DNA of 47,499 nt from Candidatus Woesearchaeota archaeon (GTDB lineage Archaea > Nanobdellota > Nanobdellia > UBA10117 > GCA-020343615). The notes beneath the pieces were generated by a model, which was given only the letters and a program-made list of their open reading frames with translations, had not been told where the DNA came from and ran no database searches. Location: contig CP070803.1 of the NCBI GenBank assembly GCA_020343615.1, positions 276,195-323,693 on the forward strand, read 5' to 3'. The translations under genes and the position numbers were made by a program. This document shows, in pieces, positions 1-47,499 of this stretch (its first letter is position 1; every line of letters starts with the position of its first letter).

Positions 1-32
1 GCAATTATAGGAGTTATTCCCTTTTTGTTCAT
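1..32 (-). CDS. Partial pilin-like protein, N-terminus only
   Basis: Reading leftward from an ATG at 32, the frame stays open to the window edge and gives MNKKGITPIIA. This is almost the same as the first residues of the next gene (MNRKGITPLVA, 145-648). Both carry the Lys-Gly pair followed by a hydrophobic run typical of class III (archaellin/type IV pilin) signal peptides cut by archaeal prepilin peptidase. A Shine-Dalgarno-like GAGGT lies at about 41-46, correctly spaced. Only 11 codons are visible, so the call rests on the N-terminal match and the ribosome site. It probably continues as a second pilin-like gene in tandem. Confidence 0.6.
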   Translation of the reverse strand, partial: MNKKGITPII

Positions 33-144
33 TATGTTCTACCTCTTTATTACCTGCCTATTTAAGGCAAGCATAGTTAAATATACTATAAACAATATTT
101 ACTTTTAAATGTATGTTACGACTACGCATTTATTAAATAATAAA

Positions 145-648
145 CTATTTTAAGAAATATCCAAAAACATATGCTCCTTTTTCAAACCTAAGTTCATAAT
201 AATAAACAGTACCGCTAATAAGGTTTCCGCAGTTCGAGATATCAATTGTTAATCTCTTAACAGAATTCGGGAATATAGGTCCATTACAAGAAGTTGCTGG
301 ATTACAATAAAAATTAGTAGAATTCAAATCCATCGAAGCACACATAGCATCTTCGGTAGATTTGTCTATGATAATACCAATTATTTCTTCAGCATTTGCA
401 CTTACAGATATTCTACCATTATTTTCTACGTCTAACTCAAGAATCTCATTTGATCTATCAAAAGATTTAGATATAGAAGCAAGAGAAGCCGTTGCTTCTC
501 TTATTAGTCTCTCATGTCTTAAAGATACTACTGCTTGTGTTTTTTCTTGCAGATCATCTAACCAATAGTAAGCTGCCCCTCCAGCAGCTACAGTTATCAT
601 CATTAATAGAATTATAGCAACTAGAGGAGTTATTCCCTTTCTGTTCAT
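145..648 (-). CDS. Type IV pilin-like protein with class III signal peptide
   Basis: The 167-residue product begins MNRKGITPLVAIILL. Prepilin peptidase cleavage is expected after Lys-Gly, just before a hydrophobic helix (about residues 6-27) that would pack into a filament core. The rest is an extracellular domain with several Cys residues and a C-terminal block containing ISNCGNLISG and LRFEKG. That block recurs in the protein at 29349-29846, so the two are paralogs. The start overlaps the stop of the upstream coiled-coil gene by ATGA, with a GGAGA ribosome site at about 654-660, which implies translational coupling. Likely role (family inference): a subunit or minor component of a surface pilus. 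The exact filament type cannot be told from sequence. Confidence 0.75.
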   Translation of the reverse strand: MNRKGITPLVAIILLMMITVAAGGAAYYWLDDLQEKTQAVVSLRHERLIREATASLASISKSFDRSNEILELDVENNGRISVSANAEEIIGIIIDKSTEDAMCASMDLNSTNFYCNPATSCNGPIFPNSVKRLTIDISNCGNLISGTVYYYELRFEKGAYVFGYFLK

Positions 649-1070
649 AACAGTCTCCTTAAGTAGTCCTCTTTGTTCGTGTTAGGTAGGTTGTTTAGAA
701 GATCGTAATCAGTATTTAAACTCATAGTTTTTGTTAGAGTATTAAGCCTCCTCAGTAATTCTTCATTCTGTTCTGTTAATTTTTTTACTTTATCTTCTTT
801 ATCACTTTCTTCTAGTTCTTCCGGAGATTTCCCTTCCATAGCTGCTCTAAATAGTCTTACAAGTTCTTTTAGCTTACTAGTTATTTGAGATAACTCTGTT
901 TCCATACGTATACACGATCTGTTTATGCTTTCCAAAAATAGTCTGTTATAATCTATACTTGGTTTTGCGCCAACGCTGTCTCCTTTTGCTTGAACTTTGT
1001 AAGCTTTTAAAGAATCCAATTCAGCTTCAATTTCTCTTAATTTATCAAATGAATCAATATCTTTACCCAT
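645..1070 (-). CDS. Coiled-coil protein coupled to pilin gene
   Basis: A 141-residue soluble, charged protein that I do not recognise. Residues about 5-25 and 55-120 are rich in Leu, Glu and Lys with heptad-like spacing (ELSQITSKLKELVRLF, EQNEELLRRLNTL), suggesting two coiled coils separated by a short linker. It has no signal peptide or membrane segment. It overlaps the downstream pilin-like gene by four bases (ATGA), so both are likely made from one transcript. An accessory role in pilus or surface-structure assembly is plausible from context only. It lies just downstream of the thermosome gene (gap about 60 bases), so read-through from that gene is possible. Confidence 0.7.
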   Translation of the reverse strand: MGKDIDSFDKLREIEAELDSLKAYKVQAKGDSVGAKPSIDYNRLFLESINRSCIRMETELSQITSKLKELVRLFRAAMEGKSPEELEESDKEDKVKKLTEQNEELLRRLNTLTKTMSLNTDYDLLNNLPNTNKEDYLRRLL

Positions 1071-1129
1071 ATAATAAATTACTACAAGTTATGTATATAA
1101 AATTTTTGCAATTACTAAAAAATAAAAAA

Positions 1130-2743
1130 TCAGTAAGGCATTCCTCCCGGAGGCATTCCAGAAGGACCTTTATCTAATTTACCTGCAGATATAACGTCAT
1201 CTATTCTTAGTATCATTAAGGCTGCTTCACTAGATGACTTTATAGCCTGTGTGTTTATTTTTAATGGTTCAATTACACCTTTTGTAAGTAAGTTTTCAAC
1301 TTTTCCATTCATTACATTTAAACCGGCTTTAGCTATACCTTTTTCATGACTAGATTTTAACTCAGTTATCTTATCAATAGGATCCAAACCAGCATTTTCA
1401 GCTAAAGTTTTTGGAATTATTTCTATAGATTTTGCAAATTGCTGCACTGCTAGTTGTTTTCTACCTGACAATTTTTGTGCATAGTCATTCAACTGTCTTG
1501 ATAATTCTATTTGTACTGCACCACCACCAACTACAAATTTACCTTCTATTATTGCTGCTGCAAGATCTCCTACTGCATCTTTAACTGCTCTTTCCACTTC
1601 ATCTACTACGTGTTCTGTTCCACCTCTAATAATCAAAGATACAGCTTTTGGGTTCTTGCACGCTTCTATAAAAGTCATGTTTTCTGTACCTAATTTCTTT
1701 TCACTAACTATTCCTGCACTTCCTAATTCTGAAGAACTTATTTCATTAAGATTAGATATTATTTTAGCTCCAGTTGCTCTTGCTAGTTTCTTCATGTCTG
1801 ATTGGCTAACTCTTCTAGCAGCGAAGATTTCCTTTTTGGCTAGGAAGTATTGAGCTAAATCATCTATTCCCTTTTGACAGAAAACAACGTTTGCCTTAGT
1901 CTTGACTACTTTATCTACTAGTTCTTTTATTGTTTTTTCTTCTTGATCTAAGAAAGCTTTTAACTTATCTGGATCACTAATCTGAATCTTGCTGTCTATA
2001 CCTGTTTCTTTAACTTCTAAAGGAGTATCTAAAAGTAAAATCTTAGCGTTCTTTACTGTTTTAGGCATATTAGAATGAACCCTTTCTTTATCTATTACTA
2101 TTCCCGAGATAAGCTCACTGTCATGAATAGAACCGCCCTGTTTCTTTTCTAATTTTATATTCTCTATGTCTACCTCAGAGTCTTCCATTACTTGTAAAAC
2201 AGCATCTACAGATATCTTTCCTAGTATCTCTTTAGCCCATTCTACGTGTTTACCAGTCATAGCGGTTTTCGCAATATTATATAAAGTCTCTTTGTTATTG
2301 ATGTCAACTTTTTCTGCTATCTTTTCTAAGATTTCTTGAGATTTATCAGCAGCGAGCTTATAACCTTCAGCGATGACTGTTGGATGAATACCTTGGTCAA
2401 TTAGAGTTTCAGCATTCTTTAATAGTTCTCCTGCTAGAATTACACTGCTGGTTGTACCGTCTCCAACTTCATCCTCTTGTGTTTTCGCTACTTCTACTAT
2501 CATCTTAGCAGCAGGATGTTCTATTTGCATTTCTTCTAATATCGTAACACCATCATTAGTAATAACAATATCTCCAGTAGCATCTACCAACATCTTATCC
2601 ATGCCTTTAGGGCCTAAAGTACTTTTGACGGTATTAGCTACTGCCTTAGCGGCTTCTATATTTGTTTTTTGAGCCTCCCTTCCCGTGCTTCTACTAGCAC
2701 TTTCAGGTAAAATGAATATAGGTTGTATGTTTTGACCTGTCAT
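1130..2743 (-). CDS. thsA: Thermosome subunit (group II chaperonin)
   Basis: This 537-residue cytosolic chaperonin is full length for the family. It forms a double-ring folding chamber that closes with its built-in lid and uses ATP. Diagnostic features are [13 protein letters not shown] (about 42-54), the nucleotide-binding GDGTT (94-98), the [12 protein letters not shown] block near residue 405 and a Gly/Met-rich tail ending GMPPGGMPY. The ATG at 2743 is supported by a GAGGT ribosome site at about 2748-2753. An AT-rich promoter region lies upstream (about 2790-2825). Only one subunit gene is visible here; archaea may have one to several, so the complex could be homo- or hetero-oligomeric. 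Confidence 0.97.
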
Positions 2744-2831
2744 TTTATTTACCTCTCATCTTCTTAAAATAGTAGCAAAACAGTATTTTTATCTGTTTAA
2801 AAAATTTACTAATAATATAAAAAAAGGAAGG

Positions 2832-3068
2832 TTAGCTTATAACCTCTTTTCTTATTCCTTCTAATATCACGGCAATTATAATCATCATTATGCTCGAGAA
2901 TAGTGTAGAGAATGCAGTAATTGATAATAGACCCGCTGTAATGTTATCTGCGGTTAATGTTCTATTAAGTATTACGAAAACCGTTATTATCCAAATCACC
3001 AAAACAAGAATTAAAACTCCGTCGACGATACCTGGTTTTGTTATAAGATCGCTTTTTTTGTTTACCAT
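2832..3068 (-). CDS. Small two-helix membrane protein
   Basis: A 78-residue protein with two predicted membrane segments (about residues 16-34 and 45-70) joined by a short polar loop, and charged residues at both ends. I recognise no family. A TATA-like element (TTTTATATATTA on the minus strand, about 3090-3102) sits about 28 bases before the ATG, which fits a leaderless transcript and argues that the gene is real. It is transcribed away from the gene at 3151 and ends about 90 bases from the thermosome start. Confidence 0.6.
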   Translation of the reverse strand: MVNKKSDLITKPGIVDGVLILVLVIWIITVFVILNRTLTADNITAGLLSITAFSTLFSSIMMIIIAVILEGIRKEVIS

Positions 3069-3089
3069 ACAATTTTCGTTAGAAAAAGT

Positions 3090-3102
3090 AATATATAAAA
3101 GT
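3090..3102 (-). promoter_or_regulatory. TATA box for the 78-residue membrane protein
   Basis: An AT-rich box reading TTTTATATATTA on the minus strand is centred about 28 bases upstream of the ATG at 3068, the spacing expected for leaderless archaeal mRNAs. Confidence 0.5.
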
Positions 3103-3150
3103 TTCGTTGATGGAAAAGTTTAAATTTGATATATGTTTATTTATTTAAAA

Positions 3151-3675
3151 ATGTCATTAAAATATGATCTATTTAAGGGCGCAAGAATACAGAAGATGAA
3201 ATCTGTATTCAATATTAAAGAAACCTATAAACACGCTAAAGAGTGGTTAGAATACTGGAGATATGATGTCGTTGAAAAGAGATACAAGCACAAAGAAACA
3301 ATATCTGGTAGAGAAATAGAGATTATTTGGAATTGTACTAGAGAGATAGATGAATATACTCAATTCATGTTAAATATAAGATGGCTTTGTCTTATGATAA
3401 AAGACATAAAGGTTCAGGTCGGAAACAAAAAAATAACAATGCAACACGGCGAAATTAACGTATTTGTTGATGCTTACTTAGTATTAGATTGGCAGAATAA
3501 ATGGGAAGAAAGCGCAGTTTTGAAATTTCTTAGATCGTTCTTTGAAAAATATCTATACCATGGGCATATTCAATCCTTAAAGGAACAACTATGGAAAGAA
3601 GGATGGGCTTTTTATAATGAAATGAAAGCTTATCTGAGTATGCACGAATTCGAATTAAAGGAAGGTATGACTTGA
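3151..3675 (+). CDS. Conserved-looking hypothetical protein, soluble
   Basis: The product is about 174 residues from the ATG at 3151 (MSLKYDLFKG). An in-frame ATG at 3133 would add six residues (MFIYLK). I prefer the later start because the TATA-like AGTTTAAAT at about 3117-3125 then lies about 30 bases upstream, as for a leaderless mRNA. The protein is rich in Trp, Tyr and charged residues (EWLEYWRYDVVEKRY, DWQNKWEESA) and has no membrane segment. The middle, with alternating hydrophobic residues, looks beta-rich and is flanked by helices. I do not recognise the family and assign no function. It stands alone, about 110 bases before the Toprim/DnaG pair. Confidence 0.65.
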   Translation: MSLKYDLFKGARIQKMKSVFNIKETYKHAKEWLEYWRYDVVEKRYKHKETISGREIEIIWNCTREIDEYTQFMLNIRWLCLMIKDIKVQVGNKKITMQHGEINVFVDAYLVLDWQNKWEESAVLKFLRSFFEKYLYHGHIQSLKEQLWKEGWAFYNEMKAYLSMHEFELKEGMT

Positions 3676-3714
3676 ATTCTTATTTTATTAATACTGAATC
3701 ATAATACCAAAAGG

Positions 3715-3724
3715 TTTATATATA
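3715..3724 (+). promoter_or_regulatory. BRE/TATA promoter of the Toprim-dnaG pair
   Basis: AAAAGG followed by TTTATATATA is a strong archaeal BRE/TATA element about 60-70 bases before the ATG at 3784. It leaves room for a leader of roughly 30-40 bases. The same arrangement recurs before other genes here. Confidence 0.6.
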
Positions 3725-3783
3725 GCACCTAATATTTAAAAACTGAAAAGGAAAAGTCAAAATCACTATTATCACCTTCATTT

Positions 3784-4128
3784 ATGTTCAACGCAGAAGG
3801 GCAAAGGCTCTTAAAAAAGCTAAGAAAAGAAGCTAAAGAAGCTATCTTCATAATAGAAGGCAAAAAAGATAAAGAAGCTTTAGAGTCTTTGGATGTTGAT
3901 GCTGATTTTTTTCTTTTATGTAGACAAAATAAAAGCTTACAAGAATCCGCTGAAGAAATATCACAAAAATATAAAAGAGCAATCTTAATGCTCGATCAAG
4001 ATAAACAAGGAAAGAAGATGGAAAAAATGATCACTCATTACCTTCAAAGAAATGGTGTAAAAGTCAATAGACGGTTTGGTAAAAGACTGTTACGTTTAGC
4101 CAACTCTAACACTATAGAAGGAATATAG
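3784..4128 (+). CDS. Small stand-alone Toprim domain protein
   Basis: A 114-residue protein that is nearly all Toprim domain: the first acidic motif IIEGKKDKEAL (about 23-33) supplies the conserved Glu, and LMLDQDKQGKKM (about 68-79) supplies the Asp-x-Asp. The C-terminal SNTIEGI resembles the end of archaeal small primase-like/RNase M5-like Toprim proteins. Family knowledge suggests a metal-dependent nucleotidyl transfer or nuclease role on nucleic acid; the substrate is not known. It sits 32 bases upstream of dnaG, also a Toprim protein, and is probably co-transcribed with it. Confidence 0.8.
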   Translation: MFNAEGQRLLKKLRKEAKEAIFIIEGKKDKEALESLDVDADFFLLCRQNKSLQESAEEISQKYKRAILMLDQDKQGKKMEKMITHYLQRNGVKVNRRFGKRLLRLANSNTIEGI

Positions 4129-4148
4129 TGGCATTCTAAGCTTTTATC

Positions 4149-4153
4149 GGAGG
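4149..4153 (+). promoter_or_regulatory. Ribosome binding site that decides the dnaG start
   Basis: GGAGG lies only one base from the ATG at 4155 but seven bases from the in-frame ATG at 4161. The latter is normal spacing, so the true start is probably 4161. Confidence 0.6.
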
Positions 4154-4160
4154 AATGAAA

Positions 4161-5387
4161 ATGGGAAAAGTAAGTCCAGTTTCAATAAAGTACATGGTTA
4201 ACGCAACTGCAAGATTAGATGGAGTTGTAGAGAAACCAGACATAATTGGAGCAATTTTTGGTCAAACTGAAGGATTATTAGGTAAAGATTTAGAATTAAG
4301 AGAACTTCAAAAATCAGGAAGGATTGGCAGAATTGATGTCAATTCTGAAACTAAAAAAGGTAAAACAACAGCAGAGGTTACAATTCCTAGTGCAATGGGT
4401 AAATCTGAAACAGCAATAATAGCTGCTGCATTAGAAACTATTGAAAGAGTAGGACCTTGTTCTGCAAAAATAAAAGTAAACAGCGTAGAAGATGTAAGAG
4501 TAAGCAAAAGGAAGTTTATAGTTAATAGAGCTAAAGAACTTTTATCAAATTTATCAAAAACTCTTCCAGATTCTCAAGAAGTTATAACTGAGGTAACTCA
4601 AGATGTCAGAGCAAGCGAGCTTACCGAGTATGGAAAAGAAAGATTAGCTGCAGGTCCTTACATAGATGAATCTGAAGAAATAATAATCGTTGAAGGAAGA
4701 GCAGATGTAATTAATATGTTAAGATATGGTATAAGAAACGTTATTGCTCTTAATGGAGATAATGTTCCTGAAACTATAAAGGATCTAAGCAAGAAGAAAG
4801 TGACAACATTATTTGTAGATGGAGACAGGGGTGGTGATTTAATAATTAAGAAATTAAGCGGTGCTGTAGATATAGACTACGTAGCAAAAGCACCTAAAGG
4901 AAAAGAAGTTGAAGAATTAACAATGAAGGAGATATATGGATGCTTAAGAGGAAAAATAGGCAAGTCAGATACTGTTATTGAAGAAGAAACAGAACCTAGA
5001 GAAGAGCCTCGTTATGAGAAAACTTATAAGACTAGGAGAACCCCTCCTTCTAGAAGCAGTAAAAGAGAGGTAGAAGAATCCAGAAGTGTACAAATAACTG
5101 ATAGTGATTTGAAAACATTAAAACAATATTCAGAGGAATTAATTGGTAGTAGAGGAGCGTTTATTCTAGATGAAGAATTAAATATCCTAGGAAAGGTTCC
5201 TGCTAAGGAATTAGAGAAGACTATTGAACAAGTTAGTGAAGCCCATGCTATTGTTGTTGACGATGAAATAGATTATAATCTCGCTAGGTTGGCTAGGAAT
5301 AAAGGAGTAAAGGAGATTGTTGCTAAATCTTCAAGAATAAAGAGCGCAGTAAAGGGAATAAAAATACTCACCTCTGATGCTCTTTAG
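4161..5387 (+). CDS. dnaG: Archaeal DnaG-like primase
   Basis: About 408 residues from the ATG at 4161 (MGKVSPVSIKYMVNATARL). The archaeal DnaG N-terminal region is followed by a central Toprim domain: EGRAD (about 178-182) gives the catalytic Glu and DGDRGGD (about 220-226) the metal-binding Asp residues. After a charged, Arg/Glu-rich linker comes a C-terminal domain (about 315-408). Archaeal DnaG has primase activity in some species and also associates with the RNA exosome as a poly(A)-binding subunit; the sequence does not say which role dominates. It is preceded by a small Toprim gene, and its last 20 bases overlap the convergent methyltransferase. Confidence 0.93.
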   Translation: MGKVSPVSIKYMVNATARLDGVVEKPDIIGAIFGQTEGLLGKDLELRELQKSGRIGRIDVNSETKKGKTTAEVTIPSAMGKSETAIIAAALETIERVGPCSAKIKVNSVEDVRVSKRKFIVNRAKELLSNLSKTLPDSQEVITEVTQDVRASELTEYGKERLAAGPYIDESEEIIIVEGRADVINMLRYGIRNVIALNGDNVPETIKDLSKKKVTTLFVDGDRGGDLIIKKLSGAVDIDYVAKAPKGKEVEELTMKEIYGCLRGKIGKSDTVIEEETEPREEPRYEKTYKTRRTPPSRSSKREVEESRSVQITDSDLKTLKQYSEELIGSRGAFILDEELNILGKVPAKELEKTIEQVSEAHAIVVDDEIDYNLARLARNKGVKEIVAKSSRIKSAVKGIKILTSDAL

Positions 5388-5934
5388 TTCCTATTAAAAA
5401 AATATTATTTTTTTCTTTAAACACTTTTTTTACTCTAAATCCTGTTTTTCTAACTAATTTTTCTAATTCTCCCTGTGTGAATAAATGATAGTATCTCTTG
5501 TATTTTCCAAAAGGAATCTCAAATTCAGAGGTAAAAAGATTACGAGGAAAGAATTTCTTTTGGAATCTAGACCAAACAGAAATCAGAATTTTTCCATCTT
5601 TTTTTAGAACTCTGTTTGCTTCTGCTAATGCTTCCTCCCTTCTTTTTAGGTTGTGTAACGAAGCGATAAAAATTACATTATCAAACTTATTTGATTTAAA
5701 AGGTAATTTGATAGAGTCTCCTTGGACTCTTTTACCCTTAGACATCTTTAATTGTTCTAGACTTATATCAAACCCAATAATGTTTTTATATTTGGACGTT
5801 GGAAAATTACCGCAACCAATATCAAGAATTAAGCCTTTATTTTTATCTAAAAAAGAGACTACAGGCTTCCAAAGCTTACGTCTATAACCTTGATATTTCT
5901 TTGCTATATTATCCCAAATTTCTTGATTTTTCAT
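5368..5934 (-). CDS. SAM-dependent methyltransferase, Trm9/ABH8-like
   Basis: A 188-residue class I methyltransferase. The SAM-binding motif LDIGCGN is at 37-43, the acidic residue ending strand 2 is in GFDIS (about 54-58), GDSIKLPFKSNKFDNV gives motifs II/III, and an ASLHNL block follows. The N-terminal EIWDNIAKKY and the later RYYHLFTQGELEKLV match the Trm9/ABH8 group, which methylates carboxymethyl-uridine at the tRNA wobble position. The similarity is to the group; the tRNA substrate is inferred. It overlaps the upstream CCA-adding enzyme by four bases (ATGA), so two tRNA-modifying or maturing enzymes appear to be co-translated. Its 3' end overlaps dnaG. Confidence 0.82.
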   Translation of the reverse strand: MKNQEIWDNIAKKYQGYRRKLWKPVVSFLDKNKGLILDIGCGNFPTSKYKNIIGFDISLEQLKMSKGKRVQGDSIKLPFKSNKFDNVIFIASLHNLKRREEALAEANRVLKKDGKILISVWSRFQKKFFPRNLFTSEFEIPFGKYKRYYHLFTQGELEKLVRKTGFRVKKVFKEKNNIFLIGTKEHQR

Positions 5935-7145
5935 GAAGAATAAATAATTTTAACGTCTTTTAATTTTTTTATCATATCTTCTGGTTTAGTGTATTTCCTC
6001 TTTACAATTACATAATATCTCTTATCTTTCTTTACGTTTTTCCATTTACCTTTGAAAGCGGCAATATCTTCTTTACTAGCATTTAATGGAGGACCGTCAT
6101 GTCTTTTTGTTTTCGATAGCCCCTTTTTCTTAAAACTAAACCAATACATAGCCTTTTCTCCAGAATACCATTGCCAGCCTGAAGTTATTAAATTAAAGTC
6201 ATACTCCTTTAGTTTTCTCTTTAATTTTTGGAATCTTTTTAGTAATTCAGCACCCGCTATATCTTTTCTTTTTTTCGTCGGAGAGGATTCTAGAACTATC
6301 AAATTTTTGTTTTTCTTAAGCTGATTTAAAGTGATTCTTTTTTCTTTAAAAAAAGAGATATCTGGTTTCTTAAGATATTCCTTTGCTGATTTTATCAGTA
6401 GATTAAACTTTTCTTTATCTAGTGCAGCAGCAGCATTTCTTTCTGGTTGAATAGGATCTACAACAATTATGGGAGAATATAATTTACTTTGATTCATTTT
6501 AGCCATTGCTTCTTCTTTATTCTTATAATGTTTTTCAGCATCTATGAAAACTTTAGACTTCCACTTAGACGCTTCTTTTATGAATTTATCAAATGACTTG
6601 TAGTAATATACTAAAATATCAGTTACATGACCCGAAAATCCTTTAATATAAGATTCAGCTCCATAGCATTTTTGAGCCTTAAGAAATAGTTTTGCTATTT
6701 TTATTTCTTCTTGCAAATTCTTATTTCCTTTTATCTTTTCTTTTATCCAATTTACATGTAAAGGAGATATATCTGTAATATTTTCTGCTTTTTTAGGATC
6801 TGTTGTTTCTAAAACAGGAACTATTTCTATATCAAATCCTTTATACTTAAAATTAAAATAATCTCTAGATCCCTTTACTCTTTCTGCTTTGAAGCCCTTT
6901 AATATTTTTTCAGTTAAATCTGAAATATTCTTGTATTTTCTGCAGAATTGAAGGAAGAAATCAATATCTGAATCCCCTGGAAGCCAGGTTCCCTTAGCAA
7001 CTGATCCCCCCAAAGTTAATTTTGCTGAGATGCCTTGTTTTTTTAAACTGTCATTTATTTTTTTAGAAATTTCTTTAGTTACGTCTTCTACTCTAATCTG
7101 CTCTTTTTTAGAAGGAATAATCTTTTCTGTTATTTTATCTTTCAT
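5931..7145 (-). CDS. cca: CCA-adding enzyme (class I tRNA nucleotidyltransferase)
   Basis: A 404-residue archaeal class I enzyme that adds or repairs the 3'-terminal CCA of tRNAs from CTP and ATP. The nucleotidyltransferase signature GGSVAKGTWLPGDSDID is at 46-62 with catalytic acids at about 60 and 62; the third carboxylate is in FDIEIVPV (about 102-109). Central and tail domains follow; the protein is somewhat shorter than the usual 430-450 residues. All four tRNA genes in this window lack an encoded CCA, so the enzyme is needed. It reads away from tRNA-Val, with which it shares an AT-rich divergent region (7146-7208). Confidence 0.95.
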   Translation of the reverse strand: MKDKITEKIIPSKKEQIRVEDVTKEISKKINDSLKKQGISAKLTLGGSVAKGTWLPGDSDIDFFLQFCRKYKNISDLTEKILKGFKAERVKGSRDYFNFKYKGFDIEIVPVLETTDPKKAENITDISPLHVNWIKEKIKGNKNLQEEIKIAKLFLKAQKCYGAESYIKGFSGHVTDILVYYYKSFDKFIKEASKWKSKVFIDAEKHYKNKEEAMAKMNQSKLYSPIIVVDPIQPERNAAAALDKEKFNLLIKSAKEYLKKPDISFFKEKRITLNQLKKNKNLIVLESSPTKKRKDIAGAELLKRFQKLKRKLKEYDFNLITSGWQWYSGEKAMYWFSFKKKGLSKTKRHDGPPLNASKEDIAAFKGKWKNVKKDKRYYVIVKRKYTKPEDMIKKLKDVKIIYSS

Positions 7146-7174
7146 ATGTTTATTTGAATTACCGTGATTAAAAA

Positions 7175-7183
7175 ATGTTTTTA
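7175..7183 (+). promoter_or_regulatory. TATA-like box of tRNA-Val
   Basis: TTTTTAAAT is centred about 30 bases before the first base of the mature tRNA, the expected archaeal tRNA promoter position. The AT-rich stretch also serves the divergent cca gene. Confidence 0.45.
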
Positions 7184-7208
7184 AATCGTAATTTAAATTA
7201 TTAATGGT

Positions 7209-7281
7209 GGGCCTATAGTCTAGTGGTTATGACGTTTGCTTCACAGGCAAAAGGTCGCCGGTTCAAATCCGGCTGGGCCCA
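7209..7281 (+). tRNA. tRNA-Val (CAC)
   Basis: The 73-base cloverleaf has acceptor stem GGGCCTA/TGGGCCC, anticodon stem TTTGC/GCAAA with loop TTCACAG, T arm GCCGG-TTCAAAT-CCGGC and discriminator A. Anticodon CAC reads GTG. No intron and no encoded CCA (the next bases are TTA). Confidence 0.96.
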
Positions 7282-7348
7282 TTAAGATTACTAATACTAC
7301 TCAGTAAATAATAAACTTATTATATAATAATATAGTATATATTAGTTA

Positions 7349-10300
7349 ATGCAGTCTTTAGAGAAAAAAGAGAAGTCTTACTTAATCATATCTCTGTTAA
7401 TATTAGGTCTAGTTATCATTAGTTCATATTTCTTAATTAATTCATTTCTTATTAAAGAAGACACCGACTCGATTGATGTTGGGTTAACTAGCTCTGTTAT
7501 AAGTGCTCCACAGTATGACATTGAAATTGGAGAATTTATAACATTAAATGGCAAAGAATATGCATTAAACAGGGATGTAGTAGATAATATAAGAATAGAA
7601 AAAAGAAGTGAAAAAATTGGAAAAGGTGAAAAGTTTTCCTATGTTTTTACTAATGTTGGTAACGAAGCTAAAAAATTGACTTTTGGTTGGAGAACTAGAA
7701 TAGGTAGCGAATACATAAAAATAAATAGTTATGATGCTAGTGAGAGTTTTGAAACTAGTAAAACTACCATCCATCTTCATAATAAAAACTCTAAAATAAA
7801 TTATCTTACTTTTGAGGACATAAAAAAAGCATTTGGTTATGTAAATATAAAGTATGAAGGTAATAGTAGAATACTAACTGCTGAGTCGTTTCCTGCTACA
7901 ATAGAACCTGAGAGGACTATAGAAGTTGATCCAGCATTTGGTCCTCTAGGTGAAACTAAATATTGTAACAGCTGTACTAATTGTACTACTGAAGTACAGA
8001 CTGCTAGTTCTGGAGATACTGTAAGGCTTACTCAGAATACTGAAACAAATCGAGATGGAACGTGTATAGACTTTGCCGGAAAAGACGATATTACTTTCAA
8101 TTGTAGCGGTTATTTGATTGATGGAGACGGAGATCAAAATGGATATGGTATACATTTAAATTCTATCAATGATGGTTCTAATAATAACACTATATTAAAT
8201 TGTAAGATTACAGAATTTTTTTTCGGTATTTATTTAAATAGATCTAATAATAACAATATGATAAATATTAATTCTTCTTCTAATCGAGGGGGGATGTATC
8301 TAATGGTTTCTAATTATAGTAACTTAACCAACATTATCACCAGTTATAATATAAATGGTGGAATATGGCTCTATGCTTCGAGTTATAATATTCTTGATAA
8401 TGTTACTTCTAAATTTGGTGGAAATGGTATTAATATAAATATCGCATATGGAAACACTATAATTAATTCAAATATTTTAGATAACACGTATAGGGATATT
8501 CATTTTGCTAGTGTTATTTCAGAAAGTTATTGTGATCATTATTTAGAAAATGTGAATAGTTCCGGTAATCGACCAATAGAATTCTATAATTATTCTATAG
8601 ACATAGAAGATAGAGTTCTATCTGAATTAATTCTCTGTGATGCGGATAATTCTAATATAACTAACGTAACTATAAGAGGTTCAGATTTATATAATAATAA
8701 TGTACTTGATATTTTAGAAACAAGTGAATCATATTTTAATAATACAAATTCTTCAAATAATCTTTATGGAATATATATATCATCAGATTCTGACTCAAAT
8801 AACTTTACAGATATTAAAGCATACAATAACGAACGAGACGGAATATATCTAGGGGCTACTTCAACTAATAACAAAATAAATAATTCTTTCTTCTGTGATA
8901 ATAATGAAGAAAGAGGGAGCTTTTATGATGTAAATGATTCAGATTCAAATATTTTCAATGAAATAACTTGTGATACTTCAAGTCCAGGCGGAATTTGTGA
9001 TTATGCTTGTAGTGCAGGTCCTATATGTGGAACATGGATTTATACAGATACTTATCTAACCCAGGATGTAACTGGCTGCACTGGTACTATTTTTTACATA
9101 GGAGCAGATGATATTACCTTAGATTGTCAAGGACATCGCTTAGAAACTAGCGGAGGTAATGCAATAAATAATACAGGCTATGATAATTTAACCGTAAGAA
9201 ATTGTACAATAAATTCAACAAGTGAAGATTTTACTATTTTTATTAAAGATTCTAATAGTACTAAAATATTAAATAATGATATCTCCGGAGTAAAAGGGAT
9301 AGAGCTTTATGGAGATATCTCTTATAATTCTATTCTAAATAATACTATTAATACCTCTGGATTAAGTAATTGTTACGGATTCTATATACATGATTATGAA
9401 GCCCCCTGGACTAGTTACAATTTAACAATATCAAATAATAAAATAACAACTAACGGATCAGATAATCCTGCAAATAGTGATGCAATATTTATTATCACTA
9501 ATACTATTAATATGCGCATAATAAACAATAGAATAAAAACAATTGGAACATGGAGCGATGGTATTTCTACAAGTAAATTAATAAATAATACTATGATTTC
9601 AGATAACAATTTTACAATTAAATCTAATGCTATTGAATTATTAGATTCAAGTGAAGAAACAAAGTATGTTAACGTAGCAAATAATATAATATTCGCCGAA
9701 AACGGTAATGGAATTTATATTTCAGAAAAGATTAAGACTCTTAAGATATTAAATAATAATATAACTTGTGATCAATACATTCCTATAGAAATTAATATTT
9801 TTAAGTATAATCTTAGTAACTCAAATGTATCTAATAATTATATCAAATCCAATGAACATCATGGGTTAGATTGCTCTGTAAATAACTTAACAGTCTTAAA
9901 TAATATTATAGAATCTTATAATGGAGTTCGTATTATAGGTGACCATTATATTCTTAGAAACAATACAATTATGTCTAGTGGAACTATTCCTTCATCTTCT
10001 GAAGGAATCAGTGTAGAGTCTTCTAATAATGTTAAAGTTATAGGAGGGTCTATAACTGGAGAACCAATAGTAAATAAAAATTTTGATTACCATATGAGAA
10101 ATACTAAGTCATCAGTTACTTTCAGAGATACTAACTTTACAGATATTAAAATAATAGAATTTTATAATGACGCAAGTTGGTTCAACTACAACAACGATTC
10201 TAGTGGAGGAGTCTGGCTTAAGACTAGAGTTAATGAGTCTACAGAGATAAATAGAACTCTATTTTCATGGACTCAGGATAAAATACAATGGAATGATACT

Positions 10301-13300
10301 GGTTCTGGAGTTACTGCTTATTATAATCTAACTGATCTTACAGATGGAGAGGATTATAGAGTTTATGATAATAGTGCTCTTCAACATACTCTGACTGCTA
10401 CTGGTGGTAAGATTAACTTCTCTGTGGTTTTAAGTGGAGAGCGTGAAATAAAAGTTGAGAAGTATATAGGACCAGCAACATATAATTGTAACAGCTGTGA
10501 TAATTGTACTACAGAAATCAATCAAGCTAATCCTGGAGATACTGTTTACTTGATTGATAATATATCTACTACTGGAAAATGTATTGACTTTAATGGCTCT
10601 GATGAAATAACATTTGACTGTCAAGGACACAATATTACAGGTGATGATTCTGGATTCTTTGCTTATGGAATTTGGTTAAATTCTTCAAATGGAGGTTCTG
10701 ATAACAATACTATAAAAAATTGTAAAATTACAGACTTTAATATAGGAATTCTAATAAATTCCGATTCTAATGTTATTAAGAATATAATCGCAAATTCAAA
10801 TGGAAAAGGTATAACTCTAAGTTCTGCAGATTACAACAATTTAACAAACATAACTGCAACTTCAAATACAGATTATGGAGTTTATCTAGTTAGTTCTCAT
10901 TATAATACTTTGACTAATATCAATACAAGTTATAGTAGTACTGATACAGGCATATATCTTTTTAGTGCGGATAATAATAACTTTACTAATATTTCATCAA
11001 ATTACAATGATTTCTGTGGTTTAGAATTACAAGGAAATAGTGATAATAACATCTTTATTACTTTAACTACAAATAATAATGATTTTGATGGAATACATCT
11101 TGATGGTGCAGATGATAATACTTTTATAAATGTGATATCAAATTCTAATTACTATGATGGAATTTGGTTCCAAGATTCATCTAACCGAAATAATTTTACA
11201 AATGTATTCGCAAGTTTAAATTTCCGAGGTTATGCTTGGTCTTCTCCCGGCAATATGCTTATAAACGCAACTTTATCCGAAAACAGAAGATATGATTTAG
11301 GTGACCCATTTGGTACTTGTGATACTTATATAGAAAATGTAACAGGATCTGGAGGTTTAGATATAGAGTATTATAATTATACTGTTAACATAGAAGATAA
11401 AATTCTTTCAGAACTTATACTCTGTGAGGCAGATAATTCCAATGTAACTAATGTAACAATAGTAGGTTCTAGCAGTATAAGAAATAACGGTTTGTTGATC
11501 GTTGGAACTAATTGGGCTAAAATTAAAAATATAAATTCTTCCAATAATTATGATGGAGTTGGTCTAATCATCGCCGATTTTAACAATTTAACCAATATCA
11601 CTTCTAATAATAGTAAATACGGTGTTGCTTTTAGATATACTTCCTCTTCGAATGTTCTAACTAATTCTAAAATAGAAAATTCAAATGGGAGCGGAATTAA
11701 TTGTTATCCAAATTCAAAAAATAATTCCATTTATAATAATTTATTCAATAATAATAATAATAGTATTTCATCTATTTGGTATGCTCCAAACATTGATTTA
11801 AACTATTGGAACACTACAAACCAAACAGGAACAAGAATTTATGGTCCTGGGACAAACATAGCAGGTAATGCTTGGATTAATGGTTCTGGAACAGGATATT
11901 ATTATGATTGTGTTGATTCAGATACAGATGGATTTTGTGATTATGCTTATGACGTAGAAAACGATAGAATGTGTCCATATAGTACTACAGAAATAGTAGC
12001 ATCTAATGGTGATGTCGGACAGAAGTCAAGCATAGCAATTGATTCTAATAATGTAAAACACATATCTTATTATAATTATACTGATAGTGATTTAGGATAC
12101 TGCAACGGAACCTATGGTAACTGGGATTGTGAAACTGTAGAAAGTAATGGTGTTGTTGGAAGTCAGTCAAGCATAGCAGTAGATTCTAATAATAATATCC
12201 ATATTTCTTATTTTCAGGATACTAATGATAATTTAGGATACTGCAACGGAACCTATGGTAACTGGGATTGTGAAACTGTAAGAAGTATCGGTTTTGGTGG
12301 AACCTTTACAAGCATAGCAATAGACCAATATGACAATGTTTACATATCTTATACTAATAGTACTAATGCTGATTTAGGATACTGCAACGGAACCTATGGT
12401 AACTGGGATTGTGAACACGTAGACACTACTAATAACGTCGGATATTATTCAAGCATAGCAATAGACTTAGATGATGTAGTCCACATATCTCACTGCGATT
12501 TTACTAACCAGAATTTAAGATATTGTAATAACTCAGGAGGCTCGTGGTCCTGTGATAACATAGAGACTACAGATTTTGTAGGATATTTTTCAAGCATAGC
12601 AATTGATTCTAACGATAATGTTCATATATCACATTGGAATTGGACTGGAGGAGATCTAAGATATTGTAATAACTTAGGAGGCTCTTGGAGTTGTGAGATA
12701 GTAGAAAATGGGATTTCCGGTGCACTTCTCGGAACAGAGTCAAGCATAGCAGTAGACTCCAATGATATTGTTCATATATCTCATTTTGATATGGGTAACT
12801 TAGATTTAAGATACTGTGAAAACTCTAAAGGTTCTTGGAGCTGCATGAAAATAGCAGATGTTTCTACACTAAATAATGGTGGAAGAAACTTAGCTATAAA
12901 TAAAGGAAGAATTGTGGATTCAACCGCTGATTCTAATATATCTATTTCATGGTACAACAATACTGATTTAATACATACTCGAGTAGAATCATGTTCAAAT
13001 AATACTGATTACTTGCCTTTAAGTGATAAGTATTCAGAAAATCTTTGTGGAATGTGGATTAATGAAGATACCATTCTAACTCAAGATATAACTGGATGTA
13101 TGAGGACTATTATTTACATAAATGCCTCAGATATCACTCTGGATTGTGATAGGCATTACTTGCAGAGCGAAGGAGATTATGGAATAAACAACACAGATCA
13201 CCACAACGTAACTGTGAAAAACTGCAACATCTCCATGAACGGCACTGATGGAGATGTCGGAATATATTACGAAAATGCGGACAACGGAACCATAAAGAAC

Positions 13301-15406
13301 AACATTGTAACAGTAGAAGATGATTATGCAATCTATCTCACCTCAAGCTCCGATAACACTATCTCCAACAACACTATAACAGCGGGTGATTATTTTGCAA
13401 TCTATCTCACCTCAAGCTCCGATAACACTATCTCCAACAACACCGCAACAGCAACTGGTAATCGTGCAATCTACATCCAGTCAAGCAACAACACTAATAT
13501 CATCAACAACACCGCAACAGCATATGCTTTTGCAATCTTCCTCACCCAAAACTCCAACAACAATACGGTCTCTAACAACAATGCAACAGCAACCTCTACT
13601 TCTGCAATCTATCTCACCTCAAGCTCCGATAACACTATCTCCAACAACACCGCAACAGCAATCTATTCTACAATCAGACTCGGCTCAAACTCCAATAACA
13701 ATATCCTTACAAACAACACCGCAACAGCATACAAATATGCAATCATACTCGAATCAAGCTCCGATAACACTATTTCCAACAACACCGCAACAGCAATCAA
13801 TTATACAATCTCCCTTTGGTTAAACTCCAACAACAATATCCTTACAAACAACACCGCAACAGCAACCGATAGTTATGCAGTCCACCTCTTCTTAAGCTCC
13901 AACAATAATATTACAGGAGGTTCGATAGTAGCCAACAACTTTGATTACTCTCTTAATGATGTAGGTTCAAGCAACACCTTCAGAAACACCAAATTCACAG
14001 CCCTAAGAGAAATCTATTTCACTGATACTACAAGCTTCTTCAACTACAACAACGATTCTAGTGGAGGAGTCTGGCTCAAGACTAGAGTAAGTGCAAGTCC
14101 TAGAACAATACCAAGAGAACTTTTCTCTTGGACTCAGGATTTAGTGCAATGGAATGATTCAGCATCTTCAGTAGTTATTGCTTATTATAATTTAACTGAC
14201 CTTATAGATGAGGAAGACTATAGAGTCTATATTGATACTGTTCTTCAACATACTCTGACTGCTACTGGTGGTAAGATTAACTTCTCTGTGGTTTTAAGTG
14301 GAGGTAATAATATAAGTGTTGAACTTATGCCGAATTTACCACCAGTGATAGTATTAGAAGATCCTTCTCCGAGCGGAGTAACTGGTCAACCTTTAGACGC
14401 GATTTTAAATGTCACAGTTACTGATCCAAATAATGATGATATGAATGTATCCTTCTGGGATAATGATACAGGATTGCAAATAGGTTCCACTCAACTTAAT
14501 ATAGCAAATGGTTCTTCTGTAAATATAACATGGTTTGATTTATTACCAGGAGTAACTTATTACTGGTATGCTAATGCAAGTGATGGTTCACTAATTACCC
14601 AGAGTGATTTATGGAACTTTACAACTACTAGAGATATTGATAGATGTACTAGAATAATAACTTCTGGAGCTTTTTACATAAAACAAGATATAATTGATTC
14701 AACTATTTCACCTTGCATAAATATATCTGCTAACAATGTATATTTAAATTGTGAAGATTATTGGGTTGATGGCGATGAAGTTGATGATGCTAATGATTAT
14801 GGAATTTATGCGTATAGAGATTCAGCAGAAAACTCAAATATTACTCTAGTATCTTGCTTCTTAAGTAATTGGACAGATGCTAATATTTACTTTAGATATG
14901 CAGATAACAACACCTTAAGAAAGATTAGATCAGTTTTTGGAAATGTGGGAATTCATCTATCCGACTCTGATTCTAGTGAGATAACTTACTCTAGATTCAT
15001 GAATAATAACTATGGAATATGGTTAAGTGGAGCTAGTGATAATCTTATTTACAATAACTTATTCAATAATACTATTAATGCTGACTTCACAGGAGGGGAT
15101 AATATAAATAATTGGACTGCTCCTTCACTTGTAATTCCCACAATTAAAAGAATCTACGGAAAAGGTGAAACAGGAGGTAATGCTTGGATGACTAGTACAG
15201 GAACAGGTTACTATTATGAATGTGAAGATGCTGATAGAGACGGCATATGTGATAATCCGTACGACGTGTATAATAATACATTCCTGTGTGATTCGAATAA
15301 TTGTGATATGTTGCCTCTAAGTAGCGCTTTAAAGAGTAGAGGGCCAATAACTTATAGAATAACATTTAGATCTAGACTTCTAAAGATATTTAGAAGCATA
15401 TTGTAA
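7349..15406 (+). CDS. Giant membrane-anchored beta-helix surface protein
   Basis: A 2685-residue protein with one N-terminal membrane helix (about 12-32), so most of it lies outside the cell. Visible architecture: a unique domain (about 40-200); NosD-like parallel beta-helix blocks at about 205-540 and 550-930; a module with FNYNNDSSGGVWLK (about 940-1040); a third beta-helix (about 1045-1540); a beta-propeller-like block of six or seven 47-50-residue repeats containing SIAID and HISY (about 1550-1880); a fourth beta-helix with nine near-identical rungs (about 1895-2215); a second copy of the module (about 2225-2328); an Ig/fibronectin-like domain starting PPVIVLEDPSP (about 2329-2430); and a fifth beta-helix (about 2431-2650). 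Cys-rich openers (CNSC, CGTWI) mark the blocks. It is very rich in Asn, Ser and Thr with many N-glycosylation sequons. Likely a cell-surface stalk, adhesin or glycan-binding protein; no catalytic residues were identified. Confidence 0.9.
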   Translation: MQSLEKKEKSYLIISLLILGLVIISSYFLINSFLIKEDTDSIDVGLTSSVISAPQYDIEIGEFITLNGKEYALNRDVVDNIRIEKRSEKIGKGEKFSYVFTNVGNEAKKLTFGWRTRIGSEYIKINSYDASESFETSKTTIHLHNKNSKINYLTFEDIKKAFGYVNIKYEGNSRILTAESFPATIEPERTIEVDPAFGPLGETKYCNSCTNCTTEVQTASSGDTVRLTQNTETNRDGTCIDFAGKDDITFNCSGYLIDGDGDQNGYGIHLNSINDGSNNNTILNCKITEFFFGIYLNRSNNNNMININSSSNRGGMYLMVSNYSNLTNIITSYNINGGIWLYASSYNILDNVTSKFGGNGININIAYGNTIINSNILDNTYRDIHFASVISESYCDHYLENVNSSGNRPIEFYNYSIDIEDRVLSELILCDADNSNITNVTIRGSDLYNNNVLDILETSESYFNNTNSSNNLYGIYISSDSDSNNFTDIKAYNNERDGIYLGATSTNNKINNSFFCDNNEERGSFYDVNDSDSNIFNEITCDTSSPGGICDYACSAGPICGTWIYTDTYLTQDVTGCTGTIFYIGADDITLDCQGHRLETSGGNAINNTGYDNLTVRNCTINSTSEDFTIFIKDSNSTKILNNDISGVKGIELYGDISYNSILNNTINTSGLSNCYGFYIHDYEAPWTSYNLTISNNKITTNGSDNPANSDAIFIITNTINMRIINNRIKTIGTWSDGISTSKLINNTMISDNNFTIKSNAIELLDSSEETKYVNVANNIIFAENGNGIYISEKIKTLKILNNNITCDQYIPIEINIFKYNLSNSNVSNNYIKSNEHHGLDCSVNNLTVLNNIIESYNGVRIIGDHYILRNNTIMSSGTIPSSSEGISVESSNNVKVIGGSITGEPIVNKNFDYHMRNTKSSVTFRDTNFTDIKIIEFYNDASWFNYNNDSSGGVWLKTRVNESTEINRTLFSWTQDKIQWNDTGSGVTAYYNLTDLTDGEDYRVYDNSALQHTLTATGGKINFSVVLSGEREIKVEKYIGPATYNCNSCDNCTTEINQANPGDTVYLIDNISTTGKCIDFNGSDEITFDCQGHNITGDDSGFFAYGIWLNSSNGGSDNNTIKNCKITDFNIGILINSDSNVIKNIIANSNGKGITLSSADYNNLTNITATSNTDYGVYLVSSHYNTLTNINTSYSSTDTGIYLFSADNNNFTNISSNYNDFCGLELQGNSDNNIFITLTTNNNDFDGIHLDGADDNTFINVISNSNYYDGIWFQDSSNRNNFTNVFASLNFRGYAWSSPGNMLINATLSENRRYDLGDPFGTCDTYIENVTGSGGLDIEYYNYTVNIEDKILSELILCEADNSNVTNVTIVGSSSIRNNGLLIVGTNWAKIKNINSSNNYDGVGLIIADFNNLTNITSNNSKYGVAFRYTSSSNVLTNSKIENSNGSGINCYPNSKNNSIYNNLFNNNNNSISSIWYAPNIDLNYWNTTNQTGTRIYGPGTNIAGNAWINGSGTGYYYDCVDSDTDGFCDYAYDVENDRMCPYSTTEIVASNGDVGQKSSIAIDSNNVKHISYYNYTDSDLGYCNGTYGNWDCETVESNGVVGSQSSIAVDSNNNIHISYFQDTNDNLGYCNGTYGNWDCETVRSIGFGGTFTSIAIDQYDNVYISYTNSTNADLGYCNGTYGNWDCEHVDTTNNVGYYSSIAIDLDDVVHISHCDFTNQNLRYCNNSGGSWSCDNIETTDFVGYFSSIAIDSNDNVHISHWNWTGGDLRYCNNLGGSWSCEIVENGISGALLGTESSIAVDSNDIVHISHFDMGNLDLRYCENSKGSWSCMKIADVSTLNNGGRNLAINKGRIVDSTADSNISISWYNNTDLIHTRVESCSNNTDYLPLSDKYSENLCGMWINEDTILTQDITGCMRTIIYINASDITLDCDRHYLQSEGDYGINNTDHHNVTVKNCNISMNGTDGDVGIYYENADNGTIKNNIVTVEDDYAIYLTSSSDNTISNNTITAGDYFAIYLTSSSDNTISNNTATATGNRAIYIQSSNNTNIINNTATAYAFAIFLTQNSNNNTVSNNNATATSTSAIYLTSSSDNTISNNTATAIYSTIRLGSNSNNNILTNNTATAYKYAIILESSSDNTISNNTATAINYTISLWLNSNNNILTNNTATATDSYAVHLFLSSNNNITGGSIVANNFDYSLNDVGSSNTFRNTKFTALREIYFTDTTSFFNYNNDSSGGVWLKTRVSASPRTIPRELFSWTQDLVQWNDSASSVVIAYYNLTDLIDEEDYRVYIDTVLQHTLTATGGKINFSVVLSGGNNISVELMPNLPPVIVLEDPSPSGVTGQPLDAILNVTVTDPNNDDMNVSFWDNDTGLQIGSTQLNIANGSSVNITWFDLLPGVTYYWYANASDGSLITQSDLWNFTTTRDIDRCTRIITSGAFYIKQDIIDSTISPCINISANNVYLNCEDYWVDGDEVDDANDYGIYAYRDSAENSNITLVSCFLSNWTDANIYFRYADNNTLRKIRSVFGNVGIHLSDSDSSEITYSRFMNNNYGIWLSGASDNLIYNNLFNNTINADFTGGDNINNWTAPSLVIPTIKRIYGKGETGGNAWMTSTGTGYYYECEDADRDGICDNPYDVYNNTFLCDSNNCDMLPLSSALKSRGPITYRITFRSRLLKIFRSIL
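10130..10460 (+). repeat. Duplicated module, copy 1 (copy 2 at 14000-14325)
   Basis: This segment encodes a module that includes FNYNNDSSGGVWLKTRV and LQHTLTATGGKINFSVVLSG. It recurs at 14000-14325, with stretches of 50-60 bases that are identical or nearly so (around 10180-10232 against 14038-14092, and 10378-10438 against 14245-14305). Each copy closes a beta-helix block. Confidence 0.85.
11989..12990 (+). repeat. Six to seven beta-propeller-like repeats inside the giant gene
   Basis: Each unit is about 141-150 bases and encodes SIA(I/V)D, HIS(Y/H), L(G/R)YCN and W(D/S)C in that order. The segment coding DLGYCNGTYGNWDCE is identical at the nucleotide level in the first three units (near 12090, 12232 and 12373), which points to recent duplication or gene conversion. 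The last unit is degenerate. The number of units fits a six- or seven-bladed propeller. Confidence 0.75.
13327..13920 (+). repeat. Tandem repeat of about 69 bases encoding beta-helix rungs
   Basis: About nine units of roughly 66-69 bases encode 22-23-residue rungs of the form AIYLTSSSDNTISNNTATA. Several are nearly identical in DNA. The tract uses AAC, ATC and ACC codons heavily, whereas the rest of the gene prefers AAT, ATA and ACT. It looks recently expanded and may vary in copy number between strains. Confidence 0.85.
14000..14325 (+). repeat. Duplicated module, copy 2
   Basis: Second copy of the module described at 10130-10460. Its near-identical DNA stretches make it a likely substrate for recombination that would delete or duplicate the 3.9 kb between the copies. 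Confidence 0.85.
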
Positions 15407-15408
15407 AA

Positions 15409-15420
15409 TTTTTTATAATT
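15409..15420 (+). promoter_or_regulatory. TATA-like box for the Hel308 N-terminal half
   Basis: TTTTTTATAATT is centred about 26 bases before the ATG at 15441, consistent with a leaderless mRNA. Confidence 0.5.
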
Positions 15421-15440
15421 ATTCTATAACTTAAAATTTA

Positions 15441-16556
15441 ATGAAATACTTAGAAAAAATTCCAAAAGAAGTTATAAAAGACTTTAAAGAATTAAGACCT
15501 TGTCAAATTAAATCATTAAAGTCAGGATTATTAGAAGGAAAAAACCTTCTTGTTTGTACACCAACTGCTAGTGGAAAAACATTAGTTGCTGAAATAGCAG
15601 CAATAAATAGAATAAATCAAGGAAAATGTATATATATCGTTCCACTAAAAGCATTGGCTCTTGAAAAAAATCAAGACTTTAAGAAAAAATACCCCAAATT
15701 AAAAATTTCTGTATCTATAGGAGACTTAGACTCGAGTGATCCTTGGTTAGCCGATTCAGATATTATTATAACAACTAGTGAAAAGATGGAGTCTCTAATA
15801 AGACACGGTTCTCCTTGGATAAGTAAAGTAGCTACGATTATAATAGATGAAATTCATCTTATCAATGACCCGGGAAGAGGACCCACACTAGAAATACTTG
15901 TTACATTATTAAAAAAAATCTTACCAAATGCTCAGTTAATTGCTTTATCTGCTACTATAGGGAACCCTAAGGAACTTACAAAATGGTTGGGAGCGAATTT
16001 AGTTATCGACGACTGGAGACCTGTAAAACTCTATCAAGGAATTTATGCTGAAGATGAAATTGACTTCTTTAATAAAAAAGATAACGTATTAATTCCACTA
16101 AAAACCGAACCTGCTGTTGATATAGCTCTGGATACCATTCAGAAAAACAAACAAGCCTTAGTTTTTTGTAATACTAAAAGATCAGCTGAAGCAACTGCAG
16201 AAAGAATATCTAAATTACAAAAATTAAATCCAGAATTAAAAAAGATGAGTGAAGATATTCTAAAAGTACTTTCTAGTCCAACAAAACAATGTAGAAGATT
16301 ATCCTATTGTATTAAGCATGGCATTGCATTTCATCACGCAGGACTTCCCTCTAAACAAAGGTCAACCATAGAAACTGCTTTTAGAGATAAAAAAATAAAG
16401 ATAATTTGTTGTACTCCTACTTTAGCAATGGGAATCAGCATGGATGCTTTTAGAACAATAATAAAATCTTTAAAGAGGTATTCTCCTAGATGGGGATATA
16501 TGTGGATACCAGTACTAGAATATCATCAATGTGCAGGACGTGCAGGAAGGCCTTAA
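15441..16556 (+). CDS. hel308: Hel308-type DNA helicase, N-terminal half (RecA1 and RecA2)
   Basis: The 371 residues hold both RecA domains of an archaeal Ski2-like DNA helicase. Motifs in order: Q-like LRPCQIKSL (18-26), I TPTASGKT (40-47), Ia YIVPLKAL, Ib TSEKMESL, II DEIH (136-139), III SAT (170-172), IV ALVFCNTKRS, IVa AFHHAGL, V TPTLAMGIS, and VI QCAGRAGRP, which is also the very end of the protein. Hel308 normally has about 700-720 residues, continuing through winged-helix, ratchet and helix-loop-helix domains. Those domains are encoded separately at 19002-20039; the two parts add to 716. Known role of the family: 3'-5' unwinding at stalled replication forks. The downstream kinase-like gene begins one base after the TAA stop. 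Confidence 0.95.
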   Translation: MKYLEKIPKEVIKDFKELRPCQIKSLKSGLLEGKNLLVCTPTASGKTLVAEIAAINRINQGKCIYIVPLKALALEKNQDFKKKYPKLKISVSIGDLDSSDPWLADSDIIITTSEKMESLIRHGSPWISKVATIIIDEIHLINDPGRGPTLEILVTLLKKILPNAQLIALSATIGNPKELTKWLGANLVIDDWRPVKLYQGIYAEDEIDFFNKKDNVLIPLKTEPAVDIALDTIQKNKQALVFCNTKRSAEATAERISKLQKLNPELKKMSEDILKVLSSPTKQCRRLSYCIKHGIAFHHAGLPSKQRSTIETAFRDKKIKIICCTPTLAMGISMDAFRTIIKSLKRYSPRWGYMWIPVLEYHQCAGRAGRP

Positions 16557-16557
16557 A

Positions 16558-17259
16558 ATGAAAACTGAGATAAAAAGGCAGAGTGTACATTTCCTTGGAA
16601 TACTCTTAGGGTTATTTATAGTGTATCAAGGTTTTTATGATTCTCTAAGGCTATTAGCTGGGCTTGTTTTTGCAACGTTGTTATTTAATTGGTATTATGG
16701 TAAGAGACATGATAGAAGAGCTTCATTTAAAGACACCATTAATGACTCATGGATAATATCGAAAACTAAAAGAGAAGAGATAGTTAAATCCGCAGATAAA
16801 TTTTATGAGTTCGAAGAAAAACTTTTTGAGAAGATTCTTGATAAAACTGGTCTAAGAGATAGAGAAGAAGATCCTACAATACCTCCGCTGTACTTCTTTA
16901 TATCTAGTCTAATTTGCTTAATATTCTTAGGCAGAGAAATAACTGTTTTAGTAATAATTACATTAGCAGTAGGCGATTCATTATCTGCGATTGTTGGCAA
17001 GAAATACGGCAAGCATAAAATCCATTGGAGTAAGAAAAAGAGTTACGAAGGAACTATAGCGTTTTTTATATTTGTGTTCATAGCAATATATATTTTCATT
17101 TCCTTCCTACCCGAATTTGCAATATTCCACCCAATAACACTTTCCTTATCCGCTGCTCTCTTCGGTGCTCTAATAGAAACAGAACCTACTTTAACAGATA
17201 ATTTCAGTATTCCTGTATTTACAGGAGTCATTTTATACTTAATAGCATACTTGATTTAA
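16558..17259 (+). CDS. Dolichol/phytol kinase-like CTP-dependent lipid kinase
   Basis: About 233 residues from the ATG at 16558 (MKTEIKRQSVHFLG). A GTG at 16531 would overlap the helicase end and is less likely because an AGGAAGG-like site precedes the ATG. It is an integral membrane protein with several hydrophobic segments at the N-terminus (about 8-38), the middle (about 108-140) and the C-terminus (about 150-230). The diagnostic block is GDSLSAIVGKKYGKHKIHW followed by KSYEGT, characteristic of the dolichol kinase/phytol kinase/SEC59 family, which phosphorylates isoprenoid alcohols or diacylglycerol using CTP. In archaea the substrate may be a polyprenol or an archaeol precursor; this is not resolved by sequence. 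It is followed one base later by a phosphatidyltransferase. Confidence 0.82.
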   Translation: MKTEIKRQSVHFLGILLGLFIVYQGFYDSLRLLAGLVFATLLFNWYYGKRHDRRASFKDTINDSWIISKTKREEIVKSADKFYEFEEKLFEKILDKTGLRDREEDPTIPPLYFFISSLICLIFLGREITVLVIITLAVGDSLSAIVGKKYGKHKIHWSKKKSYEGTIAFFIFVFIAIYIFISFLPEFAIFHPITLSLSAALFGALIETEPTLTDNFSIPVFTGVILYLIAYLI

Positions 17260-17260
17260 G

Positions 17261-17830
17261 ATGTTAGAAAAAGTAGATAAGAAATATGATCCTAGAAGAT
17301 TTCTGGATATATTTGTAATAAGAATAGATCCTAATAAGATTACTACTTTAGCCTTAATTGTAGCTATAATCGCAGGGTACTTTTTTTATAGTGGAAATAT
17401 TCTCTTAGCTGCAATATTTGTATTGTTAAATGGATTTCTGGACGTATTAGATGGTCGAATTGCAAAGAAATATGGAACTACTAAATTTGGAGATTTCTTA
17501 GATCATACAGTTGATAGATTAGCAGATGTTGCTATTTTAGTTGGTATAGCTTTAAGTGAGTTTGTTCCAGTAGAACTTGGATTTGCAGCACTAGTATCCC
17601 TTCTTTTAGTATCTTATTTAGGAACACAATCTCAAGCAATAACTCATAAGAGAGTATATTCTGGGATGGTTGGAAGAGCAGATAGGCTAGTAATCATAAG
17701 CATTGCTTCAATACTCAATATATTCTACGGTAAGGCCTTATATTATGGTATTTGGTTAATCTTGATATTATCTATTTTTACGTTTATTCAGAGATTCCTT
17801 ATTTGTAAGAATACTATAAAGTCTTCTTAG
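17261..17830 (+). CDS. CDP-alcohol phosphatidyltransferase (archaetidylinositol-phosphate-synthase-like)
   Basis: A 189-residue membrane enzyme with about five or six hydrophobic segments. The family signature is present as DVLDGRIAKKYG (about 67-78) followed by GDFLDHTVD (about 83-91); the usual Arg after Ala is Lys here. These Asp residues bind the metal that activates the CDP-lipid. The form DGRIAKKYGTTKFGDFLDH resembles archaeal archaetidylinositol phosphate synthases, but serine or glycerol phosphate as acceptor is possible. It would use the CDP-archaeol made by the CarS enzyme encoded at 18445-18960. Its last 63 bases overlap the convergent PHP gene, an unusually long overlap. Confidence 0.85.
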   Translation: MLEKVDKKYDPRRFLDIFVIRIDPNKITTLALIVAIIAGYFFYSGNILLAAIFVLLNGFLDVLDGRIAKKYGTTKFGDFLDHTVDRLADVAILVGIALSEFVPVELGFAALVSLLLVSYLGTQSQAITHKRVYSGMVGRADRLVIISIASILNIFYGKALYYGIWLILILSIFTFIQRFLICKNTIKSS

Positions 17831-18451
17831 CTTATAATGTATACCCACAATAAATAGGGTCCTTTCACCTACCCAAAGAACCTCTCCATTTTTTATCTTT
17901 GATAAAAAACTTTTAACATTTAAATTACAATCTGCAATTGTGTATGCTCTTCCTATCTCGCTAAGTATATGTGCATCTGAACCTGCTACCTGAACCATAT
18001 CCAATTCATTTGCTACCTGAATTGCTTTTTTATTTTCTATTAAATTAGCGGAATTGAAAGCTTCTATAGCATCTAAATCTAATTCCTTTACTTTATCCCT
18101 AAGAGATTGGCGATGAAAGATAAAAGCATAGGGGTGTGCAGCAACAGCTAAACCTCCTTGCTTATGAATTCTCTTTATTGTTTCTTCAGGAGATAGTCCT
18201 TTTTTTATTGGTTTTTTTATATTTAAAGCCACAATATGGCCGCTAGTGGTACTGATTTCTTGCCCAGGAATTAGTAATAAACCAACATCATCTGCTATTT
18301 TTTTAGCTTCTTTAATAGCAGACATCGTGTTATGATCTGCGATTGTAATACCATCTAATCCCCTTTTCTTAGCTGTTAAAATCACGTCTTTCACAGGAGA
18401 ATAAGAACATTTAGAGTGATTCGTATGTACATGAAGATCTATCTTTACCAT
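17768..18451 (-). CDS. PHP-domain metal-dependent phosphoesterase
   Basis: A 227-residue soluble protein. PHP motifs: DLHVHTNHSKCS (about 5-16), GLDGITIADHNT (about 31-42), GQEIS (about 63-67), AAHPYA (about 103-108) and GSDAH (about 157-161). These His and Asp residues form a multinuclear metal site. Relatives include YciV-like 3',5'-nucleotide phosphatases/5'-3' exonucleases and various uncharacterised phosphoesterases, so the substrate is open. The start overlaps the end of carS by seven bases, suggesting one transcript with carS. The C-terminal 20 residues (Arg/Lys-rich) are encoded opposite the end of the phosphatidyltransferase. Confidence 0.87.
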   Translation of the reverse strand: MVKIDLHVHTNHSKCSYSPVKDVILTAKKRGLDGITIADHNTMSAIKEAKKIADDVGLLLIPGQEISTTSGHIVALNIKKPIKKGLSPEETIKRIHKQGGLAVAAHPYAFIFHRQSLRDKVKELDLDAIEAFNSANLIENKKAIQVANELDMVQVAGSDAHILSEIGRAYTIADCNLNVKSFLSKIKNGEVLWVGERTLFIVGIHYKLRRLYSILTNKESLNKRKNR

Positions 18452-18960
18452 GGTTCTCTCTTTAATTTTAATTTATAAGCTAGTCTATTAGTTATTATAT
18501 GTATTAGAGGAGTAATAATTAATAAAATTATCAGGTAAGTAAAATTTATTTCTATTACAAAAGAAGCAAATAGAAATGCTCCCAATACAAAATCTAATTG
18601 ATCTAATAATGGCAAGTGTTTGCCTCTTTTCATATCAAGCCTTCTTTTTACAAAGGATCCAATTATATCTCCTACCAGTGCTCCTAAGGACATCATAAAA
18701 GCTAATTTTACAGTCATTAATGGTTCAATATTAGTCAAACCTTGAATTGTTCCAAAAATAGTACCTGCTATAACTCCAAAAATTAAACCATTCCAAGTTT
18801 TTCCTTCCCCGAATATAACCTTACCCTTCCAAAGCTTTCCAAAATCAATAGGTTTATTGTATCTTTGTAATTTTTCCAATTTACTTATAACGGGAGGAGT
18901 CGCATTAGCTATATAAGCCGGAATGACAAACCAAATAGCTTTTAATATTTCTTCAAGCAT
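18445..18960 (-). CDS. carS: CDP-archaeol synthase
   Basis: A 171-residue membrane protein matching CDP-2,3-bis-(O-geranylgeranyl)-sn-glycerol synthase, which activates the unsaturated archaeal lipid core with CTP. Visible motifs: YIANATPP (about 16-23), GEGKTWNG (about 51-58), a LGALVGDIIGSFVKRRL block (about 91-107) and LPLLDQLDF (about 116-124), whose Asp residues bind the metal. Four or five hydrophobic helices are seen. Its product would feed the CDP-alcohol phosphatidyltransferase at 17261-17830. It is divergent from the Hel308 C-terminal half, with 41 bases between the start codons. Confidence 0.93.
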   Translation of the reverse strand: MLEEILKAIWFVIPAYIANATPPVISKLEKLQRYNKPIDFGKLWKGKVIFGEGKTWNGLIFGVIAGTIFGTIQGLTNIEPLMTVKLAFMMSLGALVGDIIGSFVKRRLDMKRGKHLPLLDQLDFVLGAFLFASFVIEINFTYLIILLIITPLIHIITNRLAYKLKLKREPW

Positions 18961-18961
18961 A

Positions 18962-18990
18962 AATTAATAATTAAAAAACCGATATATAAG
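18962..18990 (+). promoter_or_regulatory. Divergent promoter region of carS and the Hel308 C-terminal half
   Basis: The 41-base gap contains TTAATAATTAAAAAAC (about 30 bases before the ATG at 19002) and GATATATAAG (18981-18990). Either could serve as TATA box. It shows that the C-terminal helicase gene has its own promoter and is not simply dead sequence. Confidence 0.45.
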
Positions 18991-19001
18991 ATTTCCTAAA
19001 A

Positions 19002-20039
19002 ATGGAAGAAAAATACGGAGAAGCTATTTCCATAGCCAAGTCAAAGGATGAAAAGAAAAAAATATTAGAAGAGTATATCAAAGGTAAACCAGAAGCAATT
19101 ACTTCTAAATTAGCTGTAGAACCAGTATTAAGAAGCAGCATCTTAGGTTTAATTTCCACAGGATTCATCTACACAGAAAAAGGCTTATTTGATTTCTTCA
19201 AATCTACATTCTATGGTTTTCAATATAAAGATGATATCTCTTTGAATGAGAAGCTGATAAAAATATTGGAAAAACTTGAGAAGTATGAATTTATTGTTAG
19301 AGATAAAGAAAAACTTAAGGTCACTTTACTTGGAAAAAGAATTGCTGAATTATATATTGATCCTGAATCAGCTTGGACATTGATAAATGGCTTAAAAAAT
19401 GGCACAGGAATTATGCCCGCCATTTCAGTATTACAATTAATCTGCAGCACTATTGAAATGGAGCCTCTTAGAGTAACTAGCGCAGAATGGGATGAAATAC
19501 AAGCTAAATTAATTAATATTAAAGATAGGCTATTATTAAAAGAACCTAGTGAATGGGATCCTGAATACGAATTCTTTACAGCTTCAGTAAAAACTGCTTT
19601 TATACTTGAAGACTGGATCGAAGAAAAATCAGAAGAACACATCTTAGAGAAATATAAATTAAGACCCGGTGAATTGTATGTCAAGCTTCAGAATGCTGAT
19701 TGGCTACTTTACTCCTGTCAGGAGCTAGCTAGAATATTAAACTTAAAACCATTACAAATACCAATTAGAAAAACTAGACTACGTATGAAATATGGAATAA
19801 GAGAAACCTTAATTCCTTTAGTTAAATTAAGAAATGTTGGGCGTGTGAGAGCAAGAAGATTATTCAACATTGGAGTCAAAGATTTAGGAGATCTTAAAAG
19901 AATAGATATCAATAAATTATCAAGACTTTTTGGAACCAATATTGCAATATCTTTAAAAAATCAAGTAGGAGTAAAAATAGATTCATCGAAAATTACTAAG
20001 ACCAAGAAAAGAGGACAGCAAGATTTAAATTCATATTAG
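19002..20039 (+). CDS. Hel308-type helicase, C-terminal half (winged helix, ratchet, HLH)
   Basis: The 345 residues start MEEKYGEAISIAK, which aligns with the segment that follows the GRAGRP motif in intact Hel308 proteins (typically G-x-D-x-YGEAI). The protein continues with the winged-helix region (SKLAVEPVLRSSIL and DFFKSTFYG), the long-helix ratchet domain (SAWTLINGLKN... through LYVKLQNADWLLYS) and the terminal helix-hairpin module RNVGRVRARRLFNIGV. It carries no helicase motif of its own and must pair with the 371-residue N-terminal half at 15441-16556 to make a working enzyme. Both halves are intact and separated by 2.4 kb and four genes. The TAG stop shares its last base with the first base of tRNA-Pro. 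Confidence 0.93.
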   Translation: MEEKYGEAISIAKSKDEKKKILEEYIKGKPEAITSKLAVEPVLRSSILGLISTGFIYTEKGLFDFFKSTFYGFQYKDDISLNEKLIKILEKLEKYEFIVRDKEKLKVTLLGKRIAELYIDPESAWTLINGLKNGTGIMPAISVLQLICSTIEMEPLRVTSAEWDEIQAKLINIKDRLLLKEPSEWDPEYEFFTASVKTAFILEDWIEEKSEEHILEKYKLRPGELYVKLQNADWLLYSCQELARILNLKPLQIPIRKTRLRMKYGIRETLIPLVKLRNVGRVRARRLFNIGVKDLGDLKRIDINKLSRLFGTNIAISLKNQVGVKIDSSKITKTKKRGQQDLNSY

Positions 20040-20112
20040 GGGTGGTGGTCTAATCTGGTATGATCCTTGGTTCGGGGCCGAGAGATTGCCGGTTCAAATC
20101 CGGCCCATCCCA
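20039..20112 (+). tRNA. tRNA-Pro (CGG)
   Basis: The 74-base cloverleaf has acceptor GGGGTGG/CCATCCC, anticodon stem CTTGG/CCGAG with loop TTCGGGG, T arm GCCGG-TTCAAAT-CCGGC and discriminator A. Anticodon CGG reads CCG. No encoded CCA. The first base is the last base of the preceding TAG stop codon, so RNase P would cut exactly at the end of that reading frame if the two are co-transcribed. Confidence 0.95.
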
Positions 20113-20152
20113 TTATTATAATAAAAGATTATAAGTATAATAATATAATAAG

Positions 20153-20227
20153 TGGGCCTGGAGGGATTCGAACCCACGATCTACAGCTTAGAAGGCTGTC
20201 GCCTTATCCAGACTAGGCTACAGGCCC
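20153..20227 (-). tRNA. tRNA-Arg (TCT)
   Basis: Minus-strand cloverleaf with acceptor GGGCCTG/CAGGCCC, anticodon stem ACAGC/GCTGT with loop CTTCTAA, T arm loop TTCGAAT and discriminator A. Anticodon TCT reads AGA, the dominant Arg codon in this AT-rich sequence. No intron and no encoded CCA. It converges with tRNA-Pro across a 40-base AT-rich gap. Confidence 0.95.
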
Positions 20228-20283
20228 ATTATTTTTAGAATACATCCGCTTTTAAAAGGTTACTATTTTTATTATATCAAAAA

Positions 20284-20295
20284 CTTTATATATAC
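20284..20295 (+). promoter_or_regulatory. BRE/TATA promoter of the first surface protein
   Basis: AAAA-CTTTATATATAC is a strong archaeal promoter about 50-58 bases before the ATG at 20343. GAGGTG at 20333-20338 is the ribosome site, so this mRNA has a leader. Confidence 0.65.
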
Positions 20296-20342
20296 TACTA
20301 AATAGATATAACGGTATATTACTAAAAACCTCGAGGTGTAAA

Positions 20343-22136
20343 ATGAATAAGTTAAATAGAATTTTCTTAGCAATAGCGGCGATATTTATAGGAACAATGT
20401 TATTTTCAACAGTTGAAGCAGTAACAGTAGAATTAGTATCGCCAGCTGACGGAAGCTCTACAGATGACTCAATACCAGATTTCTCATTTGATATAACAGA
20501 TTTTACTGATAACGTCACTTGTGATCTTATGATTAACGGATCTAATTATGGAAGTGAAGATGTGACAGCTGATGGAAGTTATAGTATAACTGCTAGTACT
20601 GCTCTTGATGAAGGAACAAATTCTTGGAATATAGACTGTGATGGAGATACAGCTTCTCAAGATTGGGAAGTAATTATAGATACAACAGCTCCAACAGTCT
20701 CTCTGAGTGATCCAGATGATGATGAAATATTCAGTAGCGAGAATAGAAGACCTGATTTCACTTTTACTCCAGATGATAATCTAGCCACTACTCTAGATTG
20801 TGATTTATACATCGATAGTGTAACTCAAGGTGGTTGGTCTGCAACTGTAAATGCAGGAGACAGTGAAACAATTTCATTATCCGCAGACGTAGAATGGGGA
20901 AAACATAGGTGGCATATAGAATGTACTGATGATGCTGGAAACCTCGGAACTTCAGCAACTAGAGATTTCTACATGGGTGGATTGGAAATAACAGACATAG
21001 ACTTAAGTGAAGACAAAGTTAAGCCAGGAGAAGAAATAGATATCGATGTAGATGTGAAGAATCTTATGAGTGATTTAGATATGAATAATGTGGACGTAAC
21101 AATAGAAAATGATGACCTAGATATAGACGAAGATGATGAAATTGATGAAATAAAAGATGGAGATAAAGAAACAATAACATTCAAGGTAAAAATAGATCCC
21201 GAAGCAGACGAAGGAACTTATGATATAGAAGTAAGTGTAAAAGGTGAAGACGATGATGATTACGAGCACGAAGCCTTTGATACAGTAGAGATAGAAGTAG
21301 AAAGAGAGAAACACGAATTGATATTCGAAAGTGCATCATTTAGTCCTTCTACTGTTGAATGTGCGAAAACAACAGAGATAACAATTGAAGTGCAAAACAT
21401 TGGACGTAGTGATGAAGATGATGTATACTTTATTGTTAAAAACAAAGAACTAAATATTGAAGAGCTAAGTGACGAGTTTGATATTGATAGGGATGATGAT
21501 AAAAAAGAAAGTCTAGATATTATTATACCTGAAGATGTAGAAGGTAAAATATACACATTTATCATAGAAGTTTGGTATGATGATGAAGATGAAAAAGCCG
21601 TATATTCTGCTAAATTAGAGGTTGATTGCTTTCAACCAAAGCATGCAATAGAATTATCTGTAGATACAACAGGCTTGGACTTGAGACCTGGAGAAGAAGG
21701 CGAAATAGAAGCAACACTAGAGAATACTGGAGACTTAGAAGCAACGTACGAGATTTCACTAACAGGAGTCTCTACATGGGCAGACTATTCTGTAACCCCT
21801 TCAGAAGCAACTTTAAATCCTGATGAAACAGCGGTTATAACTGTGCATATTATACCTAATAGAGATGCATCAGAAGGTGTCAAATCAGCAACACTGTCAA
21901 TTAAACGTAATGGAAACACAGTAGCATCAAAAGCATTGAAGATCAATGTAGAAAAAACAGATATAGATGTAGAGATAATATCCGAAGGCGAAGAAGGAGA
22001 GAGACCAACAATTACAGGAGCATCAGTGTTAGATACAATAGGTGAAAACAATTTAGCAGTTATAGTAGCGATTGTAATAGCAGTTGTTATTATAGCTATA
22101 TCTTTAGGATATAAAAGAATACCTAGAAAGAAATAA
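20343..22136 (+). CDS. Acidic cell-surface protein with Ig-like repeats and C-terminal anchor
   Basis: A 597-residue protein. An N-terminal signal peptide (about 1-26, ending VEAVTVE) and a C-terminal membrane helix followed by a basic tail (about 568-597, ending YKRIPRKK) place the body outside the cell. Between them lie beta-sandwich domains: two Big/Ig-like domains (about 30-215, including DTTAPTVSLSDPDDDE), CARDB/COG1361-like domains very rich in Asp and Glu (about 215-430), and a NEW3-like domain (about 432-540, GLDLRPGEEGEI). The protein at 22386 has the same plan and a homologous last domain. A strong promoter, ribosome site and downstream T-tract suggest high expression. Likely an S-layer-like or envelope protein; no enzyme motif is seen. 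Confidence 0.85.
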   Translation: MNKLNRIFLAIAAIFIGTMLFSTVEAVTVELVSPADGSSTDDSIPDFSFDITDFTDNVTCDLMINGSNYGSEDVTADGSYSITASTALDEGTNSWNIDCDGDTASQDWEVIIDTTAPTVSLSDPDDDEIFSSENRRPDFTFTPDDNLATTLDCDLYIDSVTQGGWSATVNAGDSETISLSADVEWGKHRWHIECTDDAGNLGTSATRDFYMGGLEITDIDLSEDKVKPGEEIDIDVDVKNLMSDLDMNNVDVTIENDDLDIDEDDEIDEIKDGDKETITFKVKIDPEADEGTYDIEVSVKGEDDDDYEHEAFDTVEIEVEREKHELIFESASFSPSTVECAKTTEITIEVQNIGRSDEDDVYFIVKNKELNIEELSDEFDIDRDDDKKESLDIIIPEDVEGKIYTFIIEVWYDDEDEKAVYSAKLEVDCFQPKHAIELSVDTTGLDLRPGEEGEIEATLENTGDLEATYEISLTGVSTWADYSVTPSEATLNPDETAVITVHIIPNRDASEGVKSATLSIKRNGNTVASKALKINVEKTDIDVEIISEGEEGERPTITGASVLDTIGENNLAVIVAIVIAVVIIAISLGYKRIPRKK

Positions 22137-22152
22137 TTTTTCTTTTATTTTT
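22137..22152 (+). terminator. T-rich terminator
   Basis: A run of T broken by single C and A bases directly follows the stop codon of the surface protein. Oligo-T tracts are the usual archaeal termination signal. Confidence 0.5.
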
Positions 22153-22193
22153 AATAACTTTTATAAACTCTTTTTCTTTATTCTATTTTTTAA

Positions 22194-22288
22194 GGGGTCT
22201 TAGCAAAACCAGGCTATGCGTCCGGCTCCAGATATAACTAGAAGTTAGGAGATACCGGTTGATGTGGGTTCGAATCCCACAGACCCCA
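22194..22288 (+). tRNA. tRNA-Trp (CCA) with intron
   Basis: Acceptor GGGGTCT/AGACCCC, T arm GTGGG-TTCGAAT-CCCAC and discriminator A frame a 95-base gene. The anticodon loop CTCCAG carries anticodon CCA and is interrupted after position 37 by 22 bases; removing them gives a 73-base tRNA with anticodon stem CCGG/CCGG and loop CTCCAGA. No encoded CCA. It lies between the two paralogous surface-protein genes. Confidence 0.93.
22232..22253 (+). other. tRNA-Trp intron with bulge-helix-bulge
   Basis: Exon CTCC pairs with intron GGAG to form the 4-bp central helix, flanked by three-base bulges AGA (5' site) and ATA (3' site). Cutting after the second base of each bulge gives this 22-base intron at the canonical 37/38 position. 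The internal intron hairpin (TAAC/GTTA) is short, so the motif is slightly relaxed. Confidence 0.82.
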
Positions 22289-22322
22289 TTTCTTACTACT
22301 TATCAGGCAATTCAGACCAAAA

Positions 22323-22336
22323 ACTATATATATAGG
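22323..22336 (+). promoter_or_regulatory. BRE/TATA promoter of the second surface protein
   Basis: AAAAACTATATATATAGG closely resembles the promoter at 20284-20295. With GGAGG at 22376-22380 it sets the translation start at 22386. Confidence 0.6.
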
Positions 22337-22385
22337 TTATTACTTCTTAGTGTATATCCTATATGAAGACTCTTTGGAGGTAAAT

Positions 22386-23918
22386 ATGGAAATTAGTATA
22401 AAGAAGACTATATTAGGTCTTATAAGTGCTGTGTTCTTATTAGGGATATTCGGAACAGCGACGTTAGCGGACTTAGACGGCGTAGATAATTCAGACATTA
22501 CAATAAACAATTGCGATGGGGTAAAGGTAGAATTTATCTTGTACACCAACAGTCAAAATAGTGATTACGATGCACCTGTTACAGTAAATGGTGTTACTAA
22601 AATCGTTACAATACCAGCTACGCATGGTTCAATTAAAGTTGGTTTCTTAGCAGAAGATATCCTTCCAAGTATGAATCCTGGCGTATATCCAGTAACATTA
22701 GAAACAGAAGACTTTTGGGGAGCACCTGTAACAGAAGATATTAACATAATTGTAACAGGATGTGGACTAATATGTAATGTTGCACCAGACGTATTAGACG
22801 ATGTTGATTTCGAAGACGAAGTTGCACCAGAAGATGTATTAGAAATAGAAATAAAATTAGACAACCAAGAAGGTATGAAGTTCTATGATGTTGAACTTAA
22901 AGTATGGATCGAAGACGAAGACGGAGATAGATTAGGAGATAGAGAAGAAACAGACGAATTTGACTTAAGCGATGATGAAGAAGAAGAAAAAATATTGAAA
23001 CTAAACATACCTGACGATGCTGAAGAAGGAGACTACACTCTTTTCGTAAGAGCAGAAGCAGACGAAGGATGCTTATTCGAAGAAGAATATGATTTAGAAG
23101 TCATAAGAGATGAAGATAACTTAAAGATAGATAAAGTTGGATTCGATTCTGAAGTAGAAGCAGGAGAAGATTTCAACATTGCTGTTACAATATTAAATAA
23201 CGGTCAAAATGACCAAGAAGACGTAAGAGTAATGGTTGAATTAGTAGAATTAGATCTTTCTCAAAAATCTCAATACTTTGATGTTGAGGAAGATGAAAAA
23301 ATAACACAATACTTTACATTAAGTATTCCTAGCAATGCTGATGAAGGAGAATACACTTTAACAGTAGAAGTAAAAGGTGAAGAAGCATCAGTTGAAAAAG
23401 ACTTTATAATAAAAATAGCTGGAGAAGCAGAAGAAGAGGAAGAAGGCATTAAGATAACAGTAGAAGAACCAGAAATGAACTTAGTTGCAGGTAAAGGAGG
23501 CATCTTTAAAATAACTGTAGAGAATGAAGGAGATAGTTTAGAAACCTTTACATTTAGTGCTGCTGGAACTATTGGATGGGCAACCCACAGCATAGAACCA
23601 GGAGTAGCTACAATAGATGAAGGAGAAAGTGAAGATATTTTCTTATACGTGTCTCCTAGAGACGATGCAGAAGAAAACAGTTACCCAATTAGCTTCTACG
23701 TAAAACAAGACGGACAAATACTAGAATCTATATCTCTAACAGCTAACGTTGAAGGAAGAGCAGGATTAGAAGACTTTGGAGACCTAACAGCTGAACAAAT
23801 GGGCGTATGGATATTTATAATAGTAATTATAATAATAGCAATTTTATTCAGCGTCTGGACATATACCACAGCAACAGCATCAAAAAAAGGTAGAAGAGGA
23901 AAAGAAAAGTACTATTAG
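22386..23918 (+). CDS. Acidic cell-surface protein, paralog of the 20343 gene
   Basis: About 510 residues from the ATG at 22386 (MEISIKKTILGLIS), chosen because GGAGG sits five bases upstream; a GTG at 22350 is also in frame but precedes the signal peptide unnaturally. A signal peptide (about 1-27), two or three COG1361/CARDB-like beta-sandwich domains extremely rich in Glu and Asp (about 130-345), a NEW3-like domain (about 355-470, LVAGKGGIFKITVENEGDS), a membrane helix (about 473-496) and a Lys/Arg tail ending KGRRGKEKYY are visible. Domain order matches the paralog upstream but without its N-terminal Ig-like pair. Likely part of the cell envelope. A long T tract follows the stop. Confidence 0.85.
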   Translation: MEISIKKTILGLISAVFLLGIFGTATLADLDGVDNSDITINNCDGVKVEFILYTNSQNSDYDAPVTVNGVTKIVTIPATHGSIKVGFLAEDILPSMNPGVYPVTLETEDFWGAPVTEDINIIVTGCGLICNVAPDVLDDVDFEDEVAPEDVLEIEIKLDNQEGMKFYDVELKVWIEDEDGDRLGDREETDEFDLSDDEEEEKILKLNIPDDAEEGDYTLFVRAEADEGCLFEEEYDLEVIRDEDNLKIDKVGFDSEVEAGEDFNIAVTILNNGQNDQEDVRVMVELVELDLSQKSQYFDVEEDEKITQYFTLSIPSNADEGEYTLTVEVKGEEASVEKDFIIKIAGEAEEEEEGIKITVEEPEMNLVAGKGGIFKITVENEGDSLETFTFSAAGTIGWATHSIEPGVATIDEGESEDIFLYVSPRDDAEENSYPISFYVKQDGQILESISLTANVEGRAGLEDFGDLTAEQMGVWIFIIVIIIIAILFSVWTYTTATASKKGRRGKEKYY

Positions 23919-23938
23919 TTTTTTCTTTTTATTTTTTT
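23919..23938 (+). terminator. T-rich terminator
   Basis: Twenty bases consisting of T broken by one C and one A immediately follow the stop codon of the second surface protein. Confidence 0.6.
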
Positions 23939-23959
23939 AATATTTTAATTTGATTCTTA

Positions 23960-24421
23960 ATGGATACTATAGATAAAACTCTGGATTCAAAGTCTATAGC
24001 AGAAGGAATATTTAACCAAGTGAATAATATAGACGTTAGAGCATATAATGAAAAAATAACTCTTCCTTATGCGACGCATCTTACTTACGCGTATAGGCAA
24101 GATAATCATAATATTGATTTTTTTTGGTTAGGTATAAACGTTACTGACCTCTTATCTGATTTTAAGTCATCTTCCTCAGTTGAAGATGTAACTAGAGAAC
24201 TTGGAGATTTACTAAAAGAAAACTATAAGTTCTTATCTGGTTTTCCTGAATTTTTTCCGCCCGATACGAAAGCAGTTGAGTATGTGAAACAGTATTTTGC
24301 AGATGAAAAAGACTTATACTTATTCGAAACCATACGTCTTAGAGATACTTTAGTAGATGTCGGATTGTATAAAAAACTCGAAGAAGATGAAGTATTAGTT
24401 ATAAAAAATAAAGAATCTTGA
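23960..24421 (+). CDS. Hypothetical soluble protein
   Basis: A 153-residue acidic protein with no signal peptide or membrane segment. It contains aromatic stretches (NIDFFWLGINV, FLSGFPEFFPPDTKA) between helical segments, ending in a charged helix-rich region. I recognise no family. It stands between two T-rich or promoter regions and ends 75 bases before the repressor gene of the exporter operon. Codon use resembles its neighbours. Confidence 0.6.
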   Translation: MDTIDKTLDSKSIAEGIFNQVNNIDVRAYNEKITLPYATHLTYAYRQDNHNIDFFWLGINVTDLLSDFKSSSSVEDVTRELGDLLKENYKFLSGFPEFFPPDTKAVEYVKQYFADEKDLYLFETIRLRDTLVDVGLYKKLEEDEVLVIKNKES

Positions 24422-24451
24422 TTGTTTTTACATTAGAGTTAATACAAAAAC

Positions 24452-24460
24452 TTTTTATAT
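24452..24460 (+). promoter_or_regulatory. TATA box of the exporter operon
   Basis: AAAAAC-TTTTTATAT lies about 40 bases before the ATG at 24496. The transcription start predicted from it (about 24481-24484) falls inside the inverted repeat at 24465-24488. Confidence 0.6.
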
Positions 24461-24464
24461 TCAT

Positions 24465-24488
24465 AACTTTCAGAAAATACTGAAAGTT
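24465..24488 (+). promoter_or_regulatory. Perfect inverted-repeat operator, probable repressor site
   Basis: AACTTTCAG and CTGAAAGTT are perfect 9-base inverted arms separated by AAAATA. The site directly follows the TATA box, covers the predicted transcription start and ends seven bases before the ATG of a winged-helix regulator, the classical place for an autoregulatory dimer operator. Confidence 0.7.
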
Positions 24489-24495
24489 GTGAAAA

Positions 24496-24993
24496 ATGGT
24501 AAAATCGCCTAAAAAAGAATTTATAGAATTAGTATGTGAAATAAATAAATCTAAGGGTTTAGATGAATTGTCGTCTAAGATAATAGGTATCCTTTTTATT
24601 GAACCAAGAGAAATTTCTCTTGATGAAATTTCTAAAAGAACAGGTTATAGTTTGTCTGCAGTAAGTACTTCGATGAAATTCTTGTCGAAATCTGACCTTA
24701 TCAGAAGAGTAAAAAAACCTGGGTCTAAAAAAATATACTTTTACATGGAAAAAGATATGATTGATAGTTTTTTGACAGTTATAGGAAAAACAGGACAGAA
24801 AGTTATTTCTCTAGCAAAATCAAGGGTTCCAAGCATTATAGATAAATATAATTTAGAAAAGTCCAAAACTGCGAGTGAGGAGTTAAAGATACTAAAAAAC
24901 TATTATAAACAATTATTAGTGATGGAGGAGATGATGAATAAATTTACTAAAATGTTAGAAGAAGCTCACTCGAAACTAGGCGATACAAAGTGA
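24496..24993 (+). CDS. GbsR/MarR-like winged-helix transcriptional regulator
   Basis: A 165-residue protein with an N-terminal winged helix-turn-helix (about 20-75: ISLDEISKRTGYSLSAVST gives the HTH, and VKKPGSKKIYFYM the wing) and a C-terminal helical region (about 95-160) that probably forms the dimerisation coiled coil. The layout resembles GbsR/MarR-type repressors. It is the first gene of an operon: its stop overlaps the GTG start of the ABC ATPase (GTGA). The inverted repeat at 24465-24488 suggests that it represses its own operon. The signal it senses is unknown. Confidence 0.8.
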   Translation: MVKSPKKEFIELVCEINKSKGLDELSSKIIGILFIEPREISLDEISKRTGYSLSAVSTSMKFLSKSDLIRRVKKPGSKKIYFYMEKDMIDSFLTVIGKTGQKVISLAKSRVPSIIDKYNLEKSKTASEELKILKNYYKQLLVMEEMMNKFTKMLEEAHSKLGDTK

Positions 24994-25667
24994 ATAAACC
25001 AATCATAGATATAGAAGATGTCTGGAAGGTTTACCAGATGGGAGAAGTAGAAGTACCTGCATTGAGAGGACTAAATCTAAAGATATATCCTAAACAATTA
25101 GTGGTTATAATGGGTCCTAGCGGTTCAGGTAAAAGTACAGCTATGAATATTATAGGTTGCTTAGATATACCTACAAGAGGAACTGTGAAGTTAGCCGGTC
25201 AGGACATATCTAAGATGCATGAAAGTGAACTAGCACAATTAAGAGGTAAGAAGATAGGATTTGTTTTTCAAACATTCAATTTACTTCAACATATAACAGC
25301 ATTAGAAAATGTAATATTACCTACAATTTTTCAAAATGTTCCTAAGGAACAAAGAGAGGAAAAAGCTAAAAAAATTCTAGAGTCTGTTGGTCTTGGCGAT
25401 AGGGTAAATCATAGACCTTCAGAAATGAGTGGAGGAGAAAGACAACGTGTAGCGATTGCTAGAGCACTAGTTAATGACCCTGAAATTGTTCTAGCAGATG
25501 AACCTACAGGAAACCTTGATTCTAAAACTGGAGAAAAGATTCTAGAAGTTCTAGAAAATCTGAATAAGGAAGGTAAAACTATAATTATTGTAACTCACGA
25601 TCCTGATATCGCAAAATGCACAAATAATGTATTCCATCTAAAAGATGGAAAAGTAGAAGGAGGTTAA
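24990..25667 (+). CDS. MacB/LolD-type ABC transporter ATPase
   Basis: A 225-residue nucleotide-binding subunit. Walker A GPSGSGKST (42-50), Q-loop FVFQTFN (about 89-95), signature MSGGERQ (about 145-151), Walker B IVLADEPTGNLD (about 164-175) and the His switch TIIIVTHD are all intact. It belongs to the MacB/LolD/FtsE-like group that powers type VII (mechanotransmission) transporters paired with FtsX-like permeases. It starts with GTG overlapping the regulator stop, and is followed after one base by the membrane-anchored extracellular protein and then the two permeases, giving a complete exporter set. Confidence 0.95.
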   Translation: MNKPIIDIEDVWKVYQMGEVEVPALRGLNLKIYPKQLVVIMGPSGSGKSTAMNIIGCLDIPTRGTVKLAGQDISKMHESELAQLRGKKIGFVFQTFNLLQHITALENVILPTIFQNVPKEQREEKAKKILESVGLGDRVNHRPSEMSGGERQRVAIARALVNDPEIVLADEPTGNLDSKTGEKILEVLENLNKEGKTIIIVTHDPDIAKCTNNVFHLKDGKVEGG

Positions 25668-25668
25668 A

Positions 25669-26886
25669 ATGAAAAATAAAATAATATGTTTAGTATTAGT
25701 ACTCTGTTTAATTCCAACTGTAAATGCTGCTCGTTGGGCTGCAGGAACTTCTGATTTACAAATTACAACAAGCTACCAACCATCTCCTGCAGAGCCAGGA
25801 AGTTATGTAAGAATATACGTATACGCCTATAATGCTGGGATTAATACAAAAACAGGCGTTTGGTTTAAATTAGAAGCAGATCATCCTTTTTCAATTGAAG
25901 ATAATATAGAATATTATGGAGAAATAAGTTCAGGACAGAGAATAACTCTAGAATATGATGTATGGGTAGATGTAGATGCTCCTGAAGAAGATTACTCAGA
26001 TAAAATAAAATTGGTACAATGCTATGATAACGCATGTTCTGATGGAGCTTACAATGAAATATCAATATCTGTAAGAGAACTATATCCTATTCTAGAAGTG
26101 TCTGATATAGAAATAGATGAAGCAATAGTACCTGGAGAAAAAACTCAAGTAAAATTATTTTTGAATAACAAGGGAGGTTCAAGATTAAAGGACATAAAAG
26201 TATGGATGAATCTTTCCTCTGCTGCTATCCCCATAGCTCCTTTTGGATCTAGTACTGAAAAAAGAATAGCAAGCATTGAGAAAAATAGTAGATCTAAAGT
26301 AATATTTGATTTAGCTGTAGATGGAGACGCAGCATCAGATATGTATAAAATTCCAATATATATTTCGTACTATGATGACAGTGGAAATCTCTACTCAATG
26401 GAGGATATCATAGGTCTAGTAGTAGGAGGCAAGCCAGAACTGACAGTTGGATTAGAAGAATCTGATTACTTAACTTCTGGGGGAGTAGGAGATGTCACCT
26501 TGAATGTAATTAATAAAGGTTCCAGCGATGCTAAATTTCTAAGCATTACTGTCTTAGCTTCAGATAGTTATGAAGTTATATCTCCAAATGAAATCTACAT
26601 AGGAAACCTTGACTCAGATGATTATGAGACAGCTGAATTTAAAATAAAAGTGAAAAAAATATCCGCCAACATCATTAATATTCCCATACGTCTGGATTAT
26701 GCAGATGTTAACAATGAAAAATATTCTCAAGAGGGACAAGTACCTTTAAAGATATATTCAAGCTCAGAGATAAAACAGATTACTGGAGGAAATGGTTACA
26801 CTCTATGGATTATCTTGTTGATTGTGATTGTAGCAGGATTTCTATACTACAGACGTCGTAAGAAAAAGAATCTAAAGTCTAAATAG
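25669..26886 (+). CDS. Membrane-anchored extracellular protein of the ABC exporter
   Basis: A 405-residue protein with an N-terminal signal peptide (about 1-20, ending NAARWA), three consecutive CARDB/COG1361-like beta-sandwich domains (about 25-140, 140-255 and 260-360), and a C-terminal membrane helix (about 376-396) with a basic tail. It is placed between the ATPase and the permease genes with one-base gaps, so it is probably a structural partner of the transporter. By position it could play the part that MacA-type periplasmic adaptors play in bacteria, but it is not related to MacA by sequence; this role is inference. Confidence 0.85.
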   Translation: MKNKIICLVLVLCLIPTVNAARWAAGTSDLQITTSYQPSPAEPGSYVRIYVYAYNAGINTKTGVWFKLEADHPFSIEDNIEYYGEISSGQRITLEYDVWVDVDAPEEDYSDKIKLVQCYDNACSDGAYNEISISVRELYPILEVSDIEIDEAIVPGEKTQVKLFLNNKGGSRLKDIKVWMNLSSAAIPIAPFGSSTEKRIASIEKNSRSKVIFDLAVDGDAASDMYKIPIYISYYDDSGNLYSMEDIIGLVVGGKPELTVGLEESDYLTSGGVGDVTLNVINKGSSDAKFLSITVLASDSYEVISPNEIYIGNLDSDDYETAEFKIKVKKISANIINIPIRLDYADVNNEKYSQEGQVPLKIYSSSEIKQITGGNGYTLWIILLIVIVAGFLYYRRRKKKNLKSK

Positions 26887-26887
26887 A

Positions 26888-28117
26888 ATGTTAGAAGACT
26901 ACTTTAGACTTAGTATTAGTAACCTAATCCATCGTAAGCTGAGAAGCTGGCTTACGATTATAGGTATAATGATAGGTATTGCTGCTGTAGTTGCACTTAT
27001 CTCTATAGGACAAGGTATGCAGCAATCAATTAGTGAACAATTTGAAAAAGTAGGAAGCAACAGAATTATAATAACTCCTGGTGGTGGAACATCAATGGCT
27101 GCTGGTCCTTTTTCTAGTGACTTAATGTCAGCCAAGTTATACGAAGAAGATGTAGATATTGTAAAAAGAGCTAGAGGCATAGATTACGCTGCTGGTGGAC
27201 TTATAAAAACCGCTAATATACAATTCAAAGATAAAACCAAGAGTACAACTATATTTGCTTTTAGTTTAGATTCTGAAACTAAGAAATACATAGAAGACAT
27301 AGATTTCTTAGCAGTAGATACTGGAAAGTATCCTAGTGAAAGTGATAGGTATAAAGCAGTTATTGGTCCGGGTTTAGCTGATGGTTTCTTTACAAAGCAA
27401 ATTAAAATTGGAGATACAATAACTATAGACGGAGAAGAGTTTCAAGTTGTTGGAATAACAAATGAAGCAGGTAATCCAGTACATGATAATAAGGTTATGA
27501 TTCCCCTGAGAACAGCACGAGAGATGTTTGATATGCCTGAAGAAGTTATGAGTATATTCGCTAAAACTCAGGAAGGTTTTGACATAAATGATGTTGTTGA
27601 AAACGTGGAAAAAGATCTCCGTAGGGCTCATAATGTAGACGAAGGTGAAGAAGATTTTACAGTCCAGACTGCAAATCAACTAATTGAAGGTTTTACCAGT
27701 ATACTAAATATCATACAAATAGTCTTAGTCGGAATTGCTGCTATTTCACTTTTAGTCGGAAGTATAGGAATAATGAATACAATGTACACTTCTGTTTTAG
27801 AGAGAACAAAGGACATAGGAATAATGAAATCTGTTGGAGCCAAGAACAGTCATGTTATGTTGTTGTTTTTAATAGAATCCGCACTCTTAGGCTTTGTTGG
27901 AGGAGTGATTGGATGTATGCTAGGAGTATTACTAAGCAGAGGAGCATCTATAGCAGCAGCGTATCAAGGGATTGATATACTTAAAACTTCAGTTTCCAGC
28001 TCATTAATTATAGGTGCTTTATCATTTTCAACTTTTGTAGGAGGTTTGTCTGGGTTATTGCCAGCTAGAAAAGCCGCTAAAATGAAGCCTGTAGATGCTC
28101 TACACGCTCATCAATAA
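26888..28117 (+). CDS. FtsX/MacB-type ABC permease 1
   Basis: A 409-residue permease with MacB topology: a first membrane helix (about 18-40, preceded by SNLIHRKLRSWLTIIG), a large extracellular MacB-PCD domain (about 45-270), then three membrane helices (about 275-300, 325-350 and 365-390) and a C-terminal LPARKAAKMKPVDALH motif typical of FtsX family members. It begins one base after the extracellular protein and ends one base before its paralog. With the ATPase it would form a type VII ABC transporter that moves or extracts substrates by mechanotransmission. The substrate is unknown. Confidence 0.92.
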   Translation: MLEDYFRLSISNLIHRKLRSWLTIIGIMIGIAAVVALISIGQGMQQSISEQFEKVGSNRIIITPGGGTSMAAGPFSSDLMSAKLYEEDVDIVKRARGIDYAAGGLIKTANIQFKDKTKSTTIFAFSLDSETKKYIEDIDFLAVDTGKYPSESDRYKAVIGPGLADGFFTKQIKIGDTITIDGEEFQVVGITNEAGNPVHDNKVMIPLRTAREMFDMPEEVMSIFAKTQEGFDINDVVENVEKDLRRAHNVDEGEEDFTVQTANQLIEGFTSILNIIQIVLVGIAAISLLVGSIGIMNTMYTSVLERTKDIGIMKSVGAKNSHVMLLFLIESALLGFVGGVIGCMLGVLLSRGASIAAAYQGIDILKTSVSSSLIIGALSFSTFVGGLSGLLPARKAAKMKPVDALHAHQ

Positions 28118-28118
28118 A

Positions 28119-29348
28119 ATGATTGAAGAATACATAAGAATAGCTTTAAGGAGTATAAGAAATAGAAGGAAACGTTCTATACTTAATATTATCAGTATTC
28201 TAATCGGCATCACAGCTATAGTTGCTTTGGTTTCTATTAGTGAAGGGATGCAAAATTCTATTGATGAACAATTTGAAATGATGGGTACAAATATTATAAT
28301 GATAATGCCGGGCGCAGGCGGAGGTTTTAGTAGCTTTAGTAGTGTAGGGGGCTCTTCTTCTGCATTAACTGAACATGATTTAGATATAATTAATAGAGTT
28401 AGAGGTGTTGATCTCGCAGGCGGACTTATCATGAAGATAGCTAAGTTAGAGTTCAGAGATAATGTGGGTTATACATGGGTTATGGGAATGCCAACAGATG
28501 AAGCTCAAGATTTATTTTTGAACATGGAGAACATCCAAATTGCTGAAGGTAAGGAAAAGTTTAAGGAAACTGATAGGTATGTAGCAGGGATTGGTCACGC
28601 AATAGCTAGCGGTGATTTTCTTGATAAAAAAGTTAAGCTTGGCGATAGGATTACAATTGATGGTCAACAGTTTAAAGTACATTCTATATTAGAAAAAATA
28701 GGCAGCCCTGAAGATGATAGATCTATTTTTATTCCCTTAGAAACTGCTAGGAACTTATTTGATGAACCAGAAAACTATTTTATGATTATGGCTAATGTGA
28801 AGGAAGGTGCCGATCCTAGTAAAGTTGCTGAAGACATAAAAAAGGATATGAGGGACGATAGAAACCTAGAAGAAGGCGAAGAAGATTTTTCAGTTGAAAC
28901 TTCTGAACAACTTATGGAAACCATTGCTTCTGTTTTAGGTATTATTCAAATTGTTATACTTGGTATTGCTGCTGTTTCTCTTTTAGTTGGAGGCATAGGT
29001 ATTACGAATACAATGTATACTTCTGTTCTGGAGATAACTAGAGATATAGGCGTAATGAAAGCAATCGGAGCCAAGAACAGGCATATACTACTAATATTCT
29101 TATTAGAAGCAGGAATCTTTGGTCTGTTAGGAGGAATAATTGGCACTTCTATTGGAATTGCAATGGCAAAAGGAGTAGAATTCGCTGCCGATCAGTATTA
29201 TGGCTTCGGTTTACTAAAAGTCAGTATCTCTCCATTACTAGTCATTGGAGTTCTAGCTTTCTCATTCTTAATTGGTATTATTGCAGGACTATTACCTGCC
29301 AGGAAGGCATCTAAGCTAAAACCAGTAGATGCTTTGAGGTATGAGTAA
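28119..29348 (+). CDS. FtsX/MacB-type ABC permease 2
   Basis: About 410 residues from the ATG at 28119 (MIEEYIRIALRSIRNRRKRS). An in-frame ATG at 28095 lies within the previous gene and is less likely. Topology and motifs mirror permease 1 (SILNIISILIGITAIVALVS, the large extracellular domain, LEITRDIGVMKAIGAKN, and LPARKASKLKPVDALRY), so the pair arose by tandem duplication. The extracellular domains have diverged more than the membrane parts. With one ATPase gene and two permeases, a heterodimeric transporter is likely. It abuts the convergent pilin-like gene with no intergenic base. Confidence 0.92.
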   Translation: MIEEYIRIALRSIRNRRKRSILNIISILIGITAIVALVSISEGMQNSIDEQFEMMGTNIIMIMPGAGGGFSSFSSVGGSSSALTEHDLDIINRVRGVDLAGGLIMKIAKLEFRDNVGYTWVMGMPTDEAQDLFLNMENIQIAEGKEKFKETDRYVAGIGHAIASGDFLDKKVKLGDRITIDGQQFKVHSILEKIGSPEDDRSIFIPLETARNLFDEPENYFMIMANVKEGADPSKVAEDIKKDMRDDRNLEEGEEDFSVETSEQLMETIASVLGIIQIVILGIAAVSLLVGGIGITNTMYTSVLEITRDIGVMKAIGAKNRHILLIFLLEAGIFGLLGGIIGTSIGIAMAKGVEFAADQYYGFGLLKVSISPLLVIGVLAFSFLIGIIAGLLPARKASKLKPVDALRYE

Positions 29349-29846
29349 TTATTCGTGCTTAAAAGATCCAGAAATAATTCCCTTTTCAAATCTCAATTGA
29401 TAGTAATATTCTTCTCCACTTATTAACGTTCCGCAATTACTAATGTTTATATTTAATGTTGTTTTTTTATCCGGCTCCAGATAATCTTCTATACATCCAT
29501 CAATACATCTAAAATACTCTGAACTTAGATAGTTAGCAGGACACATGCTAAACTGAGGTTTATTATACTTTTCTAGAACCATAATTATATTATCATTTGC
29601 TAAAGATATAGACCTCTGCCCAATATTTTTAATATTCAAACTCAAGATATAATTTTCATAATTCTGTGAAACTATATATACTGCTGTAGATCTCGCCTCT
29701 ATTTCTTTCTGTTGTTCTTTAGTAAGATGTCCAGAATGAATTGATCCAGTTGGTCCGAAATATTCGAAATAGATATAAAAAATTGAAATAGAGATTAGTA
29801 TCGATATAACTATTATTAAAATATATTCTTTGATATTTTTATTCAT
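29349..29846 (-). CDS. Pilin-like paralog lacking a prepilin cleavage motif
   Basis: A 165-residue protein with one N-terminal membrane helix (about 8-29) and an extracellular domain. Its C-terminal part (ISNCGTLISG, then YYYQLRFEKG) is clearly homologous to the pilin-like protein at 145-648. Unlike that protein it begins MNKNIKEYILIIV, without the Lys-Gly site needed for prepilin peptidase, so it would stay as a membrane-anchored protein. Two Cys residues in FRCIDGCIED could form a disulfide. Position alone does not link it to the convergent exporter operon. Function unknown; a pilus-related or other surface role is possible. Confidence 0.7.
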   Translation of the reverse strand: MNKNIKEYILIIVISILISISIFYIYFEYFGPTGSIHSGHLTKEQQKEIEARSTAVYIVSQNYENYILSLNIKNIGQRSISLANDNIIMVLEKYNKPQFSMCPANYLSSEYFRCIDGCIEDYLEPDKKTTLNINISNCGTLISGEEYYYQLRFEKGIISGSFKHE

Positions 29847-29946
29847 AAGTCTTTAATTAAAAATAATAATTAATAAAATTTGACTTTTTAATTCTAAATC
29901 TTCTAACAAAAGAGTTTTAAAATTAAAATATTTCTTTAAATCAAAA

Positions 29947-30177
29947 ATGGTAAAAATAACAAAAGATATGACATTTGCAGATGTCATAGGAAAGTATCCC
30001 GACAGTGTTCCAATATTCCTTAAACATGGGTTATCTTGTATAGGATGTCCTTTTGCAGCACAGGAAACAATTGAACAAGGAGCTGAAGGACACGGGATAA
30101 ATATAGAAGATTTATTAAAGGATCTTAATGATAATTTAAAAGAGAAAAAAGATGGAATGCGAAATCGAACAAAATGA
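29947..30177 (+). CDS. DUF1858 domain protein with CxxC motif
   Basis: A 76-residue protein with the DUF1858 pattern: [24 protein letters not shown] followed by SCIGCPFA, whose two Cys residues (about 32 and 35) are the family hallmark. The domain is found alone or at the N-terminus of ScdA/RIC-type iron-sulfur repair proteins, which points to redox or metal chemistry; the function of the stand-alone form is not established. It starts leaderless after an AT-rich box (about 29914-29928). Its end overlaps the next gene by 26 bases in another frame. Confidence 0.87.
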
Positions 30178-30343
30178 AATAAATTGTAACTGTACATATG
30201 ACCATTGTCCTAGGAAAGGGAAATGTTGTGAATGCATAAGATACCATACTAAAAAGGGAGAATTACCCGCTTGCGTGTTTTCATCAGAAGCTGAAAAAAC
30301 ATATGATAGATCTATAAAAAAGTTCATAGAAGATCAGTCATGA
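30152..30343 (+). CDS. DUF6485-like Cys-rich small protein
   Basis: A 63-residue protein with ordered cysteines: [18 protein letters not shown], then [13 protein letters not shown], then [11 protein letters not shown]. This pattern matches the small Cys-rich family known as DUF6485, likely to bind a metal or iron-sulfur cluster. It overlaps the DUF1858 gene upstream and the HAD gene downstream (ATGA), so all three are translated together. No role is established; the pairing with another Cys-motif protein suggests redox or metal handling. Confidence 0.8.
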
Positions 30344-30951
30344 TAAAAATAATTATATTTGATTTAGGGAATGTTGTTTTAGCTAATGATTGGCATCATC
30401 AATATGTTCAAATTTATGAAGACTTTTCCAATTATTTTAATATTTCCTATGATAATATGGAAAGAGCATGGTATGCCTTTTGGCCTCAATTTAAATTAGG
30501 AAAAATGACAGAAGAAGAATTCTGGGAGAGATTCTTACAAAAAGCGGGTGCAAAAAACATAGATATTAATCATGCAAAGAAACTTTGGAGAAAGTACCAA
30601 CACTCAATTGAAAATATGTTAGATTTACTTAAAAAACTAAAAGAGCATTATAGACTAGCTGCTCTAGCAAACGCAGGAAAGGAATGGCTCGACCATAAAA
30701 AAGAGAAGTTCAGGCTTAATTCTTATTTTGAAGTTATAATTGGCTCGGGACACGTAGGTTTAGCAAAACCCGACCCTAAATTTTATGATTTAATCCTTAA
30801 GGAACTGAAAACAGATCCAAAGGAATGTCTTTTTGTTGATGATAAAGAAAGAAGTTTAGTGCCTGCGGAAAAATTAGGTATGCAAACCATTCTATTTACA
30901 AATCAAAAACAATTAGAGAAAGATTTGATAAATCTAGGAATTAAATTTTAG
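30340..30951 (+). CDS. HAD-superfamily hydrolase
   Basis: A 203-residue hydrolase with the nucleophile in [10 protein letters not shown] (Asp8), a helical cap (about 20-90), LALAN-like motif II, the motif III Lys in [10 protein letters not shown] (about 143-152) and motif IV VDDKERS (about 166-172). The usual second Asp of DxD is Gly (DLG), as in YihX-like sugar phosphatases, so activity should not be presumed lost. The substrate is not predictable. It is coupled to the two Cys-motif genes upstream and overlaps the 3' end of cysS by 11 bases. Confidence 0.88.
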
Positions 30952-32344
30952 TAATCTTAGGACCCTTAGGTGTGTCTTGTATAGTATAGCCTTTTTCTTT
31001 TAACTCATTTCTAATTTTATCTGCAGCACTCCAATCTTTCTTCTTTCTGGCTTCTTCTCTTTTATCAGCTAATTTCTGAATTTCTTTTGGAATTGTCACT
31101 TTATCTTCCTTTACTTTTTTAAAGTCTAATCCTAAAATACTATCAAAATCATAAAGTAATTCTAATTTCTCCTTGTTTCCAATATCTTTAGCCTTTACTA
31201 TATCCCAAACAACGGCAAGTGCTTCAGGAACAGCTAAGTCATCATTTAATTTACTGTAGAACTTTTTACTATATTTCTCTTTATTCTTAGGATTCTTACT
31301 TTCTTTGTTTTTATTAAATTCAATTATTTTATTCTTTAATCTACCAAATGCTTTCTTAGCAGAATCCAGAGATTTCCAATCAAATACTAATTTAGATCTA
31401 TATTGAGCAGTAAGAATCAAGTAACGGAAATCCAGCGGATCATATCCTTTTTCAATTAAATCCTTTAACTGAATAAAACTTCCTTTTGACTTGGACATTT
31501 TACCTTGTTTTAGCGTAAGCCAGTCAGCATGCAACCAGTAGTTAACCCACTTTTTGCCAGTAGCTGCTTCAGCCTGAGCAATTTCATTAGAATGATGAAC
31601 TTGAATATGTTCCCTACCACCACAGTGTATATCAAAATGTTCACCAAGATATTTTATACTCATAGCAGCACACTCAATATGCCATCCTGGAAACCCTCTG
31701 CCCCATGGAGAACCCCAAAGCATTACATGATTCGGCTGATTAGTAAGCCATAAGGCAAAATCACTTACATTTCTTCTATCAGGATCTTCTTTACCTCTTG
31801 CTCCTTTTTCTAGCTCTTCAAGATTTAATCTTCCGAATTTAGCATAATTCTTGAACTTAGAAGTATTATATATTAAACCAACACCTGTTTTGTAAGTGTA
31901 ACCATTCTTTTCTATCTTTTTAATAAGGTTAATCATATCTTGAACATGTTCAGTTGCTTTAGGCCAGTAATCTGGCTCAATAATGTTCAATTTTTTTAAA
32001 TTCTCTTTGAAGTCCTTAAAATATAGATTAGCTAACTTAAGCATTGACACCTTATTTAAAGGTAAGCCCTCTCTTTTCAGAGCCTTAACCAACTTGTCTT
32101 CGCCTTCGTCAGCATCAGAAGTTAGGTGACCTACATCTGTAACATTAACAACATGCTTTACCTTGTAACCGTTATGAACAAGAACTCTTTTGAGAATATC
32201 TTCAAAAATATAAGTTCTAAGATTGCCAATATGTTGATACCAATATACTGTAGGACCACAGCAGTATAAGCCTACTTGCCCTTTTTTTATAGGCTTGAAT
32301 ACCTCCTTTTTCCTGCTTAGAGTATTGTAAAGTTTTAATGTCAT
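30941..32344 (-). CDS. cysS: Cysteinyl-tRNA synthetase
   Basis: A 467-residue class I aminoacyl-tRNA synthetase that charges tRNA-Cys. The HIGH motif is HIGN (38-41), preceded by the zinc-ligand Cys in YCCGPTVY (about 28); further Zn ligands lie in WHIECAAMS and GGREHIQVHHSNE. KMSKS occurs as GKMSKSKGS at about residue 280. The C-terminal helical anticodon-binding region ends with EEARKKKDWSAADKIRNEL. Length is normal. It is divergent from the MTA phosphorylase-like gene with a 67-base AT-rich gap and convergent with the HAD gene. Confidence 0.97.
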   Translation of the reverse strand: MTLKLYNTLSRKKEVFKPIKKGQVGLYCCGPTVYWYQHIGNLRTYIFEDILKRVLVHNGYKVKHVVNVTDVGHLTSDADEGEDKLVKALKREGLPLNKVSMLKLANLYFKDFKENLKKLNIIEPDYWPKATEHVQDMINLIKKIEKNGYTYKTGVGLIYNTSKFKNYAKFGRLNLEELEKGARGKEDPDRRNVSDFALWLTNQPNHVMLWGSPWGRGFPGWHIECAAMSIKYLGEHFDIHCGGREHIQVHHSNEIAQAEAATGKKWVNYWLHADWLTLKQGKMSKSKGSFIQLKDLIEKGYDPLDFRYLILTAQYRSKLVFDWKSLDSAKKAFGRLKNKIIEFNKNKESKNPKNKEKYSKKFYSKLNDDLAVPEALAVVWDIVKAKDIGNKEKLELLYDFDSILGLDFKKVKEDKVTIPKEIQKLADKREEARKKKDWSAADKIRNELKEKGYTIQDTPKGPKITKI

Positions 32345-32411
32345 GTTTTTTAAACCATAAGTAAAATATAAAAAAGTTATTCTGAATTATAAAGTTAACT
32401 CAGTGTATCAA

Positions 32412-33197
32412 ATGAAAGAAATAGACATAGGGATTATTGGTAGTTATGGATTAACTAAAGGTCTTAAGTTAATCAAAACTTTAGAATTAAATACAAAATA
32501 TGGTAATCCTAGCTCCAAAATCAAAATATTTGCTTTAGGAGATATAAAAATAGGAGTATTGTCGAGACATGATGAAAAACATACTATCCCACCGCATAAA
32601 ATAAATTTCAGAGCTAATATACAAGCCTTAAAGGATTTAGGAGCTACTAAATTGATTACAACAAGCGTAGTTGGCTCATTAAAAGAGGATTATTCTCCTG
32701 GAGATATGATTGTAACAAGTCAATTTATTGATTTTACTAAAAACAGAAATACAACATTATTTGATGGTCCAGAAGTTTATCATGTTTCAATGGAACCTCC
32801 TTTTTGTAATAATATGAGAGATTTGGCCGTAAAAACCTTAAAAGAGTTAGATATTCCTTACAAAGAAGAGGGCATTTACATTTGCATAGAAGGGCCAAGG
32901 TTTTCAACAAAAGCAGAATCATTAATGTTCTCTAAGTTCGCAGATATTATAGGAATGACTTTATGTCCTGAAGTAGCGTTGGCTAGAGAAGCTGAAATGT
33001 GTTGTTTAAATATATCTATGATTACAGATTATGATGTATGGAAAGAAAAAAAAGTTTCTGCTGAACTAATTATCAAAACTATTAAAAAAAATGAAGAGAA
33101 ATTGAAACTTTTCCTGAAGAATTATATAAAAAATATAGAGATAGAAGACTGTATTTGTAATCATTCTCTGAAAGGAACTAAATTGAGTAAAGATTAA
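32412..33197 (+). CDS. S-methyl-5'-thioadenosine phosphorylase/purine phosphorylase-like
   Basis: About 261 residues from the ATG at 32412 (MKEIDIGIIGSYGL); a GTG at 32403 is also in frame. Family motifs: a phosphate-binding region near IIGSYGL, RHDEKHTIPPHKINFRAN (about 50-67), TSVVGSLKEDYSPGD, EGPRFSTKAES (about 161-171), GMTLCPEVALAREAEMCC and the base-binding TDYDVW (about 204-209). These fit MTA phosphorylase, which recycles methylthioadenosine from polyamine synthesis; related enzymes cleave other purine nucleosides. The first motif is IGSYG instead of the common GGSG(L), so substrate preference could differ. An SpeD-like gene lies at 39555. Confidence 0.88.
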   Translation: MKEIDIGIIGSYGLTKGLKLIKTLELNTKYGNPSSKIKIFALGDIKIGVLSRHDEKHTIPPHKINFRANIQALKDLGATKLITTSVVGSLKEDYSPGDMIVTSQFIDFTKNRNTTLFDGPEVYHVSMEPPFCNNMRDLAVKTLKELDIPYKEEGIYICIEGPRFSTKAESLMFSKFADIIGMTLCPEVALAREAEMCCLNISMITDYDVWKEKKVSAELIIKTIKKNEEKLKLFLKNYIKNIEIEDCICNHSLKGTKLSKD

Positions 33198-33229
33198 CAG
33201 TCGTTGGAAACTATAATTGCAAAGAGTAA

Positions 33230-35516
<2,287 letters not shown>

Positions 35517-35520
<4 letters not shown>

Positions 35521-38033
35521 AAAAAATAAAAGGACTTTCACTATATGAAGCAAAAAAAAGATTAGAAAAGTACGGGAAAAATGAGATAACTAGAACTGAA
35601 AAAGTAAGCCCTTGGAAAATATTATTCGCCCAATTCGCTTCACCACTAATTCTGATGCTAATAGGAGCAGTTATTATTTCACTTTTTATTGGAGTTGTTC
35701 CAGGCGGAGAATTTAGTTTTACAGATACATTTCTTATACTAATAATAGTCCTACTCTGTGTTTTTTCAGGGTTCTTTCAGGAGTATAAAGCTGAAAAGAC
35801 AATAGAAGCCTTACAGAAAATGTCCACACCAATGGCTAAGGTAATAAGAGATGGAAATGAAAAAGTTATACCTGCAACAGAACTAGTTCCAGGAGATATA
35901 ATTATACTTAATGATGGAGATATAATCCCAGCAGATGCTAAGTTACTTAAGGCTAATAACTTGAAAACAGACGAGTCAATCCTTACAGGCGAATCTAGAG
36001 ACTTAGGTAAAAAAGTTTACGATGAAATTTTCATGAGCACGTTTATCACAGTTGGCAACGGAATAGCAGAAGTGACTAATACTGGAATGAATTCTAGAGT
36101 TGGAAAGATAGCAGATAAGTTACAGAAAATAGAGGAAAGAAAAACACCTTTTCAAGTAGAACTTTCAAAACTCAGCAAGAAAATATTCTGGCTAATAGCA
36201 GCAATTATAATTATAATAGCTTCTGTTGGTTACTTTAGATACGGAGCATATCTTGCATTACTAGTTGCAATATCTTTGGCAGTTGCTGCCATACCTGAAG
36301 GATTGCCAGCGATTGTTACTCTCGCCTTATCCCTAGGAGCAAAGACCATGAGTAAGAAAAATGCTCTGCTCCGTAAACTATCAACAGTTGAATCATCAGG
36401 TTCTGTAAATATTATTTGTACTGACAAAACTGGAACCTTAACAATGGATGAGTTGACTGTTAGAAAGATTTTCTTTAACAATAAAATCACAAATATTGAA
36501 GACGTTAAAAAACCAAACTTACTTCTAGAGTGTGGAGTATTGTGTAATAATACGAGAAAGGCATATGAGAAGAATAAAGAATATTATATAGGCGATCAGA
36601 CCGAAGTCGCCTTAACCGTAGCTGGAGAAAAGTTCAGGATTATTAAGGACTTTATAGAAGCTAAAAATGCACGTATTAAAGAAATACCATTCACACCTAA
36701 AAGAAAAATGATGACTGTTTATATGAAAGACGGTTTTGTATTCTCTAAAGGTGCCCCTGAACTCATATTAAATAACTGTAATAAAATACATTTACGAGGA
36801 AAGGACGTAGTACTAACAAAAAAACTAAGAAAGCGGATTTTAAATCAATATAATAAGTTTGCTACTGAAGGACTAAGGGTTCTAGGTTTTGCTTATAAGA
36901 AATCAAAAGATTCTAAGAATTTAGAGAGCAATCTTATTTGGCTTGGCTTGCAAGCAATGAGTGATCCGCCAAGACCTGAAGTGAAAGAAGCAATACGTGA
37001 ATGCTATACTGCAGGGATCCGAGTTATTATGATTACTGGAGATCACGCCTTTACAGCCCAAGCAATAGCCAAGGAAATTGGTTTGCAAAGTAAAGGAGCA
37101 GTAAGCGGTGAAGACTTAGATGAAATGAATGAGAGTCAGATAAAGAAGAAACTTAAAAAAGGCATTAATATTTTCGCACGTACTTCACCAGAACACAAGT
37201 TAAGAATCCTAGAAATTCTGCAAGAGGATAATGAAGTAGCAATGACAGGAGATGGTGTTAACGACTCTTTAGCTTTGAAAAAGGCGGATGTTGGTATTGC
37301 TATGGGTGTAAAAGGAACAGAAGTAGCTAGAGAAGCAAGTGATATGATACTAATGGATGATAATTTTGCTTCTATAGTAAATGCAATAAGAGAAGGAAGA
37401 AGAATCTTTGACAACATTAGAAAATTCGTTAATTATCTTTTTACGTGTAATATTGCAGAAGTAGGAGTTCTTTTCATAGCTACATTATTTTTAGCATTAA
37501 AAGAACCAATATTACTTCCCGTACAAATCCTTTGGATTAATCTGCTTACAGACGGGATGCCAGCCTTAGCTCTTGGTGTAGACCCAGCAGCCCCAAACAT
37601 AATGAAAAGAAAGCCGAGGAAGGTAGGAGAACCTATAATCAACAGACAGTTAGTTACAATCATAATTAGTATAGGAATTCAAAAAACAATTATTTTATTT
37701 GCAGTTTTCTTTTTTACATTACCATTTGGATCGCATGTAGCCAGAACAGCGTTATTTACAGGATTTATTCTATATGAATTCATAAGAATAGGAGTAATAA
37801 GGTATCAAGAAAAAATGAGTTTATTCGTAAATAAATGGTTAATTCTCGCATTGATTCTTTCTCTAGCTGCACAATTAATTATAATATATTCTCCTCTAAA
37901 TTCACTATTTAATATCGTTCCTCTAGGATTAATGCCTTGGATAGTTCTCATGGTCGGATTCGTTGTTGCACTTTCATTAAGTATATTAATGACCGAAGTC
38001 ATAGTAAGATACTACAATAAAAAAGCTTATTAA
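35517..38033 (+). CDS. P-type cation ATPase, probable Ca2+ exporter (P2A)
   Basis: An 838-residue membrane pump starting with GTG that overlaps pgk. N-terminal cation ATPase domain (LSLYEAKKRLEKYGKNEI), membrane pair, actuator domain with LTGES (about 156-160), PEGLP in the fourth membrane helix (AVAAIPEGLPAIV, about 259-271), phosphorylation site DKTGT (Asp303), nucleotide domain with KGAPE, hinge GDGVNDSLALKKADVGIAM (about 578-596), and six C-terminal helices including NLLTDGMPALALG. PEGLP together with the Asn/Asp in the sixth helix is typical of SERCA/PMR1-like Ca2+ pumps. Its place behind two glycolytic kinase/dehydrogenase genes may simply reflect dense packing, or link ATP production to ion export. 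Confidence 0.93.
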
Positions 38034-38055
38034 TACTGATTTTTGAAATCTAACT

Positions 38056-38538
38056 ATGAAAAACGCCCTTTTAATTATAGACGTTCAGAAGTATTTCATT
38101 GAAGATAGTACAAAGCATATTCCTAAAAAAATTGAGGAATATGTAAGTAAAAATAAGGATAAATTCGATTTGATTATTATTCAGAAATTCAATAACAACG
38201 AGAATACACCTTTCTATAAGATGGGTTGGAAAAATATGATGACTTCTCCAGAAACAGATCTCTGTTTGGATATAGATACAGAACATAAGGAATTTGTTAG
38301 ATCTTGCCGATCTTGCTTAAGAGATGAAGAATTCAAAAAATTCCTTGAAGATAATCAAGTAGGAGAATTATTTCTCTGCGGTCTGAATACAGATGAGTGT
38401 ATTATTTCTACAGCATTTGATGCATGCGATTTAGGTTATTTTATAAATGTAATAAAAAACTTATGTGCTTCTTACAATGGAAAAGACTTTCATGACGCTG
38501 CTATGAAGCTACTCGAAGAACAATTTGAAATTGTATAA
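38056..38538 (+). CDS. Isochorismatase-fold cysteine hydrolase
   Basis: A 160-residue hydrolase of the isochorismatase/nicotinamidase fold. The catalytic Asp is in LLIIDVQKYF (Asp9) and the nucleophile in LCGLNTDECIISTAFDA (Cys115), which also holds the family cis-peptide region. The usual catalytic Lys appears to be replaced by Arg82 in EFVRSCRSCL, where relatives have K-x-x-y-S-x-F. Activity is therefore uncertain. Substrates in the family include nicotinamide, N-carbamoyl compounds and isochorismate. It begins 22 bases after the pump gene. Confidence 0.8.
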   Translation: MKNALLIIDVQKYFIEDSTKHIPKKIEEYVSKNKDKFDLIIIQKFNNNENTPFYKMGWKNMMTSPETDLCLDIDTEHKEFVRSCRSCLRDEEFKKFLEDNQVGELFLCGLNTDECIISTAFDACDLGYFINVIKNLCASYNGKDFHDAAMKLLEEQFEIV

Positions 38539-38546
38539 TAAAAAAA

Positions 38547-38555
38547 GTTATATAC
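38547..38555 (+). promoter_or_regulatory. TATA box of the PfkB kinase gene
   Basis: AAAAAAA-GTTATATAC is centred 28 bases before the ATG at 38579, as for a leaderless mRNA. Confidence 0.6.
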
Positions 38556-38578
38556 GACCTAGCGTTTCATAAAAATCA

Positions 38579-39553
38579 ATGGTTAAATACGATGTAATTA
38601 CAGTTGGATCAGCCATTGTAGATAATTTCTATTATACAAACATACCTGAATTACATAAAAAGAAAGGAAGATATATTGCTTATCCTATAGGTTCTAAATT
38701 TCTTGTAAATGAGATAGATGTTAGAACAGGAGGAAGTGCTACAAATACAGCAACATCATTTGCAAGACTAGGATTAAAGGTAGGTTGTCTCGCATCTTTA
38801 GGAAACGATGAAAATGCTAATATTATCCTTTCAGAATTAAAAAAAGAAAAAATAGATTTTATTGGTACTAAAACAAACAAAAGAACTGGCAAGGCTGTTA
38901 TTTTAGATAGCAAAGAACACGATCGTACAATATTGATTCATTACGGAGCAAATTCAGAACTTGATTTCAATAAAATAGATAAAGATAAGTTAGATACAAA
39001 GTGGTTTTACTTTGGTAGTATGATAAGTAAGAGTTTTGAAACACAAAAGAAACTCATGAATTTTGCACGTATGAATAGGATAAGAGTAGCATGGAATCCT
39101 AGTCAATACCAAGCCAAAATGGGAAAAGAATTACACCCATTACTGCCATATGTTGACTTACTTGTTCTAAACAGAGAAGAAGCAGCTTTGGTTCTAGGAT
39201 ATAAAAAACCTAAGTTAATCAAGAGGATGATAGTTGAATTACATAAGAAAGGTCCAAGATTTGTCTGCGTAACTGATGGGAAATACGGAGCATATTTTAG
39301 TGATGGTACTAATAAATTAAGAGTTTATACTCATCCTGTAAAAGTTGTAGAAAGGACTGGAGCAGGAGACGCTTTTGCTTCTTCATTACTCGCAGGAATC
39401 ATAAAATTCAAAGATATACACAAAGCCCTATCAATTGCGTTAATTAACAGCGAGTCAGTTATTAAGCTCAGAGGAGCAAAAAACAAACTACTTACTATGA
39501 AAGAAATGAATGGTATGTTAGAAGTTACAAGAGTAGATATTAAGAAAATTTAA
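38579..39553 (+). CDS. PfkB-family carbohydrate/nucleoside kinase
   Basis: A 324-residue kinase of the ribokinase fold. The N-terminal GSAIVDNFYYT and GGSATNTATSFARLG (about 51-65) bind substrate; DLLVLNREEA (about 194-203) and the C-terminal ERTGAGDAFASSLLAG (about 260-275) with its catalytic Asp bind phosphate and ATP. The family includes fructokinase, ribokinase, adenosine kinase and 6-phosphofructokinase; which sugar or nucleoside is used cannot be told. No other phosphofructokinase is visible, so a role feeding the aldolase two genes downstream is possible but unproven. The gene after it starts one base past the stop. Confidence 0.9.
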   Translation: MVKYDVITVGSAIVDNFYYTNIPELHKKKGRYIAYPIGSKFLVNEIDVRTGGSATNTATSFARLGLKVGCLASLGNDENANIILSELKKEKIDFIGTKTNKRTGKAVILDSKEHDRTILIHYGANSELDFNKIDKDKLDTKWFYFGSMISKSFETQKKLMNFARMNRIRVAWNPSQYQAKMGKELHPLLPYVDLLVLNREEAALVLGYKKPKLIKRMIVELHKKGPRFVCVTDGKYGAYFSDGTNKLRVYTHPVKVVERTGAGDAFASSLLAGIIKFKDIHKALSIALINSESVIKLRGAKNKLLTMKEMNGMLEVTRVDIKKI

Positions 39554-39554
39554 G

Positions 39555-39920
39555 ATGAAAAATCTAGAACCGAGAGTTTATAGGCAGAGACTTGTTATAG
39601 AAGGACATTATAAAATTGAAGCTAATGGTGAAACTATTAGAGAATATCTTGATAAATTATCAAAAGTTCTGAAAATGAGAATTTTTTCAGGACCATTTTC
39701 TTGGCCCCCGGATAAATGGGATCATCCTGAAGTTGAATTACATGAATTAAATGGGTTTGTTGCCTGGACAGAATCTGGTTGTCATGTCTATGCATGGCGA
39801 TTTTGCAAATTCTTTACTGTAGATATATACAGTTGTAAGAAATTCAATGTAAAAGAAGTTATAGAATTTACTAAAGATTTTTTTAAATCAAATGACTTGG
39901 TTTATGAAGAAATAAAATGA
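39555..39920 (+). CDS. SpeD-like (S-adenosylmethionine decarboxylase fold) protein
   Basis: A 121-residue protein, the usual length of a prokaryotic SpeD proenzyme. The segment FVAWTESGCHVYAW followed by TVDIYSC lines up with the SpeD self-cleavage and active-site region. In the classical enzyme (Thermotoga numbering) the Glu-Ser cleavage pair ends at Ser63, with His68 and Cys83. Here Glu73-Ser74 is kept and Cys94 falls at exactly +20. The +5 His is replaced by Tyr79, a His lies at +3 instead, and the His directly after the Ser (+1) is Gly. It may be a divergent pyruvoyl decarboxylase, possibly acting on an amino acid rather than SAM, or it may be unprocessed. It overlaps the aldolase gene by ATGA. 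Confidence 0.65.
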   Translation: MKNLEPRVYRQRLVIEGHYKIEANGETIREYLDKLSKVLKMRIFSGPFSWPPDKWDHPEVELHELNGFVAWTESGCHVYAWRFCKFFTVDIYSCKKFNVKEVIEFTKDFFKSNDLVYEEIK

Positions 39921-40702
39921 AAAGAGTTAGCTTATCCAAAATAACAACAAAAGGAAAAGCCTTGATACTCGCATACGACCATGGTCTAGAACACGGTCCT
40001 ACTGATTTTACTGATAAAAACGTAGACCCAGCGTATGTTCTAAAAATAGCTAGAAAAGCTAAGATTAATGCAATAGCATTACACAAAGGATTAGTTGAAA
40101 AATACTATAATCCTAAAAAAGATGTTCCACTTATTCTAAAATTAAATGGAAAAACTAGACTCTTGAAAGGAGATCCTATAAGCACAACAATATGTACAGT
40201 AGAAGAAGCTGTAGAATTAGGAGCCAAAGCTTTAGGTTATACTATCTATGTTGGCTCTGAACACGAACAGGAGATGTTCAAGGAATTCTCCAAAATAGAA
40301 GAAGAAGCCCTAGATAGGAAATTACCTCTAGTTGCCTGGATGTATGCAAGAGGCAAGGCAGTTAAAGACCCCAAATCTAAAGAGATGTTGGCCTATGCAG
40401 CAAGAATTGGTTTGGAACTTGGAGCAGATATTCTAAAATTACAACATACTGAAAATCCTGTAAAAATAAAGTGGGCTATTAAGTCTGCTGGTGAAGCTAA
40501 AGTTATGTTTGCTGGTGGTAAGACAGTAGATGAAAATAGTTTTTTGAAAGGAGCTAAGAAAATAATGGATGCTGGAGCAGCAGGCTTAATCTGCGGAAGA
40601 AATATCTGGCAGCATGACAAGCCAGTTGAATTAGCAAAAGCCCTGAAGAAAATAGTCTTCAATAATGCTTCTGTAGCTGAAGCAAAGAAACTTCTAAAAT
40701 AA
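39917..40702 (+). CDS. Class I fructose-bisphosphate aldolase, DhnA/archaeal type
   Basis: A 261-residue TIM-barrel aldolase. Diagnostic segments: LILAYDHGLEHGP (about 16-28), IALHKGLVEKYY (about 54-65), KLNGKTRL, the Schiff-base Lys in ADILKLQHT (about 170-178), VMFAGGKTVDENSF and the phosphate-binding GAAGLICGRNIWQH (about 220-233). Family role: reversible cleavage of fructose 1,6-bisphosphate; related DhnA proteins make aromatic amino acid precursors, but the glycolytic neighbours favour FBP aldolase. It is co-translated with the SpeD-like gene and near the PfkB kinase. Confidence 0.92.
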   Translation: MKRVSLSKITTKGKALILAYDHGLEHGPTDFTDKNVDPAYVLKIARKAKINAIALHKGLVEKYYNPKKDVPLILKLNGKTRLLKGDPISTTICTVEEAVELGAKALGYTIYVGSEHEQEMFKEFSKIEEEALDRKLPLVAWMYARGKAVKDPKSKEMLAYAARIGLELGADILKLQHTENPVKIKWAIKSAGEAKVMFAGGKTVDENSFLKGAKKIMDAGAAGLICGRNIWQHDKPVELAKALKKIVFNNASVAEAKKLLK

Positions 40703-40840
40703 TTCAAAAGATTTTTACGTTTTTGGGTTCTTAAAATAAAATGAACAAAAAATTAGATATATGGACATTACTAGGAATTATTTTTTCAGTAATTAATAAG
40801 TATTAAGGTAGATATTAATAGCTTAAAGGATAAACTAAGA

Positions 40841-40945
40841 ATGAATAAAAAAGGATTTTCAGAAAACGATGTACTGACTTTTTTTAAGATAATAATCTTA
40901 ATAATTCTAGCAATTATAATCCTAAACGCATTAGGATTTTTTTAA
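40841..40945 (+). CDS. Possible 34-residue single-helix membrane peptide
   Basis: A short frame beginning ATG AAT AAA AAA GGA gives MNKKGFSENDVLTFF followed by about 18 strongly hydrophobic residues ending LNALGFF. It would be a single-pass membrane peptide; the KKGF start recalls class III signal peptides, but the hydrophobic stretch starts too late for a pilin. Its 3' end coincides with a hairpin and T-run, so it may instead be non-coding leader or terminator sequence. No ribosome site is obvious. I recognise no family. Confidence 0.35.
   Translation: MNKKGFSENDVLTFFKIIILIILAIIILNALGFF
40918..40943 (+). terminator. Hairpin followed by T-run
   Basis: AATCCTAA and TTAGGATT form a perfect 8-bp stem around loop ACGCA, followed by TTTTT. 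It lies between the aldolase gene and the next operon and looks like an intrinsic terminator. Confidence 0.5.
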
Positions 40946-40991
40946 TAAAATCAAACCTTTTTTATATTATTTGTTCTTTAATTTATTTAAA

Positions 40992-41525
40992 ATGAAAATA
41001 CCTCTAGATAAAGTAGTTTATTCGACACCACCGAGTGCAGTAGTGTTAGTTTCTACTATCAGTAAAGAAGGTAGAAAAAATATAGCTCCCTTCGGTTTCT
41101 TTATGCCTTGTGCTCATCAACCACCAATGGTAGCTGTAAGTATAAGAAAAACAATTCATACTTACAAATATGCAAAAGAAATAGGAGAATTTGTAGTGAG
41201 CATACCTACTTCTAAAATTGTAAAACAAGTGTATAAAGCAGGAGGAGTTAATGAAGGAGACGAATTTAAAGGAAGTGGTTTGACTGCAATACCTTCAAAT
41301 TCAGTTAAGCCTTTCAGCGTAAAAGAGTGCCAAGTTAATTTAGAATGTAGATTTGTAGACGAAATCACAACAGGGGACCATGTTATAATTATTGGTAAAG
41401 TTATAGATGGGATAATTGATGATACTATTTTTAATGAAGATAATGCTATTCTTAGAACTAATTTGGATTCCATATATCATGCAACTAAGAATAATTTTGT
41501 ATCTAAAGGTAAAAAGATAGAATGA
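40992..41525 (+). CDS. Flavin reductase-like FMN-binding protein
   Basis: About 177 residues from the ATG at 40992 (MKIPLDKVVYSTPPSAVVLVST); an upstream TTG at 40971 is less likely. The flavin reductase/flavoredoxin barrel is recognised by IAPFGFFMPCAHQPPMVAVSIR (about 32-53), where FMN binds, and the DEFKGSGLT...IPSNSVKP region. Such proteins reduce flavin or use FMN for electron transfer. It opens a run of seven genes with overlapping or abutting ends (40992-45030). Confidence 0.85.
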   Translation: MKIPLDKVVYSTPPSAVVLVSTISKEGRKNIAPFGFFMPCAHQPPMVAVSIRKTIHTYKYAKEIGEFVVSIPTSKIVKQVYKAGGVNEGDEFKGSGLTAIPSNSVKPFSVKECQVNLECRFVDEITTGDHVIIIGKVIDGIIDDTIFNEDNAILRTNLDSIYHATKNNFVSKGKKIE

Positions 41526-41896
41526 AACTAAAAGTAGGTCCGATTCAGATTTTTGTTTCAGATATAGAAAAAGCTAGACAGTGGTACTCTAAAGTATTAG
41601 AGATGAATTTAATAGAGGAGTATCCAGATTTTAAATGTATTCTTATGAAACTAAGTGACACTGAATTTGATATTGGCGTTCCTAGCCCTAATTGGGGTGA
41701 AGGTTGGAATAAAGTAAAAATAGGTGGAAGAACTTCTATATTTTTCGAAACAGATGATATTTTTAAAACAGTTGAAGAATTAAAGAAAAAAGGTGTTAAA
41801 TTTATAGAAGAACCTTACAAAAGATCGTGGGGGGAATATAAAGCTGTGTTTGTTGATCCAGATAATAATGAATTTGGCTTAATCCAAGTAAAATGA
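41522..41896 (+). CDS. VOC/glyoxalase-like metalloenzyme fold protein
   Basis: A 124-residue vicinal oxygen chelate protein made of two beta-alpha-beta-beta-beta units: VGPIQIFVSDIEKARQWYSKVLEMN in the first half and TSIFFETDDIFKTVEELKKKGVKFIEEP in the second, closing with VFVDPDNNEFGLIQ, whose Glu is a usual metal ligand. The first-strand His ligand of glyoxalase I is Gln here (PIQIFV), so the metal site may be incomplete. Substrate unknown. Coupled by ATGA on both sides. Confidence 0.87.
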   Translation: MKLKVGPIQIFVSDIEKARQWYSKVLEMNLIEEYPDFKCILMKLSDTEFDIGVPSPNWGEGWNKVKIGGRTSIFFETDDIFKTVEELKKKGVKFIEEPYKRSWGEYKAVFVDPDNNEFGLIQVK

Positions 41897-42867
41897 AAAT
41901 CAAAATTAAAGAAATCAAGCAGCTATGTATTGATGTTCTAATAAAGGCAGGAGCAAGTAAAAAAGATTCTGAAATTATTGTGAATGAATGCCTTTACGGT
42001 GAATTAATAGGAAGAAAATCACACGGTCTTGTTTATGTCGCAAAAACCGCTGAAAAAGTTAATTGTTTAAAAAATAAATGGAAAATCGAAAAAGAAGATG
42101 ATGCATACGCGTTGATTAATGCTAACTGAGGAATTGGACAGATTGTAGGAAAGTTTGCAATGGAACTGGCCATAAAAAAGGCTAAATCTAAAGGCATTGC
42201 TTTAGTAGGTATACACAACATGCATTCTTATTTAATGCCGGGATATTATGCAAAGATGGCTGCTGATAAAAATATGATAGGATTTGTAATTGATAATGCT
42301 AGATCTAGAGTTGCTCCTTATGGCGGAATTGAGCCAAGATTAGGAGCCAATCCAATTGGTTTGGCAATTCCTGCGAAAGATATTCCTTTTGTTTTAGATA
42401 TGGCTACAGCAAAAAGAGGTATGGGGGAAGTTAGATTAGCTAAAAAATTAGGAGAAGAGTTACCAGAAGAAATGGCTTTGGATATTAAAGGAAATCCTAC
42501 AAGAGACCCTAATAAAGTGAATGCACTTAAACCAGCAGGAGAATATAAGGGATATGGGTTATGCTTGGCTATTGAAATATTAGCAGGAGCATTTATACGT
42601 GCAAAGATGGGAAGCAGGATTAAAGACGGACTAGATAGAGGATATTTATTCTTAGTTATAGATCCTAAGATTTTTGTTGATGTTAATACCTTTAAAAAAG
42701 AAGTTTCTGACTTATTCGAAGAAGTTAAATCAGCTAAAAAAGCTGAAGGATTTGATGAAATTCTTATTCCTGGTGAACATGCAAAAAGATTAATGGATGA
42801 AAACCTTAAGAAAGGTTATTTAGAAGTAGATGATAAAATTATTAAGGAAATAAGAAGTCTTATTTAG
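41893..42867 (+). pseudogene. Ldh2-type malate/lactate dehydrogenase interrupted by in-frame UGA
   Basis: One frame of 324 codons encodes an NAD(P)-dependent dehydrogenase of the Ldh2/MDH2 (malate, ureidoglycolate, sulfolactate) family. The N-terminal part includes GRKSHGL (the conserved SHG, about 39-45). Codon 79 (42127-42129) is TGA, inside a stretch reading ALINAN-stop-GIGQIVGKFAM; relatives have about ALVDGDNGLGQ there. The frame then stays open with YYAKMA, PRLGANPIGLAIP and the nucleotide-site MATAKRGMGEV to the natural end. TGA is an ordinary stop elsewhere here, so this is a nonsense mutation, a sequence error or recoding. The four-base overlap with the VOC gene upstream and the one-base gap to the cupin gene are intact, suggesting recent damage if real. 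Confidence 0.8.
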
Positions 42868-42868
42868 A

Positions 42869-43177
42869 ATGCAAGAATTTGACGCACCGTTTGGAAAAGT
42901 TCAAGTCTTTGAAAGTAATGAAAAGTTTGGATCCAGTATTTTAGTAGTTGAGCCTGGAAAGGAAATTACTCCACATTTTCATAAAAAGACAATAGAAGTT
43001 GAAGTAATTTTAGAAGGCGAAGTTGTCTGTGACGGTAAAATCCAAAAGTCTGGAGACATAAACATTTGGAAACTTGATCAAGTTCACAGTTATAAAAATA
43101 AGTCTGAATCTCCTGTTAAAATATTATGTATAACTGTTCCTCCTTATGATGAAGCAGATAGCTTTGAGGTAGAATGA
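42869..43177 (+). CDS. Small cupin-domain protein
   Basis: A 102-residue single-domain cupin. Cupin motif 1 is PHFHKKTIEVEVILEGE (about 32-48), with two His and a Glu as metal ligands, and motif 2 lies near WKLDQVHSYKN (about 68-78), with a further His. Such stand-alone cupins include sugar-phosphate isomerases and sensor or storage-like proteins; no substrate can be assigned. It begins one base after the dehydrogenase and overlaps the hydrolase start by ATGA. Confidence 0.87.
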   Translation: MQEFDAPFGKVQVFESNEKFGSSILVVEPGKEITPHFHKKTIEVEVILEGEVVCDGKIQKSGDINIWKLDQVHSYKNKSESPVKILCITVPPYDEADSFEVE

Positions 43178-43727
43178 AAACAGCTTTTATTATTCATGGA
43201 TCAAATGGTGGACCAAACTTACATTGGTACCCTTGGCTAAAAGCAGAATTGGAAAAGCGAGGTTTTAAAGTTATATTACCAAAATTCCCTATTTATGAAA
43301 ATCAAACTCTTGAAAATTGGTTAAAGGCTCTAAAACCTTTTAAGAAAGAATTAGAAGATTCAATAATGATCGGTCACAGTTTAGGTGCTTCCTTTATAAT
43401 TGATGTATTGAATTTATGGGATGTAAAATTAAAGCTGCTTTTCTTGCCGCTGGAGTAACAGGAAAATTAAAATTTACAAGCAAGGAAAAAGTAAAATCTT
43501 TTCTAGAAAATGATTTTAATTGGAGTAAGATAAAGAAACATTGTGATCATTTTTACTTATTTCATTCCGAAGATGATGAGTACATCCCATTAAAAAGAGG
43601 AGAAGAATTAGCCAGGAATCTAGGAGTTAAATTAATTCTAATCAAAGGAGGAAATCATTTTAGAGCTTTAGATGGATTTACAGAATTCCTTCAACTCCTA
43701 GAAAAAATTGATGAAGAATTAGAATGA
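43174..43727 (+). pseudogene. RBBP9/YdeN-like serine hydrolase with a -1 frameshift
   Basis: Two frames together give a complete alpha/beta hydrolase of about 184 residues. The first frame (43174-43458) carries IIHGSNGGPNLHWYPWLK and the nucleophile GHSLGAS. It then loses homology after IIDVLNLWDVK and stops. The second frame (from about 43416 to 43727) continues KIKAAFLAAGVTG and supplies the acid (HSEDDEYIP) and His (GGNHF) of the triad. The switch lies near the AAAA at 43427-43430: one additional A would restore a single frame. It could be a homopolymer base-call error, a real frameshift or a programmed -1 shift. The ATGA couplings on both sides are intact. Intact relatives are small serine hydrolases of mostly unknown substrate. 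Confidence 0.8.
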
Positions 43728-44368
43728 TAAAAGCGATTGTTTTTGATTGCTGGGGAACTTTATTTTATGATGACATAAAACCACACCCTTTTCATGAATT
43801 TGCAGGAAAAATAGGACATTCATTCAGGGATTATTCCTTTTTGAAGTTATTTGAAAGGAATCTAATGTTAGAAAAATGTGATGATATAGAATCAGCAATT
43901 AGAGATATTTTAAGAGAGTTAAAGATAGAACCTAAAAGAGAACTAGTAGATGAGTTAGTATATCTTCTTGCTGTAAAGTCTGTGGAATATATTAAAGCTT
44001 ACCCGGATACTTTAGTAAATTTAAATAAGTTAAGACAGAATTTTAAAGTTGCTTTACTTAGTAATGATTTTAGTTGGAGTTTTGGAAAATTAGAAGAGAG
44101 ATATAACATAAAAGAAATTTTCGATGTTATTGTTCTTTCACATGAAGTTGGCTTAATAAAGCCAAATCCAAAGATATATCAAATCACTTTAGATAAGCTC
44201 GGAGTGAAAAAAGAAGAAGTTTTAATAGTTGGAGATAATTTAAAAGATGATGTTATTGAAGGAGAAAATTTTGGTTTTAGAGGTTTATTATTAGACAGAA
44301 AAAATAAATATCCTAAATATATAAATAAAATTAAATCCTTAGAAGAAATATATGACCATTTAAAATGA
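43724..44368 (+). CDS. HAD-superfamily hydrolase, dehalogenase-like
   Basis: A 214-residue hydrolase. Nucleophile Asp8 is in IVFDCWGTLF; the +2 residue is Trp instead of Asp, as in some archaeal haloacid dehalogenase-like proteins. Motif II is LLSND (about 108-112), the motif III Lys is in GLIKPNPKIY (about 144-153), and motif IV is VGDNLKDDV (about 166-174). A helical cap lies between about residues 17 and 85. Substrate unknown. It is coupled by ATGA to the hydrolase upstream and to the TIM gene downstream. Confidence 0.88.
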   Translation: MIKAIVFDCWGTLFYDDIKPHPFHEFAGKIGHSFRDYSFLKLFERNLMLEKCDDIESAIRDILRELKIEPKRELVDELVYLLAVKSVEYIKAYPDTLVNLNKLRQNFKVALLSNDFSWSFGKLEERYNIKEIFDVIVLSHEVGLIKPNPKIYQITLDKLGVKKEEVLIVGDNLKDDVIEGENFGFRGLLLDRKNKYPKYINKIKSLEEIYDHLK

Positions 44369-45030
44369 AACCAATACTCGTAATAAATTTCAAAACATAT
44401 GAGAAAGCAACTGGCAAGCAAGCAGTAAAGTTAGCTAAAGCATGTGAAGAGGTTGCTAAGAAAACAAAAACTAAGATTTGGTTAGCTGTCCAGATAGCAG
44501 ATATTTACAGAGTTTCTGAAGCAGTTAAACTTCCTGTTTTTTCAGAGCATGTAGATTATCAAGAGCCAGATTCATTTACAGGTTCTATTTTAGTTGAAGA
44601 TGTAAAAGATAATGGAGCTATAGGGACTTTACTTAACCATTCCGAACATAGATTAAAATTAGATGTTATTGAAAAAACAATTAAGAGGTGTAAAAAAGTT
44701 AAGCTAAAAACACTTGTTTGCGCAGCTAGTGTTGCTGAAGCAAAGAAAATAGCAAAGTTCAAACCAGATTACATTGCCTACGAAGCACCCTCTTTAATTG
44801 GAACAGGAAGGTCTATTTCTAAATTTAAACACAAAACTGTAAAGCAATTCGTTGAGGAATTAAAGAAGATAGATAAAAAAATTATTCCATTAACTGGAGC
44901 AGGTGTCTCAAACGGAGAAGATGTTAAAGCAGCAATTGACTTAGGAACTCATGGTGCATTACTAGCATCAGCTGTAACAAAAGCAAAAAACCCAAAGAAA
45001 GTTCTTTTAGATTTAGTAAGGCTTATTTGA
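44365..45030 (+). CDS. tpiA: Triosephosphate isomerase, archaeal type
   Basis: A 221-residue enzyme interconverting dihydroxyacetone phosphate and glyceraldehyde 3-phosphate. It has the shorter archaeal form (about 220 residues rather than 250). Catalytic residues: Lys10 in VINFKTYE, His in LNHSEHR (about 92-98) and Glu in AYEAPSLIGTG (about 139-149); the phosphate-binding GAGVSNGED and GALLASAV follow. It is the last gene of the coupled operon from 40992, and its end overlaps the convergent transglutaminase-like gene by 18 bases. Together with aldolase, gap and pgk in this window it gives a continuous glycolytic stretch. Confidence 0.96.
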   Translation: MKPILVINFKTYEKATGKQAVKLAKACEEVAKKTKTKIWLAVQIADIYRVSEAVKLPVFSEHVDYQEPDSFTGSILVEDVKDNGAIGTLLNHSEHRLKLDVIEKTIKRCKKVKLKTLVCAASVAEAKKIAKFKPDYIAYEAPSLIGTGRSISKFKHKTVKQFVEELKKIDKKIIPLTGAGVSNGEDVKAAIDLGTHGALLASAVTKAKNPKKVLLDLVRLI

Positions 45031-45612
45031 ATATTCAAATAATTTAATAGTATCTTCAAGAGCCTTAAAAGATCCTAAATTAGTAGGTTTACTATCTCTT
45101 TCTCTGGTTTTTGGGTTTTTAATGAATATTTCAGAAAAATCTAAACCTTTTCCTATTTCAACATATTTACCTCTATCCCGGAGAAAGTATTTATTTTTTG
45201 GAGTAAAACCTTTTATGGGTTCGTAAGTCTTCCATTCTCCATCAATAAAAACATCTGCAAAAACATGTCCGTGTATTTTTCCATCTTCAGATTTAGGTAA
45301 ATTCATAAGCCAGGGTTCATAGAAAGTATCAACAAATCTTGTAGGAATTCCTAATGCTCTAGTTAATGTAACAAATGCTAAACCTTTATCTGTACATCCA
45401 GTTACAAATCCAGAATCTAATATGTCAGAAGCAGTTCTCTTTCTATATATTTGATCTTTTCCAGAAGTTGATTTTTGTAATTTAGAAACGTAATCTGTAA
45501 CTGATTCCAAAGGTGTAGTTTCAAGGTCATCCAGATAATTAACAATATCTATAACTATGTCGTCTCTTTGCGAGAATTTTCCCTCTTCCAGAAAAGTAAG
45601 GTCTTTCATCAT
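45013..45612 (-). CDS. Transglutaminase-like cysteine protease-fold protein
   Basis: A 199-residue protein without signal peptide (start ATG at 45612; the next codon is also ATG). The transglutaminase-like core is recognised by GCTDKGLAFVTLTRALGIPTRFVD (Cys about 90) and HGHVFADVFIDGEWKTYEP, with the catalytic His and the acidic residue of the triad. Members act as proteases, amidases or glycanases, or are inactive binding domains; the substrate here is unknown. Lack of a signal peptide suggests a cytosolic role. Transcribed in the same direction as nnrD, 32 bases after it. Confidence 0.85.
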   Translation of the reverse strand: MMKDLTFLEEGKFSQRDDIVIDIVNYLDDLETTPLESVTDYVSKLQKSTSGKDQIYRKRTASDILDSGFVTGCTDKGLAFVTLTRALGIPTRFVDTFYEPWLMNLPKSEDGKIHGHVFADVFIDGEWKTYEPIKGFTPKNKYFLRDRGKYVEIGKGLDFSEIFIKNPKTRERDSKPTNLGSFKALEDTIKLFEYSNKPY

Positions 45613-45644
45613 TTTAAGGAGAAATATTGGGTTTTTAAGTCTTG

Positions 45645-46481
45645 TTATTTAATTACTTTTGATATATTTTTTATTATGTCAGTAGCTAGCATAGAAACTC
45701 CTAATTTTTTTGCAGCTAATTCACCAGCTTTTCCGTTGATATAAGCACCAGCACAAGCAGCATCAAATGGAATATTCCCTTGAGCCATTAAACTTCCAAT
45801 AATTCCAGCAAGAGTGTCGCCAGTTCCGCCAACAGTCATTTCCACACAACCCGTTCTATTAATATCATTTTTTATACCATTGGATATTATATCTACCGGA
45901 CCTTTAAGAAGAATAGTTGTTTTCAAATGCACTGCTAGTTTATTTACTATTTCCATTTTCTTTTTTAGGTCCATACCCCAAGGTTCGATATTGGTTAAAA
46001 CATAAAACTCACGAGAATGAGGAGTAATTACAAAATCTTTCCTCCTAACAGATTGCATGTTATCAGCAACAGCGTATATAGCATCAGCATCAATCACACA
46101 AGTTAAGTTTACTCTATCTAAAAACTCTGCGACAGCATTCAAAGTTTCATCGTGTCTTTCCATTCCCCCACCAATTACAACCGCAGATGATTTTTTTGCT
46201 AAGTCTATTAAGTCATCAACATGTTCTTCCCGAATGTAATCTCCTTGTAGAGGGAATGTAATTATATCTGGAGAAAATGAAGCGATAATATTTGCAGCTC
46301 TTTCAGGTGCAGCAACAGTAACTAGGTCAACGCCAGCCCTATATGCTGCTAATGCAGCTAAAGCTGGAGAACCGGAATATCTCTTACTTCCACCAATAAC
46401 AAGTAATGAGCCAAATTGATATTTATGAGAATCCTTATGTCTTTTGACATATACTTCACTCAATATTTTTTTATTGATCAT
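45645..46481 (-). CDS. nnrD: ADP-dependent (S)-NAD(P)H-hydrate dehydratase
   Basis: A 278-residue ribokinase-fold enzyme that repairs hydrated NAD(P)H. Motifs: KYQFGSLLVIGGSKRYSGSPALAA (about 20-43), VIGGGMERHDETL (about 95-107), VIDADAIYAVA (about 124-134), TPHSREF (about 147-153) and the phosphate/catalytic loop VGGTGDTLAGIIGSL (about 221-235). It corresponds to the C-terminal half of bifunctional Nnr; the epimerase half is not attached or visible here. Its start overlaps a 62-residue gene by ATGA. Confidence 0.93.
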   Translation of the reverse strand: MINKKILSEVYVKRHKDSHKYQFGSLLVIGGSKRYSGSPALAALAAYRAGVDLVTVAAPERAANIIASFSPDIITFPLQGDYIREEHVDDLIDLAKKSSAVVIGGGMERHDETLNAVAEFLDRVNLTCVIDADAIYAVADNMQSVRRKDFVITPHSREFYVLTNIEPWGMDLKKKMEIVNKLAVHLKTTILLKGPVDIISNGIKNDINRTGCVEMTVGGTGDTLAGIIGSLMAQGNIPFDAACAGAYINGKAGELAAKKLGVSMLATDIIKNISKVIK

Positions 46482-46666
46482 TTTAAGTATCCTAAATCTT
46501 TAGTTTCGCATTCACTTAAGTCACCACATGCAAAAGACGTAGGATTCATCCTCGGGTCTAATGTTGCCGCGTAAATATCTAATACTTTTTCAAATAAAAT
46601 TTGATCAATATCTTTTTTTATTGAAGAACTATCTTCAGATATAAAGTTTTCAAGAGATTTATTCAT
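46478..46666 (-). CDS. Small hypothetical protein coupled to nnrD
   Basis: A 62-residue acidic protein, helical for about residues 1-35, ending with two Cys residues in SFACGDLSECETKDLGYLK. It overlaps nnrD by four bases (ATGA), which supports it as a real gene translated with nnrD. I recognise no family. The two Cys residues could bind metal or form a disulfide. It starts 27 bases after the end of the YkgJ-like gene. Confidence 0.55.
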   Translation of the reverse strand: MNKSLENFISEDSSSIKKDIDQILFEKVLDIYAATLDPRMNPTSFACGDLSECETKDLGYLK

Positions 46667-46693
46667 TTCGTTTTATATTCATGATTCTGATTT

Positions 46694-47332
46694 TTAAGTT
46701 TTTTTATTCAAGTAATTTCTAGCATCTTTGAGATTTTGAATATTATCTATTATTTCTTTTAATTTATCTTTAGATATATGGCCTGTTTTTAACATCAAAT
46801 CAAAAACATCAACTATATTTTCACTTATTTTGTTAAGAGAATCGTCTATTTTAATCAGGCCTTTATCCTCCATTTTTTCTAGTTCTCTGTAAATAAAATT
46901 ACGAGTTAATTCCAATTGTAATAAAGCTAAAAAGGTATCATCAAAAGCTTCTTTCATAATCTCAATACGCTTGTTTTCATCCTTTTCAGAATTTATTTTC
47001 TTAGCTATTTTTTCGAGAAGTTTTTCCTGACTACATCCTAAAGAAAAGCTAAAGTCCTTGCCTGAAATAAGTCCACTATTCAGAAGAGGAAAAGCCTTGC
47101 AGACTAAAGGTCTGTCTTCGTATTTTATACATTTATTTTTATTTAGCAATGGACAATTATTAATTCGAGAATTCCAGAACAAAGCAATTGTTTGCTTATT
47201 TTTTTTGTCATATAAAACAGGAAAAGGATAATATTCCTCAAACATCTTAGCTTCCCAATAAAATAAATTCAATCCAGGACCATGTCCGAAGTCTCTACAA
47301 CAATCTCCACACTCGCTACAAACAAATTTCAT
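46694..47332 (-). CDS. YkgJ-like Cys-cluster protein (putative zinc/iron-chelating domain)
   Basis: A 212-residue protein starting MKFVCSECGDCC, with Cys5, 8, 11 and 12. A second set of Cys residues lies in NNCPLLNKNKCIKYEDRPLVCKAFPLL (about 54-80), ending with a further Cys near residue 99 (LGCSQE). This is the YkgJ/CxxCxxCC family, thought to bind zinc or an iron-sulfur cluster; biochemical function is largely unproven. The C-terminal half (about 105-212) is a long charged helical region beyond the usual core domain. First gene of the minus-strand group reading toward nnrD; 167 non-coding AT-rich bases lie upstream to the window edge. Confidence 0.88.
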   Translation of the reverse strand: MKFVCSECGDCCRDFGHGPGLNLFYWEAKMFEEYYPFPVLYDKKNKQTIALFWNSRINNCPLLNKNKCIKYEDRPLVCKAFPLLNSGLISGKDFSFSLGCSQEKLLEKIAKKINSEKDENKRIEIMKEAFDDTFLALLQLELTRNFIYRELEKMEDKGLIKIDDSLNKISENIVDVFDLMLKTGHISKDKLKEIIDNIQNLKDARNYLNKKT

Positions 47333-47499
47333 TAAGAAATAGAATCCAATTAAATTATTTAAGTCTTTAGAGCGCGGGGCGAACGTCTATCATTACGACA
47401 AACTTATTCACTTAGTTTAATTACGTATTGTTATTTTTTAAGCGCGTCTTTTATTGATTTTTAGCCCACGTGTTAGTAAATATTAAAAATAAACCTATA

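Follow-up and report, generated by a model that had tools for sequence, protein, structure and literature searches.

Two genes encode the halves of a probable two-chain Hel308 helicase in a Candidatus Woesearchaeota genome

Hel308 (or Hjm) is an archaeal Ski2-like SF2 helicase made as one chain (PDB codes: 2p6r, 2zj2 and 2va8). Its roles lie in recombination and at stalled forks, and most of the archaea that encode it can live without it (PMC7776575); deletion of domain 4 has been reported to abolish its helicase activity (PMC4267639). The closest described cases of gene splitting are those of Nanoarchaeum equitans and Nst1, where the split protein genes include the helicases Lhr and reverse gyrase, as well as DNA polymerase, which is split in N. 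equitans (Podar 2013; PMC3655853, Table 1). As here, these are DPANN archaea with reduced genomes, in which information-processing proteins have been cut and would assemble after translation (PMC3655853). Hel308 is absent from the table of split genes in that paper, and its seam lies inside a RecA domain, unlike those of the N. equitans and Nst1 splits. A further precedent is the SF2-helicase-containing reverse gyrase of N. equitans, which, in the account of Capp (2010) cited in PMC8185306, is formed from two polypeptides; there, the cut is described as falling between the helicase and topoisomerase parts, whereas that of Hel308 falls within the helicase core. A full-text search, which left most subscription papers out of reach, so that absence is not proof, returned no report of a split Hel308. 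Split genes are known in Nanoarchaeota; what appears to be new is the enzyme, together with an unusual seam inside a RecA domain and its recurrence.

The DNA analysed is a stretch of 47,499 nucleotides (the window), corresponding to positions 276195-323693 of a genome, here termed G000, that is assembled as one contig of 919,375 bases. Within it, Hel308 is encoded by two ORFs that lie on the same strand, 2.4 kb apart, and are separated by four genes unrelated to Hel308:

15441-16556, + strand: Hel308 N-terminal half, 371 amino acids; RecA1 and RecA2 through motif VI (GRAGRP); from the ORF, profile match and alignment
16536-16556, + strand: N side of the seam; GRAGRP codons, then TAA directly (16554-16556)
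16558-17259, + strand: CTP_transf_1 family membrane protein (dolichol-kinase/phytol-kinase-like); domain match; homologue adjoins the PHP gene in G001
17261-17830, + strand: CDP-alcohol phosphatidyltransferase (archaetidylinositol-phosphate-synthase-like); domain match
17768-18451, - strand: PHP-domain phosphoesterase; domain match
18445-18960, - strand: CDP-archaeol synthase CarS; domain match
18987-19004, + strand: C side of the seam; in-frame TAA (18987-18989) and ATG start (19002-19004)
19002-20039, + strand: Hel308 C-terminal half, 345 amino acids; last strand and helix of RecA2 (approximately residues 5-26), winged helix, ratchet domain 4 (Pfam Helicase_dom4_arc) and helix-hairpin-helix (HhH)

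The N-terminal half ends ...EYHQCAGRAGRP (...QCAGRAGRP) immediately before its stop codon, and the ATG of the CTP_transf_1 gene (16558) begins 1 base past it; the C-terminal half begins MEEKYGEAISIAKS (MEEKYGEAI). Between them, the two chains preserve the domains, motifs, order and normal total length (716 amino acids, summed from the ORF lengths in the window) of one-chain Hel308. Against the NCBIfam Hel308 model PRK02362 (739 positions), the N-terminal half matches 21-382 (E-value 2e-130) and the C-terminal half 386-717 (E-value 2.5e-84); as these matches are complementary, nothing of substance is missing. The alignment to 2zj2 divides similarly, at 21-372 and 376-689, respectively. The N-terminal half carries motifs I-VI of the Ski2-like SF2 helicases together with motif IVa (F/YHHAGL), the alignment locating ASGKT, DEIH, SAT, FHHAGL and GRAGRP; its motif V is unusual, reading GISMDAFR versus GVNLPAFR in most relatives. 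The C-terminal half has the winged helix, the domain 4 with its conserved Trp (in ADWLLY) and the C-terminal HhH of Hel308; it also retains GRVRARRL and matches Helicase_dom4_arc with an E-value of 1e-33. The single feature of Hel308 that is lacking is one continuous polypeptide: two ORFs, 2.4 kb apart, cover a protein that is intact in relatives. No second Hel308 exists in the 919-kb genome, as a query with all 716 amino acids finds just the two halves, and a DEAD-family search returns only this N-terminal half and two other helicases. Inspection of the ORFs and seam, together with the domain and profile matches, bears out much of the original prediction, namely, two ORFs on one strand, each with its own start and stop, four genes between them, GRAGRP followed by a stop, a C-terminal half that opens with Met and runs into EKYGEAI, 716 residues with nothing lost and no second intact copy.

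The start of the C-terminal half is forced, since the in-frame TAA lies five codons upstream and there is no other start codon between. AT-rich, TATA-like stretches are present, which is as much as can be upheld of the proposal that each has a TATA-like promoter of its own: a motif scan found no TTTAWAWA box upstream of either. The short word CCTnAAAATG is common to the N-terminal stop and the C-terminal start; it could be left over from the junction in the once-intact gene, but its length is insufficient for it to serve as evidence. The CTP-transferase, CDP-alcohol transferase and PHP genes between the halves are clustered in G001 as well, and partly so in G004, with Hel308 missing from the cluster.

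To place the seam in the fold, we use a model of the intact Hel308 of G004 (707 amino acids; GRP ends at residue 383), predicted with the aligned family (pLDDT 89.5). It has a helix at 370-377 (motif VI), a loop, a strand at 388-394 (YGEAISI), a helix at 398-409 and further helices from 423; the seam, equivalent to residue 383, falls in the loop that connects the helix of motif VI to the YGEAISI strand. By analogy with other SF2 helicases, we take this strand to be the last of RecA2. On this model and analogy, the gene is cut within RecA2, in one of its loops, instead of at the boundary between motor and accessory domains, and the C-terminal chain therefore carries the last β-strand of RecA2 and the following helix ahead of the winged helix. 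The original prediction, that the cut separates the ATPase motor from the winged-helix, ratchet and HhH domains, needs amending in this respect. Modelled alone, the C-terminal half is predicted with good overall confidence (pLDDT 86) and has 2p6r as its best PDB match (E-value 6e-18), yet its first ~36 residues are mostly of low confidence (block means of 46-74) and the YGEAISI strand is absent. Because the seam lies inside RecA2, and the RecA2 stretch of the C-terminal chain loses its order when modelled alone, assembly of the two chains in trans is likely, and the need for it, as first proposed, probable. The loop itself accepts variation: in intact relatives, 5 or 6 residues follow GRP (GMEKY, GMEAF, GMEEF, DFDNAF, GRGIDE, etc.). 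In G004, G007, G010 and G002, the nearest intact relatives of G000, the second of these is Met, a possible ready-made start codon.

Here, hel308 has undergone fission, and we consider it probable that its separately encoded chains assemble into a working heterodimeric helicase. The cut took place in an intact gene, at the surface loop that follows motif VI and precedes the last β-strand of RecA2, and yielded two separate, intact genes that were then moved apart by rearrangement. The N-terminal chain comprises RecA1 and most of RecA2, and so has both the ATPase motifs and the hairpin that separates the strands. To the C-terminal chain belong the final strand and helix of RecA2, along with the winged helix, the HhH and the ratchet domain; the hairpin in RecA2 falls on the one chain and the ratchet on the other. 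The first ~26 residues of the C-terminal chain would dock into RecA2 of its partner and supply the strand and helix that it lacks. The winged helix and the ratchet domain would be arranged as they are in the one-chain enzyme, and the resulting heterodimer would have normal 3'-5' activity on forks and D-loops. The N-terminal half alone should not unwind DNA, given the reported effect of deleting domain 4. Since Hel308 is non-essential in most archaea that encode it, the lineage could have survived the transition to a split gene. The unusual motif V of the N-terminal half and an in-frame stop in rpoA1 of this assembly weigh against this reading.

The split DNA polymerase of N. equitans, like Hel308 a repair/replication enzyme in two genes, uses a split intein, whereas the Hel308 seam is without intein pieces. 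GRAGRP is followed directly by the stop, the C-terminal half starts at Met and there is no intein sequence on either side; a split intein was rejected on these grounds, and no protein trans-splicing is expected. The inteins that occur in Hel308 of relatives in the class are at motif V, ~40 residues upstream of the seam. RNA trans-splicing was similarly discarded: the seam has no complementary flanking arms, and the duplex energies are weaker than the shuffle mean in both G000 and G006, a second genome with a split Hel308.

G006 came to light among 18 genomes of the order searched for Hel308. The protein was found in 13 and in none of the other five; in 11 of the 13 it is either intact or interrupted only where a contig ends, and the two that are split are G000 and G006, which belongs to the same order but a different family. 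The halves of G006 lie on one contig, 25 kb apart and on opposite strands:

L034 3954-5111, - strand: N-terminal half of G006, ending YHQMTGRAGRP-stop
L035 3946-5010: C-terminal half of G006, starting MTEKYGEAISIAKS (MTEKYGEAI)

The two seams are identical to the residue, and the split is not peculiar to one genome. This agreement, found by searching related genomes as originally envisaged, also runs contrary to misassembly. That a wrong join broke an intact hel308 in G000 would fit with the in-frame stop in rpoA1 of the same assembly, but it is highly improbable: a stop codon and a start codon mark the breakpoints precisely, at a single seam with no residues lost, the genome is one 919-kb contig without another Hel308, and G006, assembled independently, shares the seam with different genes around it. 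Nor, in all likelihood, are the halves remnants of a dying Hel308, although five of the 18 genomes in the order are without the protein. Both frames are open. Among 15 intact relatives, 83 columns of the N-terminal half and 40 of the C-terminal half are invariant; G000 retains 81/83 and 39/40 of them, and G006 82/83 and 40/40, respectively, so that nearly all of these residues persist in two distantly related genomes. Moreover, the end branches of the halves in the tree are not unusually long, being in line with those of intact genes. As the invariant residues are kept and the branches ordinary, the halves read as working genes rather than debris, and the fission in G000 is genuine: neither an assembly error nor a pseudogene. 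The two products might instead have separate jobs, the N-terminal chain as a stand-alone ATPase or annealing factor and the C-terminal chain as a DNA-binding protein, with no joint helicase. The genes are unlinked in G006 and four genes apart in G000, such that co-transcription is not evident. We nevertheless regard separate roles as unlikely, as the N-terminal chain is without the last strand of RecA2 and the ratchet, the C-terminal chain retains a RecA2 strand that has no partner in its own fold and conservation equals that of the intact enzymes.

The hel308 gene of intact relatives has type-IV-pilus-like genes on its upstream side and, downstream, a methyltransferase gene with SecF-SecD. 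In G006, the pilus genes are still upstream of the N-terminal half and the SecDF and methyltransferase genes are on another contig, indicating that the N-terminal half stayed and the C-terminal half moved. Neither half is at the ancestral place in G000, where SecDF is at 819-821 kb. A single fission common to both genomes, by descent or lateral transfer, is possible, if somewhat doubtful: it would account for the identical seam, the Hel308 tree does not reject G000 and G006 as sisters (AU p 0.118), and in both genomes a convergent PHP gene lies close downstream of the N-terminal half. However, each of these two PHP proteins is at least as close to its G004 counterpart as to the other, and the common neighbour was dropped as proof of a single origin. 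Additionally, the tree of EF-2 and RpoA1 rejects the pairing (AU p 0.0001), grouping G000 instead with the intact-Hel308 lineages G001, G004 and family f3 (support 100/99), and the N-terminal half of G006 is still at the ancestral locus. As G000 and G006 are not sisters in this two-gene species tree, the same seam was probably cut twice, which makes it more likely that a permissive loop was broken on two independent occasions than on one. The RpoA1 of G000 entered the tree with its first 653 residues only; its gene carries an in-frame TAA, implying that the assembly has base errors or further odd genes.

Hel308 is also cut elsewhere, in a neighbouring clade. In class-wide surveys of 374 and 371 genomes, tallied from the matches listed, the C-terminal piece begins at query position ~199-228, in the RecA1-RecA2 linker, in at least 129 genomes. 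In 22 of 23 such genomes checked, the RecA1 piece (an ORF of ~220-275 amino acids) is elsewhere in the genome, no such piece being seen in G036; the pieces are 37 kb apart in G053 and 142 kb apart in G236, both single-contig genomes. In a tree of RecA2 plus the C-terminal region, the 23 sampled linker-split genes form one clade (SH-aLRT 99), sister to the order of the window, with one intact gene (G049) inside it. Far from being a passing accident, the linker split seems to have been maintained across an entire clade. Two named records of this type, L047 and L048, are Candidatus Woesearchaeota MAGs, which places the class among the Woesearchaeota-like DPANN archaea.

On balance, we lean slightly towards the view that Hel308 in this class has become an obligate two-chain helicase, through no fewer than two fissions and probably three. 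The seams lie in RecA2 after motif VI, as in two families of the order to which the window belongs, and in the linker that joins RecA1 to RecA2, where the ATP site is crossed, as in the sister clade of at least 129 genomes. If so, RecA1 and RecA2 supplied as separate chains can reconstitute a Ski2-like motor, and two-chain assembly could be a control point. Hel308 has repeatedly been turned into an enzyme whose parts presumably have to come together, and in small-genome archaea gene splitting has struck this one repair enzyme time and again. The cuts constitute a natural experiment on where an SF2 motor tolerates a break, inside RecA2 or between the RecA domains, with the conserved residues nearly all kept. 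They also provide ready-made pairs for asking whether two chains can come together as a functional ratcheting helicase, and whether its activity is controlled through this assembly.

In a sister clade of the same class, Hel308 is divided at a different point, between RecA1 and RecA2: surveys of the class point to this split in at least 129 genomes, with RecA1 (~230 aa) and the part running from RecA2 to the HhH domain (~520 aa) in unlinked genes. An example comes from genome G053, where the two genes lie at:

L036 3894-4598 and L037 3794-5329, the two parts of a linker-split Hel308

This linker split apparently had a single origin. The Hel308 of G049 (L063 7385-9484) is intact and nested within the linker-split clade, and further genomes of family f26 likewise carry intact genes nested among the split ones; re-fusion or gene transfer is possible in these cases. 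Additionally, LAGLIDADG inteins interrupt Hel308 motif V (TPTL|C...) at three loci (L143, L144 and L145), and such insertions are found in intact as well as linker-split genes. Within the order of the window's genome, Hel308 was not found in five of the 18 genomes (G001, G012, G015, G016 and G017).

In the window's genome, an in-frame TAA lies at about three quarters of the length of rpoA1 (L101, G000:C1:877666-880167), after which the same frame runs on for 191 aa; inspection of this continuation revealed no obvious new start. The TAA is either a sequencing error or the mark of another broken or split gene.

The two Hel308 halves of the window are flanked by:

7349-15406, NosD/beta-helix repeat protein (2685 aa), immediately upstream of the N-terminal half
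20039-20112, tRNA-Pro(CGG), its first base being the last base of the C-terminal half's stop codon

Between the halves, the cluster of CTP-transferase, CDP-alcohol transferase and PHP genes (16558-18451) has a conserved counterpart in G001, and part of it is conserved in G004 as well; in the window, the CDP-alcohol transferase and PHP genes overlap tail-to-tail.
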